DNA from: Planctomycetota bacterium
GTDB taxonomy: Bacteria > Planctomycetota > Planctomycetia > Isosphaerales > Isosphaeraceae
Length of the DNA stretch: 64,000 nucleotides
Assembly: GCA_028291545.1 (NCBI GenBank)
Contig: JAQGHR010000057.1
Location: forward strand, 102,313 to 166,312
Reading direction: 5' to 3'
The position numbers and the translations under genes were made by a program. The notes below the pieces were generated by a model. It was not told where the DNA came from, did no database searches, and saw only the letters and a program-made list of their open reading frames with translations. Shown piece after piece: positions 1-64,000 of this stretch. The stretch's first letter is position 1; each line of letters begins with the position of its first letter.

Positions 1-2
1 GG

Positions 3-539
3 AATGTCTCCGCAATCGTCGATACGGCGGCGATTGATGCGAAGTCGCTCACGGTCGAGCGTGGAGAGGTTTCCGCGCTGAAATCCGAGTCCGGCGGTGT
101 TCGCTTTTCCTGGGTCTCGCGCATCCCGATGCCGCACGATCCCGATTGGAACGCGACGCTCGTGAAGCGCGAGGGTATCGATGCCAGGCTCAATCAATAT
201 CAACTGACCATCACCGGTCTCGATCGCGATCGGTACTCGATTTACGAAGGCGATCACGTCGTCGGGCAAGCGACGCGAGACGAGCTGACGAAGGGTGTGG
301 ATCTCCTCAAGCTCGCCGAGCTTTCGACGAACCGCCGAAGCGCCGAGCTCGGCGAACTCGTGCGGCGACGGGAGCGGTTGATGAGTCCCGCCTGGCTCGA
401 TTTCGTCGGACACAAGCGTCCAGACACCGCGAAGGGGCTGCCCTTGAACGAGGCCAAGAAACAGGCAGGGCCGATCACGGCCTCGATCAAGAGGCTCGCC
501 CGGCCGGTCGCGCTGGAGTTTCGAATTATCCCGGACTGA
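3..539 (+). CDS. C-terminal fragment of a protein resembling planctomycete SGNH/GDSL-type hydrolase C-termini (5' end outside window)
   Basis: Frame is open from base 3 (NVSAIVDTAAIDAKSLTVERGEVSALKSE...) into ORF 129..539; pattern 'YQLTITGLDRDRYSIYEGDHVVGQATRDELTKGVDL' is like SGNH hydrolase C-terminal regions. Confidence 0.5.
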   Translation, partial: NVSAIVDTAAIDAKSLTVERGEVSALKSESGGVRFSWVSRIPMPHDPDWNATLVKREGIDARLNQYQLTITGLDRDRYSIYEGDHVVGQATRDELTKGVDLLKLAELSTNRRSAELGELVRRRERLMSPAWLDFVGHKRPDTAKGLPLNEAKKQAGPITASIKRLARPVALEFRIIPD

Positions 540-555
540 GCGACGACACCGACAT

Positions 556-1275
556 TCACTTGAGCTTCAGCTTCTTCAACTTCGGCGCAATGTTCATCCG
601 GCAATAGGGCGCGGTTCGGTGCTTGCGATAGTAGTCCTGATGATAGGCTTCCGCCACGAAGAACGGGGCCTCCGGCACAAGCTCCGTCACGATCGGGCTG
701 TCATACGTGCGCGCCGTGGTGAGCTTCTTGGCGGATTTCTCGGCGGCCACTTTCTGTTTATCGTCGTGGTAAAAGACAACCGAGCGATACTGGGTGCCGA
801 AGTCCGGCCCCTGGCTGTTCAGCGTGGTCGGATCGTGACAGGCCCAGAACACGTCCAGGAGTTTTTCGTAAGTGACCAGCTCGGGATCAAATTCGATCCG
901 GACGACCTCGGCGTGACCCGTCTCGCCAGTACTGACCTCTTCATAAGAGGGGTTCTGAACGGTGCCACCCGAGTAGCCGGAGACGACATTCTTGACGCCC
1001 GGAATCTTCTCGAACACGGCCTCAAGGCACCAGAAGCAACCGCCGCCGAAGGTCGCTTTCTCGATCTTCCCGGATGTGGCGGCCTTCTTCGTCCCCGCCT
1101 TTTCCGCCTTGTCTGCATTATCCTTTGGCGCGGTCGCGGCTTTTGTGCCGGCTTTTGAGGCTCCCGTGCCGGTCTTGGCCGTGGTGGAACCCGAGGTTTC
1201 CTGAGCCGTGACCTTCCCGGCGCAGGCCAGGGCGACGGCGAGACCAAGACACAACGGCACGGAGCGTACGGTCAT
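556..1275 (-). CDS. msrA: Peptide-methionine (S)-S-oxide reductase MsrA, predicted secreted
   Basis: GGGCFWCLEAVFEKIPGVKNVVSGYSGG and FWACHDPTTLNSQGPDFGTQYRS motifs; start MTVRSVPLCLGLAVALACAGKVTAQ (signal peptide) at 1275 preferred over ORF start 1455. Confidence 0.93.
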   Translation of the reverse strand: MTVRSVPLCLGLAVALACAGKVTAQETSGSTTAKTGTGASKAGTKAATAPKDNADKAEKAGTKKAATSGKIEKATFGGGCFWCLEAVFEKIPGVKNVVSGYSGGTVQNPSYEEVSTGETGHAEVVRIEFDPELVTYEKLLDVFWACHDPTTLNSQGPDFGTQYRSVVFYHDDKQKVAAEKSAKKLTTARTYDSPIVTELVPEAPFFVAEAYHQDYYRKHRTAPYCRMNIAPKLKKLKLK

Positions 1276-1455
1276 CGGATGGTCCCTTCGGATCAGGCCA
1301 ACCGCGATCCGTGCCGTGAATCGGTCCCGGACGGGCTGGGTGATGCTCGGACTGCGGTCACTCGTTTCGGCTATACCATCGTAGATGCTGGCAGGACCGG
1401 TGAGAAGGAGCGTGTGTTCCGCCCTGGAGGAATGTGCGAGTCCGAAATCGGGCAA

Positions 1456-3189
1456 TCAGGCCACCGACATGCCGCGCTTGTCCGACTTCGCCTCACGTTT
1501 GGGCAGGCCGCGGGTCAGGACGGCGAACGGGCTCGAATCGTCCTTCGCCTTGAGCTTCATGTAGAGATAGCTCTCGTAATCGGCGGGATAGACGGTGACC
1601 TTGCCATTCTCGACCTCGATCACCTTCGTCGCCACAGCGCGGATGAAGTGCTCGTCGTGCGAAATGAAACAGAGGGTTCCCGCGTACGACTGCAAGGCTT
1701 CTTCCAGGACGTCCCGGCTGGCAATATCCAGGTGGTTGGTCGGTTCATCCATCATGATGAAGTTGTGCGCCACCGTCAGGATTTTTGCCAGACAGAGCCG
1801 GGTCTTCTCGCCGCCGGACAGGGCGCTGATGGGCTTGTCAACCGCCTCCCCGCCGAAGAGAAAGGCGCCGAGCATGTGGCGGAGGGCGCCCTCGCTGGCG
1901 CCGGGATGATTCTCGCGCAGGCTGGCGATGACCGTCGACTTCAGATTGAGGGCCTCAACTCGATGCTGGGCGAAATACGTGGAGAACACGTTGGCCCCGA
2001 GAACCACCTCGCCACGGGTCGGAGAATTCACTCCGGCGAGCAGCTTCATGAGTGTCGTCTTACCCGCGCCGTTCGGGCCGACCAGCACCACGCGATCGCC
2101 GCGCTCGATTTCCAGATCCAGATTGGAGTAAACAATCTTCGATCCGTAGGCAAAACCGACCGATTCCAGTTTCGCGACCATCTGGCCGCTCCGGGGCGGC
2201 TCCGGGAGCTTGATCCGCATGGTCGAATTGTCGGTCTGGGGCGCCTCGATCCGGTCCATCTTCTCGATCGCCTTCATGCGGCTCTGGGCTCGGGATGCCG
2301 TCGCCGCGTTGGCACGGTTGCGGTCCACGAAGTCCTGCATCTGCTTGAGTTTCTTCTGCTGGCCATCGAAGCTCGCCTGATGCACCGTGAGGCGATGCTC
2401 TTTCTGCGGCAGGAACGCCGAATAATTACCCGGATAGTTATACAACTGCCCCAGTTCCAGCTCGAACGTCTTGGTGATGACACGGTCGAGAAAGTCGCGG
2501 TCGTGACAGGTGATCAGGATCGCCCCCGGATAGCCGCGGAGGAAATCCTCGAACCACTTCACGCTCAAGAGGTCGAGATGGTTCGTCGGCTCGTCAAGGA
2601 GCAGCAGATCGTGCTCGAACGCCAGCAATCCGCCGAGAGCCAGGCGCATGGCCCAGCCGCCGGAGAGGGTCGCCACCGGCATGTCGAGCTGGGGGACGGA
2701 AAACCCGAGACCCATGAGGATTTCCTTGGCCCGAGATTCCATCTCGTAGCCGCCGGCCGTGTGGAACGCTTCCATCGCGTCGTCATAGTCGTCGAGGGCG
2801 TTCGGATCGCCGGCTTCGAGCCCCGCCATCACCTGCTTCAGCCGCACGTCCGCTTCGGTCCAGGGGCCGAGATGCGCGAGCATGTTTTCGAAGACCGTCC
2901 CCACCTTGAGCGGGTGAATCTCCTGCGGCAGATATCCGACCGAGCTCTTTCGATCTCGAATCATCTCACCGGCGTCCAGGTGATCCTGGCCCACGAGGAT
3001 TTTGAACAGCGTGGTTTTCCCCGCGCCATTCTTCCCCAGCAGGCCGATCCGCTCACCTCGCACGATCGATGCATCGATGCCGTCGTAGAGGGTCTGGCGT
3101 CCGAAATTCTTGCGGGCGTTGACCAGGCGGATCATGGGCGGGAGGTCTCGAACGGGGGAGGATGTGGGGCGGGAGTTTCGAATGGGCAT
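1456..3189 (-). CDS. ABC-F family ATP-binding cassette protein (start may be 3135, [12 protein letters not shown])
   Basis: Two Walker A motifs ([18 protein letters not shown]), two signature motifs ([26 protein letters not shown]), DEPTNHLD twice, no TM domain. Confidence 0.93.
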
Positions 3190-3332
3190 AGTATCTTAGG
3201 CAATGTGTCCCGTGATTACAATCTCCAGCCGCTCTGACGTTGCATCCGGGCCTCACCTGAGATACGCTCCCCGCCGGTCGCTCGGACGCGACCCGAGACC
3301 TTGATCTCCACCTCTGTGTGTGAAGGAACACC

Positions 3333-3797
3333 ATGCCCACCTCGAAGTCGCGCAAGTTCCGGCCCCGACTCGATCGCCTGGAGCCGATCTGCCTGCTCTC
3401 GGCCGGGGTCCACGGGCCGGCGATGGTCCACCAGTACAAGGTGGTCGATCTCAAGACAAGCACGATCGGTCACGACACGGCCATCGCGATCGCGTCATCC
3501 ACGTCCAGCTTTCGGCGCAACTCAATCACCCTGGATGCACTGACGGCCGATGATACGAGCCGTACCGTGAGCGGCTCGGCGCAAGTCAAGTACAAGATCG
3601 GCTTCTTCGGAACCGTTACCTCCAGCATCCAGTTCACGACAAACCTGGATAACCCCAGGCCAAACGATATCAAGGTCTCCATAAGCAAGTACGGCATCTT
3701 CGTCAGCTCGAAAGCCAGGGCGAAGGTCGGCACCGCGATCGCCAGCGTGATCCGTCGCGATCACGACCAGATCGTCGCGGCCTTCGGCGCCAAATAA
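3333..3797 (+). CDS. Small secreted/surface hypothetical protein with LEPxxLLSA-type N-terminus
   Basis: MPTSKSRKFRPRLDRLEPICLLSAGVHG resembles planctomycete LEPR motif N-termini; complete ORF followed by a strong hairpin. Confidence 0.65.
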   Translation: MPTSKSRKFRPRLDRLEPICLLSAGVHGPAMVHQYKVVDLKTSTIGHDTAIAIASSTSSFRRNSITLDALTADDTSRTVSGSAQVKYKIGFFGTVTSSIQFTTNLDNPRPNDIKVSISKYGIFVSSKARAKVGTAIASVIRRDHDQIVAAFGAK

Positions 3798-3838
3798 CCT
3801 GGGCTGCCGTCTCGAAACTTTGCGATAAACTGCGACCG

Positions 3839-3878
3839 CGAGAGGCTCGAGTTCGGCCGAACGACCCCGAGCCTCTCG
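3839..3878. terminator. Hairpin between convergent genes, probable bidirectional terminator
   Basis: cgagaggctcg / cgagcctctcg 11-bp perfect inverted repeat, loop contains ttcggccgaa. Confidence 0.6.
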
Positions 3879-3902
3879 TCGGCGAAGACCAGCCCGCGTT
3901 CT

Positions 3903-6041
3903 TCATGGCGCCTTGAAAACGGCGTCTCCGGTCCCCAGATTGCCCGCGGCATCGGTGGCGCGAACGGTGACGACATGGGTGCCGGGTTTCAGGTCCTTGA
4001 ACGCGATGGAGATGGTCTCGTCCCGCGTGTCGAACAGGCCGTCATCGGGGAAGATCGCGACCCATTCGCCACCATCGAGGGCATAGGCTGCCTTCACGAT
4101 CCGGGTGAAATCGTCCTTCAGGGTGACCTTTACCCCCGGCCCGGCCGTCGCCACGCCGATCGACGGCCCGAGGTGATCGATGATGAACGGGTCGCTCGTG
4201 AGTTCACGAGTCAGGGCCGTTTCGGGCGGGTTCGAGGGCCGGTCGGTCGCCGTCACTCGCAATCGATAATGGCCTGCCGGGATCGCCGTGACGTCCCAGG
4301 CAAACGCCTTCTCCGTGAGCGGCGTCTCGGTCAGCTTGACCCAGTCGGGCCAGCCGTCCTTGCGGAGAGCGAGAGAAAAGGTCATCTCATCGTCGTTCGG
4401 ATCATTCGCATCCCAACGAACGGCCAGACGCGGCGCTCGCTGGGCACCCTCGCCGGCCGCCGGATCGGGCACAACGATCCTCGCGATCTCGGGGGGCAAG
4501 TTCGCGGTTTGATACAAAAGGGAGATCGATCGGAGTTCGGGCGTTGAGGCCGGGTCCGCAGTCTTCAGGAACGCCCGATATTGAACGAAACGGCCCAGCG
4601 GAACGCTGGCCTTCGCGCTGGCCGGGTCGGTGAGTAACGGCGACCAGTTCGACCAGGTCCCGTCAGGCTCGCCAACATTCCCGGTGCGGACCTGGACGGC
4701 CACCGACGTTTTCTCCGCAACCTCCGCCTTCCACGACACCGCACCGAACTTGCTCACGAGTTTGGTATCGTGGATGTCCGAAAGGATTGAGCCCGACTCC
4801 ACGTAACCGGAAGTTAGCTTGAGGACCGCGCCGGGGTCTCCGGTGCCGACGAGGACGTCGCCCTTTTCGCTGCCGAGCATCGCCAGGACCTGGCCGTGAT
4901 CGAGCCTCGCGATCGGCGCCGATTCGCGTCCGAGATCGCGGACCTCATAAATGATCCCTTCCGGTCCGGTTCCGACGAGCAGTCGATCTTCCGAAAGCGC
5001 CAGCGCGTAGATCAGCGCCTTCGCCCTGAAAATCTCCCGAGGCGCGCCGTCCGTACCGATGCGATAGACCGCGTTCTCTCCGGGAGGACCCGGCCTGGGC
5101 GTGGCGGTCCCGCCCGGAGGATTCCCGACGCCCGGCGGTGCCGGCGCATCGCCAGGGCGCACGCCCGGTACCTGAGCGGTGAGGATCGCGCCGGACCCGG
5201 GTGCAACCGCGCCCTCCATCGCCATCGGGCTGCCGAACCCTCGGCCGGAGCCCCCTCCCGATCCGCCTACGGACTCCGCCGCGGTCCCGGCGTAGAGGCC
5301 GCCGTCGGGACCGACCAGCAGACACCGGACTTCATTTTGAGGGGCGTCGTAGAGCACCGACGTCTTGCCGTCGGGCGTGACCTTGTAAATCAGCCCCTCT
5401 CCGTCGCTTCCCGCGAAAACCGATCCGTCCGGCCCGACCGCAACGCACAGCAGATGCGAATGCTTGCTGTCGAGGAGGATGCTCCACTTCCCCGCAACGT
5501 CCCGCTTCCAGAGTTGACCGGTCGGCCCGGTCGCGGCGTATAGGTTTCCGGCGGGATCGGTCGCGAGGTCCCAGATGTACTTCACCGCGGCATCAATCTG
5601 CGACGTGGGGGTCTTGGGGTCGGTCAGCTCCACGATTTTCCCGCTCGGCCCCGTCCCGGCGAAGACTCGCCCGTCCGGCATGGCGACCAGCGAGAGCGCC
5701 TGCGAGTCGTCGGAGTCATGAACCATCGTCCAGGGGTCGTCGCCGGTCTTGCGGTAGATTTTCCCCGAGCTGCCCGTCGCAGCATAAACGGCTCCGCTCT
5801 TGGCACGAGCGAGGTCCCAAACATGGGCCGCGTCGAGTGCCCCGACCGGCTCGACCATCCTCCCGAGGCGAATTCGGCCCGTGTCCGAGACGACCACCCG
5901 CTCCTTCTTCCCCTTCGCGAAGGCCGCTGGAGAGTCCTGCCTCCAGGTCTCGACCTTCGAGGCGCTCGCGATCGTCGCAAGGGCGACGAACAGGCTCAGA
6001 ACCAGGGGGACCAATCGTCGCGAAGCGGCGAAATCGATCAC
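3903..6041 (-). CDS. Secreted beta-propeller-like protein with C-terminal Fn3/Ig-like regions
   Basis: N-terminal signal-like segment; repeated blades 'AVYAATGSSGKIYRK', 'RVFAGTGPSGKIVEL', 'NLYAATGPTGQLWKR', 'SVFAGSDGEGLIYKV'; C-terminal 'YALDGGEWVAIFPDDGLFDTRDE...GTHVVTVRATDAAGNLG'. Confidence 0.75.
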   Translation of the reverse strand: MIDFAASRRLVPLVLSLFVALATIASASKVETWRQDSPAAFAKGKKERVVVSDTGRIRLGRMVEPVGALDAAHVWDLARAKSGAVYAATGSSGKIYRKTGDDPWTMVHDSDDSQALSLVAMPDGRVFAGTGPSGKIVELTDPKTPTSQIDAAVKYIWDLATDPAGNLYAATGPTGQLWKRDVAGKWSILLDSKHSHLLCVAVGPDGSVFAGSDGEGLIYKVTPDGKTSVLYDAPQNEVRCLLVGPDGGLYAGTAAESVGGSGGGSGRGFGSPMAMEGAVAPGSGAILTAQVPGVRPGDAPAPPGVGNPPGGTATPRPGPPGENAVYRIGTDGAPREIFRAKALIYALALSEDRLLVGTGPEGIIYEVRDLGRESAPIARLDHGQVLAMLGSEKGDVLVGTGDPGAVLKLTSGYVESGSILSDIHDTKLVSKFGAVSWKAEVAEKTSVAVQVRTGNVGEPDGTWSNWSPLLTDPASAKASVPLGRFVQYRAFLKTADPASTPELRSISLLYQTANLPPEIARIVVPDPAAGEGAQRAPRLAVRWDANDPNDDEMTFSLALRKDGWPDWVKLTETPLTEKAFAWDVTAIPAGHYRLRVTATDRPSNPPETALTRELTSDPFIIDHLGPSIGVATAGPGVKVTLKDDFTRIVKAAYALDGGEWVAIFPDDGLFDTRDETISIAFKDLKPGTHVVTVRATDAAGNLGTGDAVFKAP

Positions 6042-6095
6042 GGTCGTTCCTCCATGAGGGGGATCATCTCCATGATCAGAATAGCATGATCAAGG

Positions 6096-7493
6096 TCATT
6101 CCGATACCGTGACCGGCGCCGGCAATGTGCGCCCGATCCGGTCCAATCGATAACCGAAACCGTCTCCCCCAACAGTCGAAAAATCGACGCGCCCCTGCCT
6201 CCTCCGATACAGCCCCGGATGAACCGCTTCCTCGGGCCGGGACGCCTCGGGATAGAACTGCATCGCGTTGGTTTCGACGCCGCGAATCGTGCCCGCATGC
6301 GCCGCGAGCAGGACGTGCGGGATCTGGGCGAGCATCGGGTTCGTCAGATCCTGAACCATCAACGCCATCCCGTGCGCCTTCGCCCAGCACAGCGAGAGCA
6401 AGGCCCCGGTCTGCGTCTTGCAAGTCTTCAACGCGACGCCGGTCCAGCCCAGCGATTGGCCGAGCTTGATGAACCGCCAGTCGTGGGCGCTCTCATCAAG
6501 GAACAGCGGGTTCCGTGCCGAGACCGAATGCACGTCGATCAGGTTCGCCTCAAGATCGTGCGGGAACGGCTGCTCGACGTAGAGCAAGTGCTCGAAAACC
6601 CAGGGTTGCTCAAGACGCAGCCTGTCCAGGATCGCGTTGACGTAGTCGGGCTCGCGCACTGTGCAGTTGAAATCGGCGGAAATCGCCTCGGCTCCGGTCT
6701 CGTTCGCGATCTGGCCGACCTTCACCATGCGATTGTAGTCCCATTCCCCGTCGTCGCCGCGCAGCTTGACCTTGAGGCTCGTCAAGCCGTCGCGTTCGAT
6801 CCAGTCTCGCAACAACACAGGGTATCCGTCGCGCGGCTCCTCGCCGGTCAGCTCCGCCGCGTCGATCGGATCTTTGCCGCCGACCAGATGCCACGCGGGC
6901 AGCGACGTCGGCACCGGATCGGCGAAGAAATCGGCCGGGTAGCGACCGCGAAAGAGTTCTGGATCGCCCAGGTACGTGGACAGGTCCGCGTTCATGAATT
7001 CCGAGGTATATGTCTGATACGTCGGCACGCCATTCAGCACCCCATACGCGTCGTGAAGTGCCAGATCGAAGGCGGAGTTGCAGATCAGGGCCGCCAACCA
7101 TGGCATCGGTTCCGCGGGGAGCTTCTCGGCCTCGAATTCCCGGCCATGGAGCTCCGAAAGATGAATGTCGATGAATTCATGGCCGATCTCCATCGCATGT
7201 CCGAAGCTCTGGACGTCCGATGCCCAGGACCGGTTCAGGCTTCGACAGAAACCGACCATCGCCTCATACCGCTCCGCGACCGTGAGCCGACTCGGCCAGG
7301 CCCATTGAACGCTCAGCGGCGTCTCACCCCAGCCCTCGGCGCGCCGGCCTCGACGGTCCTCGACCGTCAGCTTGACTCGTGCGCATGTCACCTCCGTCAA
7401 GGTCTCCGGCCCGAACTTGAGCGGCATCCTGGTCCGAACCGGCAACAGGTAGAGGCTCGCGGCGGCGGGGCGCACATCGGTTGTCCGAGGCAT
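6096..7493 (-). CDS. Enolase-superfamily protein (mandelate racemase/muconate lactonizing or dipeptide epimerase-like)
   Basis: Ordered motifs LKVKL (KxK), ADFN (DxN), YVEQPF (E), FLDESAHD (D/E) and C-terminal ALKTCKTQTG (K) typical of the superfamily. Confidence 0.8.
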   Translation of the reverse strand: MPRTTDVRPAAASLYLLPVRTRMPLKFGPETLTEVTCARVKLTVEDRRGRRAEGWGETPLSVQWAWPSRLTVAERYEAMVGFCRSLNRSWASDVQSFGHAMEIGHEFIDIHLSELHGREFEAEKLPAEPMPWLAALICNSAFDLALHDAYGVLNGVPTYQTYTSEFMNADLSTYLGDPELFRGRYPADFFADPVPTSLPAWHLVGGKDPIDAAELTGEEPRDGYPVLLRDWIERDGLTSLKVKLRGDDGEWDYNRMVKVGQIANETGAEAISADFNCTVREPDYVNAILDRLRLEQPWVFEHLLYVEQPFPHDLEANLIDVHSVSARNPLFLDESAHDWRFIKLGQSLGWTGVALKTCKTQTGALLSLCWAKAHGMALMVQDLTNPMLAQIPHVLLAAHAGTIRGVETNAMQFYPEASRPEEAVHPGLYRRRQGRVDFSTVGGDGFGYRLDRIGRTLPAPVTVSE

Positions 7494-7566
7494 GGGGTGA
7501 AGGCTCCCAAACTGTCGATCAATGGAATACTACAACATGCAAAATTTCTAGAATTGCCTATGCGGT

Positions 7567-8691
7567 CTACATCTTATTCACCAACGAGACGATGTCCATC
7601 GCCGCGTTCGGCCGTGCCAGGCGGAGCGAGTTCGCCCGCATCGCGGCCAGGCGGGCGGGATCATCGAGCAGCTTATCGACCTTGTAGGCAAGCACGGGGA
7701 GGTTATTGCACCGGATGGCGGCGCCCTCTTCGAGCAGGTGGTCGCTGTTCCGCTCTTCCTGACCCGGAATCGGGTTGACCACGACGTAAATCAGCCCCTT
7801 GGCCAGCGCCTCGGACGTCGTCAGGCCTCCCGGTTTGCCGACGATGAGATCGGCTGCGGTCATCAACTCGTGCATCTCTTTCGTGAACCCGAGCACCTTG
7901 AACGTGACCCTCGGATGCGAGGCAAGTCTCGCCACTTGATTCTCGACCTTGGTTTTCAACTCCTCGTTCTTGCCACAGACGGCAATAATTTGGGCCTCGT
8001 TTCGCAGATTAACCAGCGAGTCCAGCAATTCCTCGACGCGACCGACGCCGAACCCTCCCGCGGAAACCAGGATCGTCGTCAGATCCGCCCTGAGCCCGTG
8101 CTTCAATCGCATCGCCGCCTTGTCCGCCGGCGCCGAGAAGACCGGGTCGATCGGAATCCCGGTTACGGTGATGTGGCCGGGAGAAATGCCAAGCTCTTGC
8201 AGGTGAGCCCGGGTCTCGTCGATGGCCACGAAGTAATGCTCGCACCGCTGGCATAACCACATCGCATGCACGTCGAAATCCGTGACCACCGTGGCCTGCC
8301 GGCAAACGAGCTTGGCCTTGGCCCTCATCCAGGCGATGATTTCGGCCGGCAGGAAATGCGTACACACCGTGACGTCCGGCTGGTACTTCCGGAGCAACTT
8401 GGCGAACGGTCGGGTGTTCAATTTCTCGAAGGCGAGCTTGGTTGGCCGGTTCTTCCAGGGCGTGTCGAGCTGATCGTAGAGCCATCCCAGGACTTCCGGC
8501 ATGGTGTTGACCATATCGATGTAGGCCTTGGAATACATCCTCCGGAACAATGGGTTGGTGAATTCCAGAGTATCCACATGACGGACTTCCTCGACCTCTC
8601 CGCTTGCTTCGAAGGCTCTCTCCAGGGCTTGCGCCGCCCGGACGTGGCCAGCGCCGGCCGAAGCGGAGAGAATCAGGACTTTTCTCGGCAT
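7567..8691 (-). CDS. MGDG synthase/UgtP-like GT28-type glycosyltransferase
   Basis: MPRKVLILSASAGAGHVRAAQALERAFE...VTDFDVHAMW...VTGIPIDPVF...MTAADLIVGKPGGLTTSEALAKG. Confidence 0.85.
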   Translation of the reverse strand: MPRKVLILSASAGAGHVRAAQALERAFEASGEVEEVRHVDTLEFTNPLFRRMYSKAYIDMVNTMPEVLGWLYDQLDTPWKNRPTKLAFEKLNTRPFAKLLRKYQPDVTVCTHFLPAEIIAWMRAKAKLVCRQATVVTDFDVHAMWLCQRCEHYFVAIDETRAHLQELGISPGHITVTGIPIDPVFSAPADKAAMRLKHGLRADLTTILVSAGGFGVGRVEELLDSLVNLRNEAQIIAVCGKNEELKTKVENQVARLASHPRVTFKVLGFTKEMHELMTAADLIVGKPGGLTTSEALAKGLIYVVVNPIPGQEERNSDHLLEEGAAIRCNNLPVLAYKVDKLLDDPARLAAMRANSLRLARPNAAMDIVSLVNKM

Positions 8692-8818
8692 AATACAGGT
8701 CCTTCCCGTGAGTCGTGTCTCGCCATCATGCGCCGGGATAGCCCTGGCTGCCAGTGTCTGCTAGAATTGCCGAATCAGCCCGCCCCGCCCCACCCACCCT
8801 CCCCGAGGCTTCCGGCGT

Positions 8819-11611
<2,793 letters not shown>

Positions 11612-11648
11612 GTTCCCCTCGAGTGCGTCCGTCCTGGAGCCTTCGCCG

Positions 11649-13082
11649 ATGTCTCATCATCCCCTTCGCCCCGAAGACGCCTTCCTCACCCGTCGCGAAC
11701 TCCTCCAGCGCGGAGGCATGGGCCTCGGCCTCGTGGGTCTGGCGGGCGTGATGGCCGGGGAGGGGATGCTCGCCTCCGAGGCCAGGGCCGACATCGACCT
11801 TCGGCCTCTCGCACCCAAGAGGCCTCACTTCGCCCCGAAAGCGCAGCGAGTGGTGCATCTCTTCATGAACGGGGGGCCGTCGCAGGTCGATACGTTCGAC
11901 CCGAAACCCCTCCTCGACAGGTACCACGGCAAGCCCCTGCCGAACCCGAATCTACGGACCGAGCGGAAGACCAGCGGGGCGCTTCGATCCCCGTTCAAGT
12001 TCGCGAAGTACGGGGAATGTGGCCTGGAGGTGAGCGAACTCTTCGCCGAGACGGCCAAGCACGCGGACGACCTCTGCGTGATCCGCTCCATGGTGGCGGA
12101 CGTGCCCAATCATGAACCTTCGCTGATGCTGATGAATTGCGGTGAATCCCGGCTGGCCCGGCCCAGCATGGGGTCGTGGGTCACCTATGGACTCGGGTCG
12201 GAGAACCAGAACCTGCCGGGCTTCCTCGCCATGTGTCCAGGTGGTTACCCGATCGTCTCCACGCAGAACTGGCGGTCGGCGTTCCTGCCGGGAGCCTACC
12301 AGGGAACGTACATCAATACGCAGCATAAAGACGTCCAGAAGCTGATCGAAAATATCAAGAACAACTCGGCAACACCCGAGCAGCAGCGTCGCCAGCTCGA
12401 CCTGGTCCGCCGGCTCAACGAGGCCCACCTGGAACCCCGGCAGGCGGACGCGCAGCTCGAAGCCCGGATCCAGTCGTTCGAGCTGGCCTACCGGATGCAA
12501 TCCGAAGCGGCCGAGGCCTTCGATCTCGCACTGGAGCCGAAAGCCACGCGCGAGATGTACGGCGATTCCACTCACGGCCGACAGCTCCTGCTCACCCGGC
12601 GCTTGCTGGAGCGGGGCGTCCGATTCATCCAGGTCTGGAGCGGCGACGGGCAGCCCTGGGACAATCACGACAACATCGAAGGGGCCCATCGCCACCAGGC
12701 CAAGGAATGGGATCGGCCGATCTCGGCGTTCCTCACCGACCTGAAACAGCGGGGCCTCTTCGACAGCACCCTCGTCATCTGGGGTGGCGAGTTCGGCCGC
12801 ACTCCGGTCGCCGAACTCCCTCAGCTTTCAGGCCGCGACCACAATCATTACGGGTTCACGATGTGGCTTGCCGGCGGCGGGGCCAAGGGCGGATACGTTC
12901 ACGGAAAGACCGATGAGGCGGGGTTCGCGGCGGTCGAAGACAAGGTCCACGTCCATGACCTCCATGCGACGATCCTCCACCTTCTCGGTTTCGACCACGA
13001 GAAGCTGACCTATCGATACGCAGGCCGAGATTTCCGGCTGACCGACGTGCATGGCAAGCTCGTCAGCAAGCTACTCGCTTGA
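11649..13082 (+). CDS. DUF1501 family protein, Tat-like N-terminus
   Basis: TRRELLQRGGMGLGLVGLAGV N-terminus; 'HLFMNGGPSQVDTFDPKP', 'LVIWGGEFGRTP', 'GRDHNHYGFTMWLAGGG'; adjacent to the DUF1549/1553 gene. Confidence 0.93.
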   Translation: MSHHPLRPEDAFLTRRELLQRGGMGLGLVGLAGVMAGEGMLASEARADIDLRPLAPKRPHFAPKAQRVVHLFMNGGPSQVDTFDPKPLLDRYHGKPLPNPNLRTERKTSGALRSPFKFAKYGECGLEVSELFAETAKHADDLCVIRSMVADVPNHEPSLMLMNCGESRLARPSMGSWVTYGLGSENQNLPGFLAMCPGGYPIVSTQNWRSAFLPGAYQGTYINTQHKDVQKLIENIKNNSATPEQQRRQLDLVRRLNEAHLEPRQADAQLEARIQSFELAYRMQSEAAEAFDLALEPKATREMYGDSTHGRQLLLTRRLLERGVRFIQVWSGDGQPWDNHDNIEGAHRHQAKEWDRPISAFLTDLKQRGLFDSTLVIWGGEFGRTPVAELPQLSGRDHNHYGFTMWLAGGGAKGGYVHGKTDEAGFAAVEDKVHVHDLHATILHLLGFDHEKLTYRYAGRDFRLTDVHGKLVSKLLA

Positions 13083-13090
13083 TCCGCCGA

Positions 13091-14008
13091 TCACGATTCG
13101 TCGACGGGCAGCGATCTGACCCGCGTGCGGCGGCCCCACCAGAATCGGAACGTGACGGCCCAGGATGCGCCGAGGTACCAGAGGGGATAAAGCGTCGACG
13201 CCAGGACCAACGCCCGGGTGAAGCCATCCGGCACGCGGTGCCCCGGCGAGCTGACGCCCGGCAATGACCAGAAGATCCAGGCCAGCAGCAGCGACCAGAA
13301 CGCGGCGCCGATGTTGCTGATCTTGTTGAGGAGACCCGGCCGCGAGGAGGGATACAGGTATCGGCTGGGCACGAAGGTCAGCGCGGAAAGCAGCAGGATG
13401 ATCCCGAGGGCCACGCTCCCGGGCAGGTCCAGCACGTACAGGTAGAACGCAACGATGTTCCAGAGCGACGGAAAGCCGAGGAAATAGCCGTCGTCGGTCT
13501 TGATCGACGTCTGGCAGAAGCCGTACGCACTGGCCAGCAACGGAACGATCAGCCAGACCTCCTGCCCGGGCGGCAGGATCTCGGCTCGCCAGATGAGCAT
13601 CAGCGGCAAGCAGGTGTATGTGAGCCAATCGACCAGGTCATCAAGCCTACGCCCATCAAAGCCGGGCAAGACTTCTTTGACTCGAATTCGGCGGGCGAGC
13701 GTCCCGTCGGTCGCGTCGATCAGGCAGGCGACGAGCATCAAGAGGAACGTGCCGCGAAATGCCGACGCATCGCCTCGGACGAGAAGGACGAGCATCCCGG
13801 CGGCGGCCACGGCGCCGAGTGCCGTGTAGAGATGGACACTCCAGGCGAGAGTGCGGACCAGGAGGCTCCGTCCCGTCCTGGGTGTGCGACGAGTGAGGGC
13901 GCGACTGCGGGCGCCGCGGATGACCCAGCGCGCCACGCGGTTGCGCGCGAGCTTGTCGCCCACGGATCGCCACCGGGTATTTCGGTCCCGCGCCCGATTC
14001 TCAACCAT
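13091..14008 (-). CDS. pcs: CDP-alcohol phosphatidyltransferase, phosphatidylcholine-synthase (Pcs)-like
   Basis: DATDGTLARRIRVKEVLPGFDGRRLDDLVDWLTY matches CDP-OH-PT signature in Pcs style; 'ASAYGFCQTSIKTDDGYFLGFPSLWNIVAFYLY', 'LTFVPSRYLYPS' also Pcs-like; start at MVENRARD (14008). Confidence 0.8.
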   Translation of the reverse strand: MVENRARDRNTRWRSVGDKLARNRVARWVIRGARSRALTRRTPRTGRSLLVRTLAWSVHLYTALGAVAAAGMLVLLVRGDASAFRGTFLLMLVACLIDATDGTLARRIRVKEVLPGFDGRRLDDLVDWLTYTCLPLMLIWRAEILPPGQEVWLIVPLLASAYGFCQTSIKTDDGYFLGFPSLWNIVAFYLYVLDLPGSVALGIILLLSALTFVPSRYLYPSSRPGLLNKISNIGAAFWSLLLAWIFWSLPGVSSPGHRVPDGFTRALVLASTLYPLWYLGASWAVTFRFWWGRRTRVRSLPVDES

Positions 14009-15527
14009 TGTCGCCCCTCCTCGCGGGGGTCGCCCCACCGGCGGCCACGCCTCGCCTGGCCGTATTATAATAAAGGCCGCCAACGGCAAGCAGGGCAATT
14101 GTTCCGAGCGGGGCGAGAAATCGCTGCGGGAACTCAGCGCCGTAGATCTCGGCTCGGGGCCACCCGGTATTGATCACGATCACGAATCCCCATACCACCG
14201 CCAGGACATTGACCGGCAGGCCGAATCGTCCCAGCGAGAACAGGCGTGTGCCGTCGGTATCGGTCGTGTCGGCCCCGGGCCAGCCCTTGAGTCGGTAGAC
14301 GAGCAGGGGAAAACTCACCAGCCAGTATGCCAGATTGATCCACACAACCGAAACCGAGCCGATCGCCTCAACGACGCGAGGATAGTTCAGATTGAGCAGC
14401 AGGACGGCTACGGCAAGGAAGCCCACGGCCACCGCCGGACCGATCGGAGTCCGCGAGGTCCGATCGACAGTCGCCAACGCCCTCGCGCCGGGCAAGAGTC
14501 CGTCGCGCGCCATCGCGAAGACCAATCGCACCGCGCCGGTCTGGACCGCCAGGGTGCAAGACCCGATGGCGATCGCGACGGACGCGAGCAGGATCGTGCC
14601 AATCGCCGGTCCGAGGGCCCTGGTCACGATCGAAGCCAGCCCGCCATCGGGCAGTCCGAGTGTCGGGTCGTTCGGATCGGGCGCGGCCATCATTCCCGAG
14701 AGGATCAGGAGTCCCCCCAGGATCGAGGCCGAGACGATCGCATGAAGGATCGCTCGCGGTGACTTCTTCCGTGGCGAGACGGTCTCTTCGGCAAGCGACC
14801 CGGCCGTCTCGAATCCATAGAGGACGTACGACGCGGTGAGCGCCGCGGCCAGAAATGCGCCGGGGCCAAGGACCTTGCCCGAGGGAGAGATCCCTCGACC
14901 GAAAACGACGCCTGGACCGTGACGGGCCTTCACGAACAGCAGCGCCACCAGAAGGACGGCCCCCAGGATCTCCGCGAGGACCCCGATATTATTGATTCTC
15001 GCCATCAGCGCAACGCCGCGAGCGTTCAGGATCGTCGTCAGCACGATCAGGCCGCTGCCGAGGATCACGGCGTTCTTGGCCGAATCCGCCGGATCGGCCG
15101 CACTCCCGATCAATTGAAACGCCGGGGAAATGATCGGCAAGACCGACTGGAGCGCCATGGCGACCGCCGCAAGGGCCGCGATCGATCCGGCGAGAGATAC
15201 CCATCCCGCCAGCCATCCCAACCAGCCGGAGCCTACCTGCTTGCCCCACTGATAGACGCTGCCGCACAGAGGGAAGTGCGCCGAGAGCTCGGCGAATCCG
15301 AGGGCCACGCAAATCTGCCCGAGCGCCACGACCGGCCAGGTCCAGAAAAAGCCGGGTCCGGCGGCCCGGTAGCCCATCGGGAACATCTGGAACAGGCCCG
15401 TCAGGATCGAAATGTAGGCAAATCCCGCCGCGAACGACGAGAACCCCCCGAGCGACCGGCCGAGGCTCTGCGCATACCCAAACCCGGCCAGGTCGGATTC
15501 GTCGTTCAGTTCGGGGGGGTTGGGCAC
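14001..15527 (-). CDS. APC superfamily permease (amino acid/choline transporter-like)
   Basis: Multi-TM protein; 'GFSSFAAGFAYISILTG', 'ELSAHFPLCGSVYQWGKQVG', 'GFETAGSLAEETVSPRKKSPRAILHA'. Confidence 0.85.
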   Translation of the reverse strand: MPNPPELNDESDLAGFGYAQSLGRSLGGFSSFAAGFAYISILTGLFQMFPMGYRAAGPGFFWTWPVVALGQICVALGFAELSAHFPLCGSVYQWGKQVGSGWLGWLAGWVSLAGSIAALAAVAMALQSVLPIISPAFQLIGSAADPADSAKNAVILGSGLIVLTTILNARGVALMARINNIGVLAEILGAVLLVALLFVKARHGPGVVFGRGISPSGKVLGPGAFLAAALTASYVLYGFETAGSLAEETVSPRKKSPRAILHAIVSASILGGLLILSGMMAAPDPNDPTLGLPDGGLASIVTRALGPAIGTILLASVAIAIGSCTLAVQTGAVRLVFAMARDGLLPGARALATVDRTSRTPIGPAVAVGFLAVAVLLLNLNYPRVVEAIGSVSVVWINLAYWLVSFPLLVYRLKGWPGADTTDTDGTRLFSLGRFGLPVNVLAVVWGFVIVINTGWPRAEIYGAEFPQRFLAPLGTIALLAVGGLYYNTARRGVAAGGATPARRGDNG

Positions 15528-15645
15528 GAGTCGGGCGCCCGCAAAGGTCGGCGGTTGAATGAAGGACAGATCGCAAACGAAGGATGACCGACGACTACTC
15601 GGGGGAGAGGTCGCCGGTCATCGGTACTCGGCCTCTTCGACGGAA

Positions 15646-16446
15646 TCAGACTTTCTTCGTCGCCTTGTAGATGCCCCACTTCATGTCGTTGGCCTCGCAG
15701 AAGCGGACCTTCATGGCCCATCGATCGACGAGGTAGTTGAGGTCCGCCTCGGAGAACGAGCTGAGAAAGTCCTCGCGGTTGGCCGCGAGGTTCACCGGCT
15801 CATTCTTGAGGATCTCGGTGAACTTCGGCGTGGCATCCTCCGCGATCACGTCGGTGAACCCCGCCTCTTCCAGCAGCTTGCCGTAGGCGGCGGGCTCGAC
15901 GAGGTGATAGCCGGTGCTCTTCGCATACGCCTCGAATTCGGGCGTGCCGGGCTGCTGGCCACGCGCATAATCGGTGATGACGAGCTGTCCGCCATCGTTG
16001 AGAAGACTGTAGAGCTTGGCGAAGAGCCGCTTCTTGTCGTGGACGTGCATGAGGGCGTCGCGCGACCAGATGATATCGAACGGTTCGTCGAATTCCGTCT
16101 CCAGGACGTCGGCCAGAAGGAAGGTCACCTGGCCGGAGACTCCGGAATCGGCCGTGGCGTCGAGCGCCAGGTCGGTCATCTCGGGCGAGAGATCCACGCC
16201 TGTGACGATGGCGCCATATTCGCGAGCCAGGTGGAACGCCGCCCCGCCGATGCCCGAGCCGACATCCAGGACCTTGACGCCGGGCTGAAGCTTGTTGCCG
16301 AGGAGATTGCACAAATAGGTCGTCGTCGCGGGACCGCCCGTGCTGATGTAACCGGCGCCGAAAATCTTCTCATACCGGAGGATGCTCGCCCGAGAGTATT
16401 GGCCATTGTTGTCATATTTCGTGTCAGTGCGCCGCAACGTGGTCAT
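15646..16446 (-). CDS. PMT-type phosphoethanolamine N-methyltransferase-like SAM-dependent methyltransferase
   Basis: NNGQYSRASILRYEKIFGAGYISTGG, VLDVGSGIGGAAFHLA, DIIWSRDALMHVHDKKRLFAKLYSLLNDGGQLVITDYARG, C-terminal MKWGIYKATKK; same layout as Plasmodium/plant/nematode PMT. Confidence 0.75.
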   Translation of the reverse strand: MTTLRRTDTKYDNNGQYSRASILRYEKIFGAGYISTGGPATTTYLCNLLGNKLQPGVKVLDVGSGIGGAAFHLAREYGAIVTGVDLSPEMTDLALDATADSGVSGQVTFLLADVLETEFDEPFDIIWSRDALMHVHDKKRLFAKLYSLLNDGGQLVITDYARGQQPGTPEFEAYAKSTGYHLVEPAAYGKLLEEAGFTDVIAEDATPKFTEILKNEPVNLAANREDFLSSFSEADLNYLVDRWAMKVRFCEANDMKWGIYKATKKV

Positions 16447-17043
16447 GTCGAGCCCTTCGGTGTGGTCGGGAAACGCGTGAAATGGTGTGGAAAAAATCGC
16501 GACGAGTCGACGGAGCGGAACGAAGCGAGGGCGAGGAATCGAGAGGAGATCGTCGCCGCCGTATTCGATTCGGCGGGCCGGTTCGGGCGGGGTGGGGCCG
16601 GCTCAGGGCGTCGTCATCGCTGATCTCATGCGACGGCATCGCCGAAGATTATCCCACAAACGCGGAGCCGATTCTAAACACATCGGACCGCGTAAGCCAA
16701 GCCCCTTGTCTCGAATGCGGAGCCGACACCCCGCGTAATTTGACGAGGTGGTCCAGATTTTTATTGAAGATCGCGGTCGGGCACACTATGCTGAAATCCG
16801 CTGAGAATCCTCGTGCTCGAGACAGTTCAGGCAAGGGATTGCGACCTCACGGGTTGAGGTAGGGGCGAATGGCGTCGCCCAGGGAACCCACCTTTCAACC
16901 CGAACTCGCCCCCCGCCTCCACTAGCTTCGATCCGAGATGTCCCCAGGCCGCGCGATGGATCGGTCCTCGACTCATCTCGGATGATGGGTCTCGTTGGAA
17001 CTGCTCCCGACCTCGCGCGGCACGGCACCCGAGCCCACAGGAG

Positions 17044-20000
17044 ATGAGCCCGATGACCGTGCGCTGGAAACCTTTGATTGTCCTCTCCGGATTGTTCCTG
17101 ATCAGCGCCGTGATGGGCCTTCTCGCCATCACGTATGCGTGGCCGGGCCGCTCGGAGGACGTCCTGCCGCAGGCCCAGAAAGACGCCAAGGCGAAAAAGT
17201 ATGACAACGCCTTGATCCACTATCGCCGCGCCCTTCAACTCGATCAGAAGAACGTCTCGATCCATGAAGAGCTGGCCGAGATGATCGCCCGCTGGATGGT
17301 CGATGCGCCCAAGAAACGGGCGGAATTGCGGCCCATGCGGATCCGCGCCCTGACGGACGCCGCCAAGTACGGCAAGGGCCGGCCCGGTCCCAGGCGGCAA
17401 CTCCTGGCAGACGCACTGGCCCGCGATGATGCGAGCGACGCACTCGAATGGGCCAACGAGTTGATCTCCATCGAGCCCAAGGACCCGGCTGCGAACTACG
17501 TCAAGGCGCTCGAGAGCCTCGACCACCAGCCCCCCGACCTCGCCACCGCCAAGGCACATCTGGCGGTACTGACCGCGGCCGCGCCGACCGGTGTCCGCAC
17601 CCTCTGGGTCAGGGCCCGTCTGGCCCGAGAGACCGGGGACTCCGCCGCCCTGAGCGAGGTCTTCCAGATCGCCCGTACCACCTCGCCCGACGCGGCGCTC
17701 TCCGCGTCCGAGCGCCTGACCCGGCTCCGCCTCCACATGATGGAGATCGCTGGGGATGAAGATCCGAAGACGCTGGTCGCCCGGGTCTCGGCATTCGGCG
17801 AAGCGGCGCGGACCCTTGCGTCCGAACCCGAGCCGTCCTCGTCGCGCACCCGCCTCCTCGGTTCCACGGTGAAGGACGTTCAGAGGCACTTGAAGGGCCT
17901 CGCCGCCAGGACCCCCGCGTCCAAGAATGACCTCGCCAGTCTGGGTGATTCGCTGGAGACGGTCGCCGAGGCGATCTATACTCGCGCGATCGAGAACTCG
18001 GGCGCGTCCAACCTCAACGTCCATCTCGATTTCGCGGAACACCTCGTCTTCCGCGACCAGGCCGAGCGGGCGCTGACCGTGGCCTCGCGGGCCTTGAAGC
18101 TGCCGATCGCCAGCCTTCCGGCGTGGGAGATGGTCGCCGCGAGCCTGAGAGAGAGCGCGGTCAAGGCCGCCCTTTCCCGGACCGACGACCCCTCGCGATT
18201 CGAGAAGGCGGCGCCTTTTATCAAGGATCTCTCCGCCAGCGCGAACCCCCGGCTCGCCGGAATGGGCCATTTCTTCAAAGGCTTGATCGCGCTGGACAAG
18301 TCCGGCCTGACGAGCCCCGCCGCGCAAGATCCGGGCGACTCGAAGACGGTCACCATCGATCCGAAGGCCCGCGATGAGGCCGTCAGCGAGCTCAAGCTGG
18401 CGGCCGCGGCCTTACCCGACGCATCGACCGCGCAGGCGCTCTATGGCGTGACCATGATCCTCACCGGCGAACAGGGCATGGGCAGGCAATACCTCCAGCG
18501 TGCCTACCATCTCGGAGGGCAGGACCGCCTTGAGCCCCGATATCAGGTCTGGGCCGCCTGGTCGATGCTTCAGGCGGGCTATCCGGAAGACGCCGAACCG
18601 ATTATCGCGAAACTGCTCGCCGATGTCGCCCGAGGGGAATTGCCCGTGGAGCTGGGGCCGACGCTCCACCTTCTGAAAGGGGAGGCCCATCAGGCCCGGG
18701 GCACCCCCGAGCAACTTCGGCTCGCTCGCGTGGAATTCCAGAAGGGCGTACCCGACGGCCAGCCCATGCCCGCCAATCTGCAGCTTCGCCTCGCCCAGAT
18801 CGACCTTCAGCTCGGCGAGAGCCAGCAAGGCATGAGTCGTCTCGCGAAGCTGAAGGGCGACGCCAAGATCGGCCCGTCCGCCGAACGGTTGATCGTCCTG
18901 AGCCTCAAGGAGTCCGGCAAGCTCGCCGAGGCGACCAAGGCCCTTGCCAGTGCCAGGACACGCTACCCGGACAGCGACGAGTTGGCCGAACTGGATTCCG
19001 TCCTCCACGCGTCGGCCAACGACAATGCCGGCGCGGATCGCGTCCTGGCCGAGTATCTGGAGAAACATCCGGGACGCGTGGCCCTCTCCATGCTGCGGGC
19101 CAAGTTCCTGGCCACGACCCTGAAAAAACCGGCCGACGCCCGCGCCATTCTCGTCGGTCTCTCCAGGACCGCCGAGACGTCCGCTCCGCTCGCCGAACTC
19201 GCGATCCTGGACATCACCGGCCGTGATTTCGACGCGGCCGCGAAGACCATCGCCCAGATTCGTGCTCGCTGGAAGGAAGCGTCTACCGCCGATCTCCTGG
19301 ACGCCCAGCTTGCCCTGGCCAGGGAGAACCCGCGAGCCGCCGCGTCGCACCTCGAAGCGGCCCTCAAGAAAGATCCCAATAACAAGGTCGCCCAGTTGTG
19401 GAAGGCCATCCTGGACGAGCGTTCGGGAGGCCACGCCAAGGCTTCACAGGCCCTCGAATCAATCCTCAAGGACCAGCCGGTCAAGGAGATCGAGGACGGC
19501 CTCTCGTTGACGACGGCCGCCAAGTGGGCGCTGGCCGACATGGCCCTCCAGAACCAGGATCTCGAAACCGCCATCCGCAGGTTCGAATCGCTCCTCCAGG
19601 GCGGACAGTCCAAGGATCTGGACCGCTCCGTGAGGTGGAAGCTGGTCGCGGCTCGCGCGGGTCGTGGCGAGCTGGAACAAGCGAAAGCCGACGTCGCGGC
19701 GCTCCTCGCCTCGCCGACCACAACCCCCGACGAGCGCGTTCAAGCCGCGGACTTCTACCGCCGTCATGGCGATGACGCGTCCTGCATGGCACAGCTTGAC
19801 TCGGTCCTGAAGGCCGATCCATCTCACACCGGGGCGATCGCCTACAAGGCGCTCTCGCTCGCCTCGAAGGATCGGCCCGACGATGCGGTCAAGGTGCTCC
19901 GATCGGCGATCGCGGGCAAGAAGTCGCAGCCCTCGAACATTTACCTGATGCTTGCCGCAGCCGAGAACCTCCGACTGCCCAAGGAACAGGCCACGGCCCG

Positions 20001-21657
20001 GGCCTTGGCCGCGCTGGATGAGGGGCTGGCCAGTTTCCCTTCGGCGATCGAGCTGATCCAGGCGAAGTTTCAGGTGATGAAGCTCAAAGGCGACGCGAAC
20101 GCGATCGCTTTCGTCGAGAAAGTGGCGAAGGCCGATCCCTCGCCGGCGATGAAACGCGTTCTGGCCGAGGCCTACCGTGAGAATCAGTCGTTCGCGAGCG
20201 CGGAGGCCGTCGTCCGGGATCTGTTGAAGGAGACCCCCAAGGACGCTCGGCTCGCCGCATCTCTCGTGGGCCTGATCGCCATGCAGTCCAAGGCGGCGAT
20301 CGATCGGGGTGATAAGGCTTCGGCCAGGTCACTCGACATCAAGACGACCGAGCTGATCCGGCATTTCCGGGCCGAGTTTCCCGACGACGTCACTTTCCCG
20401 CAGGCCGAATGCGAGCTGGCCGCCCGCAATGGCGACATGGCCAAGGCCAAGCGGATCTCCGGCGAGATCACGACGATGGATGCGTCCTCGCCAATCGGTC
20501 CCTTGCTCCGCGCCCAGCTTTACGCGACCGAGAACAAGACCGAAGAGGTTGTTCGGGCCTACGACGAGGCGCTCAAGAGGAGCCCACGTCGTACGGATAT
20601 CCGCCTGGCTTTCGCGCAGGCGAATCTGGCCCTGGGTAAGACCGACGAGACCCTGAAACAAGCGAAGCTCGTGCTCGATTCCGACAGCGATCAGCCCACG
20701 GCCCTGCTGCTGCGAGCCCAGGCACTCGTTCTTCAGCCAGGGACGCCCGAGGAACGAGCGGCACGACGCACGGAGGCGGCTGGCGCACTCCGGGAAGCGA
20801 TCAGGGCCAACCCGAAGTTCCTGGATGCATACCACGTCCTGGCCGAGATCCGGCTGATGGACGACGATCGCGCCAAGGCACTGATTACGCTGCGGGAGGG
20901 ACTCAGGGTCAATCCGAACGATGACTCGGGGCTTTCGGCGCTGATTCAGCACCTCAGCGAGCCTCGCGGCCGGGACCAGCCGGCGCCTCCGGCCGATTTG
21001 CAAGAGGCGATGCAATTCGCCCAGTCATTCGAGGCCAAGGACGAGCGCGGAGTCTTCGCGTTAGCCTCCGCCGTGGGCTTCCAGCGTGCCGGGCATGTCG
21101 ATCTGGCCCTGCCATGGGCCGAGAAGGCGGCGAAGAAGATTGATCGGCCGATCGTCCACCTGACCTACGGCGACATCCTGCTCGCCAAGGCCGAGAGCAC
21201 ATCCGTACCCGCCGAAGCCAAAGAGAACTTCCTCAAGGCCGTCGCTCAGTACGAAGCCGTCCTCAAGAGCCAGCCGGACCAAATCGAGGCGGTCAACAAC
21301 AAGGCGTGGATTCTGCATCGCTACCTGAATCGAAACCCCGAGGCCTTGGAGCTGGCGGAAGGGTTCGCGAAGGGTGCCGATCTCACCCGGCTGCCGGCGG
21401 AATTCCTCGACACTCTCGGCTCGATTCAGGAGGGAATGGGCCAGGCCAAGAAGGCCGAGGACACCTACACGAAGGGCCTCCGCAACTCGCCCAACCATCC
21501 GATGCTCAACTATCACCTAGGCAAGCTGCTGAGCAAGGATCGAAGCCGCGCGAGCAAGGCGGCGGATTGCCTGGAGAAAGCCAAAGCGGCTAAGTCCAAG
21601 CTCAGTCCGGCCATCGTGCGAGAACTGGATGCGACCCTGGAGTCAATCGGGCGATAG
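17044..21657 (+). CDS. Very large TPR-repeat protein with N-terminal TM segment (start may be 17053)
   Basis: 1537-aa ORF; N-terminal 'PLIVLSGLFLISAVMGLLAITYAW' then multiple TPR-like repeats (NALIHYRRALQLDQKN, AIRRFESLLQGG, AYDEALKRSPRRTDIRLAFAQANLALGK). Confidence 0.88.
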   Translation: MSPMTVRWKPLIVLSGLFLISAVMGLLAITYAWPGRSEDVLPQAQKDAKAKKYDNALIHYRRALQLDQKNVSIHEELAEMIARWMVDAPKKRAELRPMRIRALTDAAKYGKGRPGPRRQLLADALARDDASDALEWANELISIEPKDPAANYVKALESLDHQPPDLATAKAHLAVLTAAAPTGVRTLWVRARLARETGDSAALSEVFQIARTTSPDAALSASERLTRLRLHMMEIAGDEDPKTLVARVSAFGEAARTLASEPEPSSSRTRLLGSTVKDVQRHLKGLAARTPASKNDLASLGDSLETVAEAIYTRAIENSGASNLNVHLDFAEHLVFRDQAERALTVASRALKLPIASLPAWEMVAASLRESAVKAALSRTDDPSRFEKAAPFIKDLSASANPRLAGMGHFFKGLIALDKSGLTSPAAQDPGDSKTVTIDPKARDEAVSELKLAAAALPDASTAQALYGVTMILTGEQGMGRQYLQRAYHLGGQDRLEPRYQVWAAWSMLQAGYPEDAEPIIAKLLADVARGELPVELGPTLHLLKGEAHQARGTPEQLRLARVEFQKGVPDGQPMPANLQLRLAQIDLQLGESQQGMSRLAKLKGDAKIGPSAERLIVLSLKESGKLAEATKALASARTRYPDSDELAELDSVLHASANDNAGADRVLAEYLEKHPGRVALSMLRAKFLATTLKKPADARAILVGLSRTAETSAPLAELAILDITGRDFDAAAKTIAQIRARWKEASTADLLDAQLALARENPRAAASHLEAALKKDPNNKVAQLWKAILDERSGGHAKASQALESILKDQPVKEIEDGLSLTTAAKWALADMALQNQDLETAIRRFESLLQGGQSKDLDRSVRWKLVAARAGRGELEQAKADVAALLASPTTTPDERVQAADFYRRHGDDASCMAQLDSVLKADPSHTGAIAYKALSLASKDRPDDAVKVLRSAIAGKKSQPSNIYLMLAAAENLRLPKEQATARALAALDEGLASFPSAIELIQAKFQVMKLKGDANAIAFVEKVAKADPSPAMKRVLAEAYRENQSFASAEAVVRDLLKETPKDARLAASLVGLIAMQSKAAIDRGDKASARSLDIKTTELIRHFRAEFPDDVTFPQAECELAARNGDMAKAKRISGEITTMDASSPIGPLLRAQLYATENKTEEVVRAYDEALKRSPRRTDIRLAFAQANLALGKTDETLKQAKLVLDSDSDQPTALLLRAQALVLQPGTPEERAARRTEAAGALREAIRANPKFLDAYHVLAEIRLMDDDRAKALITLREGLRVNPNDDSGLSALIQHLSEPRGRDQPAPPADLQEAMQFAQSFEAKDERGVFALASAVGFQRAGHVDLALPWAEKAAKKIDRPIVHLTYGDILLAKAESTSVPAEAKENFLKAVAQYEAVLKSQPDQIEAVNNKAWILHRYLNRNPEALELAEGFAKGADLTRLPAEFLDTLGSIQEGMGQAKKAEDTYTKGLRNSPNHPMLNYHLGKLLSKDRSRASKAADCLEKAKAAKSKLSPAIVRELDATLESIGR

Positions 21658-21688
21658 CTCCGTGTTGCTTTAGGTGGTGATGCAAGCC

Positions 21689-21737
21689 GAGCGGCGGGGT
21701 TGAGGTGCCACATCTCGACCCCGCCGCTCTTTTTTTG
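21689..21737 (+). terminator. Rho-independent terminator
   Basis: gagcggcggggt ... accccgccgctc 12-bp stem followed by ttttttt. Confidence 0.9.
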
Positions 21738-21812
21738 TTGGATTCTTTCGGCCGCGCGATCTGCTATAACAGGTCGAGCGAGCGACCCTCCCGATCAAGA
21801 GAGCGTGCCATC

Positions 21813-22823
21813 ATGACTCGTCCTCCACGGTCGCGATCTGGTTTTACCATGATCGAGCTGCTGGTCGTGATCGCCTTCATCGGCGTCCTTGTCGCGCTCT
21901 TGCTCCCCGCCGTCCAGGCGGCCCGAGAGGCGGCCAGGCGAGCCCAATGCACGAACAACCTGAGGCAACTCGGCCTCGGTCTGCACAACTATCTAGCGGC
22001 GAAAAATTCCTTCCCGGTCGGCTTCCTGGTCGCCTCGGGCCCGGTCCCCGCCGAGACGTCACCCCTGCAGTATCGCTGGTCCGTCCTTGCCCAGATGACG
22101 CCCTACCTGGAGCAAGTGAATCTCTTCGATGCCATCAATTTTTCGTTTCCGCTCGCACACAAGCCGGTTGGTGGCGGTTCCGCCTTCTGGCCGTTCTACG
22201 CCGAGAACGCCACCGCCATGGCCACGCGAGTCAGTCTCTTCCTCTGCCCGAGCGATGGCGCCCACGCTCCCTCGGATGATTCCGGACCGACGAATTACGC
22301 CTTCTGCTCGGGGGATGGATCGCGAGGCGGAGACGCGGCCGGCGCCTCGGGAACGTTCACGATGGAATCCCATGCTGCCAACGAGATCCTTGACGGATTG
22401 AGTACGACAGTCGCGGCCTCCGAGGGCCCGCTGGGAATCGCCGGACCCTACTCGCAGACGTCGCCTACCCCGTGGCCCTCCCCCTGGACCCGAGCCTTCG
22501 CCCGCGTGTCGTCCGGTCCCTTGACCGATTCCGCGTGTGCGTCCGCCGGCAGTGGATGGCTCATGAACAAGGGAGCGGCCTGGTGGGACGGGAATTATTT
22601 GAACACGCTTTACAACCATTACCTGCCTCCCAACGCGAAACGCCCGGATTGCTCCGCCTACCATAACCCCGGCTGGAAGGCCGCCCGCAGCTATCACTCC
22701 GCCGGAGTCAACGTGGTCTTTTGCGACGGTCATGTCTCCTTCGTGAAGGACGGGATCTCTCCGGCGTCCTGGCGAGCCATCAGCACCCGCGCCGGTGGCG
22801 AGATCCCCGAGATGGGGCCATAG
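21813..22823 (+). CDS. DUF1559 family prepilin-like protein
   Basis: [54 protein letters not shown]-terminal '[17 protein letters not shown]'; start [11 protein letters not shown]. Confidence 0.94.
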
Positions 22824-23455
22824 TCCCGGCAGAACCGATGCGGAAAATCGACCGCTAGCCGTCTGCCCAGGGACAGGCATCGAAGAGTAGCCGAGCTCGG
22901 GTCACAACAGTCAGAGCCGCCTCCGCTCGGCTGCCGCCCTGGTGGGACGGCTTGCGCCGTCGTCAATCCGTTGCGCCGAGGCCCGCCCGACAGGGGCGTG
23001 GGTTCGGCGGGCTTGCAATGACCGCTCGCGCGAAACGATGCGGATTGCATCGGTTGCGAGACGGCTCGTCCGATCGGTGCGTCAACTTGAGTTCACAAGA
23101 AAACTTTTGTCTTTTCGCTTGCACATGCTAGACTCCTTCGGCAGCCTTGGTTTATTGAACTTCGCACCTGATCGCGACGCATCCACCAACTGCATTTCCG
23201 ACACAACCTGATTAGCCCCTACGCTTTCGGACAGCCCGGACCAATCCATTCGGGACGATTTTCGCAACGGCCGAGAGACCTGCCATGCCTCGGGTATGGC
23301 CGGTCAGGATCGCGGTGCGCCTTTTCTCGGCAAGAGGGGGCCTCCTCGCATCCTCTCTCACCGACCAGCAGTTCGCAGTGCAACATGAGCTCATTTTGAG
23401 AAACGGATGAATGCCCCGTCGCCCAGGGAGGTCGCGACTATGAGAGACCTCCCCG

Positions 23456-26400
23456 ATGACGACGCCTCGCCTCCGCGCAACGCGCCCCAAGATCGTGCTT
23501 CTTGAGCCTCGGTTACTGCTCGCCGCAGTCAGCCCCTCGGCGGCGTGGATCGGTCAGGACGGGAAAGATCTCGTCGGCCCCTCGTCCGCGCCGGGCAGCG
23601 ACCAGGTCCAGGATATTCACATCGCCGTCGCCGGCTTATCGCCGCTCAGGACGGTCGTGGCCGCCGACATTCTCGGGCTCGGCGGCGGTAGCTGGCAGTA
23701 TCCGGGCGGACGAAATTCCTGGGCTGCTGCGATCGTCCGTAACGCGGGCGCCTCGACGGCCGACGTCTACGTCGAGCCCTCCCAGTCCGAGACCGGCCGC
23801 CCGTTCGAGATGGTCCTGACCTACGACGACAACACGAAATCCGACTTGTGGTTTCACGGCGGGACGGCCGATCCGAATCTGCGCATGCCCTCGGCCGTGG
23901 CCACGCTCGGTTGGATCGGTCAGGACGGTCACGATCTCGTCGGCCTCGGGCCGTCGGTCGGCCCGGACGGTGTCCAGGATCTTCGCTGGACCCTCGGCAA
24001 TCTCTCGGCCACGACACCGGTCACCGACGTGACGATCGTTTCCTCGGGAGGATCTTACTGGGCTTCGGGGACCAACCCGTCCGGCTTTGCGAACGCCTCG
24101 ATGAGCCAGAACGGGTCTGTCGCCGACCTCTACATCAATCCGTATGGTGACCCGTCCGGCCAGACGTTCACGGCAACGATCACCTATGCCAATCACAAGA
24201 CCGACACGGTCACGGCGACCGCCGGACACGCCGACCCCAACCTCGCCCAGCCCGCGACGGCCGGCCCGATCCCGACGCTTCAAGGTCCCGTAACCGCGTC
24301 CTGGATCGGGCAGGACGGCTCGGACCTGATGGGTCCCGGCTCGGCCCGGATCGCCCTGAGCGGACTCCCGGCCGGACGCTCGATCGTCGCGGCCGCTCTC
24401 AGCGATTCCTCCCGTGGCCTCTGGGTCTATCGTGGCGCCAGCGGCGGCTCATTCTACTCCGATCCATGGTCCGGGCCGCTCGGCTTCCGCACGACCAGTG
24501 CCGGCGCGGATATCGGCTTCCCCCCCGATCGTGACGAAGCCGGCGCGACGCTCACGCTCCGGTTGGCGTTCGATGACGGCACGACCAGTGTGACGCAACT
24601 CCTCGCGAGCACGACCGATCCCGGCAGGCGCGAACCCGGTCCGGCTGCTTCCTCGGTGGTGGCCCATCCTGGCGACAATTTGAACGACCTCGCGAATCGA
24701 TTCGGGACGGTCCGCCTCTCGGCCGGGATCTACGCGCTCAGCAGCCCACTGATCCTGAATCAGCCGGTCGCCATCGTGGCCGATCCGGGAGTCACGCTGC
24801 AATTCTCCCAGGCGGCGAGCGAACCCGCATGGTCCACGGCAATCAAGATCCATGCCGGTCACACGACGCTCGATGGATTCTCCGTCCGGTTCGCGACGCC
24901 CGTGCGCTGGGCGGATAACGTGAGCTATGGCCCCGCCGTGATCGGCACCACGGATAACCTGGACTCGGGACACAATGCACTCAAGGTGGGGCTGCTCCTG
25001 AGGAACCTGGACCTGCAATCACCCCCGGTGCTCTCCGGCAATGTCGAGGCGCCTCGGCTCATCCGGCTGGCATCGGGCCTTGATGGACGGATCGAGGGCA
25101 ACACGCTCAAGGGTGGTGCCACCGAATTCCTGAACGGTCCGTGGACGATCGTGAACAACAACTACCTCGGCACGGTTCCCAACACCTACTGCTGGAACGC
25201 CTTCGCCGGGCACAACACGCACGACGTCATCATTCAAGGTAATACGGCTCAACCTCAAGGCGCGTCCGGGAGGACGTGGAGATTCGCCGTCCTTTCGGGC
25301 AGCGGTTTCAACGACTCGATTTCGAGTAACCTTGTCGTCGGAATCGGGCCTCGGGATGGCGACCCGGTCGATATGAACGCGGCCGAGATCATCCTCACCG
25401 AGTCGTACAGCCTTCAGTTCGAGGGGATGCCGACCGGAATCTCATCCGGCGGTCTCGTGCTCCAGATCCCCCCGCCCCAGGGCGGCCCGGCGCACACGGG
25501 CGACATGGTGGCGATCCTTTCGGGGCCGGCCGCCGGCACCTATCGCCGGATTGCCCAGGCCCTCGGCCCCCAAACCTACTTGATGGACACCCCCCTCCCC
25601 TCCGGCAACTACGCGATCTCGATCGCCTCGGGCTTTGTGGGCGAGACCTTTCAGGGCAACACGATCGACACCCGCGGAAGCACGGGCGCGGGAGACCTTG
25701 TCCTGGTTGGGAACCACTTCGGAACCAAGGTCCTGAACAACCACTTGCTCGGCGGGGCCGCCGGTTTTCGCATCACCGCCGCACCCTCGGAGCATCCGGA
25801 GACCTGGGGCTGGTCACACGCTCCCTTTCTCAACGCGACCATCGATGGCAACATCATCGAGGACTCGCCCGGAGGAGCCTCCCTCGCCGTCGAGCATTCG
25901 AGCGTGATCAAGTCCAACGCGGGGCGAGTCTATTTTTCCGGCTCCCTCACCAACAACACCGTCGTCTGGTCGTCGTCATTCCTGTCCGCTCGCGGCGGCG
26001 CGACTGGCCTGACAGGGCTGGTCGTTGGTGACCCTGGATCGCTCGACCCGGGCGAACTCGTGCTGACCACCGGGGGAAACACGGCCAGTGTCCCGACTGG
26101 GACGATCCCGCCTCCTTTGAAAGTCCTCGCGGGCCGGATCGACGGGCAGGTCGTTCGCGCGCAGACACGATCGCTGCCGGCGGCCGTTCTTCCGGCACCG
26201 AGCGGCCTATCGCTCGTCAACGACACGGGCCTCGGCGATCAGGACAGGATCACGATGGATGGCCGCCTCCGCTTCGACCCGGTCTCCGGCGCGGTCGGAT
26301 ATGAGTATCTCGTCTCGGGCGCGGCGGCCTATCTCCCCGTGAATTCACCCTCCGGCTTCCTGCCGGCGGGCCTGACCCAGGTCTCCAATACGATCTGGCT

Positions 26401-27511
26401 GCGAGCCATTGATGCTCAGGGGCGGCGATCCCCCGAGTCGACGTATCAATTCATGCTCGACAACAGCCCGCCCATCAACTCGATCCCGTTCCTGAAACCC
26501 TCCAACGACACCGGCATCTCCGCGACGGATCGGATCACGCGCGTGGTGAATCCCGAATTCGACGTCACGGGGGACCCGACCGACACGATGATTCTTCTGG
26601 CGAACGGGGTCGAGATCGCGCGGAGGGTCGGAACGGGCTCGCTGAGAGATCCCATCTCGCGAGCCGACGGCAGTTATGGTTACAGCCTGCACCGCCTCGA
26701 CGCCGCGGGCAATGCGTCGGACTCGGCCGTCATGACGCTGACGATCGACGCCACAGCTCCGTCCGCAGTCGCCAATCTCACCATCCAACCGGATGGCCGC
26801 GTCTCCTTCAGCCCAACCGGTCGCGACGATTCCTACGAGTACCAGGTAGGAACCAGCGGAGCGTTCATCTCGATCGATCGACAGACCTCGTTCTCGACGA
26901 CCGCAGGCGGCAATATCGGCGTTCGCGCGGTGGACGTGGCGGGGAATATCGGCCCCGAAACCTGGGTCGCGCTCGCTTCCAGCTCGACACCGTCGGGGGT
27001 GTGGCTCGGCCAGGATGGTCGCGATCTGGTGGGGCCAGGCTCCCCCGGAAAGCCGGACGGCATCCAGGACATCCATGTCGTCTTGAATGGTCTCCGATCC
27101 GATCGCGCGATCGTTTTCATCGACATCCAGGGCCTCGGAGGAAGTCGCTGGCAGTTCGGCGGCCAGAGCGGCCCGTGGAAGGCGGTGTTGGTCCGCTCTC
27201 CGGGGGCGACGACGGCCGATCTTTACCTCCAGCCCGATCGCATAGAGACGGGCCGCCCGTTTTCCGTGACGGTCCAGTACAACGATGGATCACGCGCGGC
27301 GTTCTGGATCAGCGGCGGCGCCGCCAATCCGGCCCTTCATGTTCCGGCCGCTCCCGGCGTAACTAGAACCGGCAAGACCCCAAATGTTGCATCCAGGAAG
27401 GCGCTCGCTCACGCACGATCCAAACCGAAGCCCAGACCGATCACGAGCCACAAAGGCCCGATCGCGAAGGCGACGTTGAATCGGGTTGCTCATCCGAGAA
27501 AGAAGAAGTGA
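23456..27511 (+). CDS. LEPR-motif surface protein with parallel beta-helix region, Ig-like region and four WIGQDG modules
   Basis: KIVLLEPRLLLAA N-terminus; repeated W[IL]GQDGxDL[VM]G segments; central 'GDNLNDLANRFGTVRLSAGIYALSSPLILNQPVAIVADPGVTL' typical of parallel beta-helix proteins. Confidence 0.85.
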   Translation: MTTPRLRATRPKIVLLEPRLLLAAVSPSAAWIGQDGKDLVGPSSAPGSDQVQDIHIAVAGLSPLRTVVAADILGLGGGSWQYPGGRNSWAAAIVRNAGASTADVYVEPSQSETGRPFEMVLTYDDNTKSDLWFHGGTADPNLRMPSAVATLGWIGQDGHDLVGLGPSVGPDGVQDLRWTLGNLSATTPVTDVTIVSSGGSYWASGTNPSGFANASMSQNGSVADLYINPYGDPSGQTFTATITYANHKTDTVTATAGHADPNLAQPATAGPIPTLQGPVTASWIGQDGSDLMGPGSARIALSGLPAGRSIVAAALSDSSRGLWVYRGASGGSFYSDPWSGPLGFRTTSAGADIGFPPDRDEAGATLTLRLAFDDGTTSVTQLLASTTDPGRREPGPAASSVVAHPGDNLNDLANRFGTVRLSAGIYALSSPLILNQPVAIVADPGVTLQFSQAASEPAWSTAIKIHAGHTTLDGFSVRFATPVRWADNVSYGPAVIGTTDNLDSGHNALKVGLLLRNLDLQSPPVLSGNVEAPRLIRLASGLDGRIEGNTLKGGATEFLNGPWTIVNNNYLGTVPNTYCWNAFAGHNTHDVIIQGNTAQPQGASGRTWRFAVLSGSGFNDSISSNLVVGIGPRDGDPVDMNAAEIILTESYSLQFEGMPTGISSGGLVLQIPPPQGGPAHTGDMVAILSGPAAGTYRRIAQALGPQTYLMDTPLPSGNYAISIASGFVGETFQGNTIDTRGSTGAGDLVLVGNHFGTKVLNNHLLGGAAGFRITAAPSEHPETWGWSHAPFLNATIDGNIIEDSPGGASLAVEHSSVIKSNAGRVYFSGSLTNNTVVWSSSFLSARGGATGLTGLVVGDPGSLDPGELVLTTGGNTASVPTGTIPPPLKVLAGRIDGQVVRAQTRSLPAAVLPAPSGLSLVNDTGLGDQDRITMDGRLRFDPVSGAVGYEYLVSGAAAYLPVNSPSGFLPAGLTQVSNTIWLRAIDAQGRRSPESTYQFMLDNSPPINSIPFLKPSNDTGISATDRITRVVNPEFDVTGDPTDTMILLANGVEIARRVGTGSLRDPISRADGSYGYSLHRLDAAGNASDSAVMTLTIDATAPSAVANLTIQPDGRVSFSPTGRDDSYEYQVGTSGAFISIDRQTSFSTTAGGNIGVRAVDVAGNIGPETWVALASSSTPSGVWLGQDGRDLVGPGSPGKPDGIQDIHVVLNGLRSDRAIVFIDIQGLGGSRWQFGGQSGPWKAVLVRSPGATTADLYLQPDRIETGRPFSVTVQYNDGSRAAFWISGGAANPALHVPAAPGVTRTGKTPNVASRKALAHARSKPKPRPITSHKGPIAKATLNRVAHPRKKK
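23546..24620 (+). repeat. Three tandem copies of the WIGQDG module (copy starts about 23546, 23912, 24302); a fourth starts at 27002
   Basis: WIGQDGKDLVGPSSAPGSDQVQDIHIAVAGL / WIGQDGHDLVGLGPSVGPDGVQDLRWTLGNL / WIGQDGSDLMGPGSARIALSGL / WLGQDGRDLVGPGSPGKPDGIQDIHVVLNGL. Confidence 0.85.
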
Positions 27512-27545
27512 CGTGATCCCGCGCGGTGGTTCGTGGCACAACCGG

Positions 27546-28715
27546 TTATTCGATCACGATCGCACAACCTAGGGGCCTGCCATCCTCGGAGCCTGAGGGC
27601 GATCGGTCGTCGACGGGTTCATCATTCTCGACCGAGGCGACCGACGGATTGTTCCGAAACACCACCCATCGCGACATCGAGAAGCTGATCCCCGTGGCCG
27701 CGATGATCCCGACCACGGCCGCCGCGAGCTTGTGGGCATTGAAGAACGCGACTTTGCGCGGCAATAACAGCCGGAATGCCAGACTGACCATGACCCCGAG
27801 GAGATTGCTCGCGACATACGCCGCGAACTGACGAGGCAGGGAACCGCCTCTCGCATAACTGAAGGTCAAACGGCGATTGAGCGAGAAATTCCACACGAGC
27901 GCCACGGCGATCGCGGATGATCCGGCCATCGCCAGCGCGAGACTCACCTTCGTGGGTGGAACATTGTAATACGCGAGCGAGGTGCGCTCGTAGAGCTTCT
28001 GGAAGACGAAATAGCTGAAGAGGTCGACACACATGCCCGACGCGCCCACGACGCAGAATTGGATGAGCCGGGAGCCATTTCCATACCGGTGATCGGCGAG
28101 TCGTTTCATATGACGGACGTCGTCCCAGCCCGGCAACCGTCCTCGCGACGACAATCGCGTCTCGACGGCGACGTCCTCGCGACGACCTTTAAGCTTCCCC
28201 AGCAACTCCAGGGAAAACTTGGCCCCGACGGCGCCAAAACGGTGCGAGGAGGCGTCTATCGCCTCCCTCGTCACCCCCACGAGACCGGAGAGCGGGTCGG
28301 TCGTGCTCGTGAACGGCTTCGCGAACTGTCCCAGGAGCCGAAACAGCCAGCCAGCCTTCGAGGGACTGCACCACCGGCTGCCGATCGCGAGTTCGGCCCG
28401 GCCTTCCGCCAGCGGGGCAACAACCCGCGCGAGATCCTCGGGCTGATACCCCATCCTCGGGTCCAGGACCAGAAGGACGGACCCGTCGGCCGCGTCGAGC
28501 CCCGCCATGGCCGCCGAGGCCAAGCCTGGATCGTTGGCGACGACCCTGCGCCAGCCATCGCCCCCGTCCAGCCCCGGTGGTACTCCTGGCCCGACCACGA
28601 TCAACACCTCGACCTCATGCCCTGCGGCTTCCAGTGCCGAGCGATACGCGGCGACCTCGCCATCGGGCCGAGGGTCGCCGGGAACCGAGGGCAGGATCAA
28701 GCTGACGCGGGGCAT
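27546..28715 (-). CDS. GT2-type glycosyltransferase fused to C-terminal GtrA-like membrane domain
   Basis: Start MPRVSLILPSVPGDPRPDGEVAAYRSALEAAGHEVEVLIVVGPG; GtrA-like C-terminus 'FCVVGASGMCVDLFSYFVFQKLY...VWNFSLNRRLTFSYARGG...SRWVVFRN'. Confidence 0.85.
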   Translation of the reverse strand: MPRVSLILPSVPGDPRPDGEVAAYRSALEAAGHEVEVLIVVGPGVPPGLDGGDGWRRVVANDPGLASAAMAGLDAADGSVLLVLDPRMGYQPEDLARVVAPLAEGRAELAIGSRWCSPSKAGWLFRLLGQFAKPFTSTTDPLSGLVGVTREAIDASSHRFGAVGAKFSLELLGKLKGRREDVAVETRLSSRGRLPGWDDVRHMKRLADHRYGNGSRLIQFCVVGASGMCVDLFSYFVFQKLYERTSLAYYNVPPTKVSLALAMAGSSAIAVALVWNFSLNRRLTFSYARGGSLPRQFAAYVASNLLGVMVSLAFRLLLPRKVAFFNAHKLAAAVVGIIAATGISFSMSRWVVFRNNPSVASVENDEPVDDRSPSGSEDGRPLGCAIVIE

Positions 28716-28845
28716 GAGGAGAAAACTCCGGCAAGGACGCGGGCGGATCAAGCGAGCAGAACGATGCTGCCGGCCGCGAAGGGCGCAAGAATCTATTCCA
28801 AGTTTGCCGACTTGACAACCTGAGTTCGATCGCCAGGAGACCGCC

Positions 28846-29160
28846 TCACTTCGGCGACGGGCGTCCGAGGTCTTCGCTCCGGGGATAGATCTTGTGTCTC
28901 GGAGCGCCTCGGAGCACCTGCTCCTTGCCCCATTGCGTGACCGACCGGAACGTCTCGGAGCCGATGAACTGGAGGAACGCCTCGCGGTCGTCCCACTCAC
29001 TCAGCACGGCGAACGAGTCCGGGTCATCGACTCGCTGATAAAGGTAGGTCACCTTATGGCCGGGGATTGTCGCCAGAAGCGCTATGACTTCCTGAAACTT
29101 GGCGGTAAACATCCCCGATTTCTCGGGAATCACGTCATAATACATGCCGACAGTAACCAC
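28846..29160 (-). CDS. Antibiotic biosynthesis monooxygenase (ABM)-domain protein
   Basis: MVTVGMYYDVIPEKSGMFTAKFQEVIALLATIPGHKVTYLYQRVDDPDSFAVLSEWDDREAFLQFIGSETF, ABM fold pattern. Confidence 0.75.
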   Translation of the reverse strand: MVTVGMYYDVIPEKSGMFTAKFQEVIALLATIPGHKVTYLYQRVDDPDSFAVLSEWDDREAFLQFIGSETFRSVTQWGKEQVLRGAPRHKIYPRSEDLGRPSPK

Positions 29161-29224
29161 GATTGTCTCCAGGGAGCAGGGTGCGACTCATCACGGGACC
29201 GGATTCCAGCGCTACGGACGGGCG

Positions 29225-30298
29225 CTAGAGTGCGCGCTCGATCCATCCTCCGCCCATGACGAGATTTCCGTCGTAAACCGTGACGACTTGCCCCGGCGTG
29301 ACGGCGAGTTGCGGCTGATCGAAATGGACAAGGGCCCCGTCGCCTTTCGTCGGCTCGACACGCGCCGGGACCGCGCGATGCCGGCTACGGATCTGGGCGA
29401 GGCAAGACACCGGCTCCGCGGGCTCGTCGATGTGCCAGTGAAACCTGGTCGCTTCCAGCCCGCCTCGTTCCAGGGCCTGTCGCGGACCCAGCCGTACCGT
29501 ACGGCTCTGGGGCTCGATCTGCACGACGTATCTCGGTTCGCCCACGGCAACTCCGAGACCTCGCCTCTGCCCGATCGTGAATGCCTCGATCCCCTGATGC
29601 TCCCCCAGAAGAGTCCCATCCAGGTCGACGAGCGGCCCCGAGGCGTTCAAATCCGGGCGGCGATCCCGGACGAAGCGGAGATAGTCATCGTCGGGGACGA
29701 AGCAGATCTCCTGGCTATCCGGCTTATCGTGGACCGGCAAATCGAGCTCACGAGCCACCGCCCGGATCTCCGCCTTGGTATATCCGCCCACCGGCAGAAG
29801 GACGTGCGGCAGCAGCTCGCGACGAAGCCCGAACAGGACGTAGGACTGATCTTTCGAGGAATCGACCGCGCGGGCGATTCGACGACGGCCCAGCTCGTCG
29901 GTCGCCATCCGGGCGTAATGGCCGGTGGCCACGAAGTCGGCCCCGACCTGCTTGCCGTAGGCCCACAACTTGCCAAACTTCAGCCAGATATTGCACATGA
30001 CGCATGGATTGGGCGTCCGGCCGAGCGCATACTCGCTGGCGAACTGATCCATGATCCGCGCGAAATCTCGTTCGAAATCGAGCGCATAGAAGGGGATATC
30101 CAGCCGATCGGCCACCGCTTGAGCGTCGACGGCGTCCGTGGCGCTGCAACAGGTCTTGGTGCGTCGTTCCAGGTCGTTTCCGTGCGCACCGGTCCTCATG
30201 AACAGGCCGATGACCTCGTACCCTTGCTCCTTGAGCAAGTGCGCGGCCACCGAGCTATCCACCCCGCCACTCATCGCCAGGACAACCCGGCCGGACAT
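29225..30298 (-). CDS. mnmA: tRNA-specific 2-thiouridylase MnmA
   Basis: MSGRVVLAMSGGVDSSVAAHLLKEQGYEVIGLFMR; NPCVMCNIWLKFGKL; GTLLGEHQGIEAFTIGQRRGLGVA. Confidence 0.96.
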   Translation of the reverse strand: MSGRVVLAMSGGVDSSVAAHLLKEQGYEVIGLFMRTGAHGNDLERRTKTCCSATDAVDAQAVADRLDIPFYALDFERDFARIMDQFASEYALGRTPNPCVMCNIWLKFGKLWAYGKQVGADFVATGHYARMATDELGRRRIARAVDSSKDQSYVLFGLRRELLPHVLLPVGGYTKAEIRAVARELDLPVHDKPDSQEICFVPDDDYLRFVRDRRPDLNASGPLVDLDGTLLGEHQGIEAFTIGQRRGLGVAVGEPRYVVQIEPQSRTVRLGPRQALERGGLEATRFHWHIDEPAEPVSCLAQIRSRHRAVPARVEPTKGDGALVHFDQPQLAVTPGQVVTVYDGNLVMGGGWIERAL

Positions 30299-30636
30299 AA
30301 TCTTGGTGTGATCTCAGGAAGAATATGGAAGAGCCATCGCTCGACGTGCGAGCGGAACCCTGGGGGCAATTCCCTTTCAGTGTAGTCGCCCCCGATCCCT
30401 CCCGACAAGGCGGGTTGAGATTCGCCTCTCCCCGTCCGGTGGGTTGGAACCGGCCCGACGGGCAGGATCTTCGAGCGTCGCGTCGTTCTGGAATCCTGCT
30501 GGCACCGGTCTCTCCGGCCCGACCACAATGGGGATTCCAAGCCGCGAAGAAAAATCCGTAACCGCGTGCCCCGTTCCGGGTCTCTCTCATGAAGGGACCG
30601 GTCGACGAGCTTCGGGGTCCTGGAGGATCGACAACG

Positions 30637-33339
30637 ATGGCGAACGGGACGTTCGGAGAGATCGGGAGGCAGGTCCAGCGCCTGTATGGCAAGGGTACGA
30701 TCTCGGGACTCAGCGAGTCGCAGCTCCTGGACCGATTCCTCGTCTCCAAGGACGAGGTGGCGTTTGAAGCCCTGGTTGCGAGGCATGGACCCATGGTCCT
30801 GGCCGTCTGCCGTCGCGTGCTTCGCGACCCTCACGCGGCCGACGACGCCTTCCAGGCGACGTTCCTGCTGCTCGTTCGCAAGGCCGCGTCGATCCGGGGC
30901 ACGGACCTCCTCGGCCCGTGGCTTCATCGTGTCGCCTACCGCGTGGCCGTTCGTGCCGGGCGAAACCAGGCGAAGCGTCAATCGAGGGAGACGTCCTCTC
31001 CGGACGCCGTCGCCTCGGCTCCGGCCGTCGAGCCCGTAGGCCGGGAGCTTCGTCTCGCCCTTCACGAGGTCGTGGACAGCCTGCCCGAAAAGTATCGCGC
31101 CCCCGTGGTTCTTTGCTTCCTCGAAGGCCGTACCCACGACGAGGCCGCGCGCCGATTGCAATGGCCGATCGGTTCGGTGAAGGGCCGCCTGTCTCGGGCG
31201 AAGGAAGTCCTCAAGGCCCGTCTCGAACGACGCGGCCTGACCGTCCTCTCCGGCGCGATGCTCGGCGGCCTGGCACGGGAGGCCCGCGCCGCCGTCCCCG
31301 TTTCCCTGCGTGAAAAAACCATCTGCTCTGCGATGAGCACCGCGGCCGGCAAGACCGCCGTCGCCGGTACACTCTCGGCCTCGGCCGCTGTTCTGGTTCA
31401 GGAGACCGCACGGGCCATGATGATCAAGAAACTCAGCGTCCTCGCCGCCAGCCTCGCAGGACTTTTCTTCCTCGTCGGCGGCGCCGCAGTGCTCGCCCGA
31501 CAGGACGGTGGGAAAGGCGCCAGCGACAGGCCGGCCAACATCGCGCAGGCGGAGACCCGGCCGTCCGACGCGAAGCCCGGTGAGCCGAAATCCGATCTCG
31601 ACCGTCTTCAGGGGCGATGGGAACGGACGGACGTGATCACACGGGGAAATCGTCTGGCGGAGCCATACCAGTCCTCGTCACTTCGGCAGATCAGCATCAA
31701 GAACGATCAACTCTTTGGCACCAATGATGATGGCGAACCGGCGTTTCCTCGAACACTCAAGCTCGCCCCGTCGGCGGCCCCCAAGACGTTCGAGTGGAGG
31801 AGGATTGCGGCGGGAGGGGCGGAGGAAACGAGCCGGGGGATCTATCAGCTTGACGAGACGTCCTTCACGATTTGCATGGATCCATCCGATCCCCTGAAGG
31901 CTCCGGCCGACTTCGAGACACAGCCCAATGATAGCCGCATCAAGTCGGTTTTCCGACGTGCCGCCCCGGATTCGAGCGACTCCGAGGAGGTCAAGGCCGA
32001 GCTGCGAAAGCTCCAGGGGGCCTGGCTGCCCGTCTCGGGGGAAAGAGATGGCGAGGCGAGTGACGTGACCACCGTGAATAATCCGCTCCAGTACCTCGTT
32101 TTTCAAGGGAATGCGAGATCGCTCCGGCTCGCAAACGGCGGCCTGGTGAACGAAAAACGATTCAGGCTCAACCTTTTAAGAACGCCTCGCGTCATGGAAC
32201 TTCGTCCGGAGCCTAGCGATCTAAGGCGGATACGACAGTTCGGCACTCCTGGCGCGGCTGGCATGCCACTTATCACCAGATGCAGCTACAAACTGGACGG
32301 CGATACCCTGGTCATTTGCTCGTATCGTGATGATAGCGCCACCGCGCCGCCTGAACTCGTGACCCGGCAGGGTGATCGACGGACACTCACCGTTTATCGC
32401 CGCACGCAACTCCCCCCGGCGAATGTCCCGGCGTCGAATCCCGCGAAGAACCTCGGGGAGGCCGTCAGCCCCGTGGAGGCGAGGAAGAAGGAATCACCTG
32501 AACCGTCTCCGAAGGGACGGACCGAGGAACCGGCCGCCGGATCGATCAGCGATGAAACGGCAGGCAAGATCCTTCACCAGGTCGAAATCCTGGGCGTGAG
32601 GAGGGACGCGCTCCAGTCGGAGATCGAGGACGAGGAGTCGCAGATCGATCTGCTTCGCGACCGAATCCAATCGCTTTCCCAGGTCATCACGGCCACCGAA
32701 ACGGCCCAACTGACCGGCAATGTGGAGGAGCGGATGATCTCCCGGCAGCTCATTGGGGATGAACGCGCCAAGCGACTGGATCTTGCCCGCAAGCGATTGG
32801 AGGAAGTCCAGACGAAGATGCAGCAACTGAGGAAGGATTCCTCGCGGCACCATCGCGACGTCGAGCGTCTGGACCGCGAAATTGCCAACCTGACCGAGAA
32901 GGCCGCGAACGCTCGGCCCGGCAAGCCCGGCACCGTCCAGATCGGCGACACGATCCTCGTCGAGGTCCTGGAGGCCCTCCCCGGCCGTCCGGTCACCGGC
33001 GAGCGCGTGGTGCGACCGGATGGCACGATCGGCCTGGGATTCTACGGCGACCTGAAGGTCCAGGGTCTCACGAGGCGGGAAATCAAAACCAAGGTCGTCG
33101 AACATATGGCCAAGTTTCTCACCGATGAGATACTCGGCCTATGGAACGAAAGTGACGACGGAAAACGCGTGAAAGTCGATCCGGCCGATTCCGATCGGGT
33201 CTTCGTGGATGACACGCAATACCCGAAGGATTTCGCTCCCAGGCCTCGCGGGGCGACGAACGAGGTTCTGGAAAAGAAGCTCGATCAGGTCATTCGCGAG
33301 TTGCGGACGCTCAGCACCAGCGCAAAGCCCAAGAAGTAG
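30637..33339 (+). CDS. ECF-type sigma-70 factor with long C-terminal extension (TM, TIGR03067-like regions, coiled coil, polysaccharide-export/SLBB-like region)
   Basis: Sigma2 'FEALVARHGPMVLAVCRRVLRDPHAADDAFQATFLLLVRKA'; sigma4 'LPEKYRAPVVLCFLEGRTHDEAARRLQWPIGSVKGRLSRAKEVLKARL'; TM 'LSVLAASLAGLFFLVGGAAVL'; 'DRLQGRWERTDV' and 'RKLQGAWLPVSGERDG'; 'ERVVRPDGTIGLGFYGDLKVQGLTRREIKTKVVEHM'. Confidence 0.88.
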   Translation: MANGTFGEIGRQVQRLYGKGTISGLSESQLLDRFLVSKDEVAFEALVARHGPMVLAVCRRVLRDPHAADDAFQATFLLLVRKAASIRGTDLLGPWLHRVAYRVAVRAGRNQAKRQSRETSSPDAVASAPAVEPVGRELRLALHEVVDSLPEKYRAPVVLCFLEGRTHDEAARRLQWPIGSVKGRLSRAKEVLKARLERRGLTVLSGAMLGGLAREARAAVPVSLREKTICSAMSTAAGKTAVAGTLSASAAVLVQETARAMMIKKLSVLAASLAGLFFLVGGAAVLARQDGGKGASDRPANIAQAETRPSDAKPGEPKSDLDRLQGRWERTDVITRGNRLAEPYQSSSLRQISIKNDQLFGTNDDGEPAFPRTLKLAPSAAPKTFEWRRIAAGGAEETSRGIYQLDETSFTICMDPSDPLKAPADFETQPNDSRIKSVFRRAAPDSSDSEEVKAELRKLQGAWLPVSGERDGEASDVTTVNNPLQYLVFQGNARSLRLANGGLVNEKRFRLNLLRTPRVMELRPEPSDLRRIRQFGTPGAAGMPLITRCSYKLDGDTLVICSYRDDSATAPPELVTRQGDRRTLTVYRRTQLPPANVPASNPAKNLGEAVSPVEARKKESPEPSPKGRTEEPAAGSISDETAGKILHQVEILGVRRDALQSEIEDEESQIDLLRDRIQSLSQVITATETAQLTGNVEERMISRQLIGDERAKRLDLARKRLEEVQTKMQQLRKDSSRHHRDVERLDREIANLTEKAANARPGKPGTVQIGDTILVEVLEALPGRPVTGERVVRPDGTIGLGFYGDLKVQGLTRREIKTKVVEHMAKFLTDEILGLWNESDDGKRVKVDPADSDRVFVDDTQYPKDFAPRPRGATNEVLEKKLDQVIRELRTLSTSAKPKK

Positions 33340-33340
33340 C

Positions 33341-33395
33341 CGTAGGGTGGGCAAGTCGTCGCGCCGCTTCCGGCGGGCTGACCCACCCTACAAAT
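33341..33395. repeat. Dispersed hairpin repeat copy 1 between convergent genes
   Basis: gtagggtggg (33342-33351) / cccaccctac (33382-33391) perfect 10-bp inverted repeat; shares GTCGCGCCGC and GCTGACCCAyCCTrCAAAT with 42991-43038. Confidence 0.7.
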
Positions 33396-33406
33396 GCTCC
33401 TTCGTC

Positions 33407-36400
33407 CTACTTCTTGATCTCGACTTTGGGCTGCGCCTCGAACAGAGCCAGCAAGTCCGCGATGTCCTGATAACTGAGGGCGTTGACGAGACCCTCGGGC
33501 ATGACGGAGACCCTGGACTCCTTTTGCTCGTCGATCTCGGCCTTCGGGATCGTCATCTTGGTGCCGTCGGAGAGCAAGAGGACCAGGTTCTTTTCGTCCT
33601 GGCCGGCGGGCATGCCATTGAGGATCTTGCCGTCCCTGGTGGCGACGGTCGTGGACTTGTACTGGTCGGAGATCACCTTCGAGGGATCGACGATCGATTC
33701 CAGGATCTCACCCGGCCGGAATCGACTCGCGACCGTCGTCAGGTCGGGGCCGAGCCCCTGCCCCTGGTCGCCCAGCTTGTGACAGTCCAGACACTTGGCC
33801 TTGCCCAGCACGAGCTTGCCTCGCTCGACGGAGGCATTCTTGCGGGCCGGGGATTGCAAGACGCCGGTGAGCAATTGAGCCAGGGAATAACTGTTCTGGC
33901 CGCCCTGCGTGTCCTCGATCTTCGGGCCATCCGGGAACGCCCGATGATACGCGCTTTCGCACGCGGAGAAGGCCGCATCAAAATCCGTCTCGGCAATCGC
34001 CGGGACCTTGAGCCATCGGGCTGTCAGCTCGACCATCGGCCTGAGCATCACTGGTCCGGTCCGTTTGCTCAATCGCAGGAGAGCCCGAACCGCGTCCGGT
34101 CCTTCGGGCCGTGCGTCGAGCTTCAACAGCGCGCTGACAACCTGACTCGTCGTGTTGGGATCTCGCGACTCCAGGGCAACGACCAGATTGGGAAGGTCCT
34201 CGGATGTTGTGTGATTGCAGAGGGCTCGTGCGACGAGGTCGCGACGGTCCGGATCGCCCTTGGCCAACGCCCTGAGGGCGGCGTGGGCCTCGGGCGGTTG
34301 AGCCTGTCCGAGCTTTTCGAGGATCAGCGTTCTCAGCTCATTGGCCGCCCCCGGGTTATCGCTTTTCGCCAGGGATGCATACAGACCGGGTATCGTCTTG
34401 ATGACGTCCGTCCTCGCGTTCAGATCCAGCGATCTGACGAGAACTCGCGCCGGAAACGGGGTCCTGGCGGCGTCGGCGAGATACGCGGCGGACTCCTCCG
34501 CCGAGAGCAGCGCGGTGAGATCCTGGACCATGAAATCGAGGTATCCGAGGTAACTGTAGCCCGCCTCCCAGCGACTCGCGGTCTCGTACCAGGCCCATAG
34601 CTGTTTCTTGTCCGCGACCGTCCACCCGTCCTTGATCGCTCGCAGGCAGTACGCGTAATGGACCTGAAACTTTCGATCCGGCTCGCTCTGCAACGCCTTG
34701 AGGAGCGGAGCGATCGCTTTCGGCTCATTCACGAACGCAAGGAGTCTCGCCGTTTCGTAGCGAAGGGACGCGCTCGTGCTGGTGGCGAGATCTCGTGCTT
34801 GGTTGGAAATGCGCTCGGCCGGGATCTTCGCGAAGGCGACGAGAAGCTGCTTGCGGATCGCCGGCGTTGCCTGGCACTCGCCCGGTTTGAGCGGGCCTTG
34901 AGAGTACGTCAGGCTGATCAGGCGGAGCAGGTCCAATCGGTCGTTCATGTCGCCGATGCTCGCCAGCAAGCCGAGTTCTCGAAGCAGGAATTCCTGTTGC
35001 GTCTCCCGGTCGAGTCCCCCACGTCGGAGGATCGCGAGCATCGCCTCGAACTGGGGGCGAGGGGAGCTGGTCCCGAGCAGGATGGTTCGGGACTTCATCG
35101 TATCTCCATGCTCGACTGCGACCCGCGCCGCGTAGCGGACCCACCGGTCCGGATCCTCCAGCAGAGGAGCGACCTTCGAAACCGGGATCTCGCCACCGGA
35201 TCGCACCATCGCCTCGCAGGCCCGTCGCCGGACCATCGGGTCCTTGTCGGTGAGCGCCTCCGAGACGGCCTGTCGGGCCAGGGGGGACGTCTTCGTTCCC
35301 AGAAGGAAAACCGCCTTGCGACGAACAACTTCACTCGCGTCGCGGCTCAGGTTGGCCAGGAGGGCGTCGTCCGGTGCGGGACCATACTGGGCCAGCAAGT
35401 CGAGCGATCGCACGCGATGGATCGGGAAACTTCTCTCACTCTGGATGACGTTCCGCAGGTCGAAGGGCCAGGTTTTCTCGTTCCCCTTCTTCAGCTCGGC
35501 CACCCGGGCTCGACTGAACGCGGATTGGGGCGATTCCATGCCGACCGCCTCGAAGTAATAGGGGTCTGTGGGCGGCCCTGGCCCCCGCTTGGCCCCGACC
35601 CATTCCACCTTGTAGAGGCCGCCGAGCGTGCTCCGCCCCCCCGTCGTGAAGTACACCGATCCATCCGGGCCGACCTCGATATCCGTGCAATTGAGCGGCT
35701 GCCCGCTCACCAGTTCCTTCAGCTTCGCCTTGTACGAGGCCCCGTCCGGTTCCATCGAGACGGCGAGGATGCGGCCTTGCGACCAGTCGCAAATCAGGAA
35801 GTTATCATCATACTCATAAGGGAACGCGCGACCATGATAGAAGGTGACGCCGGTCGGGCTGCCCCGGCCAACGTCCAGGGTGGAGGGCAGACCGTCGAAG
35901 AAGTACGACGGCCACACGCCCGATCCGTTTCGCGAGCCGAACTCGGCGCCGGGGGTCGCGTGCAGGACGCGGACGGGGCGATACCACGGTAGGCCGAGGT
36001 CCCACTCCATGTCGCTGTCGAAGGTGAACGCCTCGCCGTCGCGGTTGAACGCGAAGTCGTAGTGGTTGCGGAATCCGGCCGAGACCCGGCTCCAGGTCTT
36101 GCCGTCGTCGTCGCTGCGGAGGATCTCGCCGCACGGGGCCTTGATCGTGTTGGCATGCCCGCGAGGGTCGGGCAGATGCGGCAACAGCTCGCCCTCATAG
36201 GCGATATTCGACGGACTTTTCGGGTCGACCGCACCTTCCAGGTGGACGTGATTTCCGTTGTTGTAATAGAGCGAGCCTTCCGGCCCTTCCACGATGGCGT
36301 GAGGGCCGTGTTCCTGGACGGGTCCGGTCGTCGCGCGGACCAGTTCGCTCTTCTCGTAAACGCCATCCCCGTTGGAATCCGTCAGCCGATAGATCCCCGT

Positions 36401-37402
36401 CCCCTCCGGCCCCAGTCCGACCGCGTAGAGCTTGCCTCGGATGAAGTTGAAGCCCTGGCAGTTGCTCATATCGGGGGAGATGACCTGCCGATCGTCGTAC
36501 TTACCGTCCTTGTCTTTATCGATCAAACGCGCGATCGGCCCACGTTCGATGCTGACGCAAGGGCGGCCCTTCTCATCGAAATTGAACGCGACGACCGAGC
36601 CCGTCACACTCGGCGAGGCCACGCTCGTGACCTTGAAGCCTTCGGGCACCTTGAACCGGCCGGCCGAATCCCCGGACTCGAACACCAGCCCGATCCAGGG
36701 TTTCGTGTCCAGCGGGCCGAGATCCACGGCCCTGGACCAGCTCAGATCCTCGAATTCGGCGCGTTTCCAGGCGTCGCCCGCCGGCACGGACTCGGCCGTC
36801 CGCCACGACGCATCCGTATGGACCGGCGCGACCTGGCCCAGCGGCGTGACGGCGCCTCGCAACAAAAATCCGGCCGGTCCCGGCGCATCGTTGGTGACTT
36901 CCGCGGCAAGGACGTGGAACCCGGCGGGCAGCTTGACTTCAACGTTCCTGGCGGTGTGCCAGTCCGAGCCACGTGCGATCGGCTTTCCGTCGAGGAACAG
37001 CAGGAACGCATTATCCGCCGTCACGTCGACGGAGAGTCTCGAACCGTTCTCCTTGATCTCGAATTTCTTGCGGAAGTACCGCGTCTGTGCCGGATACGTC
37101 CCCTTCGCCCCATCGGGCGACGGAGCCCAGATCCAGTGCGCCGGCGCCGCACCTTCAAGAGGGATTTGCGCACTCGCCTCTCGCCCGGCCACGACGAAAA
37201 GGCCGATGGCCGCCCACATCATGAGGGCTCGACGCGGCGCCTTCGACCACGGATTCGCGGAATTCGTCACGAGGCTCTCCCCCAATTTGTTCTGGCGCGC
37301 CAGGGCAGCCCCCACTCGCAGCGTGAGGTCGCTGGAGACTCGCCCGCTCGGCCCGTGCGTATCGTAAACCCTGAGCGATCGCGATTGAAGGCCCCGCTCC
37401 AT
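33407..37402 (-). CDS. PVC-type heme-binding CxxCH protein / membrane-bound dehydrogenase-domain protein with HEAT-like region (true start probably downstream of 37402)
   Basis: Beta-propeller-like 'FNFIRGKLYAVGLGPEGTGIYRL', 'ADDNFLICDWSQGRILAV'-type segments; HEAT-like middle; C-terminal 'GKAKCLDCHKLGDQGQGLGPDLTTVASRFRPGEILESIVDPSKVISDQY'. Confidence 0.88.
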   Translation of the reverse strand: MERGLQSRSLRVYDTHGPSGRVSSDLTLRVGAALARQNKLGESLVTNSANPWSKAPRRALMMWAAIGLFVVAGREASAQIPLEGAAPAHWIWAPSPDGAKGTYPAQTRYFRKKFEIKENGSRLSVDVTADNAFLLFLDGKPIARGSDWHTARNVEVKLPAGFHVLAAEVTNDAPGPAGFLLRGAVTPLGQVAPVHTDASWRTAESVPAGDAWKRAEFEDLSWSRAVDLGPLDTKPWIGLVFESGDSAGRFKVPEGFKVTSVASPSVTGSVVAFNFDEKGRPCVSIERGPIARLIDKDKDGKYDDRQVISPDMSNCQGFNFIRGKLYAVGLGPEGTGIYRLTDSNGDGVYEKSELVRATTGPVQEHGPHAIVEGPEGSLYYNNGNHVHLEGAVDPKSPSNIAYEGELLPHLPDPRGHANTIKAPCGEILRSDDDGKTWSRVSAGFRNHYDFAFNRDGEAFTFDSDMEWDLGLPWYRPVRVLHATPGAEFGSRNGSGVWPSYFFDGLPSTLDVGRGSPTGVTFYHGRAFPYEYDDNFLICDWSQGRILAVSMEPDGASYKAKLKELVSGQPLNCTDIEVGPDGSVYFTTGGRSTLGGLYKVEWVGAKRGPGPPTDPYYFEAVGMESPQSAFSRARVAELKKGNEKTWPFDLRNVIQSERSFPIHRVRSLDLLAQYGPAPDDALLANLSRDASEVVRRKAVFLLGTKTSPLARQAVSEALTDKDPMVRRRACEAMVRSGGEIPVSKVAPLLEDPDRWVRYAARVAVEHGDTMKSRTILLGTSSPRPQFEAMLAILRRGGLDRETQQEFLLRELGLLASIGDMNDRLDLLRLISLTYSQGPLKPGECQATPAIRKQLLVAFAKIPAERISNQARDLATSTSASLRYETARLLAFVNEPKAIAPLLKALQSEPDRKFQVHYAYCLRAIKDGWTVADKKQLWAWYETASRWEAGYSYLGYLDFMVQDLTALLSAEESAAYLADAARTPFPARVLVRSLDLNARTDVIKTIPGLYASLAKSDNPGAANELRTLILEKLGQAQPPEAHAALRALAKGDPDRRDLVARALCNHTTSEDLPNLVVALESRDPNTTSQVVSALLKLDARPEGPDAVRALLRLSKRTGPVMLRPMVELTARWLKVPAIAETDFDAAFSACESAYHRAFPDGPKIEDTQGGQNSYSLAQLLTGVLQSPARKNASVERGKLVLGKAKCLDCHKLGDQGQGLGPDLTTVASRFRPGEILESIVDPSKVISDQYKSTTVATRDGKILNGMPAGQDEKNLVLLLSDGTKMTIPKAEIDEQKESRVSVMPEGLVNALSYQDIADLLALFEAQPKVEIKK

Positions 37403-37439
37403 CGCGTCGAGATGACGAAATCACAAGGTCTCAAGCGAA

Positions 37440-37475
37440 ACGGGCCGCTGCGAGGTCTACCCCGCAACGGCCCGT
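37440..37475 (-). terminator. Hairpin downstream of the DUF1559 gene, probable terminator
   Basis: acgggccg.tgcg / cgca.cggcccgt with one internal mismatch; directly follows stop of 37513..38415 on the minus strand. Confidence 0.45.
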
Positions 37476-37512
37476 CTGGATGGCTCGAAATACCGTCGAT
37501 CCCGATCGGGGC

Positions 37513-38415
37513 TTATCGCATCTCTTCGGAGGAGATCGACTCGCCGCCATCGCGGGTCATCATCTTGATAAGGATCTGTCGCTTGATCGTGGCCTGAATG
37601 GTGCGGACCGAGCCGTCGCAATTGGCGAAATTGACCTGTCCGTTGTGCTTGCTGCCCCAGTACGTGAAGAAATTCGTGCCGGGGATCGGCCGATTGATCG
37701 TGCGATCGATGGCCGTACGCACAACGCTGCTCGTCGCGTCGGGCCAGGTGCCCTGTAGGGTCTCACCCATGAAGATCGTCGTGGATGTACCATCCTTGAT
37801 GTCGGCGATCGAGACTTCCGAATTGCGGTAAGTCACGCCATTTTCATATTGATTACACAAGTAATCGTTGCTCGTCGTGGGATTACAGCCGAAGATCGTT
37901 CCGGCCGCCATGTTCCCCCGATAGTCGTCGGGGCCGAATCGGACGGAGGCGCCGTCCGGGGTCTGGATCACCCCCGAGTTGGCGTTAGTCGCCTTCCCCT
38001 TCGAGGGGCACTGGAGGGCGTCAAGCTGGCGACGGACCGAGGTCCGATTCTCGGGGAAAGTCGGGGGGCAGGAGAAATTGATCTCATTGTAGAGGTTCTC
38101 CTGTTCCATCTTCAGGAAGAGCCCCGTCAGGCCGCTCCACATGTAAGCCTGGGCCGACTGAGGGATGCAGTTCGGATCGTTGGTGTCGCAGTGCCAGCCG
38201 GAGGGGAAGTATCCGTAGGCGTCGTGATAGGTCTGGCCCGCGATGGCGAGTTGATGCAGGTTGTTCAGGCATTTAGTGCGGTTCGCCGCCTCGCGAGCCT
38301 GCTGGACGGCAGGGAGGATCAAGGCCACCAGCACCCCGATAATCGCGATCACGACGAGCAGCTCGATGAGCGTGAAGCCCATCCTGGTTCGCCCCCCTCC
38401 CGAGATCCTTCGCAT
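37513..38415 (-). CDS. DUF1559 family prepilin-like protein
   Basis: [55 protein letters not shown]; '[21 protein letters not shown]'; start [14 protein letters not shown]. Confidence 0.94.
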
Positions 38416-38591
38416 CGGATGACCCTTGACCTGATGAGTTCGAGCGATCGAGATGACGCCACGATTCACCATAACCGCCCGAACGGAATCATGCAAGCAA
38501 TCGCCCGCCGATTTCCGTTTTCTCATCATCACCCGGGCATCACGTAAGACGCCGTTCCGTCAAACACATGCTGACCGTGCTCGAAGGTCCG

Positions 38592-40142
38592 CTACTTTCC
38601 GTCGGACAGCTTGAGCGACTTCAGGAATGCGTCGACGTCCGGCCCCTCGACAAACGCCTTGGTCCCGATCGCCGAAACGACGAGAATTCGGTTGCCGACG
38701 AGGTACGTTCGCGCCTTGCCGACACCGCCTCCGGCCACGACGGTCTCCGGCACGGCGAAATCCGCTTCACGGCCCGCGGAGCCGGCCAGCGCGATCTTGG
38801 CCTGACGAGGTGAGGTCCCTTTCGCCTCGACGACCGCCTTGGAGGACATGTCATCCAGCAGCTTGCTCGGGTCGGCCTTGGCGATGGTCGCGGAGGGGAA
38901 GTCGAGCGTGGTGATCGAGACGCCCCCCTCGGCCATGTCGAGCGAATAGACCTGGGCGACGGCCGCTCCCAGCGGAGTCTCCCAGTCCTTGCGTCCGGCC
39001 TTCGGCTCGCCCGGCAGGCTGACCGAGAAGCCGGCGCCCGAGGGCGCGAAGGTCCGAGGGCCGGTCATTGCCGGGGCGGCCGCGGCCGGCATGGGCGCCG
39101 TGCTCACACTGCCGACAGCGTCCGCAATCTTGCCGCCCGACGGGGTATCCCTGGGATTTTCCGGACGTTCGGCGGCCTTCGCGTTCCCGTCGGGAGACAC
39201 CTTCAGCGAATACACCTGGCTCCTCTGGCCGATCGCGCTGAACTTGCCCTGGAAGGTCTCGATGTTCCCGGCGTGCTTGACCCGGACTTTCCAGCGCGTT
39301 TGCTGGGCCATTCCGCCGAGCCCACCATAATAATGCACGAACCATCGGTAGTTCCCGATCGGTCCCTTACCCGCGCCATAATTGATGTTCTCGGGACCGA
39401 ATCCATCGACGTCGTCCACGTCGATCTCGCCGCCCTGCGGGCTGGCGATCCCCTTGTTTTCCCAGAAGATTTCATATCCGCCCGGCTCGATGACGTGGAG
39501 GTCGATATCGGCGCGAGAATCCCAGATCAGTGTGAACTGGGGATCGCCAACCTTCACTTCGACTCCGTTGATATTTTCGCCACCATGACCGAACTTGGCC
39601 ACGCCGAACCCGTCGCCATTCCCGGCCTGACCGGGATTCGTCAGGTTCACGCCGCCACCGTTGGCCGCGCTGTTGGATTTCGGGCGATTCGAGGCCGAGG
39701 CCGTGGGCGTGATCTCATGCACCGGGATTGTGGTGATCGTGGACTCGACGCGTTCCAGGGCCTGGCCGGCCGGCGCTTCGGGCATGGCGAGCGGCGTATC
39801 CATCCCGAGTCCGCCCTTGAGCTGCTCGCCCGCCGGATCGCCGAATTCCGAGCCGGCCAGCCTGGTATCGAACACCTTGTTGGCCATCATCGGAGGCGCG
39901 AAGTACCAGAATGCCAGGATCAGGAGTAACACCGTGTGAGCGGCAATCGACCAGGCGAAGCTCTTGACCGAGGGCGGGGACAGTAGGTCCTCGACGAGGT
40001 CGGCCTGTTCGGGCTCGTCGGCCTTGATCTTTGGGATCTTGGTCGCGGGCTTCGCAATAGGATATTTGGAGGGGACGGCGGCGTCAGTCTTCACGAGCGA
40101 GCCAGGCGAGGTGTCGCCGTCCGTCTTGATTTCGAGCGACAT
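38592..40142 (-). CDS. Membrane-anchored protein with DUF2135/YfaP-like domain
   Basis: TM 'SIAAHTVLLLILAFWYFAPPMM'; 'FTLIWDSRADIDLHVIEPGGYEIFWENKGIASPQGGEIDVDDVDGFGPENINY' resembles DUF2135 proteins. Confidence 0.65.
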   Translation of the reverse strand: MSLEIKTDGDTSPGSLVKTDAAVPSKYPIAKPATKIPKIKADEPEQADLVEDLLSPPSVKSFAWSIAAHTVLLLILAFWYFAPPMMANKVFDTRLAGSEFGDPAGEQLKGGLGMDTPLAMPEAPAGQALERVESTITTIPVHEITPTASASNRPKSNSAANGGGVNLTNPGQAGNGDGFGVAKFGHGGENINGVEVKVGDPQFTLIWDSRADIDLHVIEPGGYEIFWENKGIASPQGGEIDVDDVDGFGPENINYGAGKGPIGNYRWFVHYYGGLGGMAQQTRWKVRVKHAGNIETFQGKFSAIGQRSQVYSLKVSPDGNAKAAERPENPRDTPSGGKIADAVGSVSTAPMPAAAAPAMTGPRTFAPSGAGFSVSLPGEPKAGRKDWETPLGAAVAQVYSLDMAEGGVSITTLDFPSATIAKADPSKLLDDMSSKAVVEAKGTSPRQAKIALAGSAGREADFAVPETVVAGGGVGKARTYLVGNRILVVSAIGTKAFVEGPDVDAFLKSLKLSDGK

Positions 40143-40348
40143 GCGGTCCCCCAGAACGGTTCGGACCCGATGGATCGTACGTGGTCGTCCCTCAAAAACC
40201 CATCCGTGGAATGATCATAACGCGCCCCTCGCCTTTGAAGAAAGGCCGTCCCCTGGTTGTCTCGGCCAGACAGAGACGCTACAAAGGTACGAAATCTTCG
40301 TCACGATTCCATTCTTGTCATCGCCCGCCCCGTGAGGCCCGGATTCCA

Positions 40349-41131
40349 GTGGACCTGCTGAGACAACTTCTGCGCCACGTTCGCGACGGGTCCATCTCTC
40401 CCGCCGATGCCGAGAAGGCCCTTCGGGAGTCTCCAGGTGACGCGGCGGTGCGTGACTTCGCCAAGGTCGATCTCCAGCGGCAGGCGCGCTGCGGCGCCCC
40501 CGAGGTCATCTTCGGCCAGGGCAAGACCGCCGAGCAGATCGCGGCCGTCTTGCGGACCTTACGTGAGCATGGACAGGCCGGCCTGGCGACCCGAATCAGC
40601 GGTGAGATTGGCGAGAGCCTCCTGAAAACCTTTCCAGACGGCGTCTTTCACCCGGTCGCTCGGACTTTTCGATTACCCGGTCCCGCGAATCCTGGGCCGA
40701 AGCTCGGGCGCGTCGTGATCGTGACGGCCGGAACCTCGGATTTACCCGTTGCCGAGGAGGCCCGGGTCACGGCCGAGAACTGGAATTGCGAGGTCAAGCT
40801 CGTGGTGGATGTCGGCGTCGCCGGGCTCCATCGGTTGCTCTCGCGGCTCGATGACCTTGGTGGGGCCGATGTCCTCGTGGTGGTCGCCGGGATGGAGGGG
40901 GCTCTGCCCAGCGTGGTCGGCGGTCTCGTCGATTGCCCGGTGATCGCCGTCCCCACGAGCATCGGATACGGGGCCAGCTTCGGCGGTCTGGCGGCGATGC
41001 TGGGCATGCTAAACAGTTGCGCCTCGAACGTGGTCGTCGTCAACATTGACGCCGGATTCAACGGCGGATACGTCGCCGGCCTGATTGCGCGGAGAGCGGG
41101 ACTCGCTCGCGCGGAACGCGACTCCGACTGA
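40349..41131 (+). CDS. larB: Nickel pincer cofactor biosynthesis protein LarB (AIR carboxylase/PurE-like)
   Basis: VDLLRQLLRHVRDGSISPADAEKAL...VIVTAGTSDLPVAEEARVTAENWNCEVKLVVDVGVAGLHRLL...VVAGMEGALPSVVGGLVDCPVIAVPTSIGYGASFGG; in-frame GTG at 40349. Confidence 0.9.
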   Translation: MDLLRQLLRHVRDGSISPADAEKALRESPGDAAVRDFAKVDLQRQARCGAPEVIFGQGKTAEQIAAVLRTLREHGQAGLATRISGEIGESLLKTFPDGVFHPVARTFRLPGPANPGPKLGRVVIVTAGTSDLPVAEEARVTAENWNCEVKLVVDVGVAGLHRLLSRLDDLGGADVLVVVAGMEGALPSVVGGLVDCPVIAVPTSIGYGASFGGLAAMLGMLNSCASNVVVVNIDAGFNGGYVAGLIARRAGLARAERDSD

Positions 41132-41185
41132 ACCTGACACACATCCATTGACCGGGCGCCGGTGCGCGTCCGCCGGGAAGGATTT

Positions 41186-42058
41186 ATGGCGATCGAACCC
41201 TACAATGACATCCCCAAGCTGAAGCCTCGTGACGCGGCCGGCCACAAGGGAGATTATGGCACGGTGATGGTCCTGGGCGGCGGCCGGGGGATGGCCGGGG
41301 CGGCCGCCCTGGCCGGGGCGGGCGCGCTGAGGTCCGGCGCCGGAAAAGTGCGGATCGCCTGCCCGTTCGAGGTCCAGCCGACCGTCGCCCAGTTCGAACC
41401 GAGCTACATGGCGTACCCGCTCCAGGACGACGGCGCCGGTCACATCGACTTCCCCGCGTGCGCCGCGGACCTGGAACGACTGGTCAATTCCTCGACCGTC
41501 CTGGTCGTCGGCCCCGGCCTGGGAACGACCGATAAGACTCGCGCGCTGATGCGTTGGGTCCTCGAAAGCGTGACGCTGCCGACGATCATTGACGCGGACG
41601 GCCTCAACTGCCTGGAACATCAGGCCGATCTCCTGCATAACCTGAAGCGCCCCGTGATCGTCACGCCCCATCCGAAGGAGTTCTCCCGCATCTCGGGCGT
41701 CCCCGTCGAGGCCGTACAGGCCGACCGGGAGGCGCACGCGGTGGAGTTGGCCCAGCACGACCACCTGATCGTGGTCCTGAAAGGTTCGGGGACCATCGTG
41801 ACCGATGGTACGCGGGTCTACACGAACAGGACGGGCAATCCCGGCATGGCGACCGGCGGTTCGGGCGACATCCTGGGCGGGATCATCGGCGCTCTGATCG
41901 GCCAATCGCTCGCGCCGTTCGAGGCGGCCGTGCTCGGCGCCTATGCCCACGGATTGGCCGGGGACATCGCGAAGGATCAGAACGGCGAGATCGGCATGAT
42001 CGCGGGCGACATCGTCGATTCCCTGGCCGACGCCTTCTTCCATCTCGTCCCGGGTTGA
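41186..42058 (+). CDS. nnrD: ADP-dependent (S)-NAD(P)H-hydrate dehydratase (stand-alone NnrD/YjeF C-terminal type)
   Basis: HKGDYGTVMVLGGGRGMAGAAALAGAGALRSGAGKVRIA; VTPHPKEFSRISG; TGNPGMATGGSGDILGGIIGALIGQ. Confidence 0.92.
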   Translation: MAIEPYNDIPKLKPRDAAGHKGDYGTVMVLGGGRGMAGAAALAGAGALRSGAGKVRIACPFEVQPTVAQFEPSYMAYPLQDDGAGHIDFPACAADLERLVNSSTVLVVGPGLGTTDKTRALMRWVLESVTLPTIIDADGLNCLEHQADLLHNLKRPVIVTPHPKEFSRISGVPVEAVQADREAHAVELAQHDHLIVVLKGSGTIVTDGTRVYTNRTGNPGMATGGSGDILGGIIGALIGQSLAPFEAAVLGAYAHGLAGDIAKDQNGEIGMIAGDIVDSLADAFFHLVPG

Positions 42059-42262
42059 GCCCGACGAGGCTCAACCCGACGGCCAAGCCCGAACCCCTGC
42101 TCTATTCTCGCATCGAACCTTCGTGGTACAGTCGTGCATCGACCGATCCTGGTCCGTCGCGGCGATTGTGTCGGGCGTGGATCGATTAACCCGAGAAGAC
42201 GAGCAGAGGAGGCCCGGGTGTCGTCTCGTGAGAACCCGTCGTCCCCATCGTGGACGTATCGG

Positions 42263-42730
42263 ATGGAGGTTTCGCCGACCGGCGCGCCTTCCACAGCGGT
42301 CCCACCCCACCTGACCGACCCGGTGGCCCTGCTACAGCTGATCGCCAACCTCCAGTCCCAGAATCTGGAGATTCAGCGCCAGGTCTTCGAGATGCAGAAG
42401 CAGCAGCTCGAATTGACTCGCGAGGCGGCGCAATTCAATCGCGATCAGCGCGCCCGGCAGATTGCCGAACTGGAACGCTGGCAGCAAGCTCACGAGCCCA
42501 TGCTCGACTTTTCCAAACAATCCCTCACCCAGCTTGAGGAAGTGCACGCCGCCTTGATGCGTGAGCTGGCGGATTACGTCGATGAGCACCACGAAAATCT
42601 CGTCGACGGCGATTTCGCCCTTTCCGACTTCGTCGACAAATTCGGACCCAAGCTCGCCCACCTGAACACGATGCTGGCGGTGCTGCGCCCGCTCGCCGCC
42701 GCCGCGAAGAAGGCCGAAGGCACGACCTGA
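42263..42730 (+). CDS. Hypothetical coiled-coil-rich protein
   Basis: LLQLIANLQSQNLEIQRQVFEMQKQQLELTREAAQFNRDQRARQIAELERWQQ heptad-like region; codon-biased ORF; start uncertain (ORF from 42134). Confidence 0.55.
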   Translation: MEVSPTGAPSTAVPPHLTDPVALLQLIANLQSQNLEIQRQVFEMQKQQLELTREAAQFNRDQRARQIAELERWQQAHEPMLDFSKQSLTQLEEVHAALMRELADYVDEHHENLVDGDFALSDFVDKFGPKLAHLNTMLAVLRPLAAAAKKAEGTT

Positions 42731-42990
42731 GCGGCAATCCACCGCGCCGACCGTCTCGGGTTGGATCCAGGCTCTGTGGCTCATCCCATCGTCGACGGTC
42801 TACGGCTCGGTCGCGACTCATGACCCAGGCCCGCGCCGATTCCGTGCTCAGAGCTTGGTATGAACGCGATGATACCTCTGTCGAGGGTCTTCACGATTCA
42901 CATCCAGCACGATTTGAACTGGAGGAGAGCGACCCGGTTTCTCACAAGGAATCAGGTTTCCAGGCGCCGGACCCGGTCCTTCGTTATCTC

Positions 42991-43038
42991 GTAGGGTGGG
43001 TTCGCCGTCGCGCCGCGACGGCTGACCCATCCTGCAAA
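42991..43038. repeat. Dispersed hairpin repeat copy 2
   Basis: gtagggtggg (42991-43000) / cccatcctgc (43026-43035); the two changes relative to copy 1 both become G-U wobbles in RNA. Confidence 0.65.
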
Positions 43039-43199
43039 TAATGCAGGCGATTGAAGCCGGTGCGGATCGGGGAAAGAGTGGGATCGGGAGTGGAGTATCG
43101 GTCGTTCATCCTCACGGAATCCTCACTTTACATTCGCCCCCTCGCCCTTCAGAATGGTGCTTTGATCTCGACCTCACCCTGGGTGTGGGAATACCGGAC

Positions 43200-44144
43200 G
43201 TGCATGAAGAAGCGATCCGCAAGGCGGACGTCCTGATCGAGGCGTTGGGATACATCCGCAAGTTCCACGGTCGCTTCACCGTCATCAAGCTTGGCGGCTC
43301 GGTGATGGAAGACCCGGACGCCCTGCGCGACCTGCTCGTGGACATCGTGTTCATGCAGACCGTCGGCATGCGGCCGGTGGTCGTGCATGGCGGCGGCAAG
43401 GCGATCAATGCCGCGATGTCCAGGGCGGGACTCCAGCCGACGTTCGTTCAAGGCCGGCGATACACCGACGACGCGACGCTCGCCATCGTCTCCCGCGTGC
43501 TGGCCGAGGAAGTGAACGCCGACATCGTCCGGCACATCAACAAGTTTGGCGGACGCGCCGCGGGCATGCATCATAAGGCGACCGAGCAATGCCTGTTCGG
43601 CCGCCGTTTGACACTTCCCGGAGCCAATGGTAACCCGATCGACCTGGGCCGTGTCGGAGAGGTGACAGAGGTCGAGGTCCCCCCGATCGAGAGCATGTGC
43701 CTCGGCGGCGTGGTCCCGGTGCTCCCCTCCCTGGCCGAGGACGACGATGGCGGATTGCTCAACGTCAATGCCGACACCGCCGCGGCGGCCGTCGCGACGG
43801 CCATGCAGGCCGAGAAGCTCGTCTTCCTCACAGATACCCCCGGAATTCTGCGCGACAAGGACGATCCCTCGACGCTGATCCGGGAATTGACGCCCGACGG
43901 CTGCCGCGACCTGATCTCGCGAGGCATCATCGACAAGGGCATGATCCCCAAGGTCGAGGCCTGCATGGCGTGCCTGGAGGCCGGAGTCCGCAAGATCCAC
44001 ATCATCGACGGTCGCTTGAGACATGCGATGCTGCTGGAGATTTTCACCCACGAAGGGATCGGCACTCAGATCTCGCGGGAGACGGGGAACGACGAACCCC
44101 AGCCCCGCAGACGTGTCGGACAAATCGCCCCGAACGCGAATTGA
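43200..44144 (+). CDS. argB: Acetylglutamate kinase (start GTG 43185 or 43200 likely; ORF open from 43041)
   Basis: FTVIKLGGSVMEDPDALRDLLVDIVFMQTVGMRPVVVHGGGKAINAAM; LNVNADTAAAAVATAMQAEKLVFLTDTPGIL; GMIPKVEACMACLEAGVRKIHIIDGR. Confidence 0.93.
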   Translation: MHEEAIRKADVLIEALGYIRKFHGRFTVIKLGGSVMEDPDALRDLLVDIVFMQTVGMRPVVVHGGGKAINAAMSRAGLQPTFVQGRRYTDDATLAIVSRVLAEEVNADIVRHINKFGGRAAGMHHKATEQCLFGRRLTLPGANGNPIDLGRVGEVTEVEVPPIESMCLGGVVPVLPSLAEDDDGGLLNVNADTAAAAVATAMQAEKLVFLTDTPGILRDKDDPSTLIRELTPDGCRDLISRGIIDKGMIPKVEACMACLEAGVRKIHIIDGRLRHAMLLEIFTHEGIGTQISRETGNDEPQPRRRVGQIAPNAN

Positions 44145-44162
44145 GGATATGGCCCGTGACGG

Positions 44163-44834
44163 ATGCGGGCGATTCCGATCTCGCACCGACGGAGGCTTCA
44201 CGTGCTCTCAACCTGGACGCTCTGGAATCTGTTTCTCGCGGCCGTCCCCGTGCTCCTGGCCCAGGCCCTGGCGAGAACGGCGAGGTGGGCACGGGTCGAG
44301 CGGAGGCGGCTCGCCCTGGCGGCGATCGTTCCTCTGGGATTGCTCTGGCTGGCATTCCTGCCGAATGCTTGCTACCTGATGACCGAGTGGAGGCATTTCC
44401 TGTTTAATCCGCATTTTCAGGCTGTGAGGGAGACCACCAATCCGAACGACCTGTCGGCGCTGCGCGTCGCGAAGCAGGCGGCCTTCTTACTGGCGTACAG
44501 CGGATTCGGGATGGCCTGCTTCGCACTCTCGATCCGACCAATCGTGCGCGCCCTGAAGTGCTGGTCCATCCGCCCTGTGCGAGTCGCGGTCCCGTTCTTC
44601 GTCCTTGTCTCACTCGGGGTCTATCTCGGCCTGATCGTGCGCTTGAACTCGTGGGATCTCGCCCTCCGGCCGACCTACGTCGCCTTCCTGGCTCTGCGGG
44701 CGCTGGTCCATCCCACCCTCCTGGCGGTGATCCTGGGCTACGCGGCCGTCCTCGCCGCATCCTACGTCTTTTGCGATATCTGGATTGATGGGCTGAAGTT
44801 GAGGATGCATCGGTTAAGATGGGCTCGGTCGTGA
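44163..44834 (+). CDS. DUF1361-type multi-pass membrane protein
   Basis: WLAFLPNACYLMTEWRHF...YLGLIVRLNSWDLALRP, characteristic of DUF1361 proteins. Confidence 0.75.
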   Translation: MRAIPISHRRRLHVLSTWTLWNLFLAAVPVLLAQALARTARWARVERRRLALAAIVPLGLLWLAFLPNACYLMTEWRHFLFNPHFQAVRETTNPNDLSALRVAKQAAFLLAYSGFGMACFALSIRPIVRALKCWSIRPVRVAVPFFVLVSLGVYLGLIVRLNSWDLALRPTYVAFLALRALVHPTLLAVILGYAAVLAASYVFCDIWIDGLKLRMHRLRWARS

Positions 44835-44882
44835 GGCGGAATCGGCATCCAGTGGGATCGCCCGGAATGCGAGGCGGGTGCC

Positions 44883-45326
44883 ATGAATGAGCGGCTGTTT
44901 GGGGTACTCCTCGTGATGGGAAACATCGTGACTCCCGTCGTTGGGGCGACGTGCGGGATGATCGCGCAAGCTCGTTACAAGGCGCGACTCCGGGCCCTGC
45001 CGGAAAAGGTCGCCCAGCAAATGCCCAGGCGATTTCCGATGGCGGATCTCCTGCTCTGCCTCTTCATGCTCGGCCCGATCTTCGGTGTCGCCGCCATCGC
45101 GATCTCGACCCCCCTGATTCGATTCGCCCCGAGCACCGTCGACGTCGCGTCGTGGTGGGTCATGCTAACGATCCTGCTGGCAATCAATAGCTCCGGCCCC
45201 TATCTCATCCAGATCGGGATGCCGCCCGATGGGTCGTTCGGCCTGGAGAAAACGCCGGGGCAAGCCCCCGTCATCGGCAAGCCCGTCGTCAAGCATGCGC
45301 CGTTGTTCGACGCGCGCGAAATCTGA
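44883..45326 (+). CDS. Hypothetical small membrane protein, overlaps argD start by one base
   Basis: Complete ORF with hydrophobic segments; TGATG junction with 45326 ATG. Confidence 0.55.
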   Translation: MNERLFGVLLVMGNIVTPVVGATCGMIAQARYKARLRALPEKVAQQMPRRFPMADLLLCLFMLGPIFGVAAIAISTPLIRFAPSTVDVASWWVMLTILLAINSSGPYLIQIGMPPDGSFGLEKTPGQAPVIGKPVVKHAPLFDAREI

Positions 45327-46582
45327 TGTTGAGTCCCCCGTTCCTTCCCTCGTCGTACCGGAGTCTCCCGCCCGTGACCCAGACCGCGAGTCCTTCGACC
45401 GCCGAGACCATCGCCCAGTTCGACCAGTACGTGATCGGCAACTACCGGCGCTATCCGGTCTGCCTGGTTCGCGGTGAGGGATCGCTCATCTGGGACGCCG
45501 AGGGGACGAGGTATCTGGACTTCTTCCCCGGTTGGGGATGCAACCTCGTGGGTCATTGCCCGCCCCGGGTCGTCGAGGCCGTTCGCGAGCAGATCGGCCT
45601 GCTCATTCACGTCCCGAACACCTGGTACACCGAGGCCCAGGGCCAGTTCGCGCAGATGCTTTCCGAACGATCGTTCGGGGGCAAGGCCTTCTTCTGCAAC
45701 AGCGGCGCGGAGGCAAACGAGGCGGCCATCAAGCTCGCGCGAGCACATGGCCACGCGGCGGGCCGGACCAAGATCGTCACGATGGAAGGCGGCTTTCACG
45801 GACGGACCTACGCGGCGTTGACCGCGACCGCTCAGCCGAAGTATCACCACGGTTTCGAGCCGATGGTCCCCGGTTTTCAGTACATCCGCCACAATGATCT
45901 GGCCGCGGCCGATGCCGCCGTGGACGAAGGTACGGCGGCCGTTCTGGTCGAACCGATCCAGGGAGAAGGCGGAGTCCGCTTGCCCGGCCCAGGCTATCTG
46001 GAAGGGCTTCGCAAGCTCTGCGACGAGCGAGGTGCGCTGCTGATTCTGGACGAGGTCCAGACCGGCCTGGGGCGCACGGGCACCTGGTTCGCCTATCAGA
46101 ACTTCGCGATCGAGCCGGACATCCTGACCTGCGCCAAGGCGCTCGCGGGCGGCGTGGCGGCCGGCGTGATGATGGCGACGAATGAGGTCGCGGAGACGCT
46201 CAAGCCCGGGATGCACGCCAGCACGTTCGGAGGCAACCCGATCGCGTGCCGGGCCGGCATCGCGACCATCGAGACGATCGAGGAAGACGGGCTATTGGAG
46301 CGCGGCAAGGCGATCGGCGAGCGGTTCCGGGGCCACTTCGAACGGTTCCGGGAGGAGATGCCGACGCTCGTTCGCGACATCCGCATCATGGGCGTCATGA
46401 TCGGCATGGAACTGAGCGAGGATGCGTCCGCGGTCGTGGCCGGATGCCTGGAGAAACGGCTCTTGATCAACGCGACGCACGGAACCGTGATCCGCCTCTT
46501 GCCGGCGTTGAACATCACCGATGCGCAGATCGACGAGGGGTGCGCCATCCTCGGCGACGTCCTTCGCGGGCTGCCCTCTTGA
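45326..46582 (+). CDS. argD: Acetylornithine aminotransferase
   Basis: YLDFFPGWGCNLVGHCPPRVVEAV; FFCNSGAEANEAAIKLAR; GGFHGRTYAALTATAQPKYHHGF; LLILDEVQTGLGRTG; ASTFGGNPIACRAG. Confidence 0.93.
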   Translation: MLSPPFLPSSYRSLPPVTQTASPSTAETIAQFDQYVIGNYRRYPVCLVRGEGSLIWDAEGTRYLDFFPGWGCNLVGHCPPRVVEAVREQIGLLIHVPNTWYTEAQGQFAQMLSERSFGGKAFFCNSGAEANEAAIKLARAHGHAAGRTKIVTMEGGFHGRTYAALTATAQPKYHHGFEPMVPGFQYIRHNDLAAADAAVDEGTAAVLVEPIQGEGGVRLPGPGYLEGLRKLCDERGALLILDEVQTGLGRTGTWFAYQNFAIEPDILTCAKALAGGVAAGVMMATNEVAETLKPGMHASTFGGNPIACRAGIATIETIEEDGLLERGKAIGERFRGHFERFREEMPTLVRDIRIMGVMIGMELSEDASAVVAGCLEKRLLINATHGTVIRLLPALNITDAQIDEGCAILGDVLRGLPS

Positions 46583-46605
46583 GACGTAAGGCAGGAACCT
46601 CTCCG

Positions 46606-47574
<969 letters not shown>

Positions 47575-47603
47575 CCAACCCCCCGGTCCCCACGAGGCCT
47601 CCC

Positions 47604-48308
47604 ATGTCGCGTCACGACGGTCGCACACCGCAGGAAGCCCGCGAGGTTCAGATCCAGAGGCGTTACCTGCGGACATGTCCCGGAAGCGTCCTCTACCGTT
47701 GCGGAGGGACCTCCGTGCTCGTCACCGCCCAGATTACCGAGGAGGTTCCCCCGTTCCTCGAAGGCAAGGGGACGGGCTGGCTAACGGCCGAATACGCCAT
47801 GTTGCCGGGCAGCACTCCCACCAGGAAAAAACGCGGTCCGGATGGCCGCTCCACCGAGATTCAACGGCTGATCGGACGCAGCCTCCGCGCGGTGATCGAC
47901 TTCCACCTTCTCGGCCCATTCACCATCCATGTCGATGCTGACGTCCTGGAAGCCGACGGCGGGACCCGTACCGCGGCGATCACGGCCGCCTATGTCGCCG
48001 TCGTGGATGCCCTCGATGCCCGATTCCGCGATGCGGCGCTCGGCGTCGTGAAGGCCCAGGTCGCCGCGATCTCGGCCGGTATCATCCACGGCGTCCCGAT
48101 GCTCGACCTCGATTACTCCGAGGATTCCCACGCGGACGTGGATCTCAACGTCGTTCGCCTCGGTCCCGATGGCTATGTCGAGGTCCAGGGCACCGGCGAG
48201 GGCGGGGTCTTCCGCCGACCCGAGCTTACCGCGATGCTCGATCTGGCCGGCAAAGGGATTGATAAGTTGATGGAAATCCAGAGAGACGTCCTGTCAGGCG
48301 GCGATTGA
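47604..48308 (+). CDS. rph: Ribonuclease PH
   Basis: GSVLYRCGGTSVLVTAQITEEVPPFLEGKGTGWLTAEYAMLPGSTPTRKKR; RTAAITAAYVAVVDAL; LDLDYSEDSHADVDLNVV. Confidence 0.95.
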   Translation: MSRHDGRTPQEAREVQIQRRYLRTCPGSVLYRCGGTSVLVTAQITEEVPPFLEGKGTGWLTAEYAMLPGSTPTRKKRGPDGRSTEIQRLIGRSLRAVIDFHLLGPFTIHVDADVLEADGGTRTAAITAAYVAVVDALDARFRDAALGVVKAQVAAISAGIIHGVPMLDLDYSEDSHADVDLNVVRLGPDGYVEVQGTGEGGVFRRPELTAMLDLAGKGIDKLMEIQRDVLSGGD

Positions 48309-48774
48309 TGGAGAAACGGCTGCCAGAGCCGCCCCCACGGCCTCATCCTTGGTCCTGGCAGACTCTGCCTGCCACACGGACGGAGGATCGCGCCCATTTC
48401 CAGCGATTCCGGGATCGAATTCCGTCCCGGTCACGATGTTCTTCTCGGAAGTGTTGGTGACGAACCTCGCGTGGAAATGAGTTTCGATTCCTCTCGGGGG
48501 ATTTTTATTCCCTGACGGGCGGGGCAGCAGCGATCGAAAGCCGGGGTGGGTCGAGAGCATCTCGCAAGTACGGACGCCCCGCGCTCGCGTCGATGCAGGC
48601 GACGCTATCTCCGTGGAATTTCGCTCTGGGCAGAAAATTCCCCGTCTGATAAAGTCCGGCCCTTGATCTGCCGGGCACCACCTCGCACTTGATTCCGCAT
48701 GAACCCCGTCCGGCATGGAACGTTCGCGACTCACGCGTGCCGGATCGGTCCGCGCTCCCAAGGAGGGGATCGCC

Positions 48775-50034
48775 ATGAAGACTCGGAAGACGACGACGGC
48801 TCTGACCCTTGGCCTTGCCATCGGCCTGTCCATCCCGGCCTCGGCCCAGTACGGCGGCAAGGGCTCGCCCCAGCCGCCGCCGAGGGGTGGCGCGGGCACA
48901 ACCGTGCCGGGGACCTTCACCCCGCCGGGGACCGCGTCCAGAACAACGGCGACCGCAAAGGCCGGCAACCCGACCCGTGACCCGAACCTCCTTCGATCCA
49001 ACGATCAGGTCCCTGAGCCGATCTCGCTGGATCAGATCCAGGCGCCGAAACTCGCCGCGCTCGCGGAGCCGATCGATGCCTATTTGCTCCAGAAGGAGCA
49101 TGGCCCGTTCATGGTCTGCGCTTATAATTTCCGCGGTCCCGACGCCGCCAAGTACGCGCAGATCCTCGCGATGGAACTGAGACGCGAGTATAAACTGCCC
49201 GCGTACATCTGGTTCGTGAAGGTGCAGCCGATGCACAGCAACATCCAGGGCATCCAGCCGACGGCGCCGCCTCACGCCCGGAACGGCGACATGGCCCTCC
49301 CCGAGAAGCTCCGCACTCACGACGAAGCGGCCGTCCTGGTGGGAAACTGCAAGACCATCGACGAGTCGGAGAAGCTGCTCCATCAGGTCAAGAAGATCGT
49401 GCCGCGCTGCTTGAAGGACTTCCCCGTGATTTACCAGAATCGCAAGGGCAAGGGCCTCAATCGCGCGATGATGACGACGAATCCGTTCCAGCCCTCGCAG
49501 AACCTGTTCCCTGGCGCAGGCCCGGGCGTCGCTCCTCACGGACCGGTCGTCCAGCAGGGACAGAAGTTCGATCCCTTCGTCGCCATCCAGAATTTCGAGC
49601 AGACGAAGCCGGCGGACCCCTTGGTGTTGCTCATGAATAAAGGGTCGGGAAGCCTCTTCCACAATCCCGCCGCCTATACCCTTCAGGTGGCGGAATACAC
49701 CGGGCGAGCGTATTTCTTGCCCACGGGAGCCACGGTCAAGGACAACAAGGAAAGCCTGAAGACCAGCCCGCTCCAGACCGCTTTCGACGACGCGGAACAG
49801 CTTGTCGAGGCTCTTAACAAGTGCAAGAGCATGGGCGGCATGAAGGCGTACTTCTATCACTCGCGGTACGGCAGCGTCGTCACCGTGGGCGGATTCAACT
49901 CGCCGAACGACCCGAATTTCAAGCAGGTCTACGACAACATGAAGAACGTCTCCAAGGAGCTGAGCAGCAGGGGATTCACCCAACTCGCCCTGCGTCCCTC
50001 GCAAACGCCCATGCCAGTTCCAAAAGCCAAGTGA
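48775..50034 (+). CDS. Secreted hypothetical protein
   Basis: Shine-Dalgarno-like aaggagggg upstream; MKTRKTTTALTLGLAIGLSIPASAQYGGKG signal peptide; complete 420-aa ORF. Confidence 0.75.
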   Translation: MKTRKTTTALTLGLAIGLSIPASAQYGGKGSPQPPPRGGAGTTVPGTFTPPGTASRTTATAKAGNPTRDPNLLRSNDQVPEPISLDQIQAPKLAALAEPIDAYLLQKEHGPFMVCAYNFRGPDAAKYAQILAMELRREYKLPAYIWFVKVQPMHSNIQGIQPTAPPHARNGDMALPEKLRTHDEAAVLVGNCKTIDESEKLLHQVKKIVPRCLKDFPVIYQNRKGKGLNRAMMTTNPFQPSQNLFPGAGPGVAPHGPVVQQGQKFDPFVAIQNFEQTKPADPLVLLMNKGSGSLFHNPAAYTLQVAEYTGRAYFLPTGATVKDNKESLKTSPLQTAFDDAEQLVEALNKCKSMGGMKAYFYHSRYGSVVTVGGFNSPNDPNFKQVYDNMKNVSKELSSRGFTQLALRPSQTPMPVPKAK

Positions 50035-50067
50035 CGCACTCGCCGGGTCGCTTTCGGGGCAACGGAT

Positions 50068-50685
50068 GTGAGGCTGATACTCGCCACACGCAACGTCAAA
50101 AAGGGCCGTGAGATGACGGCCCTCCTCGCCCCACCGTGGGAGCCCTCCGCACGGCTCTCCCGGCTGGAGATCCACACGCTTGCGGACTTTCCCGACCTGC
50201 CCGAGACGGTCGAAGACGCGCCGACGTTCGCGGGAAATGCCCGCAAGAAGGCGTCCGAGGCCGCCGCCGCGCTGAACTCCTGGGTCATCGCCGATGATTC
50301 CGGGCTATCCGTCGACGCACTGGACGGCGCGCCCGGGGTTTTCTCCGCGCGTTACGCCGGTACTCACGGCGACGACGACGCCAACAATCGCAAGTTGCTG
50401 GCGGCCCTGACGGATGTGCCCGACGATCGTCGGGGCGCGGCCTTCGTTTGTGCTTTGGCGGTCTCCGACCCGTCCGGAAAGATCGTGGCCGAGACGGAAG
50501 GTCAGTGTCGCGGACGAATCACCCGGGAAGTTTCCGGCTCCGGGGGATTCGGATATGACCCACTCTTTCTCATCCGCGAATATCACAAGACCTTCGGTGA
50601 ACTCGGGCCGATCGTCAAGCATCAGCTCAGCCACCGGGCGCGGGCCTTCATGCGGCTGAGGCCCCGCCTGGAACGCCTCTTGTGA
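50068..50685 (+). CDS. rdgB: XTP/dITP diphosphatase (RdgB/HAM1 family)
   Basis: LILATRNVKKGREM; FAGNARKKASEAAAALNSWVIADDSGLSVDALDGAPGVFSARYAG; GGFGYDPLFL; SHRARA. Confidence 0.94.
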   Translation: MRLILATRNVKKGREMTALLAPPWEPSARLSRLEIHTLADFPDLPETVEDAPTFAGNARKKASEAAAALNSWVIADDSGLSVDALDGAPGVFSARYAGTHGDDDANNRKLLAALTDVPDDRRGAAFVCALAVSDPSGKIVAETEGQCRGRITREVSGSGGFGYDPLFLIREYHKTFGELGPIVKHQLSHRARAFMRLRPRLERLL

Positions 50686-50704
50686 TTCACGGAGAACGAT
50701 CACG

Positions 50705-51373
50705 ATGAACGTGACCGAAGTGATGAACGAGCTGAAGACGCGCGGCACGGCCCAGGCCCGCAAGACCTACCTTCGCCACGGAGCCGATGCGGACCTCTTC
50801 GGTGTCAGCTACGCCGATTTGAAGCTCCTGAAGAAGGCCATCAAGGTCGATCAGCCTCTGGCCGAGGCGCTCTGGAGTACGGGCAATTACGATGCCCGCA
50901 TCTTCGCCGCGATGATCGCCGACCCCAAGACGATCTCCGCGAAGTGCTTGACGAACTGGGTCAAGACCGCGACGAATTATCCCATCGCCGATGCGGTGGC
51001 TGGCGTCGCCGCCCAAAGCCCTGCCGGGGTCGATCTGATGACGCGCTGGACCGCGTCGAAGAACGAGTGGATCGCCAGCTCCGGCTGGTCCCTGCTCGCG
51101 GGCCTCGCCATTCATGCGACCGACCAGGACGACTCGCTCTTCTCGGCCCGCATCACGACCATCGAGAGCACCATCCACGCCTCGAAGAATCGCGTCCGCC
51201 ACACGATGAATGGGGCTCTGATCTCGATCGGGATCTACAAGCCGGGACTTCGAGATCAAGCCCTCGCCGCCGCATCCCGTATCGGCAAGGTTCTTGTGGA
51301 TCACGGCGACACCAGTTGCAAGACTCCTGAGGCCGTCCCGTATATCCAGAAGGCCCTCGCCCGCAAGGCCTGA
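50705..51373 (+). CDS. AlkD-like DNA alkylation repair (HEAT-like) protein
   Basis: YLRHGADADLFGVSYADLKLLKKAIKVDQPLAEALWSTGNYDARIFAAMIADPKTIS...NEWIASSGWSLLAGLAI. Confidence 0.75.
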   Translation: MNVTEVMNELKTRGTAQARKTYLRHGADADLFGVSYADLKLLKKAIKVDQPLAEALWSTGNYDARIFAAMIADPKTISAKCLTNWVKTATNYPIADAVAGVAAQSPAGVDLMTRWTASKNEWIASSGWSLLAGLAIHATDQDDSLFSARITTIESTIHASKNRVRHTMNGALISIGIYKPGLRDQALAAASRIGKVLVDHGDTSCKTPEAVPYIQKALARKA

Positions 51374-51399
51374 AGGGCGCTGAACCACGACCAAAACGG

Positions 51400-51437
51400 C
51401 ATCGGCCGGACGCTCCAGGTGGAGCGTCCGGCCGATG
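51400..51437. terminator. Long perfect hairpin between convergent genes, probable bidirectional terminator
   Basis: catcggccggacgctcc / ggagcgtccggccgatg 17-bp perfect inverted repeat, 4-nt loop (aggt), followed by ttgtt. Confidence 0.8.
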
Positions 51438-51464
51438 TTGTTAGAACCTCATCCTCGTCGATCC

Positions 51465-53741
51465 TCACACCCTCTTATGGGAGAAGAGGCGACCGAGGAG
51501 CGGGTGCTTCGCGTCGCATTCGCCGCAGGCCGGGATCACGGTGACCGGGCTTTGCGGGGAGGCGACACTCTGGGCCGACGGCAGGCACTGCGAGGAGGGC
51601 AAGATCGGGGCCGGGCAATGCACGGTCACGGCGACCGGGCAGTGAACGGTCACGGGCACCTGCTTGCAGATCGTCTTCGGCACGCAGATCGTCTTGCACT
51701 CGGTCACCTTCCGCACCACGCAGACCGGGACGCACTGGGTCGTGGTCACCGGTACCTGGCGGCAGACGGTGTAGGGGACCTTCTTGACGCACTGGATGGT
51801 CTGCGTCTCGCAGACGGTCTGCGGGACCATCTTGACGCATTCCTGCGGCACCATCTCGCAGACCGTCTGCGGGCAGTGCTTGGTCTTCACTTCCGACACC
51901 ATCCGGCAGGTCGTGACCGGAACCTGGCACTGCCGGACCTCGCAGACCGTGCGGCAGGTGGTCACGGGGACCTGCTTGGAGCAGACCTCCGACACCATGC
52001 GGCAGGTCGTGACCGGGACCGTCTTGGCGCACTGCTCTCTCACCATGCGGGTGATCGTGCAGGGCACCTGCTTCACGGCCGTCTCTCGCACGAGGCGAGT
52101 GACCGTATACGGCACCTGCCGGCTCATGGTCTCGGGCACGTTGATCGTGACCGTGTAGGGCACCGTCTGGCACATGGTCTTGGGGACCATCTTCGTGACG
52201 CTGACCGGCACGCAACGGGTCGCCGTGCGGGCCACCATCGTGCAGTAGGTGTAGGGAACGGTCTTGACGCACGTCTCCTGAATCATGCGGCAGGTGGTCA
52301 CGGGGACCGTCTTGCTGCACTGGGTCTGGACAGTCTCGCAGATGGTCTCGGGGACCTGCTTGGAGCAGACCTCCTGAACCATGCGGCAGGTGGTGACCGG
52401 AACCTGCTTCACGCATTCCTGGGCGACCATCGTGCAGGTCGTCACCGGCACGGTCTTCTGCGTGGTGACCGGCACCTGCTTGCAGATGGTGAACGGGACT
52501 TGCTTGCAGACGACCTGTCGGTCCATGACCGTCTCGCAGACCGTCTCCATCACGCTTCGGGGCCGGTAGACCGTCTTCTCGCAATAGGTCGGCGGGCTCT
52601 GAACCCAGCAACCGTTCACGCACACCAGCTTGCCCGGGATGCAAACCCGCTCGACCACCGGCTCGCAAATCGTCTTGCAGACCTGACGCGAGACCGTGCG
52701 GGGGACGCAGACGGTCTCTTCGACCGTGCGGCAACCCGTCTCGGTGACCGTCTGGTAGCTGGTCTCGCAGACCGTCTTGTAGGAGGTCGTCTGCACCGGG
52801 CGGCAGGTGGTGTAGCGAACCTCTTTCAGGACCGTCTCACGGACCGGCTTGCACACGGTGTAGTTGACGGTCCGCATGACCGTCCGCCGCACCGGCGTGC
52901 AGACCGTGTAGTTCACCGTCTTGTACGAGGTCTCGCGGATCGGCTTGCAGACAGTGTAGGGAACCTGCTTGTAGCCGCACTGACGCACCGGCACCATCGT
53001 CGTGTACTGCTGCGGCTGCATGACGGTGCAACTGACCGGCACGCTGACCGTGTAGGGAACCTTCTTGTAGCAGGTCTTCTGCTCCTGCCTGCAGACGGTG
53101 TAATAGCACGTCTTGAAGCAGGTCTCGCTGACCGGGCGGCAGACCGTGTAGGGAACGGTCTTCATGACCGTTTCCTGGACCGGTCGGCAGACGGTGTAAT
53201 AGCACGTCTTGTATGAGGTCTCGCGAACCGGCTTGCAGACGGTGTAACTGACCGTCTTCAGGTGCGTCTCCGTCACCGGACGGGCCACGGTATACGACTT
53301 GGTTTCCATGTGGGTCTCGCGGACCGGACGGCAGGTGGTGTAGGCCACTTCCTTCCAGATCGTGCGAGAAACCGGCCGCTGGACCGTGTAACGCTGTTCC
53401 CGCATCACGGTGCGGTAAACAGGCTTCTGGATCGTGTAGGGCACATCCTTGCAAAGCTGCTCCGTGACGGTCTGGATGGTGGTGACCGTCTTCGGCTGCA
53501 TGACCGTCTCGGCCACATCGCGTGTGGTCGTCACGTTCTGGGGAACGTAGATCGTCTCCTGCACCGGCTTCAACACGGTGCAAAGCTGATCCCGGTACTC
53601 AATATGTCCCCCGCACTCCTGCTCGGGTGGACAACAGCGGTTCGAGGCCGCTCCAGCATAGCTGGCCGCCTCCGTCGTGCGATCGGTCCCCCACACCCCA
53701 ACAAACAGGGCCATGAGCGCAACCGACAGAAGTTTACGCAT
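51465..53741 (-). CDS. Cysteine-rich YTV/VTT-repeat planctomycete surface protein
   Basis: Signal-like start MRKLLSVALMALFVGVWGTDRTTEA; repeats such as KTVPYTVCRPVSETCF, KTCYYTVCRPVQETVM, KQVPVTTCRMVQEVCS, KTVPVTTCRMIQETCV; C-terminal CGECDAKHPLLGRLFSHKRV. Confidence 0.9.
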   Translation of the reverse strand: MRKLLSVALMALFVGVWGTDRTTEAASYAGAASNRCCPPEQECGGHIEYRDQLCTVLKPVQETIYVPQNVTTTRDVAETVMQPKTVTTIQTVTEQLCKDVPYTIQKPVYRTVMREQRYTVQRPVSRTIWKEVAYTTCRPVRETHMETKSYTVARPVTETHLKTVSYTVCKPVRETSYKTCYYTVCRPVQETVMKTVPYTVCRPVSETCFKTCYYTVCRQEQKTCYKKVPYTVSVPVSCTVMQPQQYTTMVPVRQCGYKQVPYTVCKPIRETSYKTVNYTVCTPVRRTVMRTVNYTVCKPVRETVLKEVRYTTCRPVQTTSYKTVCETSYQTVTETGCRTVEETVCVPRTVSRQVCKTICEPVVERVCIPGKLVCVNGCWVQSPPTYCEKTVYRPRSVMETVCETVMDRQVVCKQVPFTICKQVPVTTQKTVPVTTCTMVAQECVKQVPVTTCRMVQEVCSKQVPETICETVQTQCSKTVPVTTCRMIQETCVKTVPYTYCTMVARTATRCVPVSVTKMVPKTMCQTVPYTVTINVPETMSRQVPYTVTRLVRETAVKQVPCTITRMVREQCAKTVPVTTCRMVSEVCSKQVPVTTCRTVCEVRQCQVPVTTCRMVSEVKTKHCPQTVCEMVPQECVKMVPQTVCETQTIQCVKKVPYTVCRQVPVTTTQCVPVCVVRKVTECKTICVPKTICKQVPVTVHCPVAVTVHCPAPILPSSQCLPSAQSVASPQSPVTVIPACGECDAKHPLLGRLFSHKRV
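51600..53450 (-). repeat. Coding repeat with about 16-aa (48-bp) period inside the YTV/VTT protein
   Basis: Successive 16-residue units align: KTCYYTVCRPVQETVM | KTVPYTVCRPVSETCF | KTCYYTVCRQEQKTCY | KKVPYTVSVPVSCTVM; in the other half KQVPVTTCRMVQEVCS | KQVPETICETVQTQCS | KTVPVTTCRMIQETCV. Confidence 0.85.
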
Positions 53742-54202
53742 GGATAGACGCTCCACGACAGCTCTCCGGACACGGGGCGGTCCCGTCGGTTCCATCCTCG
53801 GATGCCGGATCCTCCGGCGCGGGTCCGCCTACTCACTGGAAAGCATCGTCATACGGGGATTCCCCGCTTCAACGTCTTTCTCCAAATCACCCAGTAATCC
53901 CGGGTCGCCGAGAACAGTCTCTTGGCCATCTTTGACCCAGACCACGCGAACATCCAGGACAACCATAAGGAACACCGCAATCGGCGAACGCGGAGTGTTC
54001 CGCAGAATCGTTACGCCCGGATCAGTCCGTGCCTCGGACTTCGGGGCTCAGAAACGCCGAGCCCTTGGATTTGCTCGGGCCCCGTTCCGTGTTGGACGAC
54101 GATCGCTCCGAGCCTGCCACTCTTCGGTAGCGATCCACCCCCCTGTTCGGTTAGGCTTTGGTCCCTCTTCTCTCGATCGAATGCGCCTGGGATTCGATAA
54201 CC

Positions 54203-54973
54203 ATGAATGTGCTCGATCGTTTCCGCCTCGACGGCCGGGTCGCTCTGGTGACCGGAGGTGCTCGCGGGCTGGGGATGGCCATCGCCCAGGCGCTTGCGTC
54301 CGCCGGCGCCTCGGTCGCGCTCTCGGCGCGGAGCCTGGACTCGGCGGAATCCGCGGCCAAGGTGCTTGCCGATTCGACCGGACGGAAGACCCTGGGGGTG
54401 TCCGCCGACGTCACCCGCCGCGATCAGGTCGAGGCGATGGTCGCGCGAACCTGCGAGGTCCTCGGGCGTCTCGATATCCTGGTGAATAACGCCGGGATCA
54501 ACATCCGAGGGCCGATCGAGGAACTTTCGGAAGAAGACTACGACGCGGTCCTGGACGCGAACCTCAAGGGCCCGTGGCTCTGCTGCCGGGCGGTCGCTCC
54601 GATCCTGAAAGCTCAGCGATGGGGACGCGTGATCAACGTGTCCAGCATGCTCGCCGAGGTCGGCATCGCGAACCGGACGCCCTACGCCTCCAGCAAGGGG
54701 GGGCTGACCATGCTGACGAAGACTTTGGCCCTGGAATGGGCTCCGTTCAATGTCACGGTCAACGCGATCTGCCCCGGCCCGTTCGCCACCGAGATGAACC
54801 TCGCGTTGATCAAGGACCCGGTCGTGAACGCCACGTTTACCAGCAAGATTCCCCTCGGCCGCTGGGGAGATCCCGCCGAGCTTGGTCCGGCCGCCGTGTT
54901 CCTGGCCTCCGAGGCGTCGAGCTTCATGACCGGGGCGAGCCTGTTTGTGGACGGCGGCTATACGGCACAATAG
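54203..54973 (+). CDS. SDR family oxidoreductase
   Basis: VALVTGGARGLGMAIAQALASAGASVALSAR; LDILVNNAGINIRGPIEE; SSMLAEVGIANRTPYASSKGGLTMLTKTLALEW; ICPGPFATEM. Confidence 0.92.
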   Translation: MNVLDRFRLDGRVALVTGGARGLGMAIAQALASAGASVALSARSLDSAESAAKVLADSTGRKTLGVSADVTRRDQVEAMVARTCEVLGRLDILVNNAGINIRGPIEELSEEDYDAVLDANLKGPWLCCRAVAPILKAQRWGRVINVSSMLAEVGIANRTPYASSKGGLTMLTKTLALEWAPFNVTVNAICPGPFATEMNLALIKDPVVNATFTSKIPLGRWGDPAELGPAAVFLASEASSFMTGASLFVDGGYTAQ

Positions 54974-55018
54974 CGTCTTACTGCGTATGTCACGGGTCTG
55001 TACGAGGCGGGCAGAGCG

Positions 55019-56212
55019 ATGAGCGAGTTCTCCATCCCGAAGGGCTATCGCGCCAGCGGCGTGAGAGCGGGAATCAAGCCGTCCGGCGGGCTCGACCTCG
55101 CCCTGATCGTGGCCGACGCGCCCGGGGCGGCCGCCGGGACCTTCACCACCAACCGGGTGGCCGCCGCCCCGGTGAAGTGGGACCGCGAACTGCTGCCTTC
55201 CGACGGCATCCGTGCGATCGTCATCAACGCCGGAAACGCGAACGCCGCGACCGGCGAGGTCGGCTATCAGAACGCGCGTCGCACGGCGGAAATCGTGGCG
55301 GATCACCTCCAATGCGATCCCGAAGGCGTCCTCGTGGCCTCCACCGGCGTCATCGGGCATCAGTTGCCGATGGACTGTCTCGAAGAGGGGATCGGACGGG
55401 GATTCGAGGCCCTTTCTTACGAGCCCTCCGGGTTCAATGACGCGGCGAACGCGATCCTGACCACCGACTCTCGGCCCAAGATCGTCTCGCGCCGCATCCC
55501 GCTCGAAAGCGGCAAGTTCACGCTTTTCGGCATGGCGAAGGGTGCGGCCATGATCGGCCCGAGGATGGCCACGATGCTGGGATTCCTGATCACGGATGCC
55601 CGGATCGCGCCCGGGGCGTTGCAGGGGATTCTGTCCCGGGCGGTGGACGAATCCTTCAATTGCATCTCGGTCGAGGGCCATACCAGCACGAACGACACTG
55701 TGCTCCTCCTGGCCGGCAGCAACTCGGACCGCCCGTTCCTTCGCGGCGACGACCTGAAGGCCTTCTCGGCAGTGGTGGAGGACGCTTGCATCGAGCTGGC
55801 GAAGATGATTCCCGACGACGGCGAGGGAGCCACGCACCGGATCACCGTGGACGTGCAGGGCTGTCGCGACCGCGACGAGGCCGAGAAGATCGCGCGGGCG
55901 GTGGCCGATAGCCCGCTCGTCAAGACCGCCATTCATGGTGCCGACCCGAACTGGGGCCGCATCGTCTCCGCCGCGGGCTACGCCGGCATCCCGTTCGCCG
56001 AATCGGAGATGTCACTCCGTCTCAACGGCGTCCCTCTCTATGCCGAGGGTGTCCCCCTGCCCTTCGACGCCGAAAGCGTGTCTCGCGATCTTCGAGCGAA
56101 TCGCGAGGTCCATATCTTGCTCTCCTTCACCCGAGGCGGCGCCTCCATTCGCTTCTGGACCTGCGACCTCACCGCCGAATACATCCGCCTGAATGCCGAT
56201 TACACGACTTGA
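55019..56212 (+). CDS. argJ: Bifunctional glutamate N-acetyltransferase/ornithine acetyltransferase
   Basis: GTFTTNRVAAAPVKW; AIVINAGNANAATGEVG; ASTGVIGHQLPMD; MAKGAAMIGPRMATMLGFLITDA; SFNCISVEGHTSTNDTVLLLA; DPNWGRIVSAAGYAGI. Confidence 0.96.
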   Translation: MSEFSIPKGYRASGVRAGIKPSGGLDLALIVADAPGAAAGTFTTNRVAAAPVKWDRELLPSDGIRAIVINAGNANAATGEVGYQNARRTAEIVADHLQCDPEGVLVASTGVIGHQLPMDCLEEGIGRGFEALSYEPSGFNDAANAILTTDSRPKIVSRRIPLESGKFTLFGMAKGAAMIGPRMATMLGFLITDARIAPGALQGILSRAVDESFNCISVEGHTSTNDTVLLLAGSNSDRPFLRGDDLKAFSAVVEDACIELAKMIPDDGEGATHRITVDVQGCRDRDEAEKIARAVADSPLVKTAIHGADPNWGRIVSAAGYAGIPFAESEMSLRLNGVPLYAEGVPLPFDAESVSRDLRANREVHILLSFTRGGASIRFWTCDLTAEYIRLNADYTT

Positions 56213-56224
56213 GACGAGGGATTC

Positions 56225-57898
56225 ATGGACGATCCTCGAATAAGAACGCCGGGACCGACCGAGCCCGGTCCCCGGACGTGGCTACGAGGGGCGATCATCC
56301 TGGTCGTCTCGGCCTCCCTCCTCGCGTCGGCGGTCGTCTATCTCGGCTATCACGCCTGGATCGCGTTCGACGCCGATGACACGAATCATCTGGAGACGCC
56401 GCTGGCGCTGGCCGTCGCCCGGCAACTTCACGACGGACCCTCGACGCTTTACGGGCCGTTCTCGGGAACTGATCCGCTCGTACTCATCCACGCCCCGCTC
56501 TACTATCGCCTCGCCGGTCTGGGCGCATGGCCGATAGCCCGTATGGGTGCGTCATCCATCGTCGCCGCCTTGATCGCCGGACGAACGCTCTCCCTGATCG
56601 GGATGATTCTGATCCTGATCGCGGCCGGTCGAATCGCGACTCAAGATCGCGAATCTCGCCTTGTCGGTGCCTGGGCGGCGCTCCTGACCGCCACATCTCC
56701 CGTCTTCGGTAGTTTCGCGTTCACGGTACGCCCGGACACGCTCGGGATCGCCTTCCAGACCATCGGTTTTGGCCTCGTTCTCAGGGCGATCTTATCTCGT
56801 GGAAAGGATGCGCATCGCCCGGGTTGGTCTGGATTCAAGAGCGAGTCCGGTGAGATGGAATCGAGTCCGTCCCACGCCTGGTCCCTGCCTCTCGCAGGAC
56901 TCATGTTCGGGCTCGCCGTCTGTGCCAAGCAGCATCTGATCGTCGCGGCGGGCGTTGCGGCGATCCTCCTACTAATCTCGGCGTTCCGGGGCCGGCTAAG
57001 CTTCGGGCTGGTGACCGTGAGCTTCCTGCTTGGCCTTCTGGTTCCCGCGGCCTACTACGGATGGGAGCAGTATGTCACCGATGGGAGGATGGCGGATTCG
57101 GTCGTGCAGCTTCCGAGTCAACTCCGAAAGATTGCACCGGCGGACTGGTCACACGTCAGGGAGGTATTTCTCACGGTCGCCAAACTCTCCGTCGGCCTGA
57201 TCGCGCTGGCCTTGAGCGTCCTTTTCGTCAGTCCCAGACGAGCCATAGTGGGTACCAGGCTCGACGCCACGCTCTGGGTCGTCTTGCTCGCCGAAATTGC
57301 CGCGATGATCCCCCTTTGCCTGGGCAGCACGGGCGCGTGGGTCAATTATGCGATGCCGGCGTTCGTGTGGGCCGCGATCCTCGTCGCCCGTGCGGCCATC
57401 CGCGTCCTGGACGCGCCGAAGCTTGGAGTCAGCTCCGTCGTGATCGGTCTGGCCGCCTTCGTGCTGTTCGCGAATGATGTCCGGCTCGCGGAGATCTCTT
57501 ACTCGTTCCGTCGAGATGGCCATCAGTTGATTTCCCAGGTCCTGGCCGATCCCACGGTCGCCGGCACGCCACGAAACCGCCGCTATTTCGTCGGCCAACC
57601 GCAGCTCAATCGCCTCTATGGGCGAACGGATCTGGCTCACGACGAGTGGCTCTATGCCTCCTACGAGGCCGCTCACATGGCCGAGCCTCGCTCGCAGTGG
57701 CTCCTGGCCGCCCTGACCGGCAACGATCCGGTATTGGGACATGCGCCACCCGACCCGGTGACGCTCGTGGTTGTTCCGTCGGACCTGAAACGTGGAGACT
57801 TCGTGTACGGTCTGGATGTCGCCCTGCCTCACCTCGGGTACAAGAATATCCAGCAATATGGGCGATATGCCGTCTGGTTGCGACGGTCGGGAGACTGA
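56225..57898 (+). CDS. Multi-pass membrane protein, possibly GT39/GT87-like glycosyltransferase
   Basis: Many hydrophobic segments; 'HAWIAFDADDTNHLETPLALAVARQLHDG' early acidic loop and 'HAPLYYRLAG' typical of GT-C-like proteins; 12 nt after argJ. Confidence 0.6.
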   Translation: MDDPRIRTPGPTEPGPRTWLRGAIILVVSASLLASAVVYLGYHAWIAFDADDTNHLETPLALAVARQLHDGPSTLYGPFSGTDPLVLIHAPLYYRLAGLGAWPIARMGASSIVAALIAGRTLSLIGMILILIAAGRIATQDRESRLVGAWAALLTATSPVFGSFAFTVRPDTLGIAFQTIGFGLVLRAILSRGKDAHRPGWSGFKSESGEMESSPSHAWSLPLAGLMFGLAVCAKQHLIVAAGVAAILLLISAFRGRLSFGLVTVSFLLGLLVPAAYYGWEQYVTDGRMADSVVQLPSQLRKIAPADWSHVREVFLTVAKLSVGLIALALSVLFVSPRRAIVGTRLDATLWVVLLAEIAAMIPLCLGSTGAWVNYAMPAFVWAAILVARAAIRVLDAPKLGVSSVVIGLAAFVLFANDVRLAEISYSFRRDGHQLISQVLADPTVAGTPRNRRYFVGQPQLNRLYGRTDLAHDEWLYASYEAAHMAEPRSQWLLAALTGNDPVLGHAPPDPVTLVVVPSDLKRGDFVYGLDVALPHLGYKNIQQYGRYAVWLRRSGD

Positions 57899-58040
57899 AA
57901 GTTCGAGCCGTCCGTCTCGGCGGTCTTGCCTCTGCTAGGCCAGACGTGGTTGCCGAGAGAGGTTCTCCGGGACATGATGAAGAGGAGCCGGATATCGCCT
58001 TCACTGGATCGCGTCGCCCGCTCCTGAGGCACTGCGCACC

Positions 58041-58505
58041 GTGGACGTCGAACGATCCCATGATCCGCCCGATCCCGAGTTCGTCTCGCAGCGCCCCGGC
58101 CTCCTGAGCGGTGGCCTGGGCACCGAGCCGGAAGTTTACCTGCGCGTCGTGGCCAATCCGTTCCTCGGATTCCTGTATCTCGTCGTCTGGCTGGTCGCCC
58201 TCTATCATTCCTCGTTCGGAGAATTCGCCGGGCCGTTGACCCCGATGCTCCTGGTCATGATGACGGCCTCCCTCGCCTTGTTGCCGAATTTCATGCAATT
58301 CCACTGCCTGGACTGTGGAGGCACCGGCCGTTTTCTTCGCTGGCGCAAGCACGTCTGCCAGCGTGCGATGGAGCGACGGGACTCGGGACGTCCGCGGCGG
58401 TTCCGGGGCCCCAGCCCGCCCCTCCAGGTCGTGCTCTGGCTCTGGGCACTGGTGGCCTTCGCGATGATGCTGAACGCGCTTGGCCTGATCGCGTCCTCGC
58501 CTTGA
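58041..58505 (+). CDS. Small membrane protein with CxxCxGxG motif
   Basis: Two hydrophobic segments, then FHCLDCGGTGRFLRWRKHVC, then a C-terminal hydrophobic segment. Confidence 0.6.
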   Translation: MDVERSHDPPDPEFVSQRPGLLSGGLGTEPEVYLRVVANPFLGFLYLVVWLVALYHSSFGEFAGPLTPMLLVMMTASLALLPNFMQFHCLDCGGTGRFLRWRKHVCQRAMERRDSGRPRRFRGPSPPLQVVLWLWALVAFAMMLNALGLIASSP

Positions 58506-58640
58506 CAGGCCATCGGAAATCGCCCGATAATCGGACGCCTCCCGCCCGAACTGCGATTCTTCTCCGCGAACTCAAGCCACTATGACGTGGATCGTTCCGT
58601 CGTTTCTTGACGAACCCATCCCGCCCCGGAAGACGTCATC

Positions 58641-61600
58641 ATGCACCGTTCCGCTGCCTCGACGACCCAGGACCTTCTCGACACGATCCTGGCCGAGCGG
58701 ATCATGGTCCTCGATGGTTCGATGGGCGCGTTGATCTTCTCGAAGGAATTGAAGGAGGAGGATGCGCGCGGGAGCCGATTTGCCTCGCATCCGGAAGACA
58801 AGTTTCTGAAGAATTGCACCGATCTCCTGAGCTTGACCCAACCCGAAATCATCGATGAGATTCATCGAGCCTACCTCGAGGCAGGCGCGGACATCATCGA
58901 GACCAACACGTTCAACGCGACCGCCTATGGCATGGAGGAGTTCTCGCTTCAGGAGCATGTCGTTGAGATTAACCGGCGGGCCACGGACATCGCCCGCCGG
59001 GCGGCGGACGATTTCACGCGCCGGAACCCCGACAAGCCTCGCTTCGTGGCCGGCTCGATCGGCCCGACCAGCAAGAACCTCTCGCTCGGTCTCGGTGCCG
59101 ACCCCGGCTGGCGCGCCGTCACTTTTGATGAAGTCGCCGCCAACTACAAAGTCCAGATTCGAGCCCTGATCGAGGCCGGTGTGGACCTCTTGTTGCCGGA
59201 GACCTCATTCGACACCCTGGTCATGAAGGCCTGCCTCTTCGCGATCGAGCAGGTCTTTGAGGAACTGGGCCACCGCATCCCCGTGATGATCTCGGGCACC
59301 ATTTTCGACAACGGCGCCACCCTGTCCGCTCAATTGCCCGAGTCGTTTTATCTGTCGGTCTCTCATATCGACGCCATGAGCGTGGGCCTGAATTGCGCGG
59401 TGGGCGTGGACCAGATGAGACCGGCGTTGGAGAGCCTCGCGCAGGTCTGCAAGACCCGGATTTCTTGCTACCCGAATGCCGGGATGCCCGATGGCATGGG
59501 CGGCTTCCTCGGCGACCGCGACCACATGGCCCGCACCCTGGGCGAGTTCGCCCGCAACGGTTGGCTGAACCTGGTGGGTGGCTGCTGCGGGACTCGTCCC
59601 GACTGGATCGCGGCGATTGCCCGAGAAGTGGCGGGTGTTGCCCCTCGCAAGGTCCCCGATCTTCCGGCCCTCTCCGCCTTCTGCGGCACGATGCCGCTGG
59701 TGGTCCGCCCCGAGTCCAACTTCGTCATGGTCGGCGAGCGTACCAACATCACCGGCTCGAAGAAATTCGCCCGACTGATCAAGGACGAGAAATATGAAGA
59801 GGCGCTGGCCATCGCCCGCGAGCAGGTCGAAAACGGCGCCAACATTCTCGATGTCAACGTGGACGAGGGCATGATCGACGGGGTCGCGGCGATGACCCGC
59901 TTCCTCAACATGATCTCGGCCGAGCCCAAGGTTCAGCCCGTCCCGATCATGATTGACAGCTCGAACTGGGACGTGATCGAAGCCGGGCTCAAGTGCGTCC
60001 AGGGTAAGTCCATCGTCAACTCGATCAGTCTGAAAGAGGGGGTCGAGAAGTTCCTGCATCAGGCCCGCCTGGTTCGCCGCTACGGCGCGGCCGTGGTGGT
60101 GATGGCGTTCACCGACGATGGTGTGATTCCGGGCATCCCGAAAGGGCAAGCGGTCACGCGGGAAGATAAGGTCACGATCTGCTCACACGCCTATAAGCTC
60201 CTGACCGAGGAAGTCGGCTTCCCCCCATCCGATATCATCTTCGACGCCAACATCCTCACGGTCGGCACCGGGATGGAGGAACACGCCAACTATGCCGTCG
60301 AGTTCATCGAGGCGGTTCGAGAGCTGAAGCGTCTCTTCCCCGAATCCAAGACCTCGGGCGGCGTCTCCAACGTCTCGTTCTCCTTCCGCGGAAACGACAC
60401 GGTCCGGGAGGCGATGAATGCCGCGTTCCTCTATCACGCAATCAAGGCCGGGCTGGACATGGGGATCGTCAACCCCGGACAGCTCGAAGTCTACGAGGAG
60501 ATCCCCAAGGAACTTCTGGAACGCGTCGAGGACGTGCTTCTGAACCGCCGACCCGACGCGACCGATCGCCTGACCGACTACGCGGAGACGGTGAAGAAGA
60601 AAGGCAAGAAGGCGGACACGAAGGCCCTCGCCTGGCGCGAGGCCCCGGTCAACGAGCGGCTCAAGCACGCGCTCATCCAGGGGATTACCGACTTCATCGA
60701 CGCTGACACCGAGGAGGCTCGCCAGAACTTCGAGCGGCCGCTCTCGATCATCGAAGGGCCGCTGATGGACGGCATGAACGTCGTCGGCGACCTCTTCGGC
60801 GCGGGCAAGATGTTCCTGCCGCAGGTCGTCAAGTCCGCTCGAGTCATGAAAAAGGCTGTCGCGTATCTCATGCCGTTCATGGAAGCCGAGAAGCTCAAGA
60901 ACGGCGGCGGCGAACGGCAAGCTCGGGGCAAGGTGGTCATCGCAACCGTCAAGGGGGACGTCCACGATATCGGCAAGAACATCGTCGGGGTCGTGCTTGG
61001 ATGTAACGATTACGAGATCATCGACCTCGGCGTCATGGTCCCGTGCGAAACGATTCTTCGGGCCGCTCGCGAGCATTCCGCCGACATGGTGGGCCTGTCC
61101 GGCTTGATCACCCCGAGCCTTGAGGAGATGGTCCATGTCGCCCGCGAGATGCAACGCGAAGGGTTCACGATGCCCCTCCTCATCGGTGGTGCGACCACCA
61201 GCGCCCGCCACACGGCCGTGAAAATTGCGCCGGCCTATTCCGGCCCGGTGGTCCACGTCCGGGACGCCTCACGCTCGGTCAACGTGGTCGATCAACTCAA
61301 TCGCGATGAGACCCGCCCTGAATTCGATCGCGAGAACCGAGCCTCGCAGGAAAGCGAACGCGTGTCCTTCTCGCGTCGTCGCCAGCGAAAGCTCGTGCCC
61401 TACGATGACACCGTGAAGCGGAAGTTTTCCATCGATTGGGCCATGTCTCACGTCCCCAAGCCGTCGTTCACCGGCGCCCGGGTCGTGCGAGACTTCCCCC
61501 TCGCGGAGCTCGTGCACTACATCGATTGGTCTCCGTTCTTCATGACCTGGGAATTGAAGGGTAAGTATCCGAAAATCTTTGACGATCCCCAGTTCGGAGC

Positions 61601-62372
61601 GGAGGCTCGGAAGACGTTCGATGAGGGCCAAGCCCTTCTGCAAAAGCTCGTGAGGACGGACGCCCTCAAGGCCCACGGCGTGTACGGCTTCTTCCCCGCC
61701 AATGCCGACGGCGAGGACGTCATCCTGTACCGCGACGAGACACGATCGAGTCAACTTGTCCGATTTCCCATGTTGCGGCAGCAATGGGAACGCGAAGGCC
61801 AGAAAGACTTCCGATCCCTGGCCGATTACGTCGCGCCGGTTGAGTCCGGGATCGCGGATTACGTCGGTGCGTTCGCCGTGACGGCCGGTCATGGAATCGA
61901 GTCGATCCTGGCCGAATGCCGCGCCGACCACGACGATTACTCGGCGATCATGGCCGAGGCGCTCGCGGACCGCTTGGTTGAGGCGTTTGCCGAACGGCTT
62001 CATCAGATGGCCCGTCGCGACTGGGGCTACGGCAGAGAGGAGCGGCTCTCACCCGAGGATCTGATCGAAGAGAAATATCATGGCATCCGTCCGGCACCAG
62101 GCTATCCATCCTGCCCGGATCACACGGACAAGGCCGCGATCTGGAAGCTTCTGGACGTCGAGGACTCGACCGGAATCCGCCTGACGGAGAGCTTCGCGAT
62201 GTATCCCGGCGCGTCCGTGAGCGGCTTCTATTTCAGCCATCCCGAGGCGCGATATTTCGCCGTCGACCTCCTGACGAAAGACCAGGTCATTTCGTACGCC
62301 TCGCGGAAGCAGCGACCCGTCGCGGAGGTCGAACGTTGGCTCGCACCCAATCTTGGATATGACCCGGATTGA
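58641..62372 (+). CDS. metH: Cobalamin-dependent methionine synthase
   Basis: [83 protein letters not shown]-terminal '[18 protein letters not shown]' activation domain. Confidence 0.97.
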
Positions 62373-62452
62373 TGCGAGGCGCATTCGGCGTCGGATTTGC
62401 TCCAACGGTCCTCGCGGAGAGGTCCGTATCGGCATCTCCGCGAGTATGAGCC

Positions 62453-62953
62453 ATGAAACCTGACTTTTTCTCGGTGCCGGTCCTCGTTCTGATCGGTCTG
62501 GCTGGCGCCACGACAGGTCAGTCGACTTCGGATCCTCCGAATCAATCCAAGGCGACTCGATCGTCACCCTCGGAACGGCCCCAGGGCACGAGCAGCCGAA
62601 GGACCGGTTCGGACTATTCTTACTCTAACTCGTATCCATATCATTCGCGGACCGCACCGCAACCACCTCAGTATCACCGGGACTTCGATCCCGGCTATCG
62701 GAACCCCGGTGGCGTCGGTCGCAGAGCGGAATATTACGGGCCGCCCGAGACCTTCGAGAGGCCTTCAGTCCCCGAACGAGTCGCGCGGTTTGGCGACGGC
62801 CCTTCCGCAATCTCGCGAGAAGCCCAGATTCGCGCGCAACAACAAGGGATTGAACGAACCCAGACGCTCAATCAGCACATCGACGCGTATGGCCGCCCCC
62901 TGGGTGTCGGGTATGGATACGGATTCGGGTTCCTCGGAGGGATTCCCTTCTGA
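62453..62953 (+). CDS. Secreted Tyr/Pro-rich hypothetical protein
   Basis: MKPDFFSVPVLVLIGLAGATTGQ signal-like N-terminus; low-complexity SYSNSYPYHSRTAPQPPQYHRDF. Confidence 0.55.
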   Translation: MKPDFFSVPVLVLIGLAGATTGQSTSDPPNQSKATRSSPSERPQGTSSRRTGSDYSYSNSYPYHSRTAPQPPQYHRDFDPGYRNPGGVGRRAEYYGPPETFERPSVPERVARFGDGPSAISREAQIRAQQQGIERTQTLNQHIDAYGRPLGVGYGYGFGFLGGIPF

Positions 62954-62963
62954 AAACGTCTCC

Positions 62964-63731
62964 TCAACCTCCCGGACCCTTGACCTCCTTCACGATCTTC
63001 GTCATCAGGCTCTGGGCTTCCTGCCGGTGCAAGAATCGTCCCTTGGCCGCGATCGCCGCCTCCAGGAGCGGCTTCGCTTCGCCGGCACGACCACGCTCGG
63101 CAAGGTAACGGGCGAATTCGAACACCAGGTCCGCGGAAAGTGGCCCCGAACCGGCCGCGGCGCTCAGGTAGCGCTCCGCATCCTCCGGGATTCCCGATCG
63201 AAGGGCGACGACACCTCGTACTGCAATGGCATCGGGCGATGAGGGAGCGAGCCTCAAGACCAGGTCGCAGACCTTCTGTGCTCGCCTTTTTTTGACCGGA
63301 TCGGACTGTTCGACCAGGGATAAGGCCCAGAGTCCGCCGATACCCGCATCGGTTGGCGATTCGACGTGCAGGGCCTGGAACGTCTGTTCCGCTCGTTGAA
63401 AATCCTTCTTGAGTAGCAGGATCTGTCCGCGGAGCAATCTCGGTTCCACGGCCGTCGGTGCGTATTTTTCGGCCTGCTCGGCGTGCGCCTCGGCCTCGTC
63501 GATCCGGCCCCTGTCCACCAGCCACGAGGCAAACGCCATGTGAACCCTGGGATCGGTCGGCCCATAGGTCAGAGCGGCCTGGAAGCACTTCTCCGCCTTC
63601 GTCCCTTCCCCAGATTCCATGTACAGTGACGCCAGGATCGGCCCGGCCGGACCGAAATTCGTGTCGAGCGCGGCCGCCTTCTTCAACTCCTCGGCCGCGA
63701 GGTTCCGACGAGTCGTGCGAAAGAGGACCAC
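62964..63731 (-). CDS. TPR-repeat protein; coding-like sequence continues in frame upstream to about 63917 with no obvious start
   Basis: TPR-like 'GPILASLYMESGEGTKAEKCFQAALTYGPTDPRVHMAFASWLVDRGRIDEAEAHAEQAEKYAP'; upstream in-frame translation 'AIAEKRSDWATAESILRNWLAIDPRSAEAHQRLG' is also TPR-like. Confidence 0.7.
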   Translation of the reverse strand: MVLFRTTRRNLAAEELKKAAALDTNFGPAGPILASLYMESGEGTKAEKCFQAALTYGPTDPRVHMAFASWLVDRGRIDEAEAHAEQAEKYAPTAVEPRLLRGQILLLKKDFQRAEQTFQALHVESPTDAGIGGLWALSLVEQSDPVKKRRAQKVCDLVLRLAPSSPDAIAVRGVVALRSGIPEDAERYLSAAAGSGPLSADLVFEFARYLAERGRAGEAKPLLEAAIAAKGRFLHRQEAQSLMTKIVKEVKGPGG

Positions 63732-64000
63732 GCCCAGCCTCTGGTGAGCCTCGGCGCTACGCGGGTCGATCGCCAGCCAGTTCCGGAGGATGGATTCCGC
63801 CGTGGCCCAGTCGCTCCGCTTCTCGGCGATCGCCGCCGGAGCCGCGAAGATATCGACCGTGGTCTCGGTCTTTCCTCGTGGCCTAACTGTGTTGCACGAT
63901 CCCTCGGTCTTCGTGTATCACAGGCCGGTGACGCAACTGGGCATCGCCTTGAGGATTGCACCGGCGGAGCCGCGCCATGGACGATCTCTCCCGCTTCTGC

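Follow-up and report, generated by a model that had tools for sequence, protein, structure and literature searches.

The window is a stretch of 64,000 nucleotides from a Planctomycetota bacterium of the family Isosphaeraceae, and the gene studied here lies on its minus strand (51465..53741), where it encodes a YTV protein with a precursor of 758 amino acids plus stop. The ORF starts at MRKLL, as do the orthologues; an alternative ATG exists upstream, at 53795, and conservation among the orthologues begins only at MRKLL.

All of the following parts are on the minus strand. Residues 1 to about 27 (MRKLLSVALMALFVGVWG..., 53661..53741) look like a Sec-type signal peptide, with an RK n-region and a hydrophobic h-region that are kept in the orthologues; the cleavage site is an estimate. 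After it comes an N-terminal cysteine cluster (SNRCCPPEQEC; residues 28–48, 53598..53660), in which Cys37 and Cys43 are present in 80–90% of the aligned orthologues. The N arm (residues 50–366, 52644..53594) is made of YTVC[RK]PVxET units and the C arm (residues 388–703, 51633..52580) of VPVTTCRMVxE units. The two are separated by a linker (residues 367–387, 52581..52643) with the sequence CIPGKLVCVNGCWVQSPPTYCEKTVYRP. The C-terminal tail (residues 704–758, 51468..51632) carries a motif, PACxxCDAxHPL, that is conserved in the orthologue alignment. We delimited the N arm from its repeats, the orthologues, structure prediction with AlphaFold2 (AF2) and coevolution measured by mutual information (MI), and the C arm from AF2 and MI. 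The protein has 67 cysteines, 18% valine and 16% threonine, and the cysteines together with the signal-peptide-like start predict that it is secreted or exported.

A long plus-strand ORF (51435-53216) lies opposite the gene; the simplest explanation for it is that the repeated codons produce it incidentally. The neighboring genes are for RNase PH, a secreted-looking protein, a Ham1-like NTPase, a DNA alkylation repair protein, an SDR and an ArgJ-like protein, where the Ham1-like and ArgJ-like names are putative and come from sequence. ArgJ adjoins a YTV gene at two other loci as well (L047 and L048). The secreted-looking protein (48715-50034, plus strand, two genes from the YTV gene) has 439 amino acids and no Pfam match. 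An Rfam scan of the locus found no RNA family. The YTV gene stands alone, outside any envelope operon.

Repeats, orthologues and family

The repeat period is 16 residues. Autocorrelation of residues at lag 16 is 0.364, and this is far beyond chance because the maximum over 500 shuffles, at any lag from 1 to 69, was 0.137. There is a weaker period-8 component (0.22). Read from the sequence, the units of the two halves are the same 16-residue unit, with 8 of 16 positions identical between KTVPYTVCRPVRETSY in the N half and KQVPVTTCRMVSEVCS in the C half. The initial annotation had described units of this length over nearly the whole protein, the two motifs and the linker between them, and in all of this it was right.

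It had also pointed to YTV-type proteins of planctomycetes, which is borne out by a match to Pfam YTV (PF07639) of 211.6 bits against a gathering cut-off of 21, spread over 11 stretches; no other Pfam family was found. The same genome has one more YTV gene, with about 537 codons, on a different contig. Most genomes of the order have a full-length orthologue with 51–66% identity, and the named matches are from Singulisphaera and Isosphaeraceae MAGs. At least one YTV match was found in 43 of the 45 genomes of the order, including all 26 that have a completeness of at least 90% and a contamination of at most 5%. In a sample of the phylum, 21 of the 23 YTV-positive genomes belong to the class Planctomycetia (0 of 14 controls were positive), and the remaining two have weak matches to cysteine-poor pilin-like proteins. 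Apart from these two weak matches, the family is restricted to the class.

Three large proteins from another class of the phylum (L259, L260 and L261, genomes G013 and G063) have cysteine-poor YTV-like arms, of the form YTVQVPVYETQ ... GGTTIGDSGDG ... TYTVEVPVYETQ, inserted around a glycine-rich loop. The arms split an otherwise non-repetitive protein into two halves, and two of the three have a prepilin-like N-terminus (GTILIVVVLFLATAVAALAA). Apparently the same hairpin device as we propose below occurs here as an insertion in a pilin-like protein.

When we aligned 29 orthologues (51–66% identity), there was no indel in residues 46–700 except within the linker, which is the only place where orthologues have them. 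The register of the repeats is therefore conserved and, as the repeats themselves carry no indels, the number of units is fixed and this is not a freely expandable fibre. Cysteine and threonine had been expected to recur at a fixed register; the register is indeed rigid, but the number of cysteines is not, and it varies from 35 to 82 among orthologues. The cysteine of the C-arm TTC is conserved in most units, and that of the N-arm YTVC is often lost.

The protein belongs to the same family as the YTV wall proteins of Rhodopirellula, Gemmata and Tuwongella, which are cysteine-rich and secreted like it and have been reported from SDS-resistant walls (PMC5287468, PMC8567305), and it shares its two-arm layout with the well-repeated members that we inspected. 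It differs from other YTV proteins in being long (758 amino acids) and strictly 16-periodic, and in having full-length orthologues in the majority of the order's genomes. Family membership is thus ordinary, and the architecture is not.

Pairing of the two arms

We compared all positions of the N arm with all positions of the C arm by MI in 30 orthologues. A single ridge came out, at i+j=753, with a score of 13.9. The next sum outside 751–755 scored 3.7 and all other sums were below 3.8; these sums serve as internal controls, since they keep the relatedness of the sequences. When the pairing of rows was shuffled (50 shuffles), the best score was 4.45. There are side ridges at 751 and 755, as is expected for neighbors on the same face. 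The ridge is positive in all twenty 16-residue blocks, from 50/703 to 365/388, and 753 was the top sum in 8 of 8 random half-sets of the orthologues.

A second orthologue group, 94 sequences of a YTV protein of about 460 amino acids, has its ridge at i+j=503, both by MI (21.5, shuffled maximum 4.28) and by mean-field DCA (17.9). The unit register is common to both groups, with the tyrosine of the N-arm unit facing position 10 of the C-arm unit. A set of 14 paralogues gave a weak ridge, where the top sum of 546 fits the same register offset and a smear at 474–481 competes with it. Correlating only the presence of cysteine between columns (28 orthologues) gave no clear sum, as phylogeny swamps the signal.

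Structure prediction agrees with the coupling. We ran AF2 on a piece of 176 residues centered on the linker (precursor residues 289–464) together with three relatives, and it returned a single antiparallel hairpin with strands at 2–80 and 97–175, 79 residues each, and a mean pLDDT of 88.8. In this piece, which spans only about five units per arm, i+j is 177, and this corresponds to 753 in precursor numbering. Two further short strands are modeled in the turn region formed by the linker. Its pTM of 0.28 is low, which a long flexible ribbon would lead one to expect. For the whole mature protein the model is poor overall (mean pLDDT 30.6), though at this low confidence it too has two long strands flanking the linker, with i+j about 753. 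AF2 can favor regular beta structures on repeats. A single register comes from the structure predictor, the coupling analysis and two orthologue groups, which all agree. The initial annotation was correct that there are two distinct repeat halves. They are not separate domains, however, as AF2, MI and DCA all pair the arms residue by residue.

The strict period of 16 with its sub-period of 8 would also suit a beta-solenoid, in which the units stack as coils of a helix, one coil per unit. Ice-nucleation protein repeats are beta-solenoids of this kind, with 16-residue coils and threonine at fixed positions, and in both respects the YTV repeats are like them. A solenoid requires coupling between i and i+16, and the coupling pattern contradicts this: in the orthologues of the window's protein that coupling is 1.0, compared to 13.8 for i+j=753. 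In the second group it is 7.7 compared to 23.8, and similar signals at 32 and 48 make it look like homogenization. Solenoids are also absent from the AF2 models of both the full-length protein and the linker piece, and the units of 12 and 14 residues found in relatives would break coils, but not strands. We consider the solenoid largely refuted and give it next to no chance.

The arms also change together in length and pattern. Among the 94 sequences of the second group, the repeats show just one indel event shorter than a unit: each arm has lost two residues, at symmetric places (sum about 505), and the two deletions compensate each other. This is a single event in one clade. One sequence of the 94 (L249, genome G401), and only this one, is missing a 16-residue unit of the N arm, and its C arm has no matching loss. 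In the hairpin model this loss would be tolerable, because the register repeats every 16 residues, but it is still uncompensated; it reflects either a collapse in the assembly or a coordinated change in length caught midway.

In 13 irregular members of the family the two arms share a super-period within each protein (28/28, 44/44, 76/76 and others). The super-period in both arms is 28 in ten proteins, 44 in L080 and 76 in L091, and across the family the periods common to both arms are 16, 28, 44 or 76. The match between the N-arm and C-arm spectra within proteins exceeds that of all 20,000 random pairings, which is not a strict probability because the proteins are related. In L091, the unit lengths (14 or 16) read outward from the linker are mirrored between the arms for 16 of 17 units, and the odd unit lies where the repeat has decayed too far for its pattern to be recognized. 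L091 (genome G167, a YTV frame of 885 codons) also has near-identical copies of its 76-residue super-repeat in both arms, the result of a recent amplification in the two halves of this one gene. The unit lengths seen across the relatives (12, 14 and 16) are all even, as is expected if the units are strand, because alternate residues then point to opposite sides. The locked co-variation of distant halves, together with the paired deletions and the matched super-repeats, is an unusual evolutionary constraint.

A conventional surface fibre, linked by disulfides and made of two repeat domains independent of each other, would account for secreted cysteine-rich repeats. The arms, however, coevolve over their whole length and change length together, so the halves are not independent; their independence is refuted and we find a fibre of this sort very improbable.

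Pairing within one chain and between two chains give the same coupling signal, so the ridge at i+j=753 is equally expected for a domain-swapped ribbon, in which N and C arms from different chains pair, so that an open chain of molecules makes ribbons of double length or endless ones. This would also explain how polymers form without disulfides. On the other hand, the AF2 model of a single chain is a closed hairpin, its turn predicted with high confidence, and the YTV-like arms around a glycine-rich loop in the pilin-like protein of another class fit a closed hairpin. The compensated indels within one chain and the indel-tolerant turn fit a hairpin as well, yet they are compatible with a swap. 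We regard a domain swap as unlikely.

Our preferred reading is that the exported protein folds as one antiparallel hairpin, with the N-half and C-half repeats as its two strands and the linker as its turn. Residue i would face residue 753-i, and each arm, at about 316 residues, would be about 100 nm long if fully extended. A sequence search of the PDB found no solved structure for any YTV protein, and a fold search of the PDB gave no match above TM 0.2. The published YTV descriptions in the papers accessible to us speak only of cysteine-rich wall proteins with YTV motifs, and we found no hairpin, other fold or assembly principle for them in the literature that we reached. That literature covers the earlier work on the wall only in part, and priority for the hairpin cannot be claimed with certainty.

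Faces of the proposed ribbon, cysteines and the cell wall

The product would be a two-stranded ribbon of a single layer. Its two faces differ sharply in composition, with V at 37% and R/E/K at 33% on one, and T at 30%, P at 14%, Q at 11% and C at 10% on the other. OspA and the G5-E rods of SasG/Aap are elongated single-layer beta structures too, with no hydrophobic core between two sheets, but their strands are short compared to the full-length strands of about 316 residues in the YTV model.

We then asked which residues face each other at i+j=753. E-R and D-K pairs are enriched. Facing pairs of cysteines are avoided: there are 0, where 19 are expected from shuffles (minimum 9), and in the second group 9, compared to 148 expected (minimum 124). 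Shifting the register by one unit gives 29–56 facing cysteine pairs, and 176–200 in the second group. We rejected facing disulfides within the ribbon, as such pairs are avoided in both orthologue groups. Disulfides, if they form, should therefore be mostly between molecules or at the base of the hairpin. The simplest reading of the cysteine placement is that disulfides within the ribbon may be selected against, with the thiols kept for other molecules, and so the disulfides would probably link mostly different molecules. The terminal cysteine clusters (CC and QEC in the N-terminal one, PACxxCD in the tail) would, in the model, meet at the open end of the hairpin. A scheme of fixed crosslinks is weakened because the number of cysteines varies two-fold among orthologues.

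The matches of the fold search, at TM 0.09–0.20, are hairpin stems of pore-forming proteins (lysenin and aerolysin) and phage tail parts. The lysenin and aerolysin stems are long two-stranded hairpins like the YTV model, but they are staves of a membrane barrel and have no sequence relation to the YTV protein. YTV hairpins could likewise line up next to each other to form large beta-barrels or tubes, serving as pores or surface tubes and not as a mesh, and planctomycete envelopes do carry pores, which have been reported in wall preparations (PMC8567305). Fold matches of TM 0.2 at most are weak grounds for this, though, the Thr/Pro/Cys and Val/charged faces are unlike those of membrane barrels, and the length of the strands far exceeds the thickness of a membrane. 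Barrels or tubes strike us as quite unlikely.

The view that planctomycetes have a protein wall goes back to the 1980s, and YTV proteins are the main known constituents of that wall. They rank among the major components of walls boiled in SDS (PMC5287468, PMC8567305), being the main proteins of such walls in Gemmata (PMC5287468). In Tuwongella wall preparations they were the top matches and were recovered only in the SDS-soluble fraction (PMC8567305). One YTV protein is essential in Planctopirus limnophila (PMC10632474). The earlier suggestion of a disulfide-linked surface or wall fibre thus holds in part: because YTV relatives are major in SDS-boiled walls, a wall role is supported, and from the sequence disulfides seem plausible, whereas the halves do not act as independent domains.

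Peptidoglycan has been reported biochemically in other planctomycetes (PMC4432640). In the order of our bacterium, none of the 45 genomes has a match to MraY or MurG above the cut-off. The MraY result is not a failure of the search, as the same search was positive in 103 of the 119 genomes of the phylum sample, including YTV-bearing genomes of another family. The window itself has a distant MurG-like glycosyltransferase (7582-8397, minus strand; G000:C12:109894-110709); it scores 47 bits, far below the cut-off, and the genome has no true MurG. With MraY and MurG absent above the cut-off and YTV proteins the main wall proteins of relatives, a protein network is likely to be the main wall in this order.

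Taking this together, we think it probable that the wall YTV protein is a single giant antiparallel beta-hairpin, crosslinked into a wall network. The hairpin fold is well supported. The mesh we infer, and the intermolecular disulfides, the geometry of the network and its bearing of load should be read in the same way. In this model, the cysteines are positioned so as not to face each other across the ribbon, and the ribbons would be stacked or placed next to one another, with intermolecular disulfides and the cysteine clusters at the open ends holding them together. The outcome would be a load-bearing protein network, resistant to SDS, in an order without MraY and MurG above cut-off.

The hairpin model gives a testable building block for the poorly understood protein wall of planctomycetes, with predictions at the level of residues: which residues face each other, which face bears the cysteines and what length the rod has. 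If the model holds, so long a ribbon of two strands would be extreme among beta structures. More tentatively, and as a possibility short of a probable one, the order that lacks MraY and MurG may build a stress-bearing protein wall from two-stranded beta-ribbons of about 100 nm. These might be the longest beta-hairpins known, and both their faces and the placement of their cysteines would be adapted to crosslinking one molecule to another. If this is true, the ribbons would be to a protein wall what glycan strands with their peptide bridges are to peptidoglycan.
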